A stretch of 64,000 nucleotides of DNA from an uncultured Flavobacteriales bacterium (GTDB lineage Bacteria; Bacteroidota; Bacteroidia; Flavobacteriales_D; Parvicellaceae). Below are positions 1 through 64,000 of this stretch, in pieces. The DNA lies in assembly GCA_943787725.1 (NCBI GenBank), contig CALSNM010000007.1, positions 1 through 64,000 of the forward strand. The letters run 5' to 3'. The notes under the pieces were generated by a model, which saw only the letters and a list, made by a program, of their open reading frames with translations, did no database searches and had not been told where the DNA came from. The position numbers and the translations under genes were made by a program. Numbering within the stretch: the stretch's first letter is position 1; each line of letters starts with the position of its first letter.

Positions 1-2
1 CA

Positions 3-1252
3 GATAAAGCTTTTAAGGCAATTATAGAAATTGAAGAAAAGAGCAGTATCTTATACATTGACCCAAATACTAAATCTATATAAAATAAATATACCTAGTG
101 GCAAAAACACAGCTGGAAGTAACGTAAAACTTGTATTTGAAGACCTCCCTGACAACGATTTAAATGCCTTAGTCTTGGAATATAATTTGAGAGCAGATCA
201 CTTTATGTTTGGTGATTCCATGTATGTCTTAAAGTGCATAAAATCGAATAACTTTAAAGAATACAGTACACAACTAGACAAGTTCAAAGACTCGTTAATC
301 CAATACTATAAGCCTATTAAAAATAAATATTTCCATAATTACATCCGTTACTCAATTGCTTCGCTAGAACAAATTTCTACTGGAAAAGAAATTGTAACAA
401 ATAGAATAAATGTTTTCAATAACTACATCAACAACAAACCTGTACTTTATAGATAACGATGCTTATATGGAGTTTATAAATCAGTTTTACGAAAACACAC
501 TAAAACTGCCCGTAAAAGGAGGTAAAGACAAGTTATATTTAGCAATTAACAACCATGCTAGCCTATCCATGTTGAATGACATATTCATTAATGACATATT
601 TTTAAAAGATGCTAAATTGAGAGAGCTAATTATGATAAAAGGACTTGGTGAAGAATATTATTACGAGAATTTCATTAAAGAAAACATTCTAAACCTCATC
701 AAAGAAATAGGCAATACTTCTTTATTTCCAGAAAACAGAATTATTGCCAAAAACACGTTTACCCTTTTAACACATTTACAAATTGGATATAAAGCACCTG
801 ACTTTTCAATCGTAACAAGCAAGGGGGACTCAATATCACTTGATTCGTTAAAAGGAAAATATATTTACTTAGGTTTTTGGGCTTCCTGGAACGAGTCAAG
901 CTTACTAGAAATGGAAATAGCGCAAAAGCTCTACCAAGATTATGGAAAGTATATTGAGTTTATTAGTGTTTCGATGGATAAAGATGAAAATGCTTATTTA
1001 CAGTATATAAAAGAGCACCCTGAATTTAAGTGGCACATTGCCCATTACAAGCGGGATGTTGGTTTAATTACAGATTACAGATTAAAAAACCTTCCTGAAT
1101 ATTTCCTCATTGATCCGGATGGAATAATATTGCAAGCTCCTGCATTTAAGCCAAGTCCAAATGGTGATTATCAATCCATTGATTTAACCTTCTTCGAAAT
1201 TAAAAAGAAGTTAGAGCCAAAGAAAGTACGCGTAATTGGTGTTCGTGACTAA
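3..1252 (+). CDS. TlpA/AhpC-TSA (thioredoxin-fold) family protein, 5' end outside window, frameshifted
   Basis: ORFs 31-456 and 410-1252 plus an upstream stretch in frame 3 (DKAFKAIIEIEEKSSILYIDPNTKSI) read as one protein across frame changes near 80 and 430. C-terminal half has a TlpA-like pattern (APDFSIVTSKGDSISLDSLKGKYIYLGFWASW), lacking the CxxC cysteines. Confidence 0.7.
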
Positions 1253-1274
1253 TTCAAAACCGTATCTTTACCCC

Positions 1275-2273
1275 ATGGATTTAGTAACAGGTGGAACAGG
1301 AATAGTAGGTTCGCATATTTTAGAAGAACTCACCCAAAATGGAAAGACTGTTCGAGCTATAAAAAGAGCATCAAGCGACATACAGCTAGTCCAAAGCATC
1401 TTTGAACATTACAACAACCCCAACTTTAATTGCATCGAATGGGTATTAGGAGATATAACTGACATCTCCAGTATAGAGGAGGCAATGATTGGGATTGAAA
1501 ATGTTTATCATGCAGCCGCCATTGTAAGCTTCAATAAAAAAGACCGCCAAAAGATGCATAAAATCAATGTTGAAGGAACTGCCAATATTGTTAATCTATG
1601 TCTTGCTAATAATGTAAAAAAACTAGGGTATATAAGTTCAATTGCTTCCTTAGGAAGAACAGCCGGACAAGAATGGTATAGTGAGAAAGACACTTGGAAA
1701 ACATCAAAGCAAAACTCTTATTACGCAATAACTAAATATACGGCTGAGAATGAAGTTTGGAGAGGCACTGAAGAAGGACTAAATAGTGTAATGGTAAATC
1801 CCGGGGTAATTTTAGGTCCAGGAGAGATGCACAAAAGTAGCGGGACTCTATTTGGAACAATTTATAAAGGGCTTAAATATTATACGAAAGGAACCAACGG
1901 TTTTGTGGATGCTCGAGATGTTTCTAGATCTATCATTCAACTTGTACAATCAGATATTAGTAAAGAACGGTATTTATGCGTTGGTGAAAATCTTCCATTT
2001 AAAACTTTTTTTGAACTAGTAGCAAGCAGCTTAAATAAAAAGGCCCCATCGAAATTAGCAAAACCATGGCTAACTGGAATTGTTTGGAGGTTAGCAGGAT
2101 TTATTTCCTTTATCAGCGGAAAAAACCCTGCAATCACCAAAGAAAGTGTGAGCACGAGTCACTTTGTTAATCAGTATAATAGTGATAAGTTAAAACAAGC
2201 AATTGATTTTAAATTTACCCCTATAAAAGAAGCATGTGAAAATACGGGAGCATTTTTCCTAAAGAGAAAGTAG
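1275..2273 (+). CDS. NAD-dependent epimerase/dehydratase (SDR) family protein
   Basis: VTGGTGIVGSHILEEL Rossmann motif, YAITKYTAE (YxxxK). ATG at 1275; the N-terminus may be affected by an indel. Confidence 0.85.
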   Translation: MDLVTGGTGIVGSHILEELTQNGKTVRAIKRASSDIQLVQSIFEHYNNPNFNCIEWVLGDITDISSIEEAMIGIENVYHAAAIVSFNKKDRQKMHKINVEGTANIVNLCLANNVKKLGYISSIASLGRTAGQEWYSEKDTWKTSKQNSYYAITKYTAENEVWRGTEEGLNSVMVNPGVILGPGEMHKSSGTLFGTIYKGLKYYTKGTNGFVDARDVSRSIIQLVQSDISKERYLCVGENLPFKTFFELVASSLNKKAPSKLAKPWLTGIVWRLAGFISFISGKNPAITKESVSTSHFVNQYNSDKLKQAIDFKFTPIKEACENTGAFFLKRK

Positions 2274-3272
2274 TATTTCACAAATTGTATTTACATCTGC
2301 TTCAGAAACATCCAAATGCATTGTCAATCGAACTCGCTGCGGCCCAAAGCCTACAGCTAAAATTCCTTTATTCTTTAATTTCTCAAGAAACTCTGTATTT
2401 GTGATTTCATTTTTTAGCAAAAGAACAACAATATTGGTTTCTACGGGTAACGCTCCCTTAACCCATTGATTACTTAATCCAGCTTTTAATACTTTTTGCG
2501 CATTATCGTGATCAATAGCCAAACGTTCAACATGATTATCCAAAGCATAAGATGCGGCAGCGGCTAACATTCCGGCTTGTCGCATACCGCCACCAAAAGC
2601 TTTACGAACGCGTCTTGCTTTTTTTATAAAATCATTACTCCCCAGTAAAACAGATCCCACTGGAGCTCCTAAACCTTTTGACAAACAAACTGAAATTGAA
2701 TCGAAAACGGCACCATATTTTTTTGGATCTTCCTTATTTTTTACAATTGCATTGTAAACTCTTGCACCATCCAAATGAAGCGCTAAACCGTGTTTTTGAC
2801 AAACCTCTTTAATCTTATAAAACTCCTCAAATGCATAACATACTCCACCTCCTCTATTGGAGGTGTTTTCTAAACTTACTAAGCTTGTATTTGGTAAATG
2901 AACATCGTCACTATTGATATTTGCTTCGATTTGTGCAGCTGTTAATATTCCGGAATCCCCTTCGATAAGCCGAACAGAAGCCCCTGAGTTTGATGCAATA
3001 CCACCTCCTTCGTAACAATACACATGCGATTCTCTGCTACAAATAACCTCATCACCAGGCACAACATGTACTTTAATTGCAATTTGATTGGTCATCGTTC
3101 CGGAAGGGCAAAAAAGCGCTTTTTCCATTCCGAATATTGCTGCAACCTTTTCCTCTAAGGCATTAATTGAAGGATCTTCAACAAATACATCATCTCCCAA
3201 AGGAGCTGCTTGCATTGCATTTTTCATCTCTTTAGTGGGCAGTGTTACAGTATCGCTTCTAAGGTCTATCAT
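2259..3272 (-). CDS. ltaE: low-specificity L-threonine aldolase
   Basis: MIDLRSDTVTLPTKEMKNAM, PLP lysine region SVCLSKGLGAPVGSVLLG; full-length 337 aa. Confidence 0.93.
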   Translation of the reverse strand: MIDLRSDTVTLPTKEMKNAMQAAPLGDDVFVEDPSINALEEKVAAIFGMEKALFCPSGTMTNQIAIKVHVVPGDEVICSRESHVYCYEGGGIASNSGASVRLIEGDSGILTAAQIEANINSDDVHLPNTSLVSLENTSNRGGGVCYAFEEFYKIKEVCQKHGLALHLDGARVYNAIVKNKEDPKKYGAVFDSISVCLSKGLGAPVGSVLLGSNDFIKKARRVRKAFGGGMRQAGMLAAAASYALDNHVERLAIDHDNAQKVLKAGLSNQWVKGALPVETNIVVLLLKNEITNTEFLEKLKNKGILAVGFGPQRVRLTMHLDVSEADVNTICEILLSL

Positions 3273-3327
3273 ATTTAATCCTGTTTATTGAACGAATTTA
3301 ATTAATTTCACAGCATAATATTCAATA

Positions 3328-5003
3328 ATGCGGATAGTTTTAGTACTCTTTTCCTTTCTTTTATTCAATGCTTACTTCTCTCAAGAAAAGTATTGGGTTT
3401 ATCTAACTGACAAAGATGGTGTAGAATTTAATCCGCATAATTATTTTGATCAAAAAGCTATTAATAGAAGAATAAAAAACAACGTTCCATTAAATCATTT
3501 TACGGACAGACCTTTACGAACTGACTACCAAGACAAAATTTCCCATATTGCAGAATTCATTTGCGGACATACAAGATGGTTTAATGCCATTGCATGTAAA
3601 TTAACTCCTCAACAGCTTATTGAAATACAAAACCTCACTTTCGTAAAAGAGGTTTCAGCTATGAGCACCAGGACAGTATTTGCTGAAGGAAATGATTACA
3701 AAGAACTGCATAAAGGTGAACAAGGTCTTTTGGAAGGTCAAATTGCATCGATGCAAGGGAAAGAGTTTACAAAAAAAGGATTGACTGGAAAAGGGATTCG
3801 AATTTGTATTATTGATGCTGGCTTTCCAGATGTAAACACTTCTTCAATTTACCAGCACATTAGAGATAATAACCGAATTATAAAAACATGGGATTTCAAA
3901 AAAAACAAACCCGATATATATAAATACAGTTCTCATGGTTCAACTGTGCTTTCCTGTATAGCTGGAAAAACAGATGGCGTTTTTATCGGTCTTGCTATTG
4001 ACTCAGAATTCTTACTTGCAAGAACTGAAAGAATACTATATGAAGGAGACTGCTGAAGAAGAGGATTGGTTGATGGCCATTGAATGGGCTGATAAAAACG
4101 GAGCTGACATTGTAAACAGCTCTCTTGGGTACACTTCGGCAAGGCATTTCGTTGAAGACATGGATGGCAAAACCTGTATTATTTCTAAGGCTGGAAATCT
4201 CGCAGCTCGAAAGGGCATCTTAGTGGTTAATGCTGCCGGAAACGATGGAGCATGGAAGCTGGAAGTACATCGGAGCACCAGCCGATGCTGACAGCGTTTT
4301 ATCTGTTGGAGGAATAAATCCTTGGACCGGCTTGCACACCTCTTTTAGTTCTTATGGACCAACAGCTGACCACAGATTAAAACCAAATCTTTCTGCCTTT
4401 GGTCATGTTATGGGATATAGCCCAGGGATTGGAGTTCATGAAACACAAGGAACATCTTTTTCTAGTCCTTTGGTAGCTGGATTTGCTGCTTGTGTATGGC
4501 AAAGCGATACTACCCTAACAAATATGGAGTTATTCAAGAAACTAGAAGAATCTGCAAATCTGCATCCTTACTTTGATTATGCTCATGGCTATGGAGTTCC
4601 GCAGGCAACGTATTTTACTGAACCAGTTAAATGGGACCGAGGAAAGCGAAACTTTTACACTAGATGAAAGTGAATCCTTTATCCAAATAACGATTAAAGA
4701 TGAATCATTTCACTATAGAAGATAAAATCGTTTTCGATTATTTTCCCTATACATTTAACAAGCTAAATAGAATTCCATGGCTTCACTTTCAAGATACATA
4801 TAGCACTTTAGATAGTAATATTAAAAAAAGCGGTGCTGGTTATTTCTATTACCATATTGAAAATGATGCAGGTTATTTAGATGAATACCTTGTTTTATCT
4901 GTTTACGAAAAAAATATTTTAAGAATAAGAAAAGAGCGAAAACATCGGAAAAACGTATCGATTTCATTACAAAGGAACTTCAAAAACAATAACTCTAGAA
5001 TGA
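3328..5003 (+). CDS. S8 (subtilisin-like) serine peptidase, multiply frameshifted
   Basis: ORFs 3328-4056, 3974-4291, 4230-4667 and 4700-~4930 tile one protein: Asp (ICIIDAGFPDV), His (SSHGSTVLSCIAG), Ser (GTSFSSPLVAGFAA). The C-terminal frame ENIGKTYRFHYKGTSKTITLE* ends at the TGA at 5001-5003. Confidence 0.8.
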
Positions 5004-5740
5004 GGATAGTGCCAAAACATAGTATTCTTTTCATCCTAATTATAAGCTGTACTTCGATAGCTGCACAAACCGTATTAATAAAACAAACGGTACCTGAAAA
5101 TTTTGAAGATATAGACGAAGGACACGGACCAAACAGAGCGCATTTCTCCTACCCATACTTTGCATTAGGAATGCATACAGATGGTTATAGCCATGAAAAC
5201 GACACCATTATTTCACCTGTATATGGGAGATCCATGGAGATGCGGTTTGGAACACGCACCCGGCTTAAATTAAATCGATTTCTTGGATTTGGAATTGACT
5301 ATGAATTGGGTATTCCGCGCATTTTATAAACCTAAAAGACGCTTATGCTTTAGCCAACTTTCTCCCCTGATGTGAAAAAAGCTAGGTATCAAATCTATAC
5401 GATAGGTGCAGCTAGTTACTTTCAATTTAACTTCGAACCTAAAAGAGGCAATCAACTAGGATCGTATTTAGATATAGGAGTTTTTGGTGGTTATAATTTT
5501 GGAAGAAAATACAGCCAAACGTTGAAAATAGGGAAAGAAAAATCGGTTTACACAGCTTAAAAAATTACAGGATTTTGAAAAGCTAAATTACGGAGCAATT
5601 ATTCGTTTTGGGAAGAGAGTATGGGCAATATATGCTAAGTATAGATACTCCAATAGCTTTAAAAACAAAACAACCACATGGTAATTACGAGCTACCTCGT
5701 TTGACCTTTGGATTTGAATATTTCTTTGGAAAAATATAAC
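5000..5740 (+). CDS. outer-membrane beta-barrel-like protein, frameshifted
   Basis: ATG at 5000 overlaps the upstream stop (ATGA); signal peptide MRIVPKHSILFILIISCTSIAAQ; continues in ORF 5372-5560 and ends ...LPRLTFGFEYFFGKI* near 5740. Confidence 0.6.
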
Positions 5741-5802
5741 CAAAAACCGGGTGGTCACTTTTTAAAATCAATATCTAAATTAAACTCAGATATTGGCGCA
5801 AC

Positions 5803-6809
5803 CTAGTGCAATATCTTGAACACCAACTCTTTCAATAGTTCTCCATCCGAGATGGAAACATTCCCAACCCCTTTGGAGCGAAGATCATAATCTTTTAGGT
5901 ATCCAAATATTCTGGCCAACTTTGCTTTGGTATAGTTTTGAGCTGCTACGCGGTAATCTTTTAAAAAATATGGATGAACTCCCAATATAACAGCAAGTTC
6001 TTTTTCAGATGATTTAGGATGCATAGAAATGATACTTCATTAACTTCGTAAAATAATTATACAAGCGTTCCCAACGTTGCAGGAAATGGATAATTCTTCG
6101 GGTTTTGTGCAAAATGATTTACGATAAAATTCGATTTATAAACATTTTTTTCTGCCAGTGCATTGCTTAATTCAAACATATTGAAATCCTTTGAAATACC
6201 AACATTTTTCTGAATTACATCTTCATCGATAACCGTTTCACTCTCAAGTATAACTTTTAATTTCTCAATTGTATTAGCAATCTTACTTAAATCATTTCCT
6301 AAATACTCACCCATTAAATGGGAAGCTTTTGGCTTTATTTGAAGCCCTTGGCTTTTGCAAAAACCAACTATCCAATCTGCTAATTTGTAATCTTTTATTT
6401 TTTCGGCCGTGTAGAATTCGGTATGCTTGGCAAGTAGCTTTCCGATTTTTTTTCGTTTATCAATGGTTTTATACTTGTAATTAAAAACAAGAATAGTAGA
6501 AGCTAAAGGATTGGTAATATAAGCCTCCAGTTGATCCATTGTTCTCGATAAATGTTGCGCCTCTTTTACAATTACTACCTGGTATTGAGACATCATCGGA
6601 TACCGTTTAGCTGCACTAATTATATCTTGCATAGAAACATCCTTACCATAAAGAATTGTTTGGTTAAAATCTCTTTCAGAAGCTTCCAAAACATTTTCAG
6701 CGATGAAGTCAGATATCTTGTCTAAAAAGTATCCTTCATCCCCTTGTAAAAAGTAAACAGGTTTGTAAACCCCACTCTTCAATTCCTTTATGATTTCTTC
6801 GTATTTCAT
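5803..6809 (-). CDS. holA: DNA polymerase III subunit delta, one apparent frameshift
   Basis: MKYEEIIKELKSGVYKPVYFLQGDEGYFLDKI...; C-terminal ORF 5803-6024 (HPKSSEKELAVILGVHPYFLKDYRVAAQNYT) completes the family pattern in another frame. Confidence 0.9.
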
Positions 6810-6812
6810 TGC

Positions 6813-7586
6813 TTAATCGAATCGCATGTGACGCACAGATTTTCCATCATTGATTAACTCATTCAGAGAATCTATTCCTATCTGAATGTGCTTGTTTACA
6901 AAATCTCCTGTAATTTTTTTATCGCTTTCATCTGTTTTAACTCCTTCAGGAATCATCGGTTGATCAGACACCAACAACAAAGCTCCGGAAGGAATTGAAT
7001 TAGAAAAACCACCTGTAAAAATGGCTGAAGTTTCCATATCAATTGCCATTACACGGATTTTTCTTAAATAATCCTTAAACACTTCATCGTGTTCCCATAC
7101 TCTTCGGCTAGTTGTATAAACTGTACCTGTCCAATAATCTAAATCCATTTCTCGCACGGAGTGCGACACCGCTCTTTGTAAATTAAACGCTGGTAAGGCA
7201 GGTACCTCTGGCGGAAAATAATTATCGGAAGCTCCTTCCCCTTTTATAGCTGCAATTGGCAATACCATATCTCCAATTTTATTTTTCTTTTTAAGACCTC
7301 CACATTTCCCTAAAAACAAAGCTGCCTTTGGCGAAATTGCAGACAACAAATCCATTATAGTTGCTGCATTGGCAGCCCCCATTCCAAAATTGATAATTGT
7401 AATTTTATTGGCCGTAGCACTTGGCATAGCTTTATCCTTACCATCTACTTTAACACCGTTTAATTCTGCAAAAATATCGACGTAATTATCAAAGTTCGTA
7501 AGTAAAATATACTTCCCGAAATCTTCCAACTTCACTCCAGTATAACGTGGCAACCAATTCTCTACTATCTCCTTTTTCGTTTTCAT
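6813..7586 (-). CDS. amn: AMP nucleosidase
   Basis: Phosphorylase-superfamily motifs (NFGMGAANAATIMDLL, LFLGKCGGLK, MAIDMETSAIF); Bacteroidota-length protein, 257 aa. Confidence 0.9.
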   Translation of the reverse strand: MKTKKEIVENWLPRYTGVKLEDFGKYILLTNFDNYVDIFAELNGVKVDGKDKAMPSATANKITIINFGMGAANAATIMDLLSAISPKAALFLGKCGGLKKKNKIGDMVLPIAAIKGEGASDNYFPPEVPALPAFNLQRAVSHSVREMDLDYWTGTVYTTSRRVWEHDEVFKDYLRKIRVMAIDMETSAIFTGGFSNSIPSGALLLVSDQPMIPEGVKTDESDKKITGDFVNKHIQIGIDSLNELINDGKSVRHMRFD

Positions 7587-7659
7587 CTCTTTGTCTCTAT
7601 AATGTGCGAAAGGTACAAACTCCTATGAAATGAAGAAACTCCTATTTCAAAAATTCAAA

Positions 7660-7667
7660 TATCTTTG
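7660..7667 (+). promoter_or_regulatory. Bacteroidota -7 promoter element TATCTTTG
   Basis: Matches TAnnTTTG; 7 bp before ATG at 7675. Confidence 0.6.
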
Positions 7668-7674
7668 CAATTAG

Positions 7675-8127
7675 ATGCAAGAACTGAATTTACCCTCCTA
7701 TCCATTTAATGTAAAAAGAAATGCTGATGTTTTGCAAATATTTGACATAATTCGAAAAAAATGGGTAGTGCTGCAACCTGAAGAATGGGTCAGGCAGCAT
7801 GTTATTTGGTATCTAATTGAAGAAAAAGGATATCCTGCCTCTTTAATAGCCATCGAAAAGAGTTTGCTTGTCAATAATCTTCAAAAACGTTTCGACATTG
7901 TTCTCCACAGCAATATTGGAAAACCCTTAGTTATAGTAGAATGCAAGGCTCCAGGAATAAAAATAAGTGAAGATACATTGCATCAAGCATTGCGGTACAA
8001 CTCCATTATTCGCGCTCCATATATTTTCCTAACAAACGGATTAGAAATGTATTACGGGGAATTAAATTTTATCGACGCATCGTTTTCTTACATAAAAGAC
8101 ATTCCGTTTTACAAAGAAATTAAGTAA
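7675..8127 (+). CDS. solo type I restriction HsdR N-terminal (HSDR_N_2-like) nuclease-fold protein
   Basis: 150 aa with D-E-K pattern (KRFDIVLHSNIGKPLVIVECKAPGI), no helicase domain; next to holA, an arrangement seen in Bacteroidota. Confidence 0.8.
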   Translation: MQELNLPSYPFNVKRNADVLQIFDIIRKKWVVLQPEEWVRQHVIWYLIEEKGYPASLIAIEKSLLVNNLQKRFDIVLHSNIGKPLVIVECKAPGIKISEDTLHQALRYNSIIRAPYIFLTNGLEMYYGELNFIDASFSYIKDIPFYKEIK

Positions 8128-8132
8128 CTTTG
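8125..8132 (+). promoter_or_regulatory. Bacteroidota -7 promoter element TAACTTTG
   Basis: Matches TAnnTTTG; overlaps the stop codon of the upstream gene, 5 bp before ATG 8138. Confidence 0.5.
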
Positions 8133-8137
8133 GAATT

Positions 8138-10924
8138 ATGATGACAAAATATTTACTATTATTTGTTTTAATAGGTTTTGGGATAACAGGATTCTCGCAA
8201 AATAAATTTGAGGGAAATTTCTATCTTCAAAAATACTTATTAGAAAATTCAAACTCCTCTGAAAAGGTAGGTCTATTTGTAAAAGGTGACCTTTCCGAAA
8301 TTAAAAACATTACAAAACAACACAACGGAATATACCGTGGTTCTGTAAAAGGGTGGTATTATGTTCGAATTCCATCAAATGAATTGCAGGAATTTGTTGA
8401 AAATCAAAATATTTTAAATGTCAATTTTAGAGCATACCAAGGAACAGCATTAAACGACACAATGCGGGTAAACAACCGTATAAATGATATTCATTTGGGG
8501 GCAGCGCCCTTAAACACTTCTTTGGATGGTGATGGAGTTATTGTTGGTTTCATTGACACAGGCATTGACTTTTTACATCCTGACTTCATGAATCCTGACA
8601 GTAGCACGCGTGTTATGGCTTTATGGGACCAATCACTTGGCGTTAACCAATATACTCCGGCACAATATGGTTATGGGCAGCATTGGGACAGCACTCAAAT
8701 AAACCAAGGTTTATCAACAAATGTTGACATATGGGGCCATGGGTCAACTGTTGCAGGAGCAGCTTGTGGAAATGCATTTGCCAATGGAAAAAACAAAGGC
8801 GTTGCGCCCAAAACAGACATAATAATGGTTGAAACTGATGAAGCAGCAGCTGATTGGCTTTCCACAGTTGTAGATGCAGTAGAATATATTTACACAATTG
8901 CAGACTCTATTGGCAAACCTTGTGTCATTAATGCAAGTGTTGGAACATACTATGGCTCTCATGATGCACTTGACCCCTATGCCCTTTATATTGATAGTCT
9001 AATTAATGCGAAAAAAGGGCACTTATTTGTTGCGGCAGCTGGAAATTCCGGACATTTTGACCCCTACCACTTGCATACAGAAGTGACAGATACTTCGATG
9101 ACTTGGTTTCAACTAAACCCTACTTCGGCTTTTGGAGTTCCTACGGTATTCTTTGAAGTATGGGCTGACACTGCAGATTTAAACAATGTTAATTTTAGTA
9201 TTGGAGCAGATAAAGTCTATCCTAACCATAGTTTTAGAGGAAGGGGGCAGTTTTTTAATGCTGGTTCGATGCCTCAAAATGCTTTGACTTTTGACACCAT
9301 CAGAAACTTCAATGATGATATATTAGGAACCATTATGTACTGGTTTGAGCCTCGGGATGGCCAATACCTGTTGCAAGCTTATATGCAAGAACCTGATTCA
9401 GCTCAATATCATTTCAGGTTTGAGACTGCTGGAACCGGGAGTTTCGATATATGGACAACCGCTACATTTGGAACTTCAAATATGGAAAATCGAGCAGATA
9501 CGATTATTGGTTTTACGGAAATCAACAAATATGTTTATCCCGATACATTGCAAACAATTGTGAGCTCATTTCAATGTTCTCCAAATGTTATTACAGTAGG
9601 GAATTATGCAAATGACAGTGGTTATGTAAATAAACTAGGAAATTGGAACCCGGCAGGCGAAACAAGAGGCAAATTAGCAGCCAGTTCTAGCAAAGGACCA
9701 ACTCGTACCGGCTTAATTAAGCCAGAAATAGCTGCTTCTGGAGCAGTTACAAACAGTGCCTATCCTCTTTATCGAATAGCTCAGTTTGTAGCAAACAGCA
9801 CCGACGACGTTCTAGCCTTAGGCGGAATGCATTACCGCAATGGAGGAACCTCCATGTCCAGTCCGGTAGTTGCAGGAGTAGCTGCATTGTTTTTAGAACA
9901 ATGTCCAAAAGCAGATGCTAGCTATTTTAGCGATGCCTTAACAAATGCTGCCTATACAGACTCTTTTACAGGCGCAGTTCCAAATAATTCATTCGGATAT
10001 GGTAAATTAGATGGATTTGAAACTTTAATATACGCAAAAGAATTCGCAACTTTTTCTGGAAACAACTTAATATGTGAAGGTGACAGTAATCAATTTTCCA
10101 TTACTTCTACCAATGTCTCCTACCTCTGGGAATCCGGTGACACAACAAGTTTTCAATATTTTTCTGATAGCATTGAAACCTATTTTATGGTCACTAACTT
10201 AACAACTGGCTGTATTAGTGACACAATGAATATAACCACATCAGTTGCTGAAAAACCCACTTTGGAATGCTTAACAAACACCTATGATTTTTGTGAAAAT
10301 ACTTCTATTACAATATCAGAAAGCGGAGGGTTTAATTCTGTATTATGGAATGATGGACTAACAATCAATCCCAGGATTTTCACACAGGACTATGATGGAT
10401 ATATCCTAGGACTGGACACTAACTCTTGCGTAAGCGATACTTGCTTTATTACAGTTACAGAACAACCAAATCCAGCACAAGCAATAATTACAAATAACAA
10501 TACAGCTTTGTCTACAGCTGGAGGCTATGAAAGTTACCAATGGTATTTAGATGGTGCATTAATAGCAGGAGCCAATGACAGCGTTTACATCGCAATGCAG
10601 AATGGAAATTATCAGGTGGAAGTTTTTAATTCATTTGGATGCAGCACATTTTCGAGTATTACAACAATTTCAACCGTCGACATAAGTGAACATACAATCA
10701 ATGGAGCTATATACCCAAATCCGAATAACGGAACCTTTACAATTGAAACAAATCAATACAATGTCACCCTAAGCTTGTATAGCAGTTTAGGCAAACTAAT
10801 TTCAAGTACATATTTATCTGATTCAAGAATACATAATTATCGAAACTTATCTGCAGGAGCCTATTTTCTGCTAATTTCTGACGACTTACAAGTGGTTTGC
10901 AAGAAAATTGTTGTGCTTAAATAG
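8138..10924 (+). CDS. S8 family serine peptidase with T9SS type A C-terminal sorting domain
   Basis: Signal peptide; Asp GFIDTGIDFLHPDF, His WGHGSTVAG, Ser GGTSMSSPVVAG; C-terminal sorting domain IYPNPNNGTFTIE...LSAGAYFLLIS...KKIVVLK. Confidence 0.92.
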   Translation: MMTKYLLLFVLIGFGITGFSQNKFEGNFYLQKYLLENSNSSEKVGLFVKGDLSEIKNITKQHNGIYRGSVKGWYYVRIPSNELQEFVENQNILNVNFRAYQGTALNDTMRVNNRINDIHLGAAPLNTSLDGDGVIVGFIDTGIDFLHPDFMNPDSSTRVMALWDQSLGVNQYTPAQYGYGQHWDSTQINQGLSTNVDIWGHGSTVAGAACGNAFANGKNKGVAPKTDIIMVETDEAAADWLSTVVDAVEYIYTIADSIGKPCVINASVGTYYGSHDALDPYALYIDSLINAKKGHLFVAAAGNSGHFDPYHLHTEVTDTSMTWFQLNPTSAFGVPTVFFEVWADTADLNNVNFSIGADKVYPNHSFRGRGQFFNAGSMPQNALTFDTIRNFNDDILGTIMYWFEPRDGQYLLQAYMQEPDSAQYHFRFETAGTGSFDIWTTATFGTSNMENRADTIIGFTEINKYVYPDTLQTIVSSFQCSPNVITVGNYANDSGYVNKLGNWNPAGETRGKLAASSSKGPTRTGLIKPEIAASGAVTNSAYPLYRIAQFVANSTDDVLALGGMHYRNGGTSMSSPVVAGVAALFLEQCPKADASYFSDALTNAAYTDSFTGAVPNNSFGYGKLDGFETLIYAKEFATFSGNNLICEGDSNQFSITSTNVSYLWESGDTTSFQYFSDSIETYFMVTNLTTGCISDTMNITTSVAEKPTLECLTNTYDFCENTSITISESGGFNSVLWNDGLTINPRIFTQDYDGYILGLDTNSCVSDTCFITVTEQPNPAQAIITNNNTALSTAGGYESYQWYLDGALIAGANDSVYIAMQNGNYQVEVFNSFGCSTFSSITTISTVDISEHTINGAIYPNPNNGTFTIETNQYNVTLSLYSSLGKLISSTYLSDSRIHNYRNLSAGAYFLLISDDLQVVCKKIVVLK

Positions 10925-10994
10925 TCAAAAAGTTTTCCTACCGAATATATATTTTTATTTTTGTCTCTAAGAAAATTTAATTTTAATACGAACT

Positions 10995-11478
10995 ATGAAT
11001 TTAAGTGGAATTATTGCTATTTCCGGAAAAGGTGGATTGTTTACTGTTGCTGGTCAAAGTAAAAGCAATGTTATCGTTGAATCAGTAATTGACGGAAAGA
11101 AATTTCCAGCTTTTTCATCAAACAGAATTAGTGCATTAGAGGATATTAGTATATACACTTACGAAGGTGATGAACTTCTATCCGACATATTTAAATTAAT
11201 TTTTGAGCAAGAAAAAGGGGGTAAAGCGCCAAGTCACAAAGACAACGTTGATGATTTAAAAAAATACTTAAGAGGTATTATTCCTGAGTATGATGAAGAA
11301 AGAGTATTTACTTCTGATATTAAAAAATTATTTCAATGGTACAATCTTTTGCATGGCTCGAACAAATTAGAGTTGAAAGAAAAGAAAAACGAAGATAAAG
11401 TTGAAAATAAAGAAGCGCCTCAAAAAACTGAAGCTGCTGCGAAAAAAGCCTCCGAAAAAAGCCTCTAAGAAGAAATAA
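10995..11478 (+). CDS. DUF5606-like conserved protein; Lys-rich tail probably frameshifted
   Basis: MNLSGIIAISGKGGLFTVAGQSKSNVIVESVIDGKKFPAF. One A-run indel near 11440 would give KPPKKASKKK* ending at 11478 instead of KKASEKSL*. Confidence 0.75.
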
Positions 11479-11494
11479 AAAATTTACATTGTAC

Positions 11495-11534
11495 GAAAAA
11501 AGCCACTAATGAAATCATTAGTGGCTTTTTTTTG
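11495..11534. terminator. bidirectional intrinsic terminator
   Basis: AAAAAAGCCACTAAT GAAATC ATTAGTGGCTTTTTTTT between convergent genes. Confidence 0.93.
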
Positions 11535-11547
11535 TTTCTATTTTGAA

Positions 11548-12837
11548 CTATATACTTTGTTTACCTAATAGTAATACAGGGTTCTCCATGTAGTTTTTAA
11601 AGTCTTTTAAGAAAGCCGAACCAACAGCGCCATCCACCACACGGTGGTCACAACTTAACGTCACTTTCATAATATTTCCCGGAACTATTTCTCCATTTTT
11701 CACAACTGGAACGGCATTGATCCCACCTATCGCCAAAATACATGCATCAGGCGGATTCACAATAGCTGTAAAGCTTTCTATACCCATCATTCCTAGGTTA
11801 GAAATAGTAAATGTATTTCCTTCCCATTCCTCAGGTTGTAATTTTTTATCCTTTGCTTTTTGAGCAAGTTCTTTTACCTCAGCTCCAATTTGCGTTAATG
11901 ATTTGCCATCAGCAAAACGAACAACAGGAACCAACAAACCGTCGGGAACAGCAACAGCTACTCCGATATGAATATGATCGTTTCTTCGAATAAAGTCACC
12001 ATACCAAGCAGAATTCACATCAGGATTATCTTTTAAGGCTGCAGCACAAGCTTTTACCACCATATCATTAAATGATACTTTTTGAGGAGCTATCATTTTA
12101 TTAATAGACACTCTTGCCGCCATTGCATTATCCATATCAATAGATACATTCAAATAAAAATGAGGAGCTGTAAACTTACTCTCCGCTAAACGTGAAGCAA
12201 TTACTTTTCTCATTTGAGAAACAGTCTCATCTGTATAGCTTTCTGTTCCGACAAATGAAGTTCCACCACCTTGATAATTATCAATATCTCTTTTTACTAT
12301 TCGACCACCTTCACCCGTACCTTGAATAAAAGAAAAGTTAATTCCTCTTTCTTGGGCTAATCTTTTAGCTAATGGAGATATTTTAACCTTACCTCCACTA
12401 ACAGCATTTGCTGGTGGATATTTAACAGGATTGCTAGCTGCACCTTCCACCGGAGATTTTACTATCACCTCTTTCTTTAAAGAAGGCGCAGGAGTTGGAG
12501 TTGGAGTTGGAGTTGGAGTTGGAGCTTCTGTGACAGGTTCATCTTTGTCCTCAGTTACAGAATCAGCTTCTGCTTTTAATATTGCTTCAATGTTTTCGTC
12601 TTTCTTACCTAATACAGCTAGGATAGAATCAATAGGAGCTGCTTTACCTTTGTCAACGCCAATGTGCAGCAAAACCCCTTCTTGAAATGCTTCAAACTCC
12701 ATTGTCGCTTTATCTGTTTCGATTTCAGCTAACAAATCACCCGTTTCAACATTGTCTCCTACTTTTTTATGCCATTCCGCAACAACCCCTTCAACCATGG
12801 TGTCACTTAATTTGGGCATTCTTACAATTTCCGCCAT
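11548..12837 (-). CDS. pyruvate dehydrogenase complex E2, dihydrolipoamide acetyltransferase
   Basis: Lipoyl motif GDLLAEIETDKATMEFEAF, peripheral-subunit-binding domain ISPLAKRLAQERGI, catalytic LSCDHRVVDG. Confidence 0.95.
   Translation of the reverse strand: MAEIVRMPKLSDTMVEGVVAEWHKKVGDNVETGDLLAEIETDKATMEFEAFQEGVLLHIGVDKGKAAPIDSILAVLGKKDENIEAILKAEADSVTEDKDEPVTEAPTPTPTPTPTPAPSLKKEVIVKSPVEGAASNPVKYPPANAVSGGKVKISPLAKRLAQERGINFSFIQGTGEGGRIVKRDIDNYQGGGTSFVGTESYTDETVSQMRKVIASRLAESKFTAPHFYLNVSIDMDNAMAARVSINKMIAPQKVSFNDMVVKACAAALKDNPDVNSAWYGDFIRRNDHIHIGVAVAVPDGLLVPVVRFADGKSLTQIGAEVKELAQKAKDKKLQPEEWEGNTFTISNLGMMGIESFTAIVNPPDACILAIGGINAVPVVKNGEIVPGNIMKVTLSCDHRVVDGAVGSAFLKDFKNYMENPVLLLGKQSI
12491..12526. 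repeat. hexanucleotide microsatellite GGAGTT x5 (+1 degenerate) encoding the TPTPTP linker of E2
   Basis: Direct read of ggagttggagttggagttggagttggagttggagct. Confidence 0.95.
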
Positions 12838-12872
12838 TTCAAATTATTTCTTTCCGTTATTCCTCGCTAGAT

Positions 12873-13919
12873 TTAATCTTTGTATTCCATTATATAAGGG
12901 TAATCGCCAATATATACATCTTCATAAAGTTCATTTGCTTCCGGTTCTGGAGAATCTTCAGCAAATTTCACAGACTCATCAATGACGTCTTTAACTTTTT
13001 GAATGATTTTTTCAATTTCTTTATCAGTAGCCAATTTGTTTGTTTTAATCGTGCTTAAAACTTTATCAATTGGGTCTTGGTTTTTAAAATCTTCAACCTC
13101 TTGTTTGGTTCTGTATTTCTGTGGATCAGACATTGAATGACCTTTGTATCTGTAGGTTCTAATATCCAGCAAAACCGGGCCCTTACCTGCACGAACATGA
13201 ACACATGCATCTTCAATCGCTTCATGCACTGCTTCTATAGTCATACCATCAACAACAAAAGAAGGCATTTGATAGGAATCTCCAATTGTAGACATATCCA
13301 TAACATTGGTTGTTCTTTCTACAGAAGTTCCCATTGCGTAGTTATTATTTTCAATAATAAAAACAACCGGTAATTTCCAAGTCATCGCCATATTAAATGT
13401 TTCGTGCAAGGCTCCTTGACGAGCTGCTCCATCGCCAAATGAACAAAAGGTAACATTTTTAGTTCCTTTATATTTTTCAGCAAATGCTATACCAGCGCCC
13501 ATTGGAATTTGTGCACCGACAATACCATGCCCTCCCATTAAACCACTTTCTTTGTGAAACATATGCATAGAACCACCCTTCCCCTTCGAGAGTCCCGTAG
13601 TCTTCCCGTAGAGTTCAGCCATCATATATTTTGGATGCACTCCCAATGCAATTGGGTGCGCATGGTCTCTGTAAGCAGTAATATGCTTATCTCCTTTTTC
13701 AGAACCAGAAACAGTGCCCGTTACCAGGGCCTCTTGTCCTATATACAAATGACAAAAGCCTCCAAATTTCTGTTGAATATATAGATGCCCTATTCTTTCC
13801 TCAATCTTACGCATCAATAGCATATCTTCGTACCATTTCAAATATTGCTTTTTGCTATATTTCAGTTTAGCAGGGGATTTTGCTGCTGCTTTGCTTTTTG
13901 CTATAGTTTTTGTTGCCAT
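12873..13919 (-). CDS. pdhA: pyruvate dehydrogenase E1 component subunit alpha
   Basis: TPP motif SFGDGAARQGALHETFNMAMTWKLPVVFIIENNNYAMGT; RTYRYKGHSMSDPQKYR. Confidence 0.95.
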   Translation of the reverse strand: MATKTIAKSKAAAKSPAKLKYSKKQYLKWYEDMLLMRKIEERIGHLYIQQKFGGFCHLYIGQEALVTGTVSGSEKGDKHITAYRDHAHPIALGVHPKYMMAELYGKTTGLSKGKGGSMHMFHKESGLMGGHGIVGAQIPMGAGIAFAEKYKGTKNVTFCSFGDGAARQGALHETFNMAMTWKLPVVFIIENNNYAMGTSVERTTNVMDMSTIGDSYQMPSFVVDGMTIEAVHEAIEDACVHVRAGKGPVLLDIRTYRYKGHSMSDPQKYRTKQEVEDFKNQDPIDKVLSTIKTNKLATDKEIEKIIQKVKDVIDESVKFAEDSPEPEANELYEDVYIGDYPYIMEYKD

Positions 13920-13999
13920 CAGTTATTAATATTGGTGCACAAATATAAATTAAATTCTCATCGGTTTTGAAGTATTACCTACTACTATTTAGAAATATT

Positions 14000-14482
14000 C
14001 TACAATGCTTTAGTTTCAAATGCCAACGGAAGCAGTTCTGTTACAGTATCAAATATAAACACTTCTCCTTCTTCTCCTTTTAAAATCATTTCAATATTTG
14101 TGTTTTGAATTCGTTCATACTCCGACATCACTTGTCTACACGCTCCACAAGGCGAAACAGGTTCCATCAATTTTACAGAAGAGGCTTTAGCTGTTATGGC
14201 TATCTTTATAACTTTAACACCGGGATAATTTGCCTTACAATAATATAACGCAACTCTTTCTGCACACATAGATGAAGGAAATGCTATATTTTCCTGATTG
14301 TTTCCAAGAATAATTTCACCGTTTTCAAGCAACAAAGCAGCTCCAACTTTAAACCCTGAATACCTAGCATAAGCATTTCCTAAGCTTTTTTCCGCTGCTA
14401 ACATTAAATCAGCATCGGACTTATCTAACTCTGCTGCATTAGCGTAAATTCTATAGCTAATGTTTAAATCTCCTTTTCTCAT
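14000..14482 (-). CDS. cdd: cytidine deaminase
   Basis: Zn motifs SSMCAERVALYYCKA and SPCGACRQVMSEY. Confidence 0.95.
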   Translation of the reverse strand: MRKGDLNISYRIYANAAELDKSDADLMLAAEKSLGNAYARYSGFKVGAALLLENGEIILGNNQENIAFPSSMCAERVALYYCKANYPGVKVIKIAITAKASSVKLMEPVSPCGACRQVMSEYERIQNTNIEMILKGEEGEVFIFDTVTELLPLAFETKAL

Positions 14483-14676
14483 ATATTTTATTGTTGGCGA
14501 TTAATTTACACTAAAAATGCAATTTTCAATCAGGCGTATTTTTAAATCAGCTGTTTCATTAACTGAATTATTATTAAACGACCGTTGCTAATACCTAATA
14601 GTTAATAATAAATCATAGCCCGCTAATTTAAGCAGTATTTTTTACTTTATTTTTAATATTTTAGCAAACAAACCAA

Positions 14677-15429
14677 TTGAATCGTATTTTAGACATATTA
14701 CAAAAGTTCGAATCTACATCCCTCAAGGAGATGGACACTGTTAAATTACTGAACAGAACCGACACAAAATTTGTGATTCCAAAAAATCTATTTGTAACAA
14801 TATTGCCCTTTTTAAAAGAGCACTACAAGGTTTTAGAAATTAAAGATAAAAGAGTAGCTCAATATAAAACACTCTATTTCGACACAGATAATTTTGATTT
14901 TTACACGCATCATCATAATGGATGGCCAAACCGTTATAAAGTACGAATGAGAAAATATGTTGATTCAGCTTTATGTTTTCTAGAAATCAAAAACAAGAAA
15001 AAAGGGAGAACCGTGAAAAGTCGAATCAAAATTGTTGATTTTGAAGAAGAGATGTCGAATAATTCAATAAACTTTGTCAATGGTGTAATTCCTCACGAAA
15101 TTAAACTGGAAAAGAAATTATGGAATTCCTTTTATAGAATTACACTCGTTAACAAAACAGATATGGAAAGGCTTACACTTGACATTGGGTTAGGCTTTCA
15201 ATGGAAGGAGAAAAATCACACTCTGGAAAACACGATAATTGGAGAAGTGAAACAAGAAAAAGTCAATCGAAACTCCCCGTTTATGCTATTGATAAAAGAA
15301 AATGGAATTAGACCAATGCGTGTTAGCAAGTATTGCATAGGAGCAAAAATTTTATACCCAGAGTTAAAAAACAATAGATTTAAACATAAACATTTACACA
15401 TAAATAAAATAAATGAATTGGTTAGTTGA
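14677..15429 (+). CDS. VTC-domain polyphosphate polymerase family protein
   Basis: NRTDTKFVIPKN; RYKVRMRKYVDSALCFLEIKNKKKGRTVKSR, consistent with a VTC/CYTH-type tunnel. TTG start. Confidence 0.85.
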   Translation: MNRILDILQKFESTSLKEMDTVKLLNRTDTKFVIPKNLFVTILPFLKEHYKVLEIKDKRVAQYKTLYFDTDNFDFYTHHHNGWPNRYKVRMRKYVDSALCFLEIKNKKKGRTVKSRIKIVDFEEEMSNNSINFVNGVIPHEIKLEKKLWNSFYRITLVNKTDMERLTLDIGLGFQWKEKNHTLENTIIGEVKQEKVNRNSPFMLLIKENGIRPMRVSKYCIGAKILYPELKNNRFKHKHLHINKINELVS

Positions 15430-16207
15430 AATATATAACACAGGAATGTTTGATTTTCTAATGGATGGAGATGCAAATGAAACAATTAAAGGGTTAGCGA
15501 AAACTATTGAGGATAGCGCGGATGGAATTAAAGATGTAATTAAGCAATCCAAAGAAAGTTCTTCTGGTGGTTTTTTAGGAGTTCCCTTATTTGAAAATGA
15601 TTTTTGGAAATTGGCATTCAAATTCGGGATGAACTTAAGTGTCATTCTAATAATTGTCAGAGCTATTTATTATCCAATAGCGAAGAGAAAGGACTATCTT
15701 TTTACATATATAATGATCAGCCTGGTAATTTTTATGATCTGTTTTACGCTTAAGAAGTTTGAGATGGGAATGGGAATGGCCTTAGGATTGTTTGCCATAT
15801 TCGGAATAATAAGATATCGAACAGACCCTATTCCAATTAAAGAAATGACCTATTTATTTATCGTTATAGGTGTTTCTGTTATCAATGCACTGTCGAATAA
15901 GAAAATGAGCTACGCTGAGTTGGCTTTTACGAATGCTGCAATTATAGGAGTAACATACGGCCTTGAAAAAATCTGGTTATTAAGACATGAATCTAGAAAG
16001 GTGATAACTTTTGAAAAAATAGATTTGATAACACCTGAAAAACACAATGAATTGCTTGCCGACCTTGAAAAAAGGACGGGATTGAAAATAACACGATTTG
16101 AAATAGGTAAGATTAATTTCTTAAACGATACTGCCCAAGTCTTTATCTATTATAATGAAGATGAGCAAAAAGGACACTTTAGAGATGAGGGAATAAGTAA
16201 CAGCTAG
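15413..16207 (+). CDS. DUF4956 membrane protein
   Basis: Hydrophobic helices plus MGMALGLFAIFGIIRYRTDPIPIKEMTYLFIVIGVSVINAL, typical of DUF4956; overlaps the VTC ORF by 17 bp. Confidence 0.85.
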   Translation: MNWLVEIYNTGMFDFLMDGDANETIKGLAKTIEDSADGIKDVIKQSKESSSGGFLGVPLFENDFWKLAFKFGMNLSVILIIVRAIYYPIAKRKDYLFTYIMISLVIFMICFTLKKFEMGMGMALGLFAIFGIIRYRTDPIPIKEMTYLFIVIGVSVINALSNKKMSYAELAFTNAAIIGVTYGLEKIWLLRHESRKVITFEKIDLITPEKHNELLADLEKRTGLKITRFEIGKINFLNDTAQVFIYYNEDEQKGHFRDEGISNS

Positions 16208-16230
16208 TTCCGTAGCATTTACCAGAATTA

Positions 16231-16266
16231 AAAAAAGCCGCTTGCTAATTGCAGGTGGCTTTTTTT
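16231..16266 (+). terminator. intrinsic terminator
   Basis: AAAAAAGCCGCTTGC TAATT GCAGGTGGCTTTTTTT (two G-T wobbles). Confidence 0.8.
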
Positions 16267-16287
16267 CAAATCTTCGTTTCTAATACT

Positions 16288-17566
16288 TTAAATACTACTT
16301 TCACTATCTACATCACCAAAGTTAAACCTTAGTGTAAAACGCAATGTATTTGCTAAAGGACTTGCTTGTGTTAAGGCCAATAAATAAGATAAATCTAATT
16401 CAAAAACACTATACCTGATACCAGCTCCAAGAGACACAAATCTTCTATTTCCTTTAGACCAATGCTCATGAAAATACCCCGCTCTAATTGCTAATAAATT
16501 GTTGTATAAATACTCTGCTCCCACAGATATGTTTACCTCTCTCAATTCTTCTTTAAATTTAGTTCCTTTTAATACCTCGGTTGTATTTCCATCTTCATCT
16601 ATAACAACATCCCCTGGAGCATCACTAAACGAGCCAAATATTCCGGAAGCAACACCCACATTTGGATCTTTACCTGAAAATATTACCGGACCATCTGTTC
16701 CAAAAACAGTAGAACCATTCTCTTGCAGATATACAGGTTGAGTAGGAACCAATAACTTGTTTGCATCTAACGCTACCGTCAATTTATTAAACTCATCTAA
16801 GTCTAGGTTAAAAGCGGACCCTAACCGCATATTAGTTGGAATAAAATCTCTATTCGCAGCATCCGTGTAAGACATCTTTGCTCCAATATTTGAAATATTT
16901 AATCCATAAGCAACATTAGCATCCTTACCCGAAACTTCAAATGTTTCTGTTTCATAATATGCAGATATGTCTACAGCGACAGACTGACCAGCTTTTACAT
17001 CAGCTCCTGTAGAAGAAATCCCTCCAGTTAAATTTGAATATATATATCTAGCTGCAAGCCCAGCGCCGAATCGTTCCCCTAGCTTTCTAGAATATGTTCC
17101 GTCTAATGCAAATTCATTTGGTTTAAAGTTACGTATCTCTTGGCCATAATTATTTGTAAAAGTGATATCTCCTAAAGAAAAATACCGTAAAGAGAAGCCA
17201 ATCGCAGAATTCTTGTCTAATTTCTTGTATCCTGATAAATAAGCAAGGTTGATATCATTTACCAAAGCTCTTAACCAAGGAGAATAAGACAAAGAAAAAC
17301 CCATATCCTTATCATCATCAATAAAAGCTAGTTTAGCAGGGTTCCAGTGGATAGAATTTGCATCTGGAGATAATGCTACACCAACGTCTCCCATTGCCCC
17401 GGAACGAGAATCAGGGGAAATAAGTAAAAAAGGAACCGCAGTTGTTATCGTATTGATATCCGAACCCGTTTCTGCTCCGCTTAAATTTACTTGAGCCTTA
17501 GCGGATACTGATAAAAGCAGAGCACTAATAAGGATTCATTGATATTGATTTTAATCTCATTTTCAT
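16288..17566 (-). CDS. porV: T9SS outer-membrane protein PorV (LptO)
   Basis: RSGAMGDVGVALSPDANSIHWNPAKLAF...; FadL-like barrel. The signal-peptide segment 17395-17566 is in another frame (MKMRLKSISMNPY / LISALLLSVSAKAQVNLSGAETGSDINTITTAVPFLLISPDSRSGA). Confidence 0.9.
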
Positions 17567-17627
17567 TATTTGGGTTTTCAATAGAACAGCAAATATACGC
17601 AATTTGTTACTTACTTATTGTTCATGC

Positions 17628-20600
17628 TTAATTAAGAATTACTAATTTTTCAAATTTCTCCACTTTTTCTCCTCCCTCGTTTAGAACTTTCAATTTATAT
17701 ACATAAACCCCTCTACCTATTTTTTCTCCGATAATCATCACGTCCATTCCATACAATACCTTCAGACCTAAAACCCTCAGAGCGCACTCTTTCAGTGATA
17801 GATTTAACTCAGTTTCCCTGAAACGGTAAACACTTGTATTTGAACATCTAAATAGTCACACAGCTGATTATGCTCAAAGTAAAACTCCGTCCGCGTAGTA
17901 AAAGGGTTAGGGTAATTTAACACGTGATCTAAGGTGAAGTTTTCTTCCTTAGCAACCACAAATTCGATTTCACTTTTTTCTGAATTGTTATAAACATCCC
18001 ATACTTTTAAACTCAACGTATGATTTCCTTCTTCTAAATCGTAAAACGGGTAAGATATTCTACCACTTTTATAAGTGTCCAAATCAGCTTCATAAAATCA
18101 TTTAATATAATAGACTCAGAAGTATTTTCATCAATTACGGCCTCAATGTTATGACCAACACCATTACCAACCATATTAATTCCATTTTCATCAAAAACCT
18201 TAGCAAATAAATCAGGATTCTCATCTGTTATTCCACCTGAAACGAAACTATCATCGTTCATATACAGCGAAATATCGGGACCCTGATCATCAGAAATAGC
18301 AGCAGTATCGATTCCACCAATTACTGCATCTTCGCTGTATCCTTGGGCATCTTCTTCTCCATTTTCAGCATAATAACTTATGCGTGAATTCCCGTATTGA
18401 AACGAAATATCTTGAGGTACCACAAAGGAAAACTTAAAAACACCATTTAAAACAGTAGCCTTCCCTTTGTAAACAACATTTTTCCATGTTTCAAATGGCT
18501 CTACAGAAGATCCTGGACTATTAGCTAAAGTAGATAAGCTTGAGCTTTTTGTCGTATATCGTTGGATAAACCACCCCATTAAAACTTGTTATATTTCTGA
18601 CCTGTATAATCTTCTACATGTCCCCACTACAGTGACAACACTCAACGCTTTCATAGTATCAATTGCTGCAGTAATTGATACACCGTTAATGGAATCTGTT
18701 ACAATTTGGTGTTGCGGCAAAGCCAGTCTAACTGCCGGATCTCCCAACAATGCAAATTTTCTAAAATTGATATCGCCTCCACCATTTTGAACATACAAAT
18801 CTTTTGTCTCTAGGTAAACATCTCCAATTCGTTGGGGCATTCCATCAACTTTGTCATAGATTGTACTATGAAAATGCTTATTTAATCTCTTATTACTACT
18901 GTTGTAGACTAAGCGAGTTGTTGTAAATAGAGCTATTCCTCCGCCATCTGGATTAAGTACCACATATTCACCACCTGAAGTTCGATCGTGGTCATCATAC
19001 CTACTGAATTCACATGTAGCAGTCATAAAACTAGGTAACTTCACACCATTAGTCCAATTCCTAATTGTTGGAACTCTTAAAATACGTTCGTGAGCCCATC
19101 CCGTTTCACCACCATGGCCGATATAGTTCACTAAAAACGCCCCCTTTTCAACTCTTTGCTGAATCGCTTCTTCACACCCTATATTTTCATCCCCTCCCGG
19201 AGTAGTTGTTTCCACAAAAGCATCCATGTGTAATTTAACAATATTCATGCTTTTATTATTTACACGAATTGTATCCGCCATTTCTTCTGTATCCTAAAAT
19301 AAACGTTTCCATCTTCATCATCACTAACAAACAAACAATATTTCGCCAATCATTTAATGTTGCATTAGATTCTCCATTGGAGCAAGATGTAGTTATTCTG
19401 GTTTGATAGCAGAAACTGAACTATATCCTTTGATTTTGGCAACCATATTCATTTGCTTCACTCAAAGAATTTACGGGTAGTCTGCCGATAGCAATATCCA
19501 TCAAATCAAAATTATTCATTGCTCCATTATCTGATAGAATGGCAAAATAATCATCAGTAGCATAAGTACTTGTTATACTTAAAGATTCTGTCGACTCATA
19601 GGTCGGTATAAAACTCATGTTATGACCTAACCTATTTCTAGCATCATAAGTCGCATCGCCAAAAAACAAACAATATCTTGGGTATCAAGATCTGGATCTA
19701 ACCCTGCTCGCACATAAAACATTCTCAAAAAATGCTTTATCGCTGTTGCATCTCTCATCCCAGAAGAATATTCATTATAAATTTGACTTGGGAGTAACAA
19801 CATGACAAATTAACCCATCATTTGCTTGGTGGAAACTTGCTAAATCAATTGCTGCAGACATATACTCTTGCGGCACAATTATAATCAAATCAGCAAACCT
19901 AATCCATGTAAATTTTGAGATAGTACTTTGTGGTGGAATATCAGGAGCTTTTGACAAGGCGTCTTCCAATGCAATAAAGGTTCTTAATGAATCAGTATTC
20001 ACTTTGTATTCAGCTGCAGAACCAACTGTATTAAAATCAACAATAGAGACATTCGACAAGTCTGTTACCTCCCATATTCGGTGTATTTTATCAACGTTGC
20101 CTACAGAAAATCGACTTACATTCCCTAATCCAACTGAGGCTACATCTCTAAATTCCATCTGACTTCCTGTCATTGTCAATGCCCTTGGCACATTTACTTC
20201 TAAATAATCTAACCAGCCCTTTGAAGAAGATAATCCATTTTTATTATACGTAATTTGAACATCCACGCTATTTCCATTACCCAGGTAATCCAATACTCCG
20301 CTAACACTTTTACCCTAATGGCGCATAAGTTCCGGTGCCAGATGTTCCAACAGGAATGTCTAGTGAATTTCCTCCAGAGCTAATGTATAACTAGTACCAT
20401 TGCTAGAAGCGTGTCCAATAATTTTAGCATAAACTCTTATCGAATCCGTATTAACAATGTTCGGCATCGAGAAACTATAATTATAAGATGTTTGAACATC
20501 GTAAATATCTCCATACCATTGTTTTCCGGATTTTCCTAAATTGTAATCATCTTCCTCGATAAAATCATAATCAATAAAAGTTGTTACCAAATTCGTTTCT

Positions 20601-21514
20601 GAACTAGAAGATAATTGTGCTCCCCCCATTCGTTTCGGCGCTGGATTAGCATTATTAATATTGACAAAATAATAGGAGGTATCACAATATTCATGGGATT
20701 TATGTGAAAAAACACTACCATCAAAACTCCATCTATGCGGTCCCTTAGCATAAAAGAGAAGGTAATCGCCATTATTAAAGATCCATCATTACCATCTTCA
20801 ATAAGAATAGCATTTTTCGATATATCATCAGGTCGATAATCATTATTGTTTTCAGACAACAACCGGAACCATTTCCAAAAACATTAATTGCATCTGGAAC
20901 TTAAAGAAGACATATCTACACCCATGTCATTTAAAAAGGAATAATCAATTTTATAAACACCATCTTCCACAACACCAACCTTATACCATTCTCCAGAACC
21001 TGACGCAAAAGCTGAGGTAGTCAAATAGGATGCTTTTGAAGTTGTTAATGCACTTCCTGAAACGCTTAAACTTCCTTCATACCTAACCAATTTTTCGAAC
21101 TGTCCGGATGTCGGATTTTTCCGAACCTCATTAACTTCAACAACTGCATAAAACTTTTTCCTTTTATCTGTAATATTTGTTTTAAAGTCAAACGAGGATC
21201 TTAATTTTAGAAACATCTAATTAATGAAACTTCAGAACTGGTTAATGGAACTACTTCAACTTCGTTACATTAAACTTAACAGACTGTGTTGTATATTGGA
21301 ATATACTTTAACAAGTAGGGTTGTTCTTTTTCAAAATCCCAGTATCCATTGGATGAATGAAATACACTGTTTATAATGCATTCCATTGATATTCATGGAA
21401 TAGACACCATTCCATTCCAATTCTTCAATAACTTCTTTACCTTTTTGAGAAAAACCTGAAAATACAGAAAATTGGAAAAAAAAATAAACTAGAATTAGAA
21501 ATTTTGTACGTCAT
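17628..21514 (-). CDS. porU: T9SS C-terminal signal peptidase/sortase PorU (C25 gingipain-like), in at least eight frame fragments
   Basis: ORFs at 17804, 18034, 18589, 19421, 19775, 20360, 20584 and 20884 tile one protein. Catalytic His (FLVNYIGHGGETGWAHERIL) and Cys (SFMTATCEFSRYDDHDRTSGGEYVVL) present; C-terminal sorting-like end EKVEKFEKLVILN*. Confidence 0.88.
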
Positions 21515-21669
21515 TTTATAAAGGTGGTAAATGCCTGATTAATTACACTTATTCTTCGGAAAAACGACACCGAGATGCCATTTATTGCATAAATCTAGCT
21601 ATTAAATTGTAACCCAACCATTTTTTTTTCGTAATATTGGGTCGATTTTGCACAATCATTTATAAATTT

Positions 21670-22647
21670 ATGATCAGGTATTTTAAAGTATTATTTTTAT
21701 TGATTGCTATTATAGTTAGCAGTGCAGCAAATAAAGTAACAGCTCAAGACCCTGAGTTTAGCCAATTTTACGCTAATCCACTGTATTTAAATCCTGCATT
21801 TGCGGGAACAGCTAGATGTCCAAGAATCTCGCTAAATTACAGAAACCAGTGGCCAGGTATTTCCGGAACTTTCATTACGACATCCGCTAGTTATGACCAA
21901 CATGTAGAATCTTTAACTGGAGGCCTAGGCCTAATGGTAACCAATGATCAAGCTGCAAATACATTAAGATCTACAAGGGTAAGCGGTATTTATTCTTATC
22001 AAATTAAAATTAATCGTAAATTTTCGGTAAGGACAGGAGTAGAAGCGACATTTTTCCAAAAATCACTAGACTGGAGCAAACTAACTTTTGGTGACATGAT
22101 TGATGAACGAAGAGGTTTCGTTTATCAAACTGGAGATTTACCAAGAGGAGGTACAGTTTCAGGCATCGACTTCTCTGCTGGTATTTTAGGTTTTAGCGAT
22201 GTATTCTTTTTTGGTTTTGCTGCGCATCATTTATCAGAGCCAAATGAATCTTTAATAAATGAGCAGAGTTCGTTACCCACTAAACTAACTGGACATGCTG
22301 GAGCCATGATCCCACTAGCTGGTAGAGCTTCAAAGTATCAAGAAGATGACGCCATGGTGTCGCCAAACATATTGTTTAGAAGACAAGGTACGTTTACGCA
22401 ACTTAATATGGGGATTTATGTAAAGAAAGGACCATTAGTAGGTGGCGTATGGTATAGAAATAAAGATTCATTTATTGTTCTCATGGGAATACAATCAGAC
22501 ATAATTAGACTGGGTTACAGTTATGATTTAACCGTATCTAAACTTTCAGTTGCCACTGGAGGAGCTCATGAAGTATCCTTACAATTCAATTTTGAATGTA
22601 GACCTAAGAGAAGATCATTTAGAACCATAAGTTGCCCATCTTTCTAA
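21670..22647 (+). CDS. T9SS type PorP/SprF family membrane protein
   Basis: AQDPEFSQFYANPLYLNPAFAGTARCPRISLNYRNQWPGISGTF. Confidence 0.95.
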   Translation: MIRYFKVLFLLIAIIVSSAANKVTAQDPEFSQFYANPLYLNPAFAGTARCPRISLNYRNQWPGISGTFITTSASYDQHVESLTGGLGLMVTNDQAANTLRSTRVSGIYSYQIKINRKFSVRTGVEATFFQKSLDWSKLTFGDMIDERRGFVYQTGDLPRGGTVSGIDFSAGILGFSDVFFFGFAAHHLSEPNESLINEQSSLPTKLTGHAGAMIPLAGRASKYQEDDAMVSPNILFRRQGTFTQLNMGIYVKKGPLVGGVWYRNKDSFIVLMGIQSDIIRLGYSYDLTVSKLSVATGGAHEVSLQFNFECRPKRRSFRTISCPSF

Positions 22648-22714
22648 AAAAAATATAAAATTAATTGTAACCATTTTCTATAATCACAGTTATAAGGAAA
22701 AATTATCTCGCATT

Positions 22715-24643
22715 ATGAAGAGTAAACACATATTGAAAAAAGTAGTAGCTTTTACGTTAATAGGATTATTAGCTGCTTGTTCATACGAAAGGTCCAGTGT
22801 ATCCGGTTGGGATTATAACAACCCAAGAAATGGTGGTTTTCAAAAAGTTCCTTATGAAGAGCAAGAAACAGGCCCTGGGCTTATTCTGATTCAAGGGGGA
22901 ACATTTACCATGGGGAGGGTGGAAGAAGACTTAATGAAAGATTTCGCCAGTACCCCTAGACGAGTTACAGTTTCATCTTTTTACTTAGACGAAACTGAAA
23001 TAACCAACTTTAACTGGTGCGAATACTTGTATTGGATAGGTAGAACATATACCGATTTCCCAATGGTATATAAAAAAGCACTGCCAGACACATTGGTGTG
23101 GAGAGAAAAATTAGCATACAATGAACCTTACACAGAATACTATTTAAGACATCCTTCTTACAGAGATTATCCTGTTGTTGGCGTTTCTTGGCTACAAGCA
23201 AACGATTTTTGTGCTTGGAGAACTGACCGTGTTAACGAATGGATTTTGATTAGAGAAGGAATTTTAATGATGAACCCTAACCAACAGAATGAACCATTTT
23301 CAACTGACGCATACTTTGCAGGGCAATATGACCAAGGAGTTAATCCTAGAGGGCAAATTCCTGACATGAACCCTTCAAAAGGAGGTTACGACCCATCTAC
23401 TGGTAAATTTAAAGCGAAAGATTTAGTTACGCGAAATGTACGGATGTCTGATGGTATTTTATTACCTCGCTATAGGCTGCCTACAGAAGCTGAATGGGAG
23501 TTTGCTGCATATGGTTTAATTGGGAACACTATGGAAGAAAGAATTGTAGAAAGAAGGGTTTATCCGTGGAACGGTCATTGGGTGCGTAATCCAGATGATA
23601 GATGGCAGGGACAGCTGATGGCGAACTTTGTAAGAGGCCGAGGAGATATGATGGGAGTTGCGGGCAACTTGAATGATAATGCAGATATTACTGCTCCTGT
23701 ATTTTCTTATTGGCCAAATGATTATGGCTTATATAACATGGCAGGGAACGTTAGTGAATGGGTAATGGATGTTTACCGTCCTTTATCCAGTGAAGAGTAT
23801 GATGAATTCAGACCATTTAGAGGTAATGTATTCAAGACTAAAGTTTTAAATAGTACAGGGTCTATTGCAGAAAAGTATGACGAAACAATGTATGATGTTT
23901 ATGGTATCAAACAATACCTAGCTGAATTCCAACTAGAAAGATTAGGAACAGGTGACAGAAAATATACCAAGTACCCACATGGACCTAGACTTGATTCATT
24001 AGAGCGAGAGCTCCTTAAAGAGGTCAACACATATGTCGATGAAGCCATTAAATTCTCCAAAGAGAAACAACCCATTGAGGCCTCAAGAAGAATTAGGGAA
24101 ATTTTTGATAACGTATTCGACGATTTTGACAATAGGATTCAACAAAACCCTGATTTTATAGACTACAGTCTAGAAATTTCACCAATGTTAAGATCTGGAA
24201 TCTCAGAATATGTAGTTAACACTCCGGGTAACGTAAAAGTTAGAGAAACAACTGCAGAAGAGAATCTAAAGCGTAGAAACTACAGAGTAGCCGATAATAT
24301 TGATGAATTAGATGGTGACATCAATTCTTCTATTTATTACCCTCTTGCCGCCAATGGAGGAGAAAGAGTTGCGCAGATTAATGCAGGAACCATGAATGAA
24401 GATTGGGTTATGTACCAAAGTGGGAAAGAAAAAGGGTTGGCTGGTGCTCAAGACCCGACAAGTTTAATATCTGATAAATCTAAAGTTTTTAAAGGTGGAT
24501 CTTGGAGAGATAGAGTTTACTGGTTAAGTCCGGGAACAAGAAGATACTTAGATCATGATTTGTCAACAGCAAACATTGGTTTTAGATGTGCTATGGATAG
24601 AGTCGGAAGTCCTGTTGGATTAGGTGATCCAAGGGGAAACTGA
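22715..24643 (+). CDS. gldJ: gliding motility/T9SS lipoprotein GldJ (FGE-sulfatase fold)
   Basis: Lipobox LLAACS; ILIQGGTFTMGRVEED, YRLPTEAEWEFAAYG, NMAGNVSEWVMDVYRP, KGGSWRDRVYWLSPGTRRYLD; adjacent to porU. Confidence 0.9.
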   Translation: MKSKHILKKVVAFTLIGLLAACSYERSSVSGWDYNNPRNGGFQKVPYEEQETGPGLILIQGGTFTMGRVEEDLMKDFASTPRRVTVSSFYLDETEITNFNWCEYLYWIGRTYTDFPMVYKKALPDTLVWREKLAYNEPYTEYYLRHPSYRDYPVVGVSWLQANDFCAWRTDRVNEWILIREGILMMNPNQQNEPFSTDAYFAGQYDQGVNPRGQIPDMNPSKGGYDPSTGKFKAKDLVTRNVRMSDGILLPRYRLPTEAEWEFAAYGLIGNTMEERIVERRVYPWNGHWVRNPDDRWQGQLMANFVRGRGDMMGVAGNLNDNADITAPVFSYWPNDYGLYNMAGNVSEWVMDVYRPLSSEEYDEFRPFRGNVFKTKVLNSTGSIAEKYDETMYDVYGIKQYLAEFQLERLGTGDRKYTKYPHGPRLDSLERELLKEVNTYVDEAIKFSKEKQPIEASRRIREIFDNVFDDFDNRIQQNPDFIDYSLEISPMLRSGISEYVVNTPGNVKVRETTAEENLKRRNYRVADNIDELDGDINSSIYYPLAANGGERVAQINAGTMNEDWVMYQSGKEKGLAGAQDPTSLISDKSKVFKGGSWRDRVYWLSPGTRRYLDHDLSTANIGFRCAMDRVGSPVGLGDPRGN

Positions 24644-24664
24644 GATAGTGCCTACTAACAATTT

Positions 24665-24698
24665 AAAGAGCTTCAAGAATTTGAGGCTCTTTTTTTTT
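24665..24698 (+). terminator. intrinsic terminator after gldJ
   Basis: AAAGAGCTTCAAGAATTTGAGGCTCTTTTTTTTT. Confidence 0.8.
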
Positions 24699-24822
24699 AT
24701 GCATACTCACATTTTTATTTTGAGGAAAAACTAATACTCCTAAGATTTGTGCGTCAATAATTATTGTGGTGTATAATTAATGTACCCACTAATTGATGGA
24801 GCGACAGAACCTAGCAACTTTA

Positions 24823-24858
24823 TAAAAAAAAGCGAGAGCTTCATCGGAAACTCTCGCT
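24823..24858 (-). terminator. intrinsic terminator for the acyl-CoA dehydrogenase
   Basis: Minus strand: AGCGAGAG TTTCCGATGAAG CTCTCGCT followed by a T-run. Confidence 0.8.
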
Positions 24859-24884
24859 GCATGAACAAACTAGGTTATGTCTAA

Positions 24885-26026
24885 TTAATCATTTAATATA
24901 CTTCTCGCAATTACGATATTCTGAATTTCAGAAGTGCCTTCGTAAATCTGTGTAATTTTAGCATCTCTCATCAACCTTTCTACATGGTATTCTTTAACAA
25001 AACCATACCCTCCATGAACTTGAACGGCCTCAACTGTTGTTTCCATCGCTACCTGTGATGCCAGCAGTTTTGCCATAGCTCCTGATGTATTATAATCCAT
25101 GTGCTCATCTTTATGCCAAGCAGCCTTTAATACCAACATTCTTGCGGCTTCAATATCCAAAGCCATTTTTGATAATTTAAGTTGAATCATTTGGTGCTCA
25201 CAAATGGGTTTACCAAATGTTTCTCTTTCTTTTGAATAAGCAAGAGCAATTTCATAAGCACCCGAGGCAATTCCTAGGGCCTGAGCAGCAATACCAATTC
25301 TCCCCCCAGCAAGTGTCTTCATTGCAAACTTAAATCCAAATCCATCTTCTCCTACCCTATTCTCTTTGGAACTTTCACATCATTAAACAACAACGTATGT
25401 GTATCTGACCCTCTGATCCCAAGCTTATCTTCTTTAGCTCCGACAATAAATCCTTCCATTCCTCTTTCTATGATAAAAGCATTAATCCCTTTATGCCCCT
25501 TATCCACATCAGTTTGAGCAATTACAATATAGGTTGAAGCAGTACTTCCACTCGTTATCCAATTTTTTGTGCCATTCAGTAAGTAATGGTCGCCCTTATC
25601 TATTGCTGTGGTTCTTTGTGAAGTTGCATCCGAACCAGCCTCAGGCTCAGAAAGACAAAATGCTCCAATTTTATTTCCCGTAGCTAAATCAATTAAATAT
25701 TTTTGTTTTTGTTCTTCAGTTCCGAATTGTTCCAAACCCCAGCAGACCAATGAATTATTTACAGACATAGCAACAGAAACAGAAGCATCTATTTTTGATA
25801 TTTCTTCCATAGCCAAAACATAAGAAATGGTATCCATCCCGCTTCCTCCATACTTTGGATCAACCATCATACCCATGAAACCAAGTTCTCCTAATTGTTT
25901 TAATTGCTCTATAGGTACTTGTTGATTGGTATCCCGTTCAATCACTCCTGGCTTACACATGTTTTGCGCAAAATCTTTAGCAGCATCTCTAACCGCCAAC
26001 TGTTCTTCCGTTAATCTAAAATCCAT
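24885..26026 (-). CDS. acyl-CoA dehydrogenase, single frameshift near 25340-25360
   Basis: N part (25352-26026) and C part (24885-25322) join via VPK(E)NRVGEDGFGFKFAMKTLAGGRIGIAAQALG. One missing base explains the break. Confidence 0.92.
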
Positions 26027-26118
26027 ATTATCAACTATTAGTATTAAAATTCAATCTTTAATTAATACTTCAAAATTAGTTGTTATCTTCACCTTGAGCA
26101 ACTTTTTTGAGTTAAATT

Positions 26119-27177
26119 ATGGAATCTTTCAACGTAATAGGTTTAATGTCAGGCACATCGCTAGATGGACTAGATATAGCCCATTGTAAATTTAATTTTG
26201 ACGAAAAATGGCGTTTTAGTTTAACACACCATGAAACAGTTCCTTACTCCAAAGAGCAAAAAAATGCCCTGACAAATTTAGAAAATGAATCTGCTATAAA
26301 TTACGCGCTGTTTCATACTAAATTTGGAGAATTAATTGGTAATGAAGTCAACAAATTCATTGATAAAAACAAAATTACAAATATCGATTTCTTAGCGTCC
26401 CATGGACATACTGTCTTCCATCAGCCTAATAATAATTTGACTACTCAAATCGGATGTGGGGCTCAAATCGCAGCCATTACGGGCATAGAAACAATATGTG
26501 ATTTCCGTTCAAAAGACGTTGCCCTTGGCGGTCAAGGAGCTCCATTAGTGCCAATCGGTGATGAACTACTCTTTACCAAATATGATTACTGCATTAACCT
26601 GGGCGGAATTGCCAATATTTCATTTAAAGCAAAAGGTAAACGAATCTCATACGACATAGCAATGGCAAATATGGTCAGCAACTATATTTGCAGCCTGGAG
26701 GGAATTGAATACGATGATAGGGGAAAACTAGGTGCTTCAGGCAATTTTAACCACAATTTATATACTGACTTAAATGCTATCGGGTTTTTCTCCAAATCAC
26801 ACCCTAAATCTTTAGGCAAAGAAAACTTTATGAATAATTTCAGACCTATTTTAGATAAATATGACATTTCAAACGCAGATAAGCTAAATACATTTGGAAA
26901 ACACCTAGCTCATCAAATTTGTAAAATACTACCAGCCATTTACACGAATAAAAAAGTATTGATAACAGGAGGCGGAGCATTTAATGTTTTTTGGGTTTCA
27001 GAGATAAGAAAAACTACCAACGCACAAATAATTATACCTGAAAACAAAATAATAGAGTATAAAGAGGCTGTAATTTTCGGTTTCTTGGGAGTTCTACGTA
27101 AAAAACAAATCGTTAATTGTCTTGCCTCAGTAACAGGGGCTAAAGAAGATTCTATAGGCGGAACTATTTATTTGTAA
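26119..27177 (+). CDS. anmK: anhydro-N-acetylmuramic acid kinase
   Basis: NVIGLMSGTSLDGLDIAHC; HGHTVFHQP; LGGQGAPLVPIGD. Confidence 0.95.
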   Translation: MESFNVIGLMSGTSLDGLDIAHCKFNFDEKWRFSLTHHETVPYSKEQKNALTNLENESAINYALFHTKFGELIGNEVNKFIDKNKITNIDFLASHGHTVFHQPNNNLTTQIGCGAQIAAITGIETICDFRSKDVALGGQGAPLVPIGDELLFTKYDYCINLGGIANISFKAKGKRISYDIAMANMVSNYICSLEGIEYDDRGKLGASGNFNHNLYTDLNAIGFFSKSHPKSLGKENFMNNFRPILDKYDISNADKLNTFGKHLAHQICKILPAIYTNKKVLITGGGAFNVFWVSEIRKTTNAQIIIPENKIIEYKEAVIFGFLGVLRKKQIVNCLASVTGAKEDSIGGTIYL

Positions 27178-27264
27178 ACAATTTTAAACCAGAAACTTAC
27201 TAAGAATTAACAAAATGTCTCAAAAAAAAACAAAACGGTAAAATTAATAACTCTTAAATTTTGT

Positions 27265-27272
27265 TATTTTTG
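27265..27272 (+). promoter_or_regulatory. Bacteroidota -7 element TATTTTTG upstream of glutamate dehydrogenase
   Basis: TAnnTTTG match, 20 bp before ATG 27292. Confidence 0.5.
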
Positions 27273-27291
27273 CGTGAATTGAATAAAGACA

Positions 27292-28521
27292 ATGAAAGAA
27301 TTACTAAAGAAATTTGAGAATAAACAACCTGAGATTGTTTTTGAGTGGAAAGACCAAGAAACTGAGGCTGAAGGATGGGTAGTGATTAACACCTTGAGAG
27401 GTGGAGCTGCTGGAGGTGGAACAAGAATGAGAGTTGGACTAGATAAGCGTGAAGTTGAATCTTTAGCCAAGACCATGGAAGTTAAGTTTACGGTTTCAGG
27501 ACCAGCGATTGGAGGTGCTAAATCTGGAATTAATTTTGACCCAAACGACCCTCGAAAAACAGGAGTCCTACAACGATGGTATAAAGCTGTTACTCCATTA
27601 TTAAAACATTACTACGGTACAGGTGGAGATTTGAATGTTGACGAAATTCATGAAGTTATTCCAATAACTGAAGATTGTGGAGTTTGGCATCCACAAGAAG
27701 GAGTTTTTAATGGGCACTTTCAACCCAGAGAATCACAAAAAATAAACCGTATTGGTCAATTAAGACTTGGTGTTATAAAAGCTATTGAAAATTCAATGTA
27801 CAGTCCATCAGTTGCCCGTAAATATGTGGTAGCAGATATGATTACTGGATACGGCGTCGCTGAATCTGTAAAACACTATTATGATATTTATGGTGGTGAA
27901 CTCAAAGGAAAGCGCGTTATCATTCAAGGATGGGGTAATGTTGGAAGTGCTGGAGCATATTACTTAGCCCAAGAAGGTGCGGTTATCGTAGGAATTATTG
28001 ACCGCGTTGGTGGCTTGATAAAAGAAGATGGATTTTCTCTTGAAGAAATAAGAACACTCTTTTTAGAAAAAGATGGAAATGCATTGAATGCTCCAAATAT
28101 GTTATCTTTTGACGAGGTAAATAATAAGATTTGGGATTTGAAGGCTGAAGTATTTCTTCCTTGTGCAGCATCTCGTTTAATAACAAAAGACCAAGTTGAC
28201 AGAATGATTTCTGCAGGAATGGAAGTAATTGCAGCTGGAGCTAATGTTCCTTTTGCAGATCCTGAAATTTTCTTTGGAGCAATTGCAGATTATACAGATA
28301 ACAACATAAGCGTTATTCCAGATTTTATTTCAAACTGTGGTATGGCTAGAGTTTTTGCTTACTTAATGAGTACAGATTTAGATAAAATTGAAGATGATGC
28401 GATCTTTATCGATACATCAAATACAATAAAAAAAGCACTAGAAAATGCTTACAACATCAACAAGAGTAAAACGCAAATTGCAAAAACCGCATTTGAAGTT
28501 GCTTTAAATCAGCTAGTTTAA
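27292..28521 (+). CDS. Glu/Leu/Phe/Val dehydrogenase
   Basis: GGAAGGGTRMRVG, GPAIGGAKSGINFDP, VIIQGWGNVGSAGAYYLAQEGA. Confidence 0.93.
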   Translation: MKELLKKFENKQPEIVFEWKDQETEAEGWVVINTLRGGAAGGGTRMRVGLDKREVESLAKTMEVKFTVSGPAIGGAKSGINFDPNDPRKTGVLQRWYKAVTPLLKHYYGTGGDLNVDEIHEVIPITEDCGVWHPQEGVFNGHFQPRESQKINRIGQLRLGVIKAIENSMYSPSVARKYVVADMITGYGVAESVKHYYDIYGGELKGKRVIIQGWGNVGSAGAYYLAQEGAVIVGIIDRVGGLIKEDGFSLEEIRTLFLEKDGNALNAPNMLSFDEVNNKIWDLKAEVFLPCAASRLITKDQVDRMISAGMEVIAAGANVPFADPEIFFGAIADYTDNNISVIPDFISNCGMARVFAYLMSTDLDKIEDDAIFIDTSNTIKKALENAYNINKSKTQIAKTAFEVALNQLV

Positions 28522-28524
28522 ATT

Positions 28525-29910
28525 ATGGAAGTATTAATTGTTGTCATATTCGTTTTAGGCTATTTAGCTATTACCCTAGAACACAGTTTAAAAGTAGATA
28601 AGTTAGTTCCGGCACTACTCATGATGGCTTTAGCTTGGGCAGCTGTTGCATTTGGACTGGAAGGATTTGAACAATGGTTTGATTCAGGACACCATACAAT
28701 GGTAGAAGGATTTGCGGCATTGCCAGATCACATTGAAGGGCATGCAACTTACAGCGCCTCCAAGGCGGGATGGTTGGAGCATACACTTTTACATCATTTT
28801 GGTAAAACATGTGAAATCCTAATTTTCCTAGTAGGAGCAATGACTATCGTTGAAATAATTGATCATTTTGATGGATTTAGTACTATTAAGAACTACGTAA
28901 GAACCAATAAGAAAAAGACTTTACTATGGATAATGTGTGTTCTTGCATTTATTCTTTCTGCTATTATAGATAACCTAACAGCTACAATTGTATTGATTAC
29001 AATTCTTAGAAAATTAATCCCAGACAATAAGGATCGAATTTGGTTTGCAGGTTTAATCATAATTTCAGCAAATGCTGGTGGTGCTTGGTCACCTATAGGA
29101 GATGTTACAACTACTATGTTGTGGATGGGCGATAAAGTAAGTGCTATTAAGCTGGTCGAGTATTTAATCTTACCTTCTTTGATTTGCATGTTAGTTCCAA
29201 CGATACTGGCAAGTTTCTTAAAACCATTTCAAGGAAACTTTGAATCACCTCCTACAGCTGGAAATGAAAATGCAAAAGGACCACTAATGCTATATTTAGG
29301 ATTAAGTTTAATTGTTTTCGTGCCAGTATTTAAAACGGTTACACACCTTCCTCCTTACATTGGCATGATGCTTTCCCTTTCTATTGTTGCATTGGTTGCT
29401 GAATTAATTACAGCTCGCCAATTTAGTTTAACAAATTTAGGAGATGAGACCGAGCATGAAGAGCATGGGGGGCACAACAGCCCCACATTTAAGGCATTGG
29501 CAAAAATAGAAATGCCTTCTATTCTGTTCTTTTTAGGTATATTAATGACGGTTGCTGCCTTAGAGTCTTTAGGTTTAATATTTACATTTGGGCAAGATGT
29601 AAATGCCGCTATGGACACAAACATTTTTATCATGTTACTTGGTGCTGGATCTGCCGTCATTGATAACGTTCCATTGGTCGCTGCTAGTATGGGAATGTTT
29701 GACGTTCATGAAGTAGGCTTAGATGACCATATATGGCACTTTATTGCTTATGCAGCTGGGACCGGTGGAAGTATGTTAATTATTGGATCTGCTGCGGGAG
29801 TTGTAGCTATGGGAATGGAAAAAATCTCTTTCTTTTGGTACTTAAAAAACATGGCTTGGTTAGCATTATTAGGTTATCTTGCCGGAGCGGGTGTTTTTCT
29901 AGTTTTTTAA
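28525..29910 (+). CDS. nhaD: sodium:proton antiporter NhaD
   Basis: Multi-TM; FILSAIIDNLTATIVLITILRKL, SANAGGAWSPIGDVTTTMLWMG, GSAVIDNVPLVAASMGMF. Confidence 0.93.
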   Translation: MEVLIVVIFVLGYLAITLEHSLKVDKLVPALLMMALAWAAVAFGLEGFEQWFDSGHHTMVEGFAALPDHIEGHATYSASKAGWLEHTLLHHFGKTCEILIFLVGAMTIVEIIDHFDGFSTIKNYVRTNKKKTLLWIMCVLAFILSAIIDNLTATIVLITILRKLIPDNKDRIWFAGLIIISANAGGAWSPIGDVTTTMLWMGDKVSAIKLVEYLILPSLICMLVPTILASFLKPFQGNFESPPTAGNENAKGPLMLYLGLSLIVFVPVFKTVTHLPPYIGMMLSLSIVALVAELITARQFSLTNLGDETEHEEHGGHNSPTFKALAKIEMPSILFFLGILMTVAALESLGLIFTFGQDVNAAMDTNIFIMLLGAGSAVIDNVPLVAASMGMFDVHEVGLDDHIWHFIAYAAGTGGSMLIIGSAAGVVAMGMEKISFFWYLKNMAWLALLGYLAGAGVFLVF

Positions 29911-29952
29911 TGAACAACAATTGAACAATTATTACGTTAATAAAAAATAAAT

Positions 29953-30678
29953 ATGAATATTTTCGATTTAATAAATAAAATTCAAATAGAGGTTGGTGAT
30001 GCCGTTTCAGACACATTAACTAAAACAACAGACATTTCTCTTTGGGAATTAATATGGGGATTTGATACGGAAACTGGAGAATATAGCTGGACAAGTATTA
30101 TTATCATGTCTATGTTGTTTTTGCTTTCTGCGTTAACTGTTTATATCTTTATCGAACGCTTCCTTGCAATTCGACGAGCCTTGAATGAAGAGAGAGATTT
30201 CATGACTAAAATTAAAGAATACGTTAACGATGGGAAATTAGATGCAGCCAAACAATTGTGCACTACATCTGATAACCCCATGGCTAGAATGATTGAAAAA
30301 GGTATTTCTAAAATTGGAAAACCAATGAAAGATATTGCTGTGTCCATTGAAAATGTTGGCAAAATCGAAGTTTACAAATTAGAAACTAGGCTCTCCATAT
30401 TAGCTACTACAGCTGGTGTAGCCCCAATGATTGGGTTTCTAGGAACTGTTTTGGGAATGATTCAAGTAATGCACACAATGAGTAACGAAGGCGTTGAAAT
30501 TCAAAGTCTTTCTGGTGGTATTTTTGAGGCAATGATAACTACTGTAGGTGGATTGATTGTTGGTATTATAGCTTATGTATTTTACAATTACTTAGTTAGT
30601 AAAGTTGAAAAGGTTATCCAAAAAATGGAAGGTAGCTCCATCGAGTTTTTAGACATTCTAGACGCACCAGGCAAATAA
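29953..30678 (+). CDS. MotA/TolQ/ExbB proton channel family protein
   Basis: LSILATTAGVAPMIGFLGTVLGMIQVMHTM; FEAMITTVGGLIVGIIAYVFYN. Confidence 0.93.
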   Translation: MNIFDLINKIQIEVGDAVSDTLTKTTDISLWELIWGFDTETGEYSWTSIIIMSMLFLLSALTVYIFIERFLAIRRALNEERDFMTKIKEYVNDGKLDAAKQLCTTSDNPMARMIEKGISKIGKPMKDIAVSIENVGKIEVYKLETRLSILATTAGVAPMIGFLGTVLGMIQVMHTMSNEGVEIQSLSGGIFEAMITTVGGLIVGIIAYVFYNYLVSKVEKVIQKMEGSSIEFLDILDAPGK

Positions 30679-30684
30679 TAAAAG

Positions 30685-31086
30685 ATGAGTTTACGATCGT
30701 CCAATAAAATCAAAATTGAAGGTGGAATGTCATCTATGACAGATTTGGTATTTCTGTTATTGATCTTTTTCATTATTCTTTCAACTATGGTAACTGCTGG
30801 CCACAGTATTGACTTGCCAAAATCAGGACCTGCTTCTACCACCGATAAATCGATTACAAAAGTATTTGTAAATAAAGACAATATCATTTGGATTAAAAAT
30901 GATAAAATGGATATCGATCAAGAAATTTCATTGGAAGAATTGAACAATACAATAATGCAATATGTAGATCATAAAAAAACCATTGAATTAGTCGGAGACA
31001 AGCTTTCTGACTGGGAATATTCGGTTGGAGTTATTGACATCGCGAAACAAAATGAGTTAAAAATCGTTATAAAGACGAAACCATAA
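30685..31086 (+). CDS. ExbD/TolR family biopolymer transporter
   Basis: MSSMTDLVFLLLIFFIILSTMV (TM with Asp), periplasmic domain. Confidence 0.92.
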   Translation: MSLRSSNKIKIEGGMSSMTDLVFLLLIFFIILSTMVTAGHSIDLPKSGPASTTDKSITKVFVNKDNIIWIKNDKMDIDQEISLEELNNTIMQYVDHKKTIELVGDKLSDWEYSVGVIDIAKQNELKIVIKTKP

Positions 31087-31101
31087 CTAATTCATTTATA
31101 T

Positions 31102-31849
31102 ATGGCGTATTTAGCCCCAATTAATAAAAAAGATAAACAAGCGGGTATTATAGGAGCCGCTATTCTTTTAATTCTTTTACTTCTTATGCTATTTTTCACT
31201 TCAATGAAGCAAGTAGATCCACCCTACCCTACTAAAGAGGTAGTTATGGTAATGGATTTTACGGATGCTGGCGGCGGTTCTGCAGGCGGAAGCAAAGTGG
31301 TAGTAAAGAAACCTCGCAAAGTGCCAAAGAACAAAACGAAGAAACCAACGAGAGTTCTGAAGATGAAGTAGCAACGCAAGAAGAAGAATCTGCAGTAACA
31401 GCTGAATCGCAACAAAAGCAAGTAGTTCTGATGGAAATGGAGAAGCTGAAGAGCAAGAAGCCAAATACGATTTAGGTAATGTTTTAGGTTCTGGAAGCGG
31501 TGAAGAAGGTGGTGATGGTGAAGGTGGTTCTGATGGGGGCACTGGAGGCGGGGATGGCTTAGGAAATGGTGAAGGTGTTGGTGATGGTTCTAGTAGAAAA
31601 ATAAAGAATGTTCCTAGCTTAGATAACTTAACTACTACTCCTGCCAAAGTAGCTGTCAAAATTAAAATCAATAAGGATGGTAAAGTATATTGGTCTGAAG
31701 CGCAACTATCAAATTCTTTTACCAATACATCAGATAAAACGATTATTGAGCTAGCAGAAAAGAAAGCGTTAGAGTTCACATACAAACCGACTAGTGCTTC
31801 TACAGAATACGATGTTAAAACCCTCAAATTGGAATTCAAAGTTAACTAG
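31102..31849 (+). CDS. energy transducer TonB-like protein with acidic/Gly-rich linker, frameshifted
   Basis: N-terminal TM plus VVVKKP; in other frames ...NEETNESSEDEVATQEEESAVTAESQQKQ / GEEGGDGEGGSDGGTGGGDGLGNGEGVGDGSS...KVAVKIKINKDGKVYWSEAQ...KLEFKVN* ending 31849. Follows exbB-exbD. Confidence 0.8.
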
Positions 31850-31862
31850 TTGTATTAAGTAA

Positions 31863-33089
31863 ATGACGTATAAAGAAACGGTTGCTTTTCTTTTCGAACA
31901 ACTTCCTCAATTTCAAAACATAGGAGGTAAAGCTTACAATGGCAAGTTAGATAACATCATTGCTATTTGTGAATTATTAGACAATCCACAAAATAAGTTC
32001 AAAACAATCCATGTTGCAGGAACAAATGGAAAAGGCTCTGTTTGCAATATGCTTGCCTCCATTTTTACTCAAAGCGGATATACTGTTGGATTATTTACCT
32101 CTCCTCACCTACTCGATTTCAGGGAAAGAATAAGAATTAATGGAGAAGTTATTCCTAGAAAACTATGTAATTGACTTTGTGAAAAACCATAACACTGTTT
32201 TCAACTAAATTCAACCTTCCTTTTTTGAATGGAGCACAGCACTGGCTTTCAACTATTTTGAATATAAGAAAGTTGACATTGCGATCATAGAAACAGGCTT
32301 GGGTGGAAGATTGGACTCTACCAACATTATAACTCCTCTAGTAAGCGCCATTACTTCAATTGGAATAGATCATACACAATACTTAGGAAATACGCTGGAA
32401 GACATCGCAAAAGAAAAAGGAGGAATTATAAAGCCGAACATCCCTGTGGTTTTGGGTGAAGGAATCGAAAAGCAATCTGTTTTTGAAGAAATTGCTTTAA
32501 CTAACAACTCCCTCGTATATACAGCGACTCAAAATAATAACCAACCTTTTTCTAGTCTTAAAGGTGACTTCCAAAAAAACAATGTAGCAACTGCCCTAAC
32601 CGTTATTGATTTGATCCAAGAAACATTTTCAACAATAACTCCTACATCCATTAGCAAAGGCTTGCTATCCATAAAGACAAACACTGGTTTAAGAGGGCGG
32701 TGGGAAACCTTACAATATTCTCCTAAAGTTATTGCTGATATTGGTCATAATGTGCACATGCAATTACACAAACAGTAAAGGAACTAGAATTAGAAACTTA
32801 TAATAACCTACATATTATTTGGGGAATGGTCGCAGAGAAAGAGATTGATAAAGTTATTAATTTACTTCCGGAAAATGCTTCTTATTATCTATGTACGCCA
32901 AATATTTCTAGAGCTTTAAGCACAAAGAATTAGAAAAATCCTTCACAAATAAGCAAACTAAAAACAGCTTTCTCGTCTTGTTCAGAAGCTTTTAAAACGG
33001 CTATTAAAACTGCAAAATCACACGATTTAATAGTAGTGGGTGGAAGCACTTTTGTAGTATCTGAAATACTTAGCGATTTTTATTCCTAA
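31863..33089 (+). CDS. folC: bifunctional folylpolyglutamate/dihydrofolate synthase, multiply frameshifted
   Basis: TIHVAGTNGKGSVCNMLASIFTQSGYTVGLFTSPHLLDFRERIRING; IIETGLGGRLDSTN; VIADIGHN; end VVGGSTFVVSEILSDFYS* at 33089. Confidence 0.88.
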
Positions 33090-33115
33090 TTATTTGGTGA
33101 GAAACAGAAAAGATA

Positions 33116-33123
33116 TATATTTG
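33116..33123 (+). promoter_or_regulatory. Bacteroidota -7 element TATATTTG upstream of tRNA-Val
   Basis: TAnnTTTG match 16 bp before the mature tRNA 5' end. Confidence 0.6.
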
Positions 33124-33139
33124 CACTCCTCAAACGAGA

Positions 33140-33214
33140 GGGCTCTTAGCTCAGTTGGTTCAGAGCACCTGCCTTACAAGCAGGGGGTCGTAGGTTCGAA
33201 TCCTACAGGGCCCA
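33140..33214 (+). tRNA. tRNA-Val (anticodon TAC)
   Basis: Cloverleaf by eye: acceptor GGGCTCT/AGGGCCC, anticodon stem CCTGC-CTTACAA-GCAGG, T-arm GTAGG-TTCGAAT-CCTAC. Confidence 0.95.
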
Positions 33215-33218
33215 CATT

Positions 33219-33252
33219 AAAAAGCCAGATACGAAAGTATCTGGCTTTTTTT
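33219..33252 (+). terminator. intrinsic terminator after tRNA-Val
   Basis: AAAAGCCAGATAC GAAA GTATCTGGCTTTTTTT. Confidence 0.92.
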
Positions 33253-33324
33253 ATTTAAGACCTTCATAAATTGATTCTTGGCTGATCAAAAAACAATTAT
33301 ATTTACCTTCACAAAAAATAACTC

Positions 33325-33657
33325 ATGACTAAAGAATGGCCGACCAAAGTTCTTGAAATTCTAAAAGCCGGATTCTCATTAGAAGAAATAGGAATTGATA
33401 ATTGGGCATTTAAAAAACCAGACGCCCTTATTGCGATTAACAAACTTGCTAGAATTGGAGTTCCTATAGTAAAAGGAGACGTATTGGAGCTAATGGAAGG
33501 CTCCATCGAAAGAAACTACGATGGTTGGGAATGTGCGTTTCAATCTGGAGAACCAATAATTGATTTTATCAGGCGGAGCATGTACCAAGCGATAGACTAT
33601 ATTGAAGATTACCCAACAGACTCTAACATACTATTTGTTTTAACTCCAGCTGCATAA
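33325..33657 (+). CDS. Imm40-like immunity protein
   Basis: 110 aa; NWAFKKPDALIAINKLARIGVPIVKGDVLELMEGSIERNYDGWECAFQSGE...FIRRSMYQAIDYIEDY..NILFVLTP resembles the Imm40 pattern as recalled, not searched. Confidence 0.55.
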   Translation: MTKEWPTKVLEILKAGFSLEEIGIDNWAFKKPDALIAINKLARIGVPIVKGDVLELMEGSIERNYDGWECAFQSGEPIIDFIRRSMYQAIDYIEDYPTDSNILFVLTPAA

Positions 33658-33722
33658 GTATACCATTCGTACCATATCAATTTGTAAACCACTAACACTT
33701 TTTTACATTTGAAAAACTCAAA

Positions 33723-34847
33723 ATGTTAATCATGAAAAAAATAATCATCATAGCCTTAGCTTTTACTTTTAGTTATGGAACAGCCCAAGATACCCTATCA
33801 TTCGAAAAAGTAGTTCAATGGGATGCCAACCCAGTAGAAAGCCAAGGAAACACAGGGACATGTTGGAGCTTCTCAGCTGCCTCTTTTTTAGAATCTGAAT
33901 TAATCAGAATGGGAAAAGGGACCCACAATCTTTCCGAAATTTTTATTGCAAGACAAGTGTACATTAACAAGGCTGAAAATTATGTCCGAAGACATGGGAA
34001 AACACAATTTGGAGAAGGAAGTTTAGGGCATGACTTATTAAATGCTGTAGATATGTATGGAATTGTTCCTAATGAAGTTTTTAATGGACTACAAATGGAC
34101 ACAGAAAAACACAATCATGCCGAATTGGCGGGTATTCTAGAAGGGTTTTTAAAAGCTATTATAGCAAACAAAGGAGGAAAACTGACTCCAATGTGGAGAA
34201 ATGGATACAGTGCTTTGCTAAATGTTTATTTAGGAGAATACCCTCGTAACTTTACTTACAACAAGAAATCATACACTCCAAAAAGTTTTGCTGAGGAATT
34301 AGGGTTATCAAGCAAAAACTACATTACATTAACTTCTTATACACATCAACCATTCTACGCTAACTTTGTATTGGACATACCGGATAATTGGGACAATGGC
34401 ATATTCTATAATATCCAATTAGATGAATTGGTTGAAACTGCAAAAAAGGCTTTGAAAGATGGATTTACACTTGACTGGGATGCAGATGTTAGTAATAATG
34501 GGTTTAACTCAAAGGAAGGTATTGCTATTGAATCACTGGAGGGTGAAAAACCAAATTTTATTACCACAGCTAAAGAAAAGGTAGTAACTCAAGAAATGAG
34601 ACAAGAATACTATGATAATTATACAGTAGGTGATGACCATTTAATGCATATTGTTGGATTAGCAAAAGGATTAGATGGTAAAGACTATTTCATCGTAAAA
34701 AATTCTTGGGGCGATAATCGAGGGCTTGACAAGTTCAAAGGACATGTCCTTGTATCTGAAGCTTACTTTAGAATGAATACAATATCCGTATTGTTGCATA
34801 AAAATGCCCTATCTATGGAATTAAAAGAAAAGTTAAAGATTAACTGA
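33723..34847 (+). CDS. secreted C1B (bleomycin hydrolase-like) cysteine aminopeptidase
   Basis: Signal peptide; Cys GNTGTCWSFSAASFLESE, His DDHLMHIVG, Asn FIVKNSWGDN. Confidence 0.9.
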   Translation: MLIMKKIIIIALAFTFSYGTAQDTLSFEKVVQWDANPVESQGNTGTCWSFSAASFLESELIRMGKGTHNLSEIFIARQVYINKAENYVRRHGKTQFGEGSLGHDLLNAVDMYGIVPNEVFNGLQMDTEKHNHAELAGILEGFLKAIIANKGGKLTPMWRNGYSALLNVYLGEYPRNFTYNKKSYTPKSFAEELGLSSKNYITLTSYTHQPFYANFVLDIPDNWDNGIFYNIQLDELVETAKKALKDGFTLDWDADVSNNGFNSKEGIAIESLEGEKPNFITTAKEKVVTQEMRQEYYDNYTVGDDHLMHIVGLAKGLDGKDYFIVKNSWGDNRGLDKFKGHVLVSEAYFRMNTISVLLHKNALSMELKEKLKIN

Positions 34848-34897
34848 AAGACACTTTACTTGTATTAACATATTCGATTTTACCTTACTTTAGGGGC

Positions 34898-35713
34898 ATG
34901 AAACCGACATTATTCATTGCTGCCTTATTTTTCACTTTTGCTTGTAAACTGCAACCAAAAGAACAAAAAATTGAAAAAATTGACGAAGGGAAATTCGATA
35001 GTTTGCATATTGACGCAGTTCCAATTGCGAAGCAGTCAGGAAATCGCTTCATACAACACGACTCTTTCCCTTCTAGAGATAGCTTATTAATCTTTGCTGA
35101 CATCTACGAAATAAAAGATAGTAAACCCACGGTTCTGCTATGTCACCAAGCAGGATGTGGCAGAGGTGAATATCGAGAAACTGCATTCAGAATTGGTAGT
35201 ATCGGATTTTCAAGTATTGCCATCGATCAACGATCAGGTAATGAAGCAAACAACATTATAAATAAAACGGCTCAACTAGCTAAAGAAAAGGGCTTACCCA
35301 CTGAATATATAGATGCAAAACAGGATATTGAAGCTGCGATTGATTATTTATATAAGCTTAATGATAAGCAATCTATCGTATTAGTCGGAAGCTCTTACTC
35401 TGCTTCACTAGTTTTGTTAATTGGAAAAAACAACGACAAAGTAAAAGCAGTAGCAGCTTTTAGCCCTGGAGAATATATTAAAGGAATAAATATTCAAGAT
35501 TCAATCATAGGATACGATAAACCTATTTTTATTACATCCTCCAAAACAGAAACAGAAGCCTCTAAAACGCTTATTTCTGGAATTGACACTGTATGGACAA
35601 ATCACTTCCTGCCTGACTTTGAGGGAATTCATGGCTCAAGAGCACTTTGGGAAACTACAGAAGGAAGTGAGAAATATTGGGATGCGTTTAAAACTTTTTT
35701 AAAACAGTTATAA
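34898..35713 (+). CDS. alpha/beta hydrolase (dienelactone hydrolase-like) lipoprotein
   Basis: Lipobox-like FFTFACK; GSSYSAS nucleophile elbow; EGIHGSRAL His region. Confidence 0.78.
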   Translation: MKPTLFIAALFFTFACKLQPKEQKIEKIDEGKFDSLHIDAVPIAKQSGNRFIQHDSFPSRDSLLIFADIYEIKDSKPTVLLCHQAGCGRGEYRETAFRIGSIGFSSIAIDQRSGNEANNIINKTAQLAKEKGLPTEYIDAKQDIEAAIDYLYKLNDKQSIVLVGSSYSASLVLLIGKNNDKVKAVAAFSPGEYIKGINIQDSIIGYDKPIFITSSKTETEASKTLISGIDTVWTNHFLPDFEGIHGSRALWETTEGSEKYWDAFKTFLKQL

Positions 35714-35745
35714 CTTTGTTCTGTATAATTCTTAGCTCAATAAAG

Positions 35746-36084
35746 TCAATGCAATTTCTTATTGTTATGATGCCTATCAGCATCTCTAATCGACTTCTTA
35801 TTTAAGTTTTTTTCTAATGCTTCTTCTAAATTTACTCCTGTTTGATTCGCCAAGCATATTAAGACAAATAAAACATCTGCCATTTCATCTCCCAAGTCCT
35901 TTTGTTTATCTGATTCCTTTTCTGATTGCTCACCATACCTTCTTCCAATTATACGAGCAACCTCTCCAACTTCTTCTGATAACATTGCCATATTAGTCAG
36001 TTCATTAAAATAACGTACACCAAATTGCTTAATCCAATTATCCACTTTTTTCTGAGCCTCTTCTATACCTAAAGTATTTTTCAT
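35746..36084 (-). CDS. MazG-like nucleotide pyrophosphohydrolase
   Basis: LSEEVGEVARIIGRRYG...DLGDEMADVLFVLICLAN (EExxE/ExxD). Confidence 0.88.
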   Translation of the reverse strand: MKNTLGIEEAQKKVDNWIKQFGVRYFNELTNMAMLSEEVGEVARIIGRRYGEQSEKESDKQKDLGDEMADVLFVLICLANQTGVNLEEALEKNLNKKSIRDADRHHNNKKLH

Positions 36085-37448
36085 TTTTGATATGATTTAT
36101 ATACAAACTGCTTTAAATTTTCATGTTGAATCTTTAACTTCCTAAAAGTGTCTACTTTTTGCTTTTGGAGTTTATTGTAACGTATTTTCCCCTTCAACTT
36201 TAAGAATGAAACCCAATATTTATAGCTAATCCAAGCTGAAATAATTAATGAGCCAAAGTACATTGCCCAGCAATAATTATCTGTAAATATTGCTACCAAA
36301 CTAATTTGAATTCCCCAAAAAATCACAAACAGAATAGATCCCGCAAGAAGTTTTATTGAAGCATGAAAATGCATATCAGCTACTTTTTTCTCCACGAACC
36401 AAGCTGGAATTCGATAAGGCAAATAATTATTAAGAATTCCATACAAGTGCAATGGAAAAAGTAGCGTTAATAGAAAGACATGGCCAAAAACAGCATAACT
36501 CTCTTTATTAAATAACCAAGCAGACAGCTTCTCTTGAATAAGTAACCCCTTAAATTCTATAACTACTTTGAGCAATGCATTCGCATTTTCACTGTCTTTT
36601 TCAATGTACCTCTCAGCTTTCTCGATATATGATTTTTGTCTTTTAAATTCCGAAACCAAGTCATTACCATCATTCTGCTCCAACAATCCAATTTCAGTAT
36701 CAAAAGTTTTCATCGTATAATGAATCAAATCATAATAATCCATTTTCTGAATATCTATCATCTGATCACTCATTCGCTTTCTGAGCTGACCTAAAAGTTC
36801 AATATAATTTTCTTCTTGATTCGCTGAATTATCTGCGATGTAATCTTTAATAACTATTGGCGTTCCAAATTGAATGAATAGGTCGCCGCCCATATTTTCA
36901 AATTTTCCATAATTAATTCCAACCGGAACTACCTGAACATCCAATTCGCTATTATATTTAGCCTCTGCTCCAACTGCTATTCTAAAAATACCTTTTTTCA
37001 AAGACCTTAATTGCTGATGCTTCCCATGATTACCTTCTGGAAAAATTACAATCCTTCTGTTTTTAGCCAATAAATCATAAAACTGTTCAAATACCTCTTC
37101 ATTTTTATCTCTATAATCAGCGCCATCTCTTTCTCGATAAATGGGAAGTGCGTTTAAGCTGTTTAACATAAAACTAGCTGCTTTCTTTTTAAAAATATCT
37201 GATCTTGCCAAAAAATATATCGGTGAGCGTGTTACATATCCTAGTATAGCACCTTCTAAAAAAGCATTTTGATGGTTTCCTGCAAATAGAATCGGTTTTC
37301 CTTTCGGAATATTCTCTTTTCCAACTACTTTATATTTTCTATAAAAAGATCTTATTCCTATTGTTGTAAATATATAACCAAACAAATACCCCAATGACCA
37401 GTTTCTAATTCTCATATAGCTTATTCTTTTGATTTTGAATCTATCCAA
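36081..37448 (-). CDS. 1-acyl-sn-glycerol-3-phosphate acyltransferase family protein (PlsC domain)
   Basis: GNHQNAFLEG (HX4D-variant), IVIFPEGNHGKHQQLRSLKKGIFRIA. Confidence 0.8.
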   Translation of the reverse strand: MDRFKIKRISYMRIRNWSLGYLFGYIFTTIGIRSFYRKYKVVGKENIPKGKPILFAGNHQNAFLEGAILGYVTRSPIYFLARSDIFKKKAASFMLNSLNALPIYRERDGADYRDKNEEVFEQFYDLLAKNRRIVIFPEGNHGKHQQLRSLKKGIFRIAVGAEAKYNSELDVQVVPVGINYGKFENMGGDLFIQFGTPIVIKDYIADNSANQEENYIELLGQLRKRMSDQMIDIQKMDYYDLIHYTMKTFDTEIGLLEQNDGNDLVSEFKRQKSYIEKAERYIEKDSENANALLKVVIEFKGLLIQEKLSAWLFNKESYAVFGHVFLLTLLFPLHLYGILNNYLPYRIPAWFVEKKVADMHFHASIKLLAGSILFVIFWGIQISLVAIFTDNYCWAMYFGSLIISAWISYKYWVSFLKLKGKIRYNKLQKQKVDTFRKLKIQHENLKQFVYKSYQK

Positions 37449-37873
37449 ATACTGACAGGCCCATCATTTATTAAACTAACTTTCATATCGGCTCCAAATT
37501 TTCCAGTTTCAATTTCTTTACCTAATACTTGAGTCAGTCGGAAAACAAACTCTTCATACAAAGGCAATGCAACTTCTGGACGAGCAGCCTTAATATACGA
37601 AGGCCGATTCCCTTTTTTTGTGCTAGCATGCAGCGTAAACTGACTCACAACTAAAGCTTCACCTTTTCCTTCCATCAATGATAAATTCATTATTCCTTCA
37701 GCATCCGGGAATATCCTCAATTTAACAATTTTAGAACACAACCAATCAATATCCTCTGAATTATCTGCGTTTTCAATTCCTAGTAAGATCAGAACTCCAC
37801 TGCCTATTTCACTGCAAATTTCATTATCAACTATAACTGAAGCTTCCGATACTCTTTGAACAAAAACTCTCAT
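37421..37873 (-). CDS. dtd: D-aminoacyl-tRNA deacylase
   Basis: MRVFVQRVSEASVIVDNE, VVSQFTLHASTKKGNRPSYIKAARP, VSLINDGPVSIWIDS. Confidence 0.95.
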   Translation of the reverse strand: MRVFVQRVSEASVIVDNEICSEIGSGVLILLGIENADNSEDIDWLCSKIVKLRIFPDAEGIMNLSLMEGKGEALVVSQFTLHASTKKGNRPSYIKAARPEVALPLYEEFVFRLTQVLGKEIETGKFGADMKVSLINDGPVSIWIDSKSKE

Positions 37874-37897
37874 TAATAATCTACTGTTCTATAATTC

Positions 37898-38815
37898 TCA
37901 TTCTCTCCGTGGTACATCGAAAGATAGTTTTTTATACCTAAACTCCTCCACTCTTCCCGTTTTAACTGCTTTTGTAATCGCACAAGAAGGTTCTTTTAAA
38001 TGTTGACAGTTATGGAATTTACATTCGGGTAATAACGCCCTCATTTCTAAAAAATAATGACTCAATTCTTCCTTTTCAATATCTACAATCCCTAACCCTT
38101 TGATTCCCGGAGTATCTATTATAAATCCTCCAAACGCCAATTCAAACATTTCCGCAAAAGTTGTAGTATGCTTTCCTTTAAAGTGTGATTCTGAGATATC
38201 GCCCGTTTTTAATGCGAGATTGCTATCAATCTTATTAATTAATGTAGATTTACCCGCTCCTGAGTGACCGCTCAGCATGGTTGTCTTATCTTCAAGCATT
38301 TCCTTAATTTCTGTCAATCCTGCACCCGTTTCAGCAGAAACATCCAAACAATGATAGCCAACCTTAGAATAAGCAATCATCAATTCTTCCAATTTTAATT
38401 GGTCCTTTTCCGAGTATATATCAATTTTATTAAAGACTATTGTTACTGGGATGTGATAAGCTTCCGCTGTTATTAAAAACCGATCAATAAACCCCGTTTG
38501 AGTGACTGGATTAGAAATAGTAACCACCAAAAGAGCACGATCGATATTGCATGCAATTATTTGTGCCTGCTTAGATAAATTTACCGATTTACGAATTATG
38601 TAATTTTTACGCGGATGGATTTTTGTTATTACGGCAGTATTATCCTTTTCCAAAGTAAAGTCTACCAGATCTCCAACCGCAACCGGGTTGGTTGTTTTTA
38701 TACCTTGTATTCTAAATTTACCTTTAATGCGAGCCTCAACTTCCTCACCTTCTTTTGTTCGAATTAAATACCAACTTCCTGTTGACCGTATCACTATAGC
38801 CCCTTGTAAAATCAT
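37898..38815 (-). CDS. rsgA: ribosome small subunit-dependent GTPase A
   Basis: GHSGAGKSTLINKI, FIIDTPGIKGLG, zinc motif C-HNCQHLKEPSCAI. Confidence 0.95.
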   Translation of the reverse strand: MILQGAIVIRSTGSWYLIRTKEGEEVEARIKGKFRIQGIKTTNPVAVGDLVDFTLEKDNTAVITKIHPRKNYIIRKSVNLSKQAQIIACNIDRALLVVTISNPVTQTGFIDRFLITAEAYHIPVTIVFNKIDIYSEKDQLKLEELMIAYSKVGYHCLDVSAETGAGLTEIKEMLEDKTTMLSGHSGAGKSTLINKIDSNLALKTGDISESHFKGKHTTTFAEMFELAFGGFIIDTPGIKGLGIVDIEKEELSHYFLEMRALLPECKFHNCQHLKEPSCAITKAVKTGRVEEFRYKKLSFDVPRRE

Positions 38816-39024
38816 TTTCGTAAAAGTAGTGAAAATGAAGTGGTATAAATAATTTCATGAATAACTTAAATATCTGTTCAACTGCAATGGAGAAATCTTC
38901 ATAAATGAAAATCAAAAACTGGAAAGTATATTAGCTATAACCGAAATAACTTATATAATCTTAGTCCAACACTATTTTGTTAATGAATGTTTCTACTATC
39001 TAATTAACTTTCCTTAATTATAGA

Positions 39025-39032
39025 TATATTCG
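39025..39032 (+). promoter_or_regulatory. TATATTCG -7-like element upstream of gldA
   Basis: TAnnTTCGCA variant shared with several other starts in this window. Confidence 0.4.
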
Positions 39033-39039
39033 CAATATG

Positions 39040-39068
39040 AATAGAGAATAGGTTTTCTCTATTTTTTA
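39040..39068 (+). promoter_or_regulatory. hairpin plus T-run (terminator/attenuator-like) in the gldA 5' region
   Basis: AATAGAGAA-TAGGTT-TTCTCTATT followed by TTTTATT: 9-bp perfect arms. Confidence 0.5.
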
Positions 39069-39091
39069 TTTTCATCTTTCAAATATAAGTT

Positions 39092-40004
39092 GTGTCGATA
39101 TCAGTCAAAAACGTTACAAAAAAATACGGAAATCAAAACGCTCTAGATAAAATTTCATTTGAAATATCTAAGGGAGAAATAGTAGGATTTTTTAGGTCCA
39201 AATGGTGCTGGCAAATCTACCTCTATGAAAATAATTACTTGTTTTATTCCACAAACAAATGGTGAAGTAAAAGTTTGTGGATTAGATGTAAATGAAGAGC
39301 CAATAAAAGTAAAACGAAAAATAGGATACCTCCCAGAACACAACCCTTTGTATCTGGACATGTATGTAAAAGAGTATTTACTTTTTCTTGCTCGATTGCA
39401 CAAGGTCAAAAATAAGAAGGAAAGAGTTGCTGAGATGATTAAATCTGTTGGGCTAGAAATGGAACAACATAAAAAAATAGGAGCTTTATCAAAAGGGTAT
39501 CGACAAAGAGTTGGATTAGCGCAAGCGATGTTGCATAACCCAGAAGTATTAATTCTTGATGAACCTACCAGCGGTCTAGATCCAAACCAACTAGTTGAAA
39601 TCCGCGAATTAATTAAAACTTTCGGAAAAGACAAGACAATTTTACTTTCTACTCATATTATGCAAGAGGTGGAAGCTATTTGTGACCGCATAATAATCAT
39701 AAACGATGGTAAAATTGTTGCAGATGAGAAAACCAGTGAAATTCAATCTAAAGTTGTTAAAAAGCAGGTCATAAAGGTTGAGTTCGACACTAACGTAAGC
39801 AGAGCTAAATTAAATTCAATTACTGGCGTTGCAAGTGCAAAAGAAGTTTCTGACAAAATTTGGATACTCGAATCCAAAACGGATAGAGATATCCGAAAAG
39901 AGATTTCAAAATTTGCACAAACCAATAATTTACTGGTTTTGGCAATGCAAAAAGAAGATGAATCTTTGGAAAATGTATTTAAAGAGCTGACTTCAAAAAA
40001 ATAA
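39092..40004 (+). CDS. gldA: gliding-motility-associated ABC transporter ATP-binding protein, one frameshift near 39190
   Basis: VSISVKNVTKKYGNQNALDKISFEISKGEIVGF|LGPNGAGKSTSMKII; LSKGYRQRVGLAQAM, LILDEPTSGLDP, LLSTHIMQEVE. GTG start likely. Confidence 0.85.
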
Positions 40005-40049
40005 TTACCTTTTTTTGAAGTATTCTATTTGTCAGTTATTTAATTTTTA

Positions 40050-40057
40050 TAAATTCG
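40050..40057 (+). promoter_or_regulatory. TAAATTCG -7-like promoter element upstream of the riboswitch/metK
   Basis: TTATAAATTCGCACTC is identical to the mscS upstream sequence at ~50594. Confidence 0.45.
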
Positions 40058-40068
40058 CACTCGAAATT

Positions 40069-40120
40069 AGGGTGGAATGATTTGCTTGCTTGCAACCACG
40101 TACAAAAAATGCTAAAACGT
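40069..40120 (+). promoter_or_regulatory. SAM-II riboswitch candidate
   Basis: AGGGTGGAATGATTTGCTTGCTTGCAACCACGTACAAAAAATGCTAAAACGT: GTGG/CCAC P1, TGATTTG, GCTTGCAaCCACGT and GCTAAAA match the SAM-II signature; upstream of metK. Confidence 0.8.
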
Positions 40121-40189
40121 TTCTTATTACACTTGCGCAGCTCATTCCTTTTTATTTCGACTAGATTAATCTTAAAAACAAATTGAATA

Positions 40190-41443
40190 ATGAGTTATTT
40201 ATTTACATCAGAGTCTGTTTCAGAAGGCCATCCAGACAAAGTAGCTGATCAAATTTCAGATGCGTTAATTGACAATTTTTTAGCTTTCGATGCTGATTCG
40301 AAAGTTGCCTGTGAAACACTTGTTACAACAGGACAGGTTGTTCTTGCAGGAGAAGTAAAATCTAAAGCATACTTGGACGTTCAGGTTATTGCAAGAGAGG
40401 TAATTAACACAATTGGTTACAACAAAGGAGAATACATGTTTGACGGAAACTCCTGTGGTGTATTTTCTGCTATCCACGAACAATCACCAGACATTAATCA
40501 AGGAGTTGAAAGAGCCAATAAAGAAGACCAGGGTGCTGGTGATCAAGGAATGATGTTTGGATATGCAACGAACGAGACTGATTCATACATGCCACTTCCA
40601 TTGGAAATTTCTCATATGCTATTAAAAGAATTGGCTGAATTGAGAAGAGAAAATAAGGAAATAACGTATTTACGTCCAGATTCTAAATCTCAAGTAACAA
40701 TTGAATACGATAACAATAACAAACCTGTTAGAATTGATGCAATTGTTGTCTCAACACAACATGATGACTTCGACACCGAACAAAACATGTTGAAGAAAAT
40801 TAATGAAGATATCGTAAACATTCTTATTCCTAGAGTTAAAAAACTATTCCCTGCTGAAATTCAAGCTTTATTTAACGATCAAATTACATATCATATTAAC
40901 CCAACTGGAATTTTCGTAATTGGAGGACCTCATGGAGATACTGGATTAACAGGTCGTAAAATTATTGTTGACACCTATGGGGGTAAAGGTGCTCATGGTG
41001 GCGGAGCTTTTTCTGGAAAAGACCCAAGTAAAGTGGATAGGTCTGCAGCTTACGCAACTCGTCACGTAGCTAAAAACTTAGTTGCAGCAGGCGTTGCTGA
41101 TGAAGCTTTAGTACAAGTGGCTTATGCAATTGGTGTTGCTGAACCTATGGGGTTATATGTAAATACTTATGGAAGTTCTAAAGTTGATTTAACAGACGGT
41201 GAAATTGCTGAAAAATTAGCTTCTATTTTTGACATGCGTCCTTACGCAATTGAAACTCGTTTCAACTTGCGCTCTCCTATTTATAGAGAAACGGCTGCTT
41301 ACGGCCACATGGGAAGAAAAACAGAGGTTGTTACCAAAGAATATGCTTCGCCAGAAGGAAAAAAAGTTTCTATGGATGTGAAATTATTCCCTTGGGAAGA
41401 ATTGAACTTTGTAGATAAAATTAAAGATGCTTTTGATAAATAA
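40190..41443 (+). CDS. metK: methionine adenosyltransferase
   Basis: [52 protein letters not shown]. Confidence 0.98.
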
Positions 41444-41463
41444 TATACAATTTACGTAAAGTT

Positions 41464-41492
41464 AAAAAGGCGACTCATGAGTCGCCTTTTTT
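41464..41492 (+). terminator. intrinsic terminator after metK
   Basis: AAAAAGGCGACTCATGAGTCGCCTTTTTT, perfect palindrome. Confidence 0.92.
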
Positions 41493-41653
41493 ATTGACCA
41501 TTAAAATAAATTTGACATTATCTTAAACAACAAATCTCTTGGTTTATGGGCACGTGAAAAAACATTCGAAGGTTTTTTACACTAACGTCATAGCCAAAAA
41601 ATTTCGAATTATTACTAAATAATCCGAGCTTTGCCTTTTCTATAATTTTGATG

Positions 41654-42667
41654 CTATTTTTTCATAGATTCAGCAACAGATTTAGCAGTATCCAAAACTG
41701 TCTTTTCAATAGAAATAGGCTCCCAGTTAAAAATTTGTTTTGTTGAAGTAATATCACCATTGTAAGTTTTCCCTATAAAAGCTCTCATACTCCTGGCCTC
41801 TCTGTTGAAATTTCCTATAAAGCGTAAAAGAAAATTAGGAGCTAATTTAGTACTAACTTTATCATGTCCATTTGATTTCAATATTTGAGCTAATTCCTGA
41901 AATGTATACGTATTTTCCGTTGTCACAATGAATCTTTTCCCATTTGCGTTTGGGTTTTCCATTGCCAACACATGAATTTCAGCTATATCTCTTACATCTG
42001 ACATATTAATACCAACCTGCGGAACCATAGGCATTTTACCACTAATCATTTGTTTGAAAATATCCAGTGATGCTCCCAAATTACCTGAGAGAGTTGGCCC
42101 AAATACTGGCCCAGGATTAACCACTGTTAATTCCATCGGCGTATCATCTGTTTGCGCTTTAATAAATTCCCACGCACTTTTTTCCGCTAAAGTTTTACTT
42201 TTCGCATAAGCTGAAACATTTTTTCCATTCACATTTGTCCAAGAATCAGCATTTACATCAATAGATTTATCGGCATTCTCTAACATAGAAACCATGGAAG
42301 AGGTCAGAACAACACGCTTAACTCCAGCTTTCTTTGCAGCTTTTAATGCTCTTTGAGTCCCATCAACAGCTGGCTTTATATATAAATTTTCATCTTTTGG
42401 CTCAATATTTATAAACGGTGATGCAACATGCAAAACAAAATCACATCCAACCATTGCTTTATCCCAACCATCATCTTTCAAAAGATTAAGTTCGCAATAT
42501 TCTAAATTCCCCTTAGGGTCAATTACTTTTTTGATACCCTTAGTCACCTCATCAGCTTTAGACAAACTTCTGAGAGATCCTCTAACAGAATATCCTTTTT
42601 TTAATAGTTCTGCTGCACAATGTTGACCAATGTATCCAGACACACCTGTTACCAATACTTTCTTCAT
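41654..42667 (-). CDS. NAD-dependent epimerase / dihydroflavonol-4-reductase-like SDR
   Basis: VLVTGVSGYIGQHCAAELLKKGYSVRGSLRS; YAKSKTLAE; VNPGPVFGP. Confidence 0.9.
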   Translation of the reverse strand: MKKVLVTGVSGYIGQHCAAELLKKGYSVRGSLRSLSKADEVTKGIKKVIDPKGNLEYCELNLLKDDGWDKAMVGCDFVLHVASPFINIEPKDENLYIKPAVDGTQRALKAAKKAGVKRVVLTSSMVSMLENADKSIDVNADSWTNVNGKNVSAYAKSKTLAEKSAWEFIKAQTDDTPMELTVVNPGPVFGPTLSGNLGASLDIFKQMISGKMPMVPQVGINMSDVRDIAEIHVLAMENPNANGKRFIVTTENTYTFQELAQILKSNGHDKVSTKLAPNFLLRFIGNFNREARSMRAFIGKTYNGDITSTKQIFNWEPISIEKTVLDTAKSVAESMKK

Positions 42668-42681
42668 ATTCTATTTATTTT

Positions 42682-42735
42682 ATTACTTTTGTTTTACAAG
42701 CAAAAATACAATATTACTTTTCTTTTGCAAGTAAT
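42682..42735. promoter_or_regulatory. candidate tandem HxlR-type operator (two 7-9-7 inverted repeats)
   Basis: ATTACTT-N9-AAGCAAA (42682-42704) and ATTACTT-N9-AAGTAAT (42713-42735), starts 31 bp apart, between divergent SDR and HxlR genes. Confidence 0.6.
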
Positions 42736-42753
42736 AAATATTAAATTCTTAAA

Positions 42754-43188
42754 ATGAATAATAATTTTCGTTGTAACTGTCCGATTACATCTGCACTAGA
42801 TATAGTAGGTGATAAATGGACATTGGTAATTATTAAACAGATGCTTTTAGAAGGAAAAAAAACATTTAAGGGTTTCTCCGAAAGCGATGAAGCCATTGCT
42901 TCCAATATTTTATCCTCAAGACTTAAGATGCTTGAAGAACTTAAAATAATCACTAGGGAAAAACTACCTCATAATAAAAAAACAAACATTTATGTATTAA
43001 CCGAAAAAGGTCTCGGACTGACTCCAACAATTATAGAACTAACGCTTTGGAGTGACCTTAACATTAGAGAACATCATTCATCTATAATCTCAGATAATCG
43101 CATAGAAATGATAAAGAAGAATAAAGAGGAATTTATCAAAATGATAGTGGAAGTTTATAAACAAAAAACTGATTACAACAAAACCTAA
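42754..43188 (+). CDS. HxlR family winged-helix transcriptional regulator
   Basis: CNCPITSALDIVGDKWTLVIIKQMLLEGKKTFKGFSESDEAIASNILSSRLKMLEE. Confidence 0.95.
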   Translation: MNNNFRCNCPITSALDIVGDKWTLVIIKQMLLEGKKTFKGFSESDEAIASNILSSRLKMLEELKIITREKLPHNKKTNIYVLTEKGLGLTPTIIELTLWSDLNIREHHSSIISDNRIEMIKKNKEEFIKMIVEVYKQKTDYNKT

Positions 43189-43228
43189 ACTACATTAAAA
43201 CATCGGCCTATACCAACCGATAAACGAA

Positions 43229-44944
43229 CTAACCAATTAAATCAACCAACAAAGCATCATTCGTTTTGGTAACTTTCGTCAACCCATGTTTCGTTAGGCC
43301 TTTAATTCCTTTATCCCATTGTTTATTTGATAAACCTGCTTGCTGTTTCAAAGCATTCAAGTCCATTGATTTTTCTTTGGAAAGAATATCAAAAATTAGT
43401 TGTTCATTTGTATTTAATTCCGGACCCAAATTTTCTTCAGCACTAAACATTTCTAGTTTCATCTGAGGGAAAAACAATACTTCTTGAATTGAACTTTGAT
43501 TCGTCATTAACATTACTAACCTATCAATTCCGATACCCATTCCTGAGGTTGGAGGCATTCCATACTCCAGAGCTCTTAAAAAATCTTGATCAATAAACAT
43601 TGCCTCATCATCTCCTTTCGCAGATAATTTCATTTGCTCTTCGAAACGTTCTCTTTGATCAATGGGATCATTCAACTCGGTATAAGCATTTGCAATTTCT
43701 TTTCCATTTACCATTAATTCAAAACGCTCTGTCAACTCTGGATTGTCTCGATGCGCTTTGCACAAAGGAGACATTTCCTTTGGGTAATCAGTAATAAAAG
43801 TTGGCTGGATATAATTCCCCTCACATTTTTCACCAAATATCTCATCAATCAACTTTCCTTTACCCATAGAATCCTCAACTTCGATTCCGTTTTCTTTGCA
43901 CCAAGTTGATAGCTCTTCAACAGATTTACCCGTAATATCAAAACCAGTAAATTGTTTTATTGAATCAGTCATTGAGATTCTTTTAAATGGTCTTTTGAAA
44001 CTTATTTCTTTATCACCAACATTCAAATCAGTTTTCCCATGAACAGACAATGCAACTCTTTCCAACATCTCCTCGGTAAAATCCATCATCCAATTGTAAT
44101 CTTTATAGGCTACGTAGATTTCCATTACTGTAAACTCAGGGTTATGGGTCCTATCCATTCCCTCATTTCTAAAATCTTTTGCAAATTCATACACGCCATC
44201 AAAACCACCAACAATCAACCTCTTTAAATAAAGTTCATTTGCAATTCTCAAATACAATGGCATATCCAGTGCATTATGATGAGTAATAAATGGACGAGCT
44301 GCTGCTCCACCAGGGATTGGTTGTAGGATTGGTGTTTCTACTTCAAAATATCCTTTATCGTTAAAGAAGCTGCGCATTTCATTCATCACTTTTGTTCGCG
44401 TAATAAATGTTTCTTTTACATGTGGATTAACAACCAGATCAACATACCGCTGGCGGTACCTCATTTCCGGATCCGTAAAAGCATCATGCACTTTGCCTTC
44501 ATTGTCCGTTTTTGGAAGAGGCAATGGTTTTAATGATTTAGATAATAAAACAAACTTTTTGACCTTTATTGATTTCTCACCCACTTGGGTGGTAAACAGA
44601 TCTCCTTCAACTCCAATAAAATCTCCTATATCCAACAACTTTTTAAAAACAGTATTGTACAAAGTTTTGTCCTCTCCTTCACAAATCTCATCGCGATTAA
44701 AGTACAATTGCATCCTCCCCTCAGCATCTTGGGCTTCAGCAAACGAGGCTTTACCCATAATTCTTCTACTCATTAATCTACCTGCAACAATCACCTTTTT
44801 TCCTTCCTCAAAATTTGTTTCGATTTCAGTCGACAAGGCATTAACTGGATAAAGCGCGGCAGGATAAGGATCAATACCAAGGTCTCGTAATTTTTGTAAC
44901 GATTCTCTTCTCAATTGTTCCTGTTCAGAAAGGTTTAAACTCAT
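43229..44944 (-). CDS. lysS: lysine--tRNA ligase (class II)
   Basis: [75 protein letters not shown]. Confidence 0.97.
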
Positions 44945-45027
44945 AATTTTATTAATTCCATTTGGCATGCAAAATTAATTATTTTATTGCAATCCTTAAA
45001 AAAAAGTAAAAATTTAGGAATTATACT

Positions 45028-45035
45028 TAAATTCG
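45028..45035 (+). promoter_or_regulatory. TAAATTCG -7-like element upstream of PGI/PMI
   Basis: TTAAATTCGCATTC, 22 bp before ATG. Confidence 0.4.
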
Positions 45036-45056
45036 CATTCTTAAAATTCACCTTCA

Positions 45057-46043
45057 ATGAAAGAATTAGTTGCCTTATTTACTGCACAACTCACAGAAGC
45101 ACTTCAGATAGGAAAGAATGCCAGTCTATATGCTTGTGATAAAGAATTTAGAAACGTTGTAATAACAGGTCTTGGAGGGTCTGGAATTGGCGGTAAAATT
45201 GTTGCGCAACTAGTTGCAAATGACATCGCAATTCCTATAATTGTTAATAATGATTACCACCTCCCTCATTTTGTAAACGAAAACACATTGGTTATTGCCA
45301 GCAGTTTTTCTGGTAATACGGAAGAAACTTTATCTGCACTTTCTATAGCTAAAGAAAAAGGTGCAGAAATCGCTTGTATTACATCTGGCGGCAAAATGCT
45401 TGATATTGCAATTAACAATAACTACAACCATATAATTCTCCCTTTAGAAAAATCACCTAGAGCGATGCTATCGTATTCATTGACTCAACAGTTTTTTTTA
45501 TTAAATCATTACAATTTAATTCAGAACGATTTTATAGTAAAAATTCAGAATGCAATTGAATTATTGAATTCAGAAATCCATAACATTAAGGCTGAAGCAA
45601 AAAATATCTCCAATTCAATTTCAAACAAAACAACAGTAATATATAGTGAAGCGAACTTTGAAGGAGTTGCAATTAGATTGCGTCAACAACTAAACGAAAA
45701 TGCTAAAGTTTTATGCTGGCACCATGTTCTTCCAGAAATGAATCACAATGAGTTAGTTGGGTGGGCCGGAGGAAATGAGGAAAAAGCTGTTGTCGTTTTC
45801 AGGAATAAAACAGATTATTCTCGAACGCAAACAAGAATGAATATCCAAAAATCGGTTATTTATAAGTACACCTCTACATATATTGAGTGTTATTCGAAAG
45901 GAAATTCCAACATTGAAAGAGCTTTATATTTTATTTTACTTGGCGATTGGGTTTCTGTTTATTTGTCAGAGTTGAGAAATGTTGACAACATTGAGGTCAA
46001 AGTCATAGACTACCTTAAATCAGAATTGGCTAAAAACATTTAA
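45057..46043 (+). CDS. bifunctional phosphoglucose/phosphomannose isomerase family (SIS)
   Basis: VVITGLGGSGIGGKIVAQL, ASSFSGNTEETLSAL, VLPEMNHNELVGW. Confidence 0.88.
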   Translation: MKELVALFTAQLTEALQIGKNASLYACDKEFRNVVITGLGGSGIGGKIVAQLVANDIAIPIIVNNDYHLPHFVNENTLVIASSFSGNTEETLSALSIAKEKGAEIACITSGGKMLDIAINNNYNHIILPLEKSPRAMLSYSLTQQFFLLNHYNLIQNDFIVKIQNAIELLNSEIHNIKAEAKNISNSISNKTTVIYSEANFEGVAIRLRQQLNENAKVLCWHHVLPEMNHNELVGWAGGNEEKAVVVFRNKTDYSRTQTRMNIQKSVIYKYTSTYIECYSKGNSNIERALYFILLGDWVSVYLSELRNVDNIEVKVIDYLKSELAKNI

Positions 46044-46047
46044 TTCA

Positions 46048-46746
46048 ATGACTCCAAAAGTCATATACGAAGACCTTGGACTAATTGATTTTAAAGAAGC
46101 TTGGGATTATCAAACTCAGCTTTTCGATGAAACAATTGCCATTAAAATGGATAATCGTAGAGATGAAAACAACAAAAGAATAACCAGTAATTACTTGCTC
46201 TTTTGTGAGCACCCACATGTATTCACATTAGGGAAAAGTGGAAAAGAAACGCACCTGCTTTTAAACGAAAATTCATTAAAAGATAGAGGAGCAACTTATT
46301 ACAAAATAAATAGAGGTGGTGATATCACCTATCATGGTCCTGGGCAACTAGTTGCTTATCCTATTTTCGATTTGGACCATTTCTTTACAGACATACACAA
46401 ATATCTACGATTTTTAGAAGAAGCTGTTATTAGAACATTAGCAGAATATGACATTATTGCCGAACGAGTTGAAGGTTTAACTGGGGTTTGGGTTGACGGA
46501 AATAAACCTACAGCACGGAAGATATGTGCTATGGGAGTCAAATGCAGTCGATGGGTTACCATGCATGGAATAGCTCTAAATATAAAATCCGACTTAAGTT
46601 ACTTCAAAAATATTGTACCTTGCGGTATTAATGACAAAGCTGTCACGTCAATTCAAAATGAATTAGGCAAAGAAATTGACATGAACGACGTTAAACAAAA
46701 ATTAAAAATTAATTTATCTAAAGTATTTAGTTATGAAAATATTTAA
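46048..46746 (+). CDS. lipB: lipoyl(octanoyl) transferase
   Basis: HPHVFTLGKSGKETHLL, INRGGDITYHGPGQLVAYPIFDL, ARKICAMGVKCSRWVTMHGIALNI. Confidence 0.96.
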   Translation: MTPKVIYEDLGLIDFKEAWDYQTQLFDETIAIKMDNRRDENNKRITSNYLLFCEHPHVFTLGKSGKETHLLLNENSLKDRGATYYKINRGGDITYHGPGQLVAYPIFDLDHFFTDIHKYLRFLEEAVIRTLAEYDIIAERVEGLTGVWVDGNKPTARKICAMGVKCSRWVTMHGIALNIKSDLSYFKNIVPCGINDKAVTSIQNELGKEIDMNDVKQKLKINLSKVFSYENI

Positions 46747-47185
46747 ACTATTAACTTCATTAGTGGTTGTTTTTTTTGGCGTAAATCTTACCGCTCAAGT
46801 TGTATTGGATATGACACTATCTCAAACGACTAGTAACCATAAAATTACATCTCATGATGCTAATTCATCTTTACCAGATACGACTACCGTAATAGGATAC
46901 ATCGTTAATCATAAAAAAGGAATTTGTGGAGACATCTGCGCTGGAGGAACTATTCAACTCGAATTATCTGAAAAAGTTGAAGGTTATCCACATTCTTATA
47001 TGTACATAGTAACAGGATGTACAACGGGGGAAACCAATCCAGAAATTATTTCATTATTGGTTACCAAGTTTACGGGAGAAGAAAAAGAATGTTACTATAA
47101 AGACGTAGTTGAAGTAATTAACTCTAAAGCTATTCCTTATTATAAAATATCACTTTTGGACACCGAAAAAACGATTACCAAGTAA
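46733..47185 (+). CDS. secreted hypothetical protein, overlapping lipB
   Basis: Signal peptide MKIFKLLTSLVVVFFGVNLTAQ; overlaps lipB by 14 bp; no family recognised. Confidence 0.7.
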   Translation: MKIFKLLTSLVVVFFGVNLTAQVVLDMTLSQTTSNHKITSHDANSSLPDTTTVIGYIVNHKKGICGDICAGGTIQLELSEKVEGYPHSYMYIVTGCTTGETNPEIISLLVTKFTGEEKECYYKDVVEVINSKAIPYYKISLLDTEKTITK

Positions 47186-47586
47186 TGAAAAAAGATATTC
47201 ATGTTCCAAAGGTTGAAGGCATTGGAGTAGCAATTATCAAAGATACAGCGGAGAGTGATGAAATATGGAATGTTTACCTCATAAACTACAAAAAAGAACA
47301 CATCAAAAATGTTTTGATCTCATCGAAAGGATACGGTACAGTAGATCAAAAAAAAGTAAACACATCAACTCTTCGGCATTTCTTTGAATCAATTGAAAGT
47401 CAATCTTATCGATTGATTGAACCTATTTCTGAAAATGTTTTTGGCTTATCTAATGAATATTTTGTGACTTTCTATATTGACAACATTATTTACGATAAGA
47501 AATTCGTATTTGTCCCAGGCACTATTAAGGATGAGCATTTGACCAAAGTTAGAATCATTCAAAAAGAAGGTGTCCTGATAAAGTAA
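47185..47586 (+). CDS. conserved hypothetical protein
   Basis: 133 aa ORF, 1-bp stop/start overlap with the upstream gene; no family recognised. Confidence 0.7.
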   Translation: MKKDIHVPKVEGIGVAIIKDTAESDEIWNVYLINYKKEHIKNVLISSKGYGTVDQKKVNTSTLRHFFESIESQSYRLIEPISENVFGLSNEYFVTFYIDNIIYDKKFVFVPGTIKDEHLTKVRIIQKEGVLIK

Positions 47587-47654
47587 AATTACAAAGCTTA
47601 GTTGGTCTATTTATCTTGTATTTTCTGTATTTTTACATATTAATTAACCTGTTT

Positions 47655-48251
47655 ATGCGTAAGTTAATTTTATTAATTCTCATATTAAGTGTTCAAATTT
47701 CTTTCGGACAATACACTTCTGAAGAATCAGATGAAAGGATCAATCCACTAAGTAAATTGTCATTTCAAGACAGGCTTTATACCGGAGGAAATATTGCCTT
47801 TAATATTGCAAATATAAGTGGGATACCAATATACTTTTTTGAAACGGCTCCATTTGTTGGATACAAAGTCACCCCGCAATTCTCTTTAGGTGTAGGAGCT
47901 AAATATATATACATAGGCTCTAAACAAGCAAATTTCAAGTATTCTGTTTATGGGGGAAATCTGTTTAGCAGATATAAATTTAACGAAAGTCTATACGCCC
48001 ATGCTGAATTTGAACTCTTGAGAGCATACAATCTTGATCCAAATAGTTCTTCTCAAGGAGACAGAGCAAATGTTCCTATGCTTTTCGCTGGGGCTGGATA
48101 CAATTACAGTATCGGTGGAGCCGTAAATTTGCAAATAATGCTGTTGTACGACTTTATAAACAACATAAACTCTCCTTATCAAGGAAACTTTATGTTTGGA
48201 GCACTGGGTCCTCCCATTATTTATAGAATAGGAATTAGTATTGGTATGTAA
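47655..48251 (+). CDS. outer-membrane beta-barrel-like protein
   Basis: Signal peptide MRKLILLILILSVQISFGQ; alternating amphipathic strands (PQFSLGVGAKYIYIGS...). Confidence 0.65.
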   Translation: MRKLILLILILSVQISFGQYTSEESDERINPLSKLSFQDRLYTGGNIAFNIANISGIPIYFFETAPFVGYKVTPQFSLGVGAKYIYIGSKQANFKYSVYGGNLFSRYKFNESLYAHAEFELLRAYNLDPNSSSQGDRANVPMLFAGAGYNYSIGGAVNLQIMLLYDFINNINSPYQGNFMFGALGPPIIYRIGISIGM

Positions 48252-48260
48252 TTCATAATT

Positions 48261-50582
48261 ATGAAATATTTTATTCTTATTACAATAGCATTATTTTCTC
48301 TGCATAACAGAGCTCAAACAACAATTTATAATACCTATCAATCTGAAATGGATTTAGCTTATCAGGAATATCCTGATGTTCCAAAAGGTATTCTAGAAGC
48401 AATTTCATCTACGACTACACACTTCAGTAACATTACAGATGCAACCCCAGAAAGTTGTTTTGGATTACCACATGTTTATGGCGTTATGGGACTTACTGAA
48501 GATGGGCAAGGATACTTTAAGAATAATCTCAGCATGGTTTCTAGACTTTCAGGATATCCAAAAAATGCAATAAAATCTAATCCCCAAATAAATATTATGG
48601 CGTATGCTGCAGCATACAAATACTTAATGGACAGTCTACAAATATCCTCCATTCAGAACCAAATAAAGATAATTGAAATTCTTTCAGAAATTCCGCTAGA
48701 TCATAACGTAATAAACGCCTATGCATTAGATTGTCATGCTTATAGCATTTATACTTTTTTAAACAACACAAATAATCAACAAGCATACAACTTTCCAAAT
48801 TACAACATCAATCTAGAGGAAATTTTTGGAGCAAGCAACTTGGAAGTTTTGAGCAGTTCTGAAAACACTTTCCATCGCAATGGAATTAGCAATCCAGATG
48901 GACTTATGTATGAAGTCCCTTTGATTAGGACTGCTGAATATGGACCCGCATTGTGGGTTGCGACGCCAACATGTAACTATAGTTCAAGAAATGGTACAGC
49001 AATATCAGCTGTGACCATCCACACCATACAAGGTACTTATGCAGGTGCAATTTCCTGGGCACAAAACTGTTCGGCAGGAGTTTCATACCATTATGTGGTT
49101 CGATCATCTGATGGACAAGTTACTCAGATGCTTTTAGAATCTGATAAAGGCTGGCATGTTGGAAGTGAAAACCCATATACAATTGGTATTGAACACGATG
49201 GCTATGTGAGTGACCCTTCTTGGTATACAACTGCTTTGTATACAGCTTCTGCAGATTTATGTAGAGACATAACCCAAAGTGGATATGGAATTAACCCTTT
49301 GAGAACTTATTTCGGTGATGCTACAACTGGGATTAATGTTTTGGGTGGTTGCACCAAAATTAAAGGTCACCAACATTATCCAAACAACACACACACAGAT
49401 CCCGGAATCAATTGGGATTGGGAGGAATTTTATAAATTAATAAACAATGCGACAAGTTACGTAACATACACAGGTGGTTCTGGAAACTTATATGACAGTG
49501 GAGGAGCAACAGGTAATTATACGGACGATGAAAGAGAATTATATTTAATCCAGCCCTCAAGTGCAGCTGCTGTTGAAGTTACTTTTAACTCCTTTGACAT
49601 AGAGCAAGACTGGGATTTCTTGTTTATATACGATGGACCCACACCAAGCGCTCCTCTAATTGGGAAATATACAGGAACCATTAGCCCAGGAACAATTACT
49701 TCAACAGGGGGTGATTTGTTATTAGAATTTCGTTCCGATTGCGCTACTTCTTCTCCGGGATGGGAAATAACATACACTTCAATCCCTGAAAACGAACCTC
49801 CTGTGTCTTCATTTTCAATAACCAACACCTCTATATGTCAAGGAGATAGTATTCCTATTACGAATACCTCCACGGATGCAACCTCTTATATATGGACTTC
49901 CAACGGGGGAACGATTTCAAATGATACAGCTGCAAACCCATACATGACTTTCACTAACTCTGGAAATTACACAGTCAACCTAGAAGCTTCAGGAATAGGA
50001 GGTATAAATACAAGTAGTCAAACTATTTCGATTACTATAGATTCTCCTCCAACTGCTGGGACTTATGCCCATTCTGACACTGTATATTTACCAAATGGGG
50101 TTGTCGCATTTACAAATACTTCAATTAATTCTTCGGCATATACATGGTATTTTGGAGATGGAAATACATCTATAGATATAAATCCTTGGAATGAATACAC
50201 TAACCTTGGAGATTATGATATTACTTTAATTGCCTCAAGCTACAATTGTCCAAATGACACCGTGACAATTTCAATTGTTGTAGCTGGTTATGTCTCAATT
50301 GAGAATATTCAATTTCTTGAAAATTTAAACCTATACCCAAACCCAACATCGGGAAAATTTTACCTTAATTTTAATTCCTTAAAAAGTGATGAGGTACAAT
50401 TTTTTCTCTATTCGACATCAGGAAAATTAGTCCATACATTTAATAAAAAAGAGGTTAAAATAGGTGATAACAATATGCAATTCGACCTCAATTTAATTGA
50501 TATAGCGAAAGGTTATTATTTCTTAAAAATAGAAGGACAAAATAATAACGCAACACTTCCTATAATATACAATAAACATTAA
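48261..50582 (+). CDS. T9SS-exported peptidoglycan hydrolase: lysozyme-like N-domain + amidase_2 + CUB-like + PKD + sorting domain
   Basis: ILEAISSTTTHFSNI...CFGLPHVYGVMGLTEDGQGYFKNNLSMVSRLSG; amidase VTIHTIQGTYAGAISWAQN..VSYHYVV, GHQHYPNNTHTDPGINWDW; CUB-like YDSGGATGNYTDDE; PKD; YPNPTSGKFYLNF end. Confidence 0.85.
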   Translation: MKYFILITIALFSLHNRAQTTIYNTYQSEMDLAYQEYPDVPKGILEAISSTTTHFSNITDATPESCFGLPHVYGVMGLTEDGQGYFKNNLSMVSRLSGYPKNAIKSNPQINIMAYAAAYKYLMDSLQISSIQNQIKIIEILSEIPLDHNVINAYALDCHAYSIYTFLNNTNNQQAYNFPNYNINLEEIFGASNLEVLSSSENTFHRNGISNPDGLMYEVPLIRTAEYGPALWVATPTCNYSSRNGTAISAVTIHTIQGTYAGAISWAQNCSAGVSYHYVVRSSDGQVTQMLLESDKGWHVGSENPYTIGIEHDGYVSDPSWYTTALYTASADLCRDITQSGYGINPLRTYFGDATTGINVLGGCTKIKGHQHYPNNTHTDPGINWDWEEFYKLINNATSYVTYTGGSGNLYDSGGATGNYTDDERELYLIQPSSAAAVEVTFNSFDIEQDWDFLFIYDGPTPSAPLIGKYTGTISPGTITSTGGDLLLEFRSDCATSSPGWEITYTSIPENEPPVSSFSITNTSICQGDSIPITNTSTDATSYIWTSNGGTISNDTAANPYMTFTNSGNYTVNLEASGIGGINTSSQTISITIDSPPTAGTYAHSDTVYLPNGVVAFTNTSINSSAYTWYFGDGNTSIDINPWNEYTNLGDYDITLIASSYNCPNDTVTISIVVAGYVSIENIQFLENLNLYPNPTSGKFYLNFNSLKSDEVQFFLYSTSGKLVHTFNKKEVKIGDNNMQFDLNLIDIAKGYYFLKIEGQNNNATLPIIYNKH

Positions 50583-50595
50583 CAAATTTTATTTA

Positions 50596-50603
50596 TAAAT
50601 TCG
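50596..50603 (+). promoter_or_regulatory. TAAATTCG -7-like element upstream of mscS
   Basis: TTATAAATTCGCACTC, 22 bp before ATG 50625. Confidence 0.45.
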
Positions 50604-50624
50604 CACTCTAAATTTTATAGAAAA

Positions 50625-51704
50625 ATGGATTTTTTAGATTATACATATTACCATAACACTGTTTTAGAATGGTCAATCGCCTTAGGTATTATTCTTGGTG
50701 GAGTTATCGTTGCAAAAATTCTTTATTGGTTTACAAGTACTATTATGAAAACCATAACGTCTAAAACCAAAACAAAATTAGATGACTTGTTAATTGACAA
50801 ACTAGAAAAACCCGTAATACTTATCATTATAATTGCAGCTTATTATTGGGGTGTTTCTTATTTAAACTTCCCAAAAGATGCTAATGGATTGAGCATTGGT
50901 CTTGAAAATTTGCTTTTTAAACTTGCAACTTTTGCTCTTGTAATTGACATTACCTGGATGATTTCTAGAATATTGGATGCAATTGTTGAAGAATATGTAG
51001 TGCCAATAGCTGAAAAATCGGAAAGCGACTTTGATGACCAAGTGCTTCCAATAATGCGAAAAGGTATTAGAGCAGTTATCTGGATAATGGGAATCATTAT
51101 TGGGATGGATAATCTTGGCATTGACATTACAGCAATGATTGCGGGACTTGGAATTGGAGGTTTAGCATTAGCTCTAGCCGCTCAGGACATGGTAAAAAAC
51201 ATCTTTGGTGGCATCATGATTTTTTTAGATAAACCATTTAAAATTGGAGAAAGAATTCAAATTGATGGTTTTGATGGAACTGTGGAGGAAGTTGGTTTAA
51301 GAAGCACTCGAGTTCGTACGTTAGAAGGAAGGTTATTAATAGTTAATAACAGTACTTTCTCTGACAATACTGTTGTAAACGTTAGTGCTGAGCACACCAG
51401 AAAAGTAGTACTGAATCTGGGCATGACATATGACACAACTCCCGAACAGATGCAGCGATCTATGGATATTTTAAAAGAAATTGTAATTGCTCATCCTGCA
51501 ATAGAAACTGAAGATGCTTCGATAGGTTTCAATGCATATGGAGATTTTGCTTTAGGGATACTTTTTGTCTATCGTATAAAAAAAGCTGGAGATATATTAC
51601 AAACACAAACAGAAATCAATCTTGAAATATTAAACCGTTTTAATGCCGAAGGTCTCGAATTCGCATTCCCTACACAGACTATTTTCAAAAAGGAAATGGC
51701 ATAA
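50625..51704 (+). CDS. mechanosensitive ion channel (MscS family)
   Basis: GLGIGGLALALAAQDMVKNIFGGIMIFLDKPFKIGERIQIDGFDGTVEEVGLRSTRVRT. Confidence 0.95.
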   Translation: MDFLDYTYYHNTVLEWSIALGIILGGVIVAKILYWFTSTIMKTITSKTKTKLDDLLIDKLEKPVILIIIIAAYYWGVSYLNFPKDANGLSIGLENLLFKLATFALVIDITWMISRILDAIVEEYVVPIAEKSESDFDDQVLPIMRKGIRAVIWIMGIIIGMDNLGIDITAMIAGLGIGGLALALAAQDMVKNIFGGIMIFLDKPFKIGERIQIDGFDGTVEEVGLRSTRVRTLEGRLLIVNNSTFSDNTVVNVSAEHTRKVVLNLGMTYDTTPEQMQRSMDILKEIVIAHPAIETEDASIGFNAYGDFALGILFVYRIKKAGDILQTQTEINLEILNRFNAEGLEFAFPTQTIFKKEMA

Positions 51705-51709
51705 ACGCA

Positions 51710-52528
51710 ATGAAAGAAGCTTATAAGAAATTTTATAAAAAATTCAGGTTTAATCTGAGTGCAAATAACAATCCGGTTTTTATAGGTTTTTATAAGTATT
51801 TCTATTCTCCAGCTAAAGGATCTGTTTCTGCTTTTTTAGATGAATTCTCAAAACTCCATGATACAGTTAACGTTATACAAATTGGAGCAAATGATGGCAT
51901 TACGCATGATCCAATACATAAGTTTATCAAGAGAGATAGGTGGAACGGTGTTTTATTAGAACCTCAAAAACATGTATTTCCTGCACTAGAGAAATTGTAC
52001 GCAAAAAACAACGGTATAAAAACCTTAAATGCTGCATTAGGAGATTCAGACGGAAAAACATACCTATATAAAATTGGTTTTAGCAATTCTCGATGGGCCA
52101 CCGGGCTTGCAACTTTCAATAAGGAAGTTTTAGAAGAAGCATTTGAAAATGGTTATGTAGAAAAATGGGCTGGAGTAGATAACGTATCAATACCTATCAA
52201 TAAAGAAGAACAAATTGTTGCTGAAGAAATCCAGGTTACAAGCACAGACACCTTGCTGCAATCGAATAATCTTAACCAAGTAGATTTCTTACAAATAGAT
52301 ACCGAAGGATTTGACTTTGAAGTCATTAAATTATTTTTGGGAAACACTTTGGAAATAAAACCAACCGGAATCATATACGAGCACTTTCATTTATCTAATG
52401 AAGACATTACAAAATGTGAATCATTCTTGTATAAAAATGGATACATAACAAAACAATACGGGGGAAATACCGCTGCTTTGTTAAAATCAGACAAACCATA
52501 TTTTTCTGCATTGGAAAAGTATTTTTAA
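51710..52528 (+). CDS. FkbM family methyltransferase
   Basis: VIQIGANDGITHDPIHKFI...GVLLEPQ, VDFLQIDTEGFDFEVIKLF. Confidence 0.88.
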   Translation: MKEAYKKFYKKFRFNLSANNNPVFIGFYKYFYSPAKGSVSAFLDEFSKLHDTVNVIQIGANDGITHDPIHKFIKRDRWNGVLLEPQKHVFPALEKLYAKNNGIKTLNAALGDSDGKTYLYKIGFSNSRWATGLATFNKEVLEEAFENGYVEKWAGVDNVSIPINKEEQIVAEEIQVTSTDTLLQSNNLNQVDFLQIDTEGFDFEVIKLFLGNTLEIKPTGIIYEHFHLSNEDITKCESFLYKNGYITKQYGGNTAALLKSDKPYFSALEKYF

Positions 52529-52618
52529 TACCTTTTTTTTATTGAAAACGCAGCATTAATCTCATGAGCACCTTGTGAAATTAGATTGGAACAAGTTAAA
52601 ATTTACTAACTTAAACTA

Positions 52619-52860
52619 ATGAAAGCAATCGATCTATTGATTAAAGATTAGAGATTGAAGGAGTAGAATACATATTTGGAGTTCCTGGAGAAGAGAATTT
52701 AGACTTCTTAAATTCCATAAAAGACGCGAAAATAAAATTAATCCTTACAAGACATGAGCAAGGAGCTGGTTTCATCGCTGCAACCTAGGGAAGACATACC
52801 GGAAAACTTAGAGTTTGTCTAGTGACTTTAGGTCCAGAGTAACCAATTTCACTACTTAGC
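52619..52860 (+). pseudogene. N-terminal remnant of acetolactate synthase-type TPP enzyme
   Basis: MKAIDLLIK / EIEGVEYIFGVPGEENLDFLNSIKDAKIKLILTRHEQGAGFIAAT*GRHTGKLRVCLVTLGPE*...: frameshift, several in-frame stops, missing rest of gene. Confidence 0.85.
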
Positions 52861-52947
52861 TTTAGACTACTCTCAGAATCATTCTATGTTAAAAGTTTTA
52901 ATGAAAGAGAAAACTTGTATCTTATTACCCCATTAAGAGTAAATTTT

Positions 52948-54333
52948 ATGTTAAAAGTAGTATCACCTTTCGACCAAAGTTTAATAAAAGAAATTCCCCT
53001 TGCAGGAAAAGCTGAAGTCGAACATGCACTTGCAACTGCTCATAGACTATTTCAAAATCAGTCCAAATGGATACCTGCTCATGAGCGAATTGCCATTTTG
53101 GAGCGCACTGTAGAAATAATGAAAATGCGAATTGAAGAGTTAACCATTATAGCAGCAAAAGAAGGGGGGAAACCTTTTAATGATTCTAAAGTTGAAGTTT
53201 TGCGAGCTATTAATGGTGTTAAAATAGCAGCAGAGCACATTGGGCAATTAAAAGGTAAACAAATCCCTATGGGCTTAACAAAAGCATCTGAAGGGAGAAT
53301 CGCGTTTACTTCTCGAGAACCAATTGGGGTTGTATCTTCGATAAGTGCTTTTAATCACCCGTTAAATTTAATAATTCACCAATCGGTTACAGCTATAGCT
53401 GCTGGTTGTCCAGTAATTATTAAACCCGCATTAGCAACACCTTTATCCTGTTTAGCATTTGTGGAAATACTATCCGAAGCTGGATTACCAAAAGGTTGGT
53501 GTCAATCCATAGTATGCGAAAATGAAGCGGCAGAAAAATTGGTAACAGATTCTAGAGTAAATTATTTTTCATTTATTGGCTCTGCAAAAGTGGGATGGTT
53601 TTTACGGTCTAAATTATCTCCGGGAACAAGATGCGCATTAGAACATGGTGGCGCTGCTCCAGTAATAGTTGAGGAAGACGCAAACATTTCAGAAATGCTA
53701 CCGGCATTGGCAAAAGGAGGTTTTTACCATGCAGGTCAAGTTTGTGTCTCAGTTCAAAGAGTATTTGTTCACAAATCTATTTTTAATAAAGTAGCTGAAG
53801 GATTAAGTGAATTAGCATCTCAATTAATTGTTGGCGACCAAATGGATCCAGCGACTGAAGTTGGCCCTCTTATATTACCAAGAGAAGTTGACAGAGTGGA
53901 ACAATGGGTGAATGAAGCCGTAGCTGCTGGAGCAATGATATTATGCGGAGGAAAGAGAATATCTGAAACTTGTTATCAGCCAACAGTATTAGTAAATCCG
54001 CCGATGGACGTAAAAGTTTCTACTTCAGAAATTTTTGGACCTGTAGTCTGTATGTATTCTTATACCGAACGGGACAAAGCAATTGAAATAGCGAATAGTT
54101 TGGACGCACATTTTCAAGCTGCGGTGTTTACTGAAAATCTAGATATTGCATTAGACTGTATCAAAAAATTAAACGCTACTGCTGTAATGGTGAATGATCA
54201 TACTGCTTTTAGAGTGGATTGGATGCCATTCGGAGGTAGAGACGCATCAGGAATAGGAATGGTAGGAATTCAATATTCTATGCAGGAAATGACAAGAGAA
54301 AAATTAATGGTAATCAAAAGTAAAGTGTTGTAA
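52948..54333 (+). CDS. aldehyde dehydrogenase family protein
   Basis: ISAFNHPLNLIIHQ, ALEHGGAAPVIVEEDAN, HAGQVCVSVQRVFVH, EIFGPVVCMY. Confidence 0.93.
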   Translation: MLKVVSPFDQSLIKEIPLAGKAEVEHALATAHRLFQNQSKWIPAHERIAILERTVEIMKMRIEELTIIAAKEGGKPFNDSKVEVLRAINGVKIAAEHIGQLKGKQIPMGLTKASEGRIAFTSREPIGVVSSISAFNHPLNLIIHQSVTAIAAGCPVIIKPALATPLSCLAFVEILSEAGLPKGWCQSIVCENEAAEKLVTDSRVNYFSFIGSAKVGWFLRSKLSPGTRCALEHGGAAPVIVEEDANISEMLPALAKGGFYHAGQVCVSVQRVFVHKSIFNKVAEGLSELASQLIVGDQMDPATEVGPLILPREVDRVEQWVNEAVAAGAMILCGGKRISETCYQPTVLVNPPMDVKVSTSEIFGPVVCMYSYTERDKAIEIANSLDAHFQAAVFTENLDIALDCIKKLNATAVMVNDHTAFRVDWMPFGGRDASGIGMVGIQYSMQEMTREKLMVIKSKVL

Positions 54334-54350
54334 TTTAACAAGTTGAAGTT

Positions 54351-55880
54351 ATGAATGTAAGAAGAATATTTATCACAATATCAATTATAATATTGAGTGC
54401 TATAGGGGCATCAGCATATTTTTGGTTACCTGCTCTTTGGAGTTTAGTTATAATCGGACCCTTAATCATTATGGGACTAACCGACATGTTACAAAACAAA
54501 CACACCATCAAAAAAAACTTCCCCTTAATCGGAAGGTTAAGGTATGTTTTAGAAGCGATTCGCCCAGAGATAATGCAGTATTTCGTTGAAACAGATACAG
54601 AAGGACGACCAATTAACAGGCAGTACAGAAGCCTTATTTATCAACGATCAAAAAAAACAACTGACACCGTTCCATTTGGAACGCAAATGAACGTCTATAG
54701 CGCTGGTTATGAATGGTTGGATCATTCTATGTATGCAAAAGGTGAGAAAGAAATAAACGACAAACCGAGGATAACTGTTGGAGGTCCAGATTGCAGACAA
54801 CCTTATTTTGCAAGTTTACTAAACATTTCAGCAATGAGTTTTGGGTCATTGAGTAAGAATGCTATTATGGCCCTAAATAAAGGAGCAAAAAAAGGAAGAT
54901 TTGCTCATAATACAGGTGAAGGATCTATTAGTCCATATCATTTAAAGTTCGGAGGAGATTTAATTTGGCAAATTGGAACAGGGTATTTTGGCTGTAGAAA
55001 CGAAGAGGGAGAATTTGATGCGGAAAAATTTGCTGAAAAAGCAACTCTAAAGAATGTAAAAATGGTTGAAATAAAACTCTCTCAAGGTGCTAAACCAGGC
55101 CATGGAGGAATTTTACCAGCAAGTAAAAACACTGAAGAAATTGCTTTAATTAGGGGTGTTAAGCCACATACTAGCGTTCATTCACCACCGAGTCACTCGG
55201 TATTTTCCAACGCTACTGGACTAATGCATTTCATTCAACTATTAAGAGAAAAATCCGAGGGAAAACCAATCGGATTCAAATTATGTGTTGGTAAAAAACA
55301 GGAATTTATTGACTTATGCGAGGCCATGATTTCATCTGGTATAAAGCCTGACTTTATTTCTGTAGATGGGGGTGAAGGAGGAACTGGAGCTGCACCTATC
55401 GAATTCTCGAATTCCTTGGGGATGCCTTTGCGAGACGCCGTGGCTTTTGTTTACGACACTTTGATTGGATATGACTTAAAAAAAGACATCAAAATTATTG
55501 CCTCAGGCAAAGTTTTCAGTGGATTTCATATTGCAAGAATACTTGCTTTAGGCGCAGACATGGTAAGTAGTGCGAGAGCGATGATGATGGCTGTTGGCTG
55601 CATTCAAGCTTTAAAGTGCAATGATAATCATTGTCCAGTAGGAGTAGCGACGCAAAATGCCGCACTCATGAAAGGTCTAGATGTTGACAACAAAGCGAAA
55701 AGGGTTACGAATTTTCACGATGAAACACTTCGAAGCTGTAGTGAATTAGCCGGTGCCGCAGGAATCACCAATTTAGTTGATTTAGAGCGAAAACATATAA
55801 ATCGAAGAGTTAGTATGAATGCTGTTTTAAAGTATGATGAGATTTTTCCATATATTGAAAAAGGAAGTTTATTAAAATAG
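54351..55880 (+). CDS. FMN-binding glutamate synthase family protein
   Basis: NISAMSFGSLSKNAIMALNKGAKKG, KPGHGGILPASK, SVDGGEGGTGAAPIEFSNSLG, NDNHCPVGVATQN. Confidence 0.93.
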   Translation: MNVRRIFITISIIILSAIGASAYFWLPALWSLVIIGPLIIMGLTDMLQNKHTIKKNFPLIGRLRYVLEAIRPEIMQYFVETDTEGRPINRQYRSLIYQRSKKTTDTVPFGTQMNVYSAGYEWLDHSMYAKGEKEINDKPRITVGGPDCRQPYFASLLNISAMSFGSLSKNAIMALNKGAKKGRFAHNTGEGSISPYHLKFGGDLIWQIGTGYFGCRNEEGEFDAEKFAEKATLKNVKMVEIKLSQGAKPGHGGILPASKNTEEIALIRGVKPHTSVHSPPSHSVFSNATGLMHFIQLLREKSEGKPIGFKLCVGKKQEFIDLCEAMISSGIKPDFISVDGGEGGTGAAPIEFSNSLGMPLRDAVAFVYDTLIGYDLKKDIKIIASGKVFSGFHIARILALGADMVSSARAMMMAVGCIQALKCNDNHCPVGVATQNAALMKGLDVDNKAKRVTNFHDETLRSCSELAGAAGITNLVDLERKHINRRVSMNAVLKYDEIFPYIEKGSLLK

Positions 55881-55936
55881 TCTTACGCTAAAATAGATTG
55901 TAAAAGTCACAGAGCTAATCGCTATATAAAAATTGG

Positions 55937-55944
55937 TAAATTCG
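55937..55944 (+). promoter_or_regulatory. TAAATTCG -7-like element upstream of the GNAT gene
   Basis: TAAATTCG 6 bp before ATG 55951. Confidence 0.35.
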
Positions 55945-55950
55945 TCAAGA

Positions 55951-56433
55951 ATGATTCGAAAAGTAAACTTAGAAGACGCGTCTCAAATAATGAATATTTA
56001 CAACTATTACGTAGATCATTCAATCGTAACATTTGATACAGAGCATGCGCCATTGGATGAAATTCAGGATAAGGTTCAAGCAACCATGAATCTGTATCCT
56101 TGGATTGTATATGAACTAGGTGGAGAAATACTGGGGTACGCTTATGGCAGTGAGTGGAAAGCGAAGGATGGATATAAACATTCTGTAGAAACAACAGTAT
56201 ATTTGAAAAACGGTTCTATAAAAAAAGGATTGGGAACACTACTCTATCAAGAATTAATCAATCAGCTTAGAGAATTAAATTTCCATGCACTAATGGGGTG
56301 CATTACTTTGCCAAACGATGCTAGTATTAGACTACACGAAAAATTTGGATTTGAAAAAGTAGGTCATTTTAAAGAAGTCGGTTACAAGTTTGATAATTGG
56401 ATTGATGTAGGATACTGGGAATTAAGAATATAA
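55951..56433 (+). CDS. GNAT N-acetyltransferase (phosphinothricin acetyltransferase-like)
   Basis: MIRKVNLEDASQIMNIYNYYVDHSIVTFDTE; VETTVYLKNGSIKKGLGTLLYQELI; HEKFGFEKVGHFKEVGYKFDNWIDVGYWE. Confidence 0.9.
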   Translation: MIRKVNLEDASQIMNIYNYYVDHSIVTFDTEHAPLDEIQDKVQATMNLYPWIVYELGGEILGYAYGSEWKAKDGYKHSVETTVYLKNGSIKKGLGTLLYQELINQLRELNFHALMGCITLPNDASIRLHEKFGFEKVGHFKEVGYKFDNWIDVGYWELRI

Positions 56434-56469
56434 TATTAAAGTTGCACATAAATCACACACTTTCAAACT

Positions 56470-57380
56470 ATGAGTTTTAACCTTGATAATATTCCTTCTC
56501 AAAAAGGAAAAATAGCGATTGTAACCGGAGCTAATTCTGGGCTGGGAAAAGAAATTACAATTGGATTAGCAAAAAAAGAATTCAAAGTAATAATGGCTTG
56601 CCGAAATCAATCGAAAGCTGAATCAGCAAAAGCGGAAGTATTATCTAAAGTAAATAGCGCGGATATAGAAATAATGCTTTTGAACCTTAACAGCTTAAAA
56701 TCTGTTCGGAATTTTGCTACAACATTTGCTGAAAAATACGATAGCCTCGATTTATTAATTGAGAATGCTGGAATTATGATTCCACCACTTGCTAAAACAG
56801 AAGATGGTTTCGAAAGCCAAATGGGTGTTAACTATTTTAGTCATTTTTTACTTACCAATTTGCTATATCCCATTTTAAACAAAACTGAAGGAGCACGAAT
56901 AGCAACAACGAGTAGTTTGGCGCATGAAAGGGGAAGAATTGATTTTGATAATTTAAACGCAGAAAAAAGTTATTCCAAAATTGGGGCATATGGGCAAAGT
57001 AAATTAGCTTGTCTACTGTTTGCATACGAACTAAAAAGAAGGTTAGAAAAAGCTGGCAGTAACGTTATTGCTGTTTCCTCCCACCCAGGAGTATCAAAAA
57101 CAAACTTATTTACGAATATTCCTATCGATTGCTCAATTCCTTATGGCGCCACTTCTACCCAATATTTACGCACCCACCTAAATATGCTGCCTTACCAACA
57201 TTGTACGCAGCCTTAGGCCCTGATGTGAAAAGTGGAGATTATTTTGGACCTACTGGCTTTAACGGAATGAAAGGAAAACCTGGAAAAGTAAAATCAAAAC
57301 CACATTCCTACGACGAAAAAATAGCATCTGAACTATGGGATGTTTCTGAAAAGCTAACTGGAGAAAAATTTGTGTTATAA
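56470..57380 (+). CDS. SDR family oxidoreductase, frameshift near 57165
   Basis: IAIVTGANSGLGKEIT, ENAGIM, YGQSKLACLLFAYEL; continues in ORF 57129-57380 (KYAALPTLYAALGPDVKSGDYFGPTGF). Confidence 0.9.
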
Positions 57381-57602
57381 AAAGGGATACAAAACCGATT
57401 CCGGGTGCACTAAAACCACTTCAAAAACATATAGGATTGGAAATTAATTGATGTATCTTTATGAACGAAAATTGACCTTAATTATAGATAAATAACTAAA
57501 AGACTAAATTGACCAGGAAGGTTACCTTCCGAAATAAATACAGCGGTAAATTAACGGTCTAATTATTGTTAAGCTGAAAACGAATAACTTAATTAAAATA
57601 AC

Positions 57603-58331
57603 ATGAAAAAAGCAATTTACCTTACATGCAGCATAGCTCTGTTTTCTGTCTCCACAGCAACTGCTCAATTTGATAAACTCAAAAAAACCGTGGACAAAAA
57701 GATTGAGGCAGTAAAACCATCTTCACCTGGTTTGAGTCAAGAAGAAGTTGGTGCCGGATTGAAAGAAGCATTAAACAAAGGAATAGAAAAGGGAGTGGAG
57801 CAACTTTCTAAACCAGATGGCTTTTTCAAAGACCTTTCAATAAAAATACCACTGCCAGAGGAGGCAAATAAAGTTGAAACTAAATTACGTAGCATTGGTC
57901 AAGGAAAAAAAGTTGACGAAACTATTGAATCAATTAACAGAGCTGCTGAAGATGCTACCACTGCTTCAAAAGACATTTTTGTAGAGGCAATTAAAGGAAT
58001 GAGTATTAATGATGCGATGAGTATTCTCGATGGCGAAGATAATGCAGCAACAAAGTTTCTCGATAAATCAACAAGAGCAGATTTGATAAGTAAATTTGAG
58101 CCTATCGTAAAGATTTCATTAGATAAAGTAGGTGCCACAAAAAACTGGAAGGCAATTTTCAGTACTTACAATAAATTACCATTTGTAGAAAAAGTAAATC
58201 CTGATCTTGTTGAATATGCAACCGTTAAGGCTATTGATGGATTGTTTGTTCAAATTGCCAAGGAAGAATTAAAAATTCGACAAGACCCTGCGGCCAGAGT
58301 AACTGATCTATTGAAAAAAGTATTTGGTTAA
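57603..58331 (+). CDS. DUF4197 domain-containing secreted protein
   Basis: GLSQEEVGAGLKEALNKGIEKGVEQLSKPDGFFKDLSIKIPLPEEA...RQDPAARVTDLLKKVFG. Confidence 0.9.
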   Translation: MKKAIYLTCSIALFSVSTATAQFDKLKKTVDKKIEAVKPSSPGLSQEEVGAGLKEALNKGIEKGVEQLSKPDGFFKDLSIKIPLPEEANKVETKLRSIGQGKKVDETIESINRAAEDATTASKDIFVEAIKGMSINDAMSILDGEDNAATKFLDKSTRADLISKFEPIVKISLDKVGATKNWKAIFSTYNKLPFVEKVNPDLVEYATVKAIDGLFVQIAKEELKIRQDPAARVTDLLKKVFG

Positions 58332-58399
58332 TTCTATTTGCAGAATAAAAAGTTGAAGTTAATTTGAATTATTGCTAGAAGGGAGTATTATAACTTTCT

Positions 58400-59180
58400 T
58401 CAATAAAGTGAAGCAAAATATGGAAAAGCCTTTGTCAATTTGGAACCATACCAACTAAACATCTCTCCATCAACTATTTTTATTTCAACTTCAGGAAAAT
58501 GTTTTTTTAGCTCTTGAACATGCTTTTTATTGAATGGGAATGGTTCAGTAGAAAGCAAAATAATTTCTGGTTCCAAGGCTTTTAACCCCTCTACTTTTAG
58601 CTCTAAATACCTGTCTGCCATTACCACATTTATATATCCGGCATGGTACAGCATATCATCAATAAATGTGTTTTTACCAACTACCATATAAGGATCATTC
58701 CAAATAAAGTAAACCACTTTTTTTAAATCAATTGGCTGTTTAAAAGCATCTTTAGCTTTAGAGATAGTCTTTAATATTTCTATTCCCTTTTCCCGGGAAT
58801 TCGTAAAACGAGAAACTTCAAATATCATTTCAAGAGCCTCTTCAAACATACCAATGTCTGACATCCAAACTGAATAGTCTTTCTCTAATGCAACAATATC
58901 TTCTTTCGTATTCTCTTCCTTATTTCCTATTATTAAATCGGGTTTCAGTGCAGCTATTTTTTCAAAATCTACGCATTTAGTGCCCTCCTACTCTTGGCTT
59001 GGAATCAAACCATTCTTTCGGATGCACACAGAATTTTGTTACTCCCACTACCCTTTCGCCGAGCCCTAGTTCAAATAATAATTCAGTTTGAGATGGAACC
59101 AATGAAATTATCCGTAACGGAAAAACGGGAAGTAATACTTCCCGTTTCATTTGATCTATTATTTTAATTGTATCTCTCAA
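58400..59180 (-). CDS. BtuF/helical-backbone metal receptor-like substrate-binding protein, frameshift near 58980
   Basis: RIISLVPSQTELLFELGLGERVVGVTKFCVHP...RVGG|TKCVDFEKIAALKPDLIIGNKEENTKEDIVALEKDYSVW...MSDIGMFEEAL. Confidence 0.82.
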
Positions 59181-59182
59181 CT

Positions 59183-60544
59183 TTAGGCAATTGCTCTTAT
59201 TACATCTTGATAGGTAATAATGTGTTTTTTATCTCCATCATAATTTACAACCACCGCTGTTGCTCCATTAGAAAACAATTTAGAGACTTCTTCTATGGAA
59301 GCTTTACCTTGAACCTCCGGCAGAGGAGCTTCCATTACATGTTTAATTGGAAGTTCTTTCAATTCTGAATTGTCCAGCAATTTTGCAAAAAGGTGATTAT
59401 CTGACAAAGAGCCCACGCATTTATTTCCTTCCACAACGGGAATTTGAGAAATCCCGTATTGGTTCATTAATAACAATGCTTGAGAAACAGGATTCTCCTC
59501 AGTTACAGTGACTAAATGCTTACCTGCATGATCTTTAATCAAATCAACTGCGGATGTTTTCTCTTCGTCTAAAAAGCCTCTTTCACGCATCCAATCATCA
59601 TTAAACATTTTACCAACGTAACGGCTTCCATGATCGTGAAATAAAACAACTACAACATCATCTTTCGTTAATTCTTCCTTTAATTGCAATATTCCTTTAA
59701 TCGCTGAACCTGCAGAATTCCCAACAAAGATACCTTCCTCTTTTGCTAGTTTTCTTTGATATACCGCTGCATCTTTATCCGTAACTTTTTCAAACTTGTC
59801 AATCACAGAAAAGTCTACATTTTTCGGAAGAATATCTTCTCCAATACCTTCTGTTATGTAAGGATAGATTTCATTCTCGTCAAATATTCCCGTTTCGTGA
59901 TATTTTTTGAACACCGAACCGTACGTATCTATTCCCCAAATTTTAATGTTTGGATTCTTTTCTTTTAAATATTTACCGACACCCGATATTGTACCACCAG
60001 TGCCAACTCCAACCACGAAATGCGTGATTTTCCCTTCAGTTTGTTCCCAAATTTCCGGTCCCGTAGTTAAGTAGTGTGCTTTGGTATTTGACGGGTTATC
60101 ATATTGGTTCACATACCATGAATTAGGTGTGGTATCCGCCAATGTTTTTGACACTGAATAATAAGAACGAGGATCATCTGGTGCAACATTGGTTGGACAA
60201 ACATGCACCTCTGCTCCAACAGCTCTCAAAATATCCATCTTCTCTTTACTTTGTTTATCGCTTAAAACACAAATTAATTTGTATCCTCTTAACAAAGCAA
60301 CTAAAGCCAATCCCATTCCAGTATTCCCTGAAGTACCCTCAATAATAGTTCCACCTGGCTTCAATCTTCCATCTGCTTCAGCATCATCTATCATTTGGAG
60401 TGCCATCCTATCTTTTACTGAGTTTCCTGGATTTACAGTTTCAATTTTAGCAAGTACTAGAGCATCCACCTCTTTGCACATTGTGTGTATTTTCACCAAT
60501 GGGGTATTACCTATTGTTTGAAGAATATTATTATAGTATTTCAT
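59183..60544 (-). CDS. PLP-dependent cysteine synthase/cystathionine beta-synthase with C-terminal CBS domains
   Basis: NPGNSVKDRMALQMI (Schiff-base Lys), EGTSGNTGMGLA, GTGGTISGVGKYLKEKNP, then a tandem CBS region. Confidence 0.93.
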   Translation of the reverse strand: MKYYNNILQTIGNTPLVKIHTMCKEVDALVLAKIETVNPGNSVKDRMALQMIDDAEADGRLKPGGTIIEGTSGNTGMGLALVALLRGYKLICVLSDKQSKEKMDILRAVGAEVHVCPTNVAPDDPRSYYSVSKTLADTTPNSWYVNQYDNPSNTKAHYLTTGPEIWEQTEGKITHFVVGVGTGGTISGVGKYLKEKNPNIKIWGIDTYGSVFKKYHETGIFDENEIYPYITEGIGEDILPKNVDFSVIDKFEKVTDKDAAVYQRKLAKEEGIFVGNSAGSAIKGILQLKEELTKDDVVVVLFHDHGSRYVGKMFNDDWMRERGFLDEEKTSAVDLIKDHAGKHLVTVTEENPVSQALLLMNQYGISQIPVVEGNKCVGSLSDNHLFAKLLDNSELKELPIKHVMEAPLPEVQGKASIEEVSKLFSNGATAVVVNYDGDKKHIITYQDVIRAIA

Positions 60545-60584
60545 AGTGCATGTTTAATATGCACAAAGGTAATAAAATAGAACA

Positions 60585-60612
60585 TAAAAAAAGGCACTAT
60601 ACAAGCACCTCT
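60585..60612 (-). terminator. intrinsic terminator (minus strand)
   Basis: Minus: AGGTGCT TGTAT AGTGCCT + TTTTTT; stem contains two G-T wobbles. Confidence 0.6.
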
Positions 60613-60639
60613 TTTTACCATTTTTTAACGAAATCATTC

Positions 60640-61140
60640 TTAAATAGCCAATAATCTATCGCGTTTATTGTTAAGAATTTCAATCTGCTTTTGGAAAGCT
60701 TCATTCTGAGAACACTGAAACATTTGAGGCATACTTGCCCAAGCGTTAATATCTTCAGAAGCAGAAGACAATTGAATTTGCAACCCTATATCTTCAGGAT
60801 TTGCAGCTACTTTTTCAGTTATGCTTGCAAAGCTTTTAATTCCTTCTGCATAATCTTCCAGGAACATTTTACAATCTTCACTTATTGGGTTTTCAATTTC
60901 CTCTTCAATCTCTTTTATTTCTAAAGACAAATCATTCTCATAATCAACTCTTGCAACACTATCAACTGCAAGGGATGAAGTATCAATAATCACGGAATCT
61001 TTTATTATTAACACACTATCCTCTTCTACCCATTTATTCTCCACTGATTTATCCTCAGGAGCAACTAAATCTTCTGATGATTCACTACATGCTACAAAAA
61101 TTACAGATAATGAAAATATTACTATTAGACCTTTCTTCAT
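60640..61140 (-). CDS. hypothetical lipoprotein
   Basis: Lipobox VIFVACSES; acidic, helical; 166 aa. Confidence 0.75.
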   Translation of the reverse strand: MKKGLIVIFSLSVIFVACSESSEDLVAPEDKSVENKWVEEDSVLIIKDSVIIDTSSLAVDSVARVDYENDLSLEIKEIEEEIENPISEDCKMFLEDYAEGIKSFASITEKVAANPEDIGLQIQLSSASEDINAWASMPQMFQCSQNEAFQKQIEILNNKRDRLLAI

Positions 61141-61152
61141 ATTTTTATTTTT

Positions 61153-63854
61153 TTATTCGTTCAGTAATTCCAGTGTTTCTTGCGCTGAAATAATCTTACC
61201 ATTGAAATCTCCGATAACAAACGTATCTATCAAGCCTTCTCTTTCCAATTCAGCTTGAAACTCTTCGGCTTCATCAAATGTCTCAAACCATCCTAGGAAA
61301 GACCTAATTAAACCTGATTCCGGATCTCTCTTAAATGTAACATCACCAATTGCAAGGTATATGTCCAGCACTTCCGTTGGAACATTTCCTGTATATTCCC
61401 CTACTTGAACTCTAAATCGAACTAATTCCCTACGCACAACACTTCCTGTTGGTTCTACAGATTCAACTATAACATCTTTAGAAGTATCTACAACATCAAA
61501 ATTCGCTTCGGATAGCTTAATACGCTTACCATCCCTGAACGCAACGATAAATGAACCTTCATATCCCATTTCTAACAATGCAATTCTATGTTCTGCAGCT
61601 TTACTTTTTTCATCAGAAGAGCCTGAGTAATACCTAAACAAATCATCATCGCCTTCAGTGTAGACCACTTCTCTAGCATCACTAAACACACTGGTAGATA
61701 ATTCTTTGCGAAAAGCGCCAATCTGCACCCTGTATGTTGTTCCCAGGCTAATATCAACAGTATTTAGAGTCGTATCAACCGCACTAACTATACTCGTGTC
61801 AACTACACTCACTATACTCGTGTCAACTGCACTCTCTGAACTCGCCGCAGCGGCAGCGGCTGACAGCAATAATTCCGCTCTTGCTTTATCGATTGCTTCT
61901 TGACTTACAAATTCTAAAGCTTCATCTTTCGAAACTTTTGCAATACCTTTCACATCCATTCCGTTTTTCTTGAATTGATCCATTGCAGCCATAGCTTCTT
62001 CCAAAGTATTGTAACCTCTTACAACATACTCGCGTGTACCATCATCTCTTTCAACTACGTGGAATCCTGGTTGGCTTAATAATTTATCTCTAATTTCTTT
62101 CGGTAATTGTCCTTCATCCGAATCAAAAACTACCGCTACATCTACAAAACCTTCGCTATCATTGGCAAAACCACTAGTATTAATAGGAAGACTTGAACCT
62201 TCACCCAGTGTTACGCTAGCAACATCTATACTATATTCCGTACCCAAAGAGTCCTTATATTTTCTATAAGCCAATTCAAAATCAGCATCAGACATCGTAA
62301 CTCCAACCTTATTAACCATTGCATCGGGTTTTGTTGCTTTCTCTTCATCTAAATAATCTGGAACACCGTCCAAATCATTATCTAATGGACATCCAAACTC
62401 ATCCACAAGAATTCCTTCAGGGGTTTTTGCGCACAAATCAATAAAGTCTACTATTAAATCACCATCAGAATCAATAGAATCTAATTTTTGCATATCATCA
62501 AACATTGAAGGCTTATCTTCCTCAATAGAGTCTATTTTTCCAGAATTCAGATCGATAGAAAGTGCAAAATGCGAATATAAAAATCTATCATTTGCCTTAT
62601 TCCCTTGTCTGCCTCCCAAACTTTCAATAGTGATTCCATCAACCAAATCAGAAAACGCAAAATGCATGGATGTTCCTACTCTAAATTTTATTCGATCAGT
62701 TATGTGAAAATTTGCACCAACTTCTAAAGGAATAGCAAACGTCCTTTCCGAATATTTACCAAAACCATCTAAATCCAATTCTCTTATATCACTTTCATAA
62801 ACATAATCTCGATAAATTTCGGTTGCATCTTCAGAGCCAACAGATCCTTCCTCCATATTTCTAATCGTCCCATCAGACCAGTAATTATAGTAATTACCAT
62901 TCGCATCGTACATGTCAGATTTGGACAAGAACTCCATTGACTCTATACCAAAAGATATATATGGATCCACATTTCTTTCTGGTTTTAGCAGCTGCTTAAA
63001 ATTATAATTTAAAGTCCACCCACCTGTTGTTATGTGAGAATTGAAATTTAAATTGCGTGTTTCAGACCTTTCGCTTCCACTCACCTGACCAAATAATACA
63101 TAAAAACTTATGTCTAAGTAATCATTAATTGGATTTATCAAGCGTAAATCGTAACCTATTCTACTAACAGTTGGATGATAGCCTTTGTGATTACTCCCTA
63201 TATCTCCATAAAAAGTAAACATCCCTGTCCCCAAACTTAATTGCGGTCTAAATACTATTTCCAATGGCTTCGGTCCTAAACTCTCCTTTTCATTGGAAAC
63301 CTCCATAGCATCTGAAGAGTCTGAAACATCTATAACTGATGTAGAATCTGGAACACCCATAACCGCTGTAGAATCTGGAACACCCATAACCGCTGTGGAG
63401 TCTGGAACACCCATAACCGCTGTAGAATCTGGAACACCCATAACCGCTGTAGAATCTGGAACACCCATAACCGTGTAGAATCTGGAACACCCATAACCGC
63501 TGTGGAGTCTGGAACACCCATAACCGCTGTAGAATCTGGAACACCCATAACCGCTGTAGAATCTGGAACACCCATAACCGCTGTAGAATCTGGAACACCC
63601 ATAACCGCTGTAGAATCTGGAACACCCATAACCGCTGTAGATCTGGAAACCCATAACCGCTGTAGATCTGGAACACCCATAACCGCTGTAGAATCTGGAA
63701 CACCCATAACCGCTGTAGAATCTGGAACACCCATAACCGCTGTAGAATCTGGAACACCCATAACCGCTGTGGAGTCTGTGGTGTTTTCTTGAGAGAAACC
63801 AACAACGGTCAATAAACTGCAAATAAATAAGAATATGAGGTGTTTAATTTTCAT
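61153..63854 (-). CDS. SPOR-domain outer-membrane-type protein with N-terminal DSTAVMGVP tandem repeats and TSP3-like Ca repeats; one net frameshift inside the repeat
   Basis: Signal peptide ORF (63330-63854) and body ORF (61153-63822). Body has a barrel-like segment, DSDGDLIVDFIDLCAKTPEGILVDEFGCPLDNDLDGVPDYLD, and two SPOR-like modules (YRVQIGAFRKEL, RFRVQVGEYTGNVP). Confidence 0.8.
63332..63786. repeat. 18-unit, 27-bp tandem repeat (ATAACCGCTGTAGAATCTGGAACACCC)
   Basis: Unit boundaries counted by hand; units 6, 12 and 13 have deletions of 1, 2 and 1 nt; flank unit 63305-63331 is degenerate. Confidence 0.95.
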
Positions 63855-64000
63855 TTAAATACTTCTAAAATCATTCCGTGTACGGCACTGTGAGCATAAT
63901 GTTCTATTAAAGTAAGTAAAAAAACAAAAAAATACATGGCAATAAGAGAAGTTTGAGGCGAATGATGCACTAACAAATGTTAAGAAGCCAAATTCTATCG

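Follow-up and report, generated by a model that had tools for sequence, protein, structure and literature searches.

A 27-bp repeat array in a SPOR-domain protein

In the window (the whole stretch of 64,000 nucleotides that was analysed; genome G000), a gene on the minus strand carries a tandem array of a 27-bp unit between a signal peptide and the body of a SPOR-domain protein (Table 1). Tandem-repeat detection returned a period of 27 bp with a score of 815, 17.4 copies and 94% matches. Counted from the signal peptide, 10 of the 18 units are exactly GATTCTACAGCGGTTATGGGTGTTCCA, and units 1, 11 and 15 deviate from it solely by two synonymous changes (GACTCC). GAT TCT and GAC TCC specify the same two residues in the frame that reads DSTAVMGVP, which holds past unit 12 as well, in unit 15, where this frame is that of the body. 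Only the two units next to the body are decayed, reading DSTSVIDVS and DSSDAMEVS. A sequence-only reading of this DNA had already described 18 tandem units directly after the signal peptide, a largely identical core and decay confined to the body-side edge; all three points were recovered here, at coordinates that differ by up to 37 bp from the 63332-63786 given there. No further copy of the 27-bp unit was found elsewhere in the genome when up to three mismatches were allowed, and a search for the repeat peptide in four genomes returned no gene but this one, plus two weak antisense matches overlying the same gene. The array is a real, lineage-specific repeat linker of an already known kind.

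Table 1 Features of the repeat-bearing gene and of other genes of the window referred to in the text
Feature	Position	Strand	Remarks
Start codon and signal peptide MKIKHLIFLFICSLLTVVGFS	63792-63854	minus	signal peptide called by inspection of the sequence
27-bp tandem array, 18 units	63295-63776	minus	16 core units, DSTAVMGVP when read in the intended frame; 2 decayed units at the body side
Units 5 and 6, three single-base deletions	63618-63668	minus	net -3, frame restored afterwards
Unit 12, single-base deletion	63457-63482	minus	puts signal peptide and body in different frames
Decayed units 17 and 18	63295-63348	minus	body side of the array
ORF from native ATG (63854), as assembled	63330-63854	minus	174 aa; stops, out of frame, within decayed unit 17
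Body ORF, as assembled	61153-63822	minus	SGYGCSRFY frame in most of units 1-11
Protein body after the array	61153-63294	minus	open to stop
Predicted outer-membrane beta-barrel domain (PorG / DUF6089 / OMP_b-brl-like)	62530-63276	minus	sequence profiles, mostly below family cut-offs
Thrombospondin type 3-like (TSP3-like; calcium-binding type) stretch	62416-62472	minus	PF02412, below its cut-off
Possible degenerate SPOR-like domain	61909-62148	minus	suggested by orthologue model; beta-alpha-beta-beta-alpha-beta order, pLDDT about 55-78
Second tandem repeat, 24 bp (DTSIVSVV/DTSIVSAV)	61770-61834	minus	linker before SPOR, about three copies
SPOR domain	61543-61740	minus	PF05036, 31.2 bits vs cut-off 21
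Possible C-terminal SPOR-like domain	61189-61422	minus	suggested by orthologue model; same beta-alpha-beta-beta-alpha-beta order, pLDDT about 56-78
Next gene, small putative lipoprotein	60640-61140	minus	DSV/DTS-rich stretch
PorU (type IX secretion sortase) gene	17628-21514	minus	NF033707, 1249 bits in G002
FolC gene	31863-33089	plus	four frame-breaking indels
TroA-like metal-receptor gene	58400-59180	minus	one extra base near 58984

Domains of the protein body

The body is 80-93% identical to the orthologues of three sister species, and dN/dS values of 0.08-0.14 indicate that it is under purifying selection. The SPOR profile PF05036, which exceeds its cut-off in the window, was matched in five relatives too, in line with the earlier assignment to the SPOR-domain envelope proteins. 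For the predicted barrel, the OMP_b-brl profile remained sub-threshold (20.8 against a gathering score of 28.7), and the DUF6089 profile scored 17.4 in the window and 27.6 in the relative L042, the latter above the cut-off of 23.2. The protein shares significant profile similarity in its barrel with the PorG / DUF6089 barrels of Bacteroidota (NF052316 on the orthologue, E 7.6e-12), but it reaches only 45.4 bits, where the equivalog cut-off is 130, and has additional SPOR and TSP3 parts. PorG was thus rejected as the identity of the protein, given this score and the better match on contig C4 of the same genome (G000:C4), where a separate PorG lies above the cut-off. AlphaFold2 drew about eight long strands in the barrel at low confidence (mean pLDDT 38.8), and the model of the full orthologue (pLDDT 43.7) gave neither barrel nor array a confident structure. 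Solved structures searched for relatives of the barrel yielded no useful match, the whole profile giving one weak match to a flagellin hook. The row of L045 was left out of the barrel alignment because the segment selected from it was not in frame. We infer from these profiles, mostly below their cut-offs, a barrel topology and regard the protein as an outer-membrane barrel akin to PorG that also carries a TSP3-like stretch and at least one SPOR domain.

The 24-bp repeat that forms the linker before the SPOR domain is strongly expanded, with many copies, in the sister genome G003 (L043). The predicted barrel-SPOR envelope protein holds two independently length-variable repeat linkers. The DSV/DTS-rich stretch of the small putative lipoprotein encoded by the next gene (DSVLIIKDSVIIDTSSLAVDSVARVD) resembles the linkers in composition.

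Likely location of the array

OmpA-like proteins have their N-terminal segments and peptidoglycan-binding domains in the periplasm, and binding to peptidoglycan that lacks stem peptides is a hallmark of SPOR-domain proteins. The protein described here has in common with OmpA-like outer-membrane proteins a predicted barrel, with a TSP3-like linker and then a domain of the peptidoglycan-binding type downstream of it. It differs from them in that a SPOR domain takes the place of the OmpA C-terminal domain and a repeat array precedes the barrel; no match to the OmpA profile was obtained in a profile search of the protein and its relatives. Since the array is flanked by the signal peptide on one side and by the predicted outer-membrane barrel on the other, with SPOR after the barrel, it should be periplasmic. 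Inferring both position and function, we consider the array most likely to be a flexible periplasmic spacer. The proposed layout would run from the signal peptide via the repeat spacer, the PorG-like barrel, the TSP3-like stretch and the second repeat linker to one or more SPOR domains. Both linkers would reside in the periplasm, the barrel would hold the protein in the outer membrane and SPOR would bind peptidoglycan, while the spacer may be flexible and of free length.

The sequence-only reading had instead proposed a spacer at the cell surface. A surface-exposed, phase- or antigen-variable segment would be consistent with an array whose length and sequence differ between species, but such a segment would not be expected N-terminal to a predicted barrel in a protein with a SPOR domain. 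Moreover, the second repeat linker directly precedes SPOR, which is periplasmic. We therefore judge surface exposure to be very unlikely.

Turnover of the unit within one genus

A 27-bp array occupies the same place in all three sister genomes (G001, G002 and G003), which belong to the same genus, and the signal peptide in front of it (MKIKHLIFLFICSLLTVVGFS) is near-identical across the three species. The number of units is 18 in the window versus 13, 12 and 11 in the sister species. More distant relatives have short, mostly acidic and non-repetitive linkers at this place, and among the sampled genomes the array is, as far as these sequences indicate, restricted to the genus. Each species has its own units: DSTAVMGVP in the window, DSTSVIEVP in G003, an alternation of DSTSVIDVA and DSTSVIAIP in G002 and a mixture in G001. 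Core units are 97% identical within the window and 95, 89 and 79% identical within the sister species, compared to 77-85% between species (77-80% between the window core and the three sisters). The last unit at the edge behaves in the opposite manner: it is alike at 21-23 of 27 positions among G000, G001 and G002, versus 13-18 of 27 positions to any core consensus tested. Unit 17 of the window is closest to an edge-side unit of G002 (25/27).

These identities indicate that the array evolves by concerted turnover of its units, with the edge units left behind. Following this pattern, DSTAVMGVP would be a derived unit that has spread recently, and the recent expansion or homogenisation suggested earlier is borne out by the contrast between core identity within the window and identity to the sisters, together with the differing unit numbers. 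The array is probably a low-complexity linker that grew in a single genus through turnover of its 27-bp (nine-codon) unit, with slippage or unequal crossing-over changing unit number and sequence, homogenising the core and leaving the edge units behind. The array shares with intragenic in-frame tandem repeats in bacterial envelope proteins (minisatellite-type linkers) a unit length that is a multiple of three, a homogenised core, a decayed edge and unit numbers that differ between species; it differs from them in that the window copy is frame-broken as assembled. It is a clear case of a nine-codon unit evolving in concert within a genus.

Openness in several frames

The consensus unit has no stop in any sense frame or in two of the antisense frames, as the sequence-only reading had pointed out; the count of five out of six frames stands and carries no evident meaning. 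Because the unit is nine codons long, every frame repeats the same nine codons, and each frame is consequently often free of stops. Of random nine-codon units built from the codons of this contig, 13.5% had no stop in any of the three sense frames, and 9% were open in five or more of the six frames, all sense frames included. Synonymous recodings of DSTAVMGVP gave 28% and 20% for three sense frames and at least five of six frames, respectively. Openness in several frames is a by-product of the local unit and needs no explanation.

But could selection keep the unit open in several frames, either to buffer frameshifts or to make alternative peptides? The three open sense frames of the window consensus would fit, as would the observation that the first three deletions of the array cost just two garbled units before the frame returns. 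However, 27 of the 36 sister units contain a stop in a second sense frame, either +1 (often from ATAGA, the window counterpart being ATGGG) or +2, and the window's own decayed unit 17 contains a stop in frame +1, at which the shifted ORF ends. On the strength of the chance estimates and the sister units, selection for multi-frame openness was rejected, and we see next to no chance that it operates here.

The broken frame and its probable cause

As assembled, the array lacks four single bases (net -4): unit 5 is 25 bp long, without two bases, and units 6 and 12 measure 26 bp each. Since units 5 and 6 lose three bases jointly, the frame is regained beyond roughly two garbled units; since four bases are missing net, the ORF of the signal peptide and the ORF of the body are in different frames. 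The frame of the signal peptide yields DSTAVMGVP up to unit 11 at most, with the exception of units 5-6, and does not enter the body, in the frame of which DSTAVMGVP resumes at unit 13. That the units after the signal peptide encode DSTAVMGVP, as stated earlier, thus holds only through unit 11, apart from units 5-6, and fails beyond, where the deletion in unit 12 breaks the frame permanently; treating the assembled array as in-frame overlooked this break. Although the 27-bp unit is a multiple of three, as in in-frame tandem repeats, the window copy has no single open frame, while in all three sister species an unbroken frame leads from the signal peptide through the array into the body.

Are these deletions real? 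The genes of the contig were compared with the syntenic contigs of the sister genomes G002 and G003. Among genes intact in both, 6 of 29 window genes contain indels of a length not divisible by three. The PorU gene contains 26 such indels specific to G000 and none specific to either sister, strongly pointing to a local patch of errors; the FolC gene differs from its intact sister orthologues by four frame-breaking indels, and the frame of the TroA-like metal-receptor gene, intact in two sisters, is broken by one extra base (GGAGGGCACTAA). Frame-breaking patches also affect 20 of 89 genes in G003, so that some of these assemblies are characterised by local clusters of indels. Short-read polishing often leaves errors uncorrected in repeats (PMC8812927), and interrupted ORFs serve as a measure of indel error (PMC9426551). 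The four deletions within the 482 bp of the array compare with 3.2 expected at the rate of the PorU patch and with 0.19 expected at the window mean for genes intact in the sisters (P about 5e-5). Because the density in the array exceeds the window average, an explanation by errors needs local clustering, and such clustering is present elsewhere.

Alternatively, the break might be real, with the gene being a recent pseudogene or the strain population being mixed for on and off alleles. The deletions are, after all, present in the assembly at a rate above the window average, and none of the four is located in a homopolymer of three or more. Turnover of the repeat could restore the frame by dropping one frameshifted unit, and a very recent loss would be compatible with the purifying selection seen on the body. 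On the other hand, this selection counts against a real break, none of the three sister arrays is frame-broken, and slippage of a 27-bp unit would not yield single-base deletions. The same window also has broken frames in PorU, FolC and the TroA-like receptor, all of them intact in both sisters. We thus consider a real break unlikely and, going by the comparison with sister sequences, assembly error as the likeliest cause of the four deletions, with high confidence. The deletions would be uncorrected errors, and the real gene would have one unbroken frame like its sister orthologues. If the breaks were instead real and reversible, deletions in a unit open in all sense frames, combined with turnover that removes or spreads damaged units, could slowly switch the barrel-SPOR protein on and off, an idea to which we attach hardly any credence. 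As a whole, the observations are probably best explained by a genus-specific periplasmic linker in an OmpA-like envelope protein, expanded by turnover, with deletions that are assembly errors. As a striking multi-frame repeat coincides in this assembly with likely indel errors, caution is warranted, and claims at the level of reading frames in this window need to be checked against the sister genomes.

In a binned count, more clusters of window-specific small indels appeared at 4000-6000 (n=11) and 57000-58000 (n=3). G003 has a frame-breaking indel patch of its own on its contig C4 (L055-L065, about 93-108 kb of the contig), in genes that are intact in G002.
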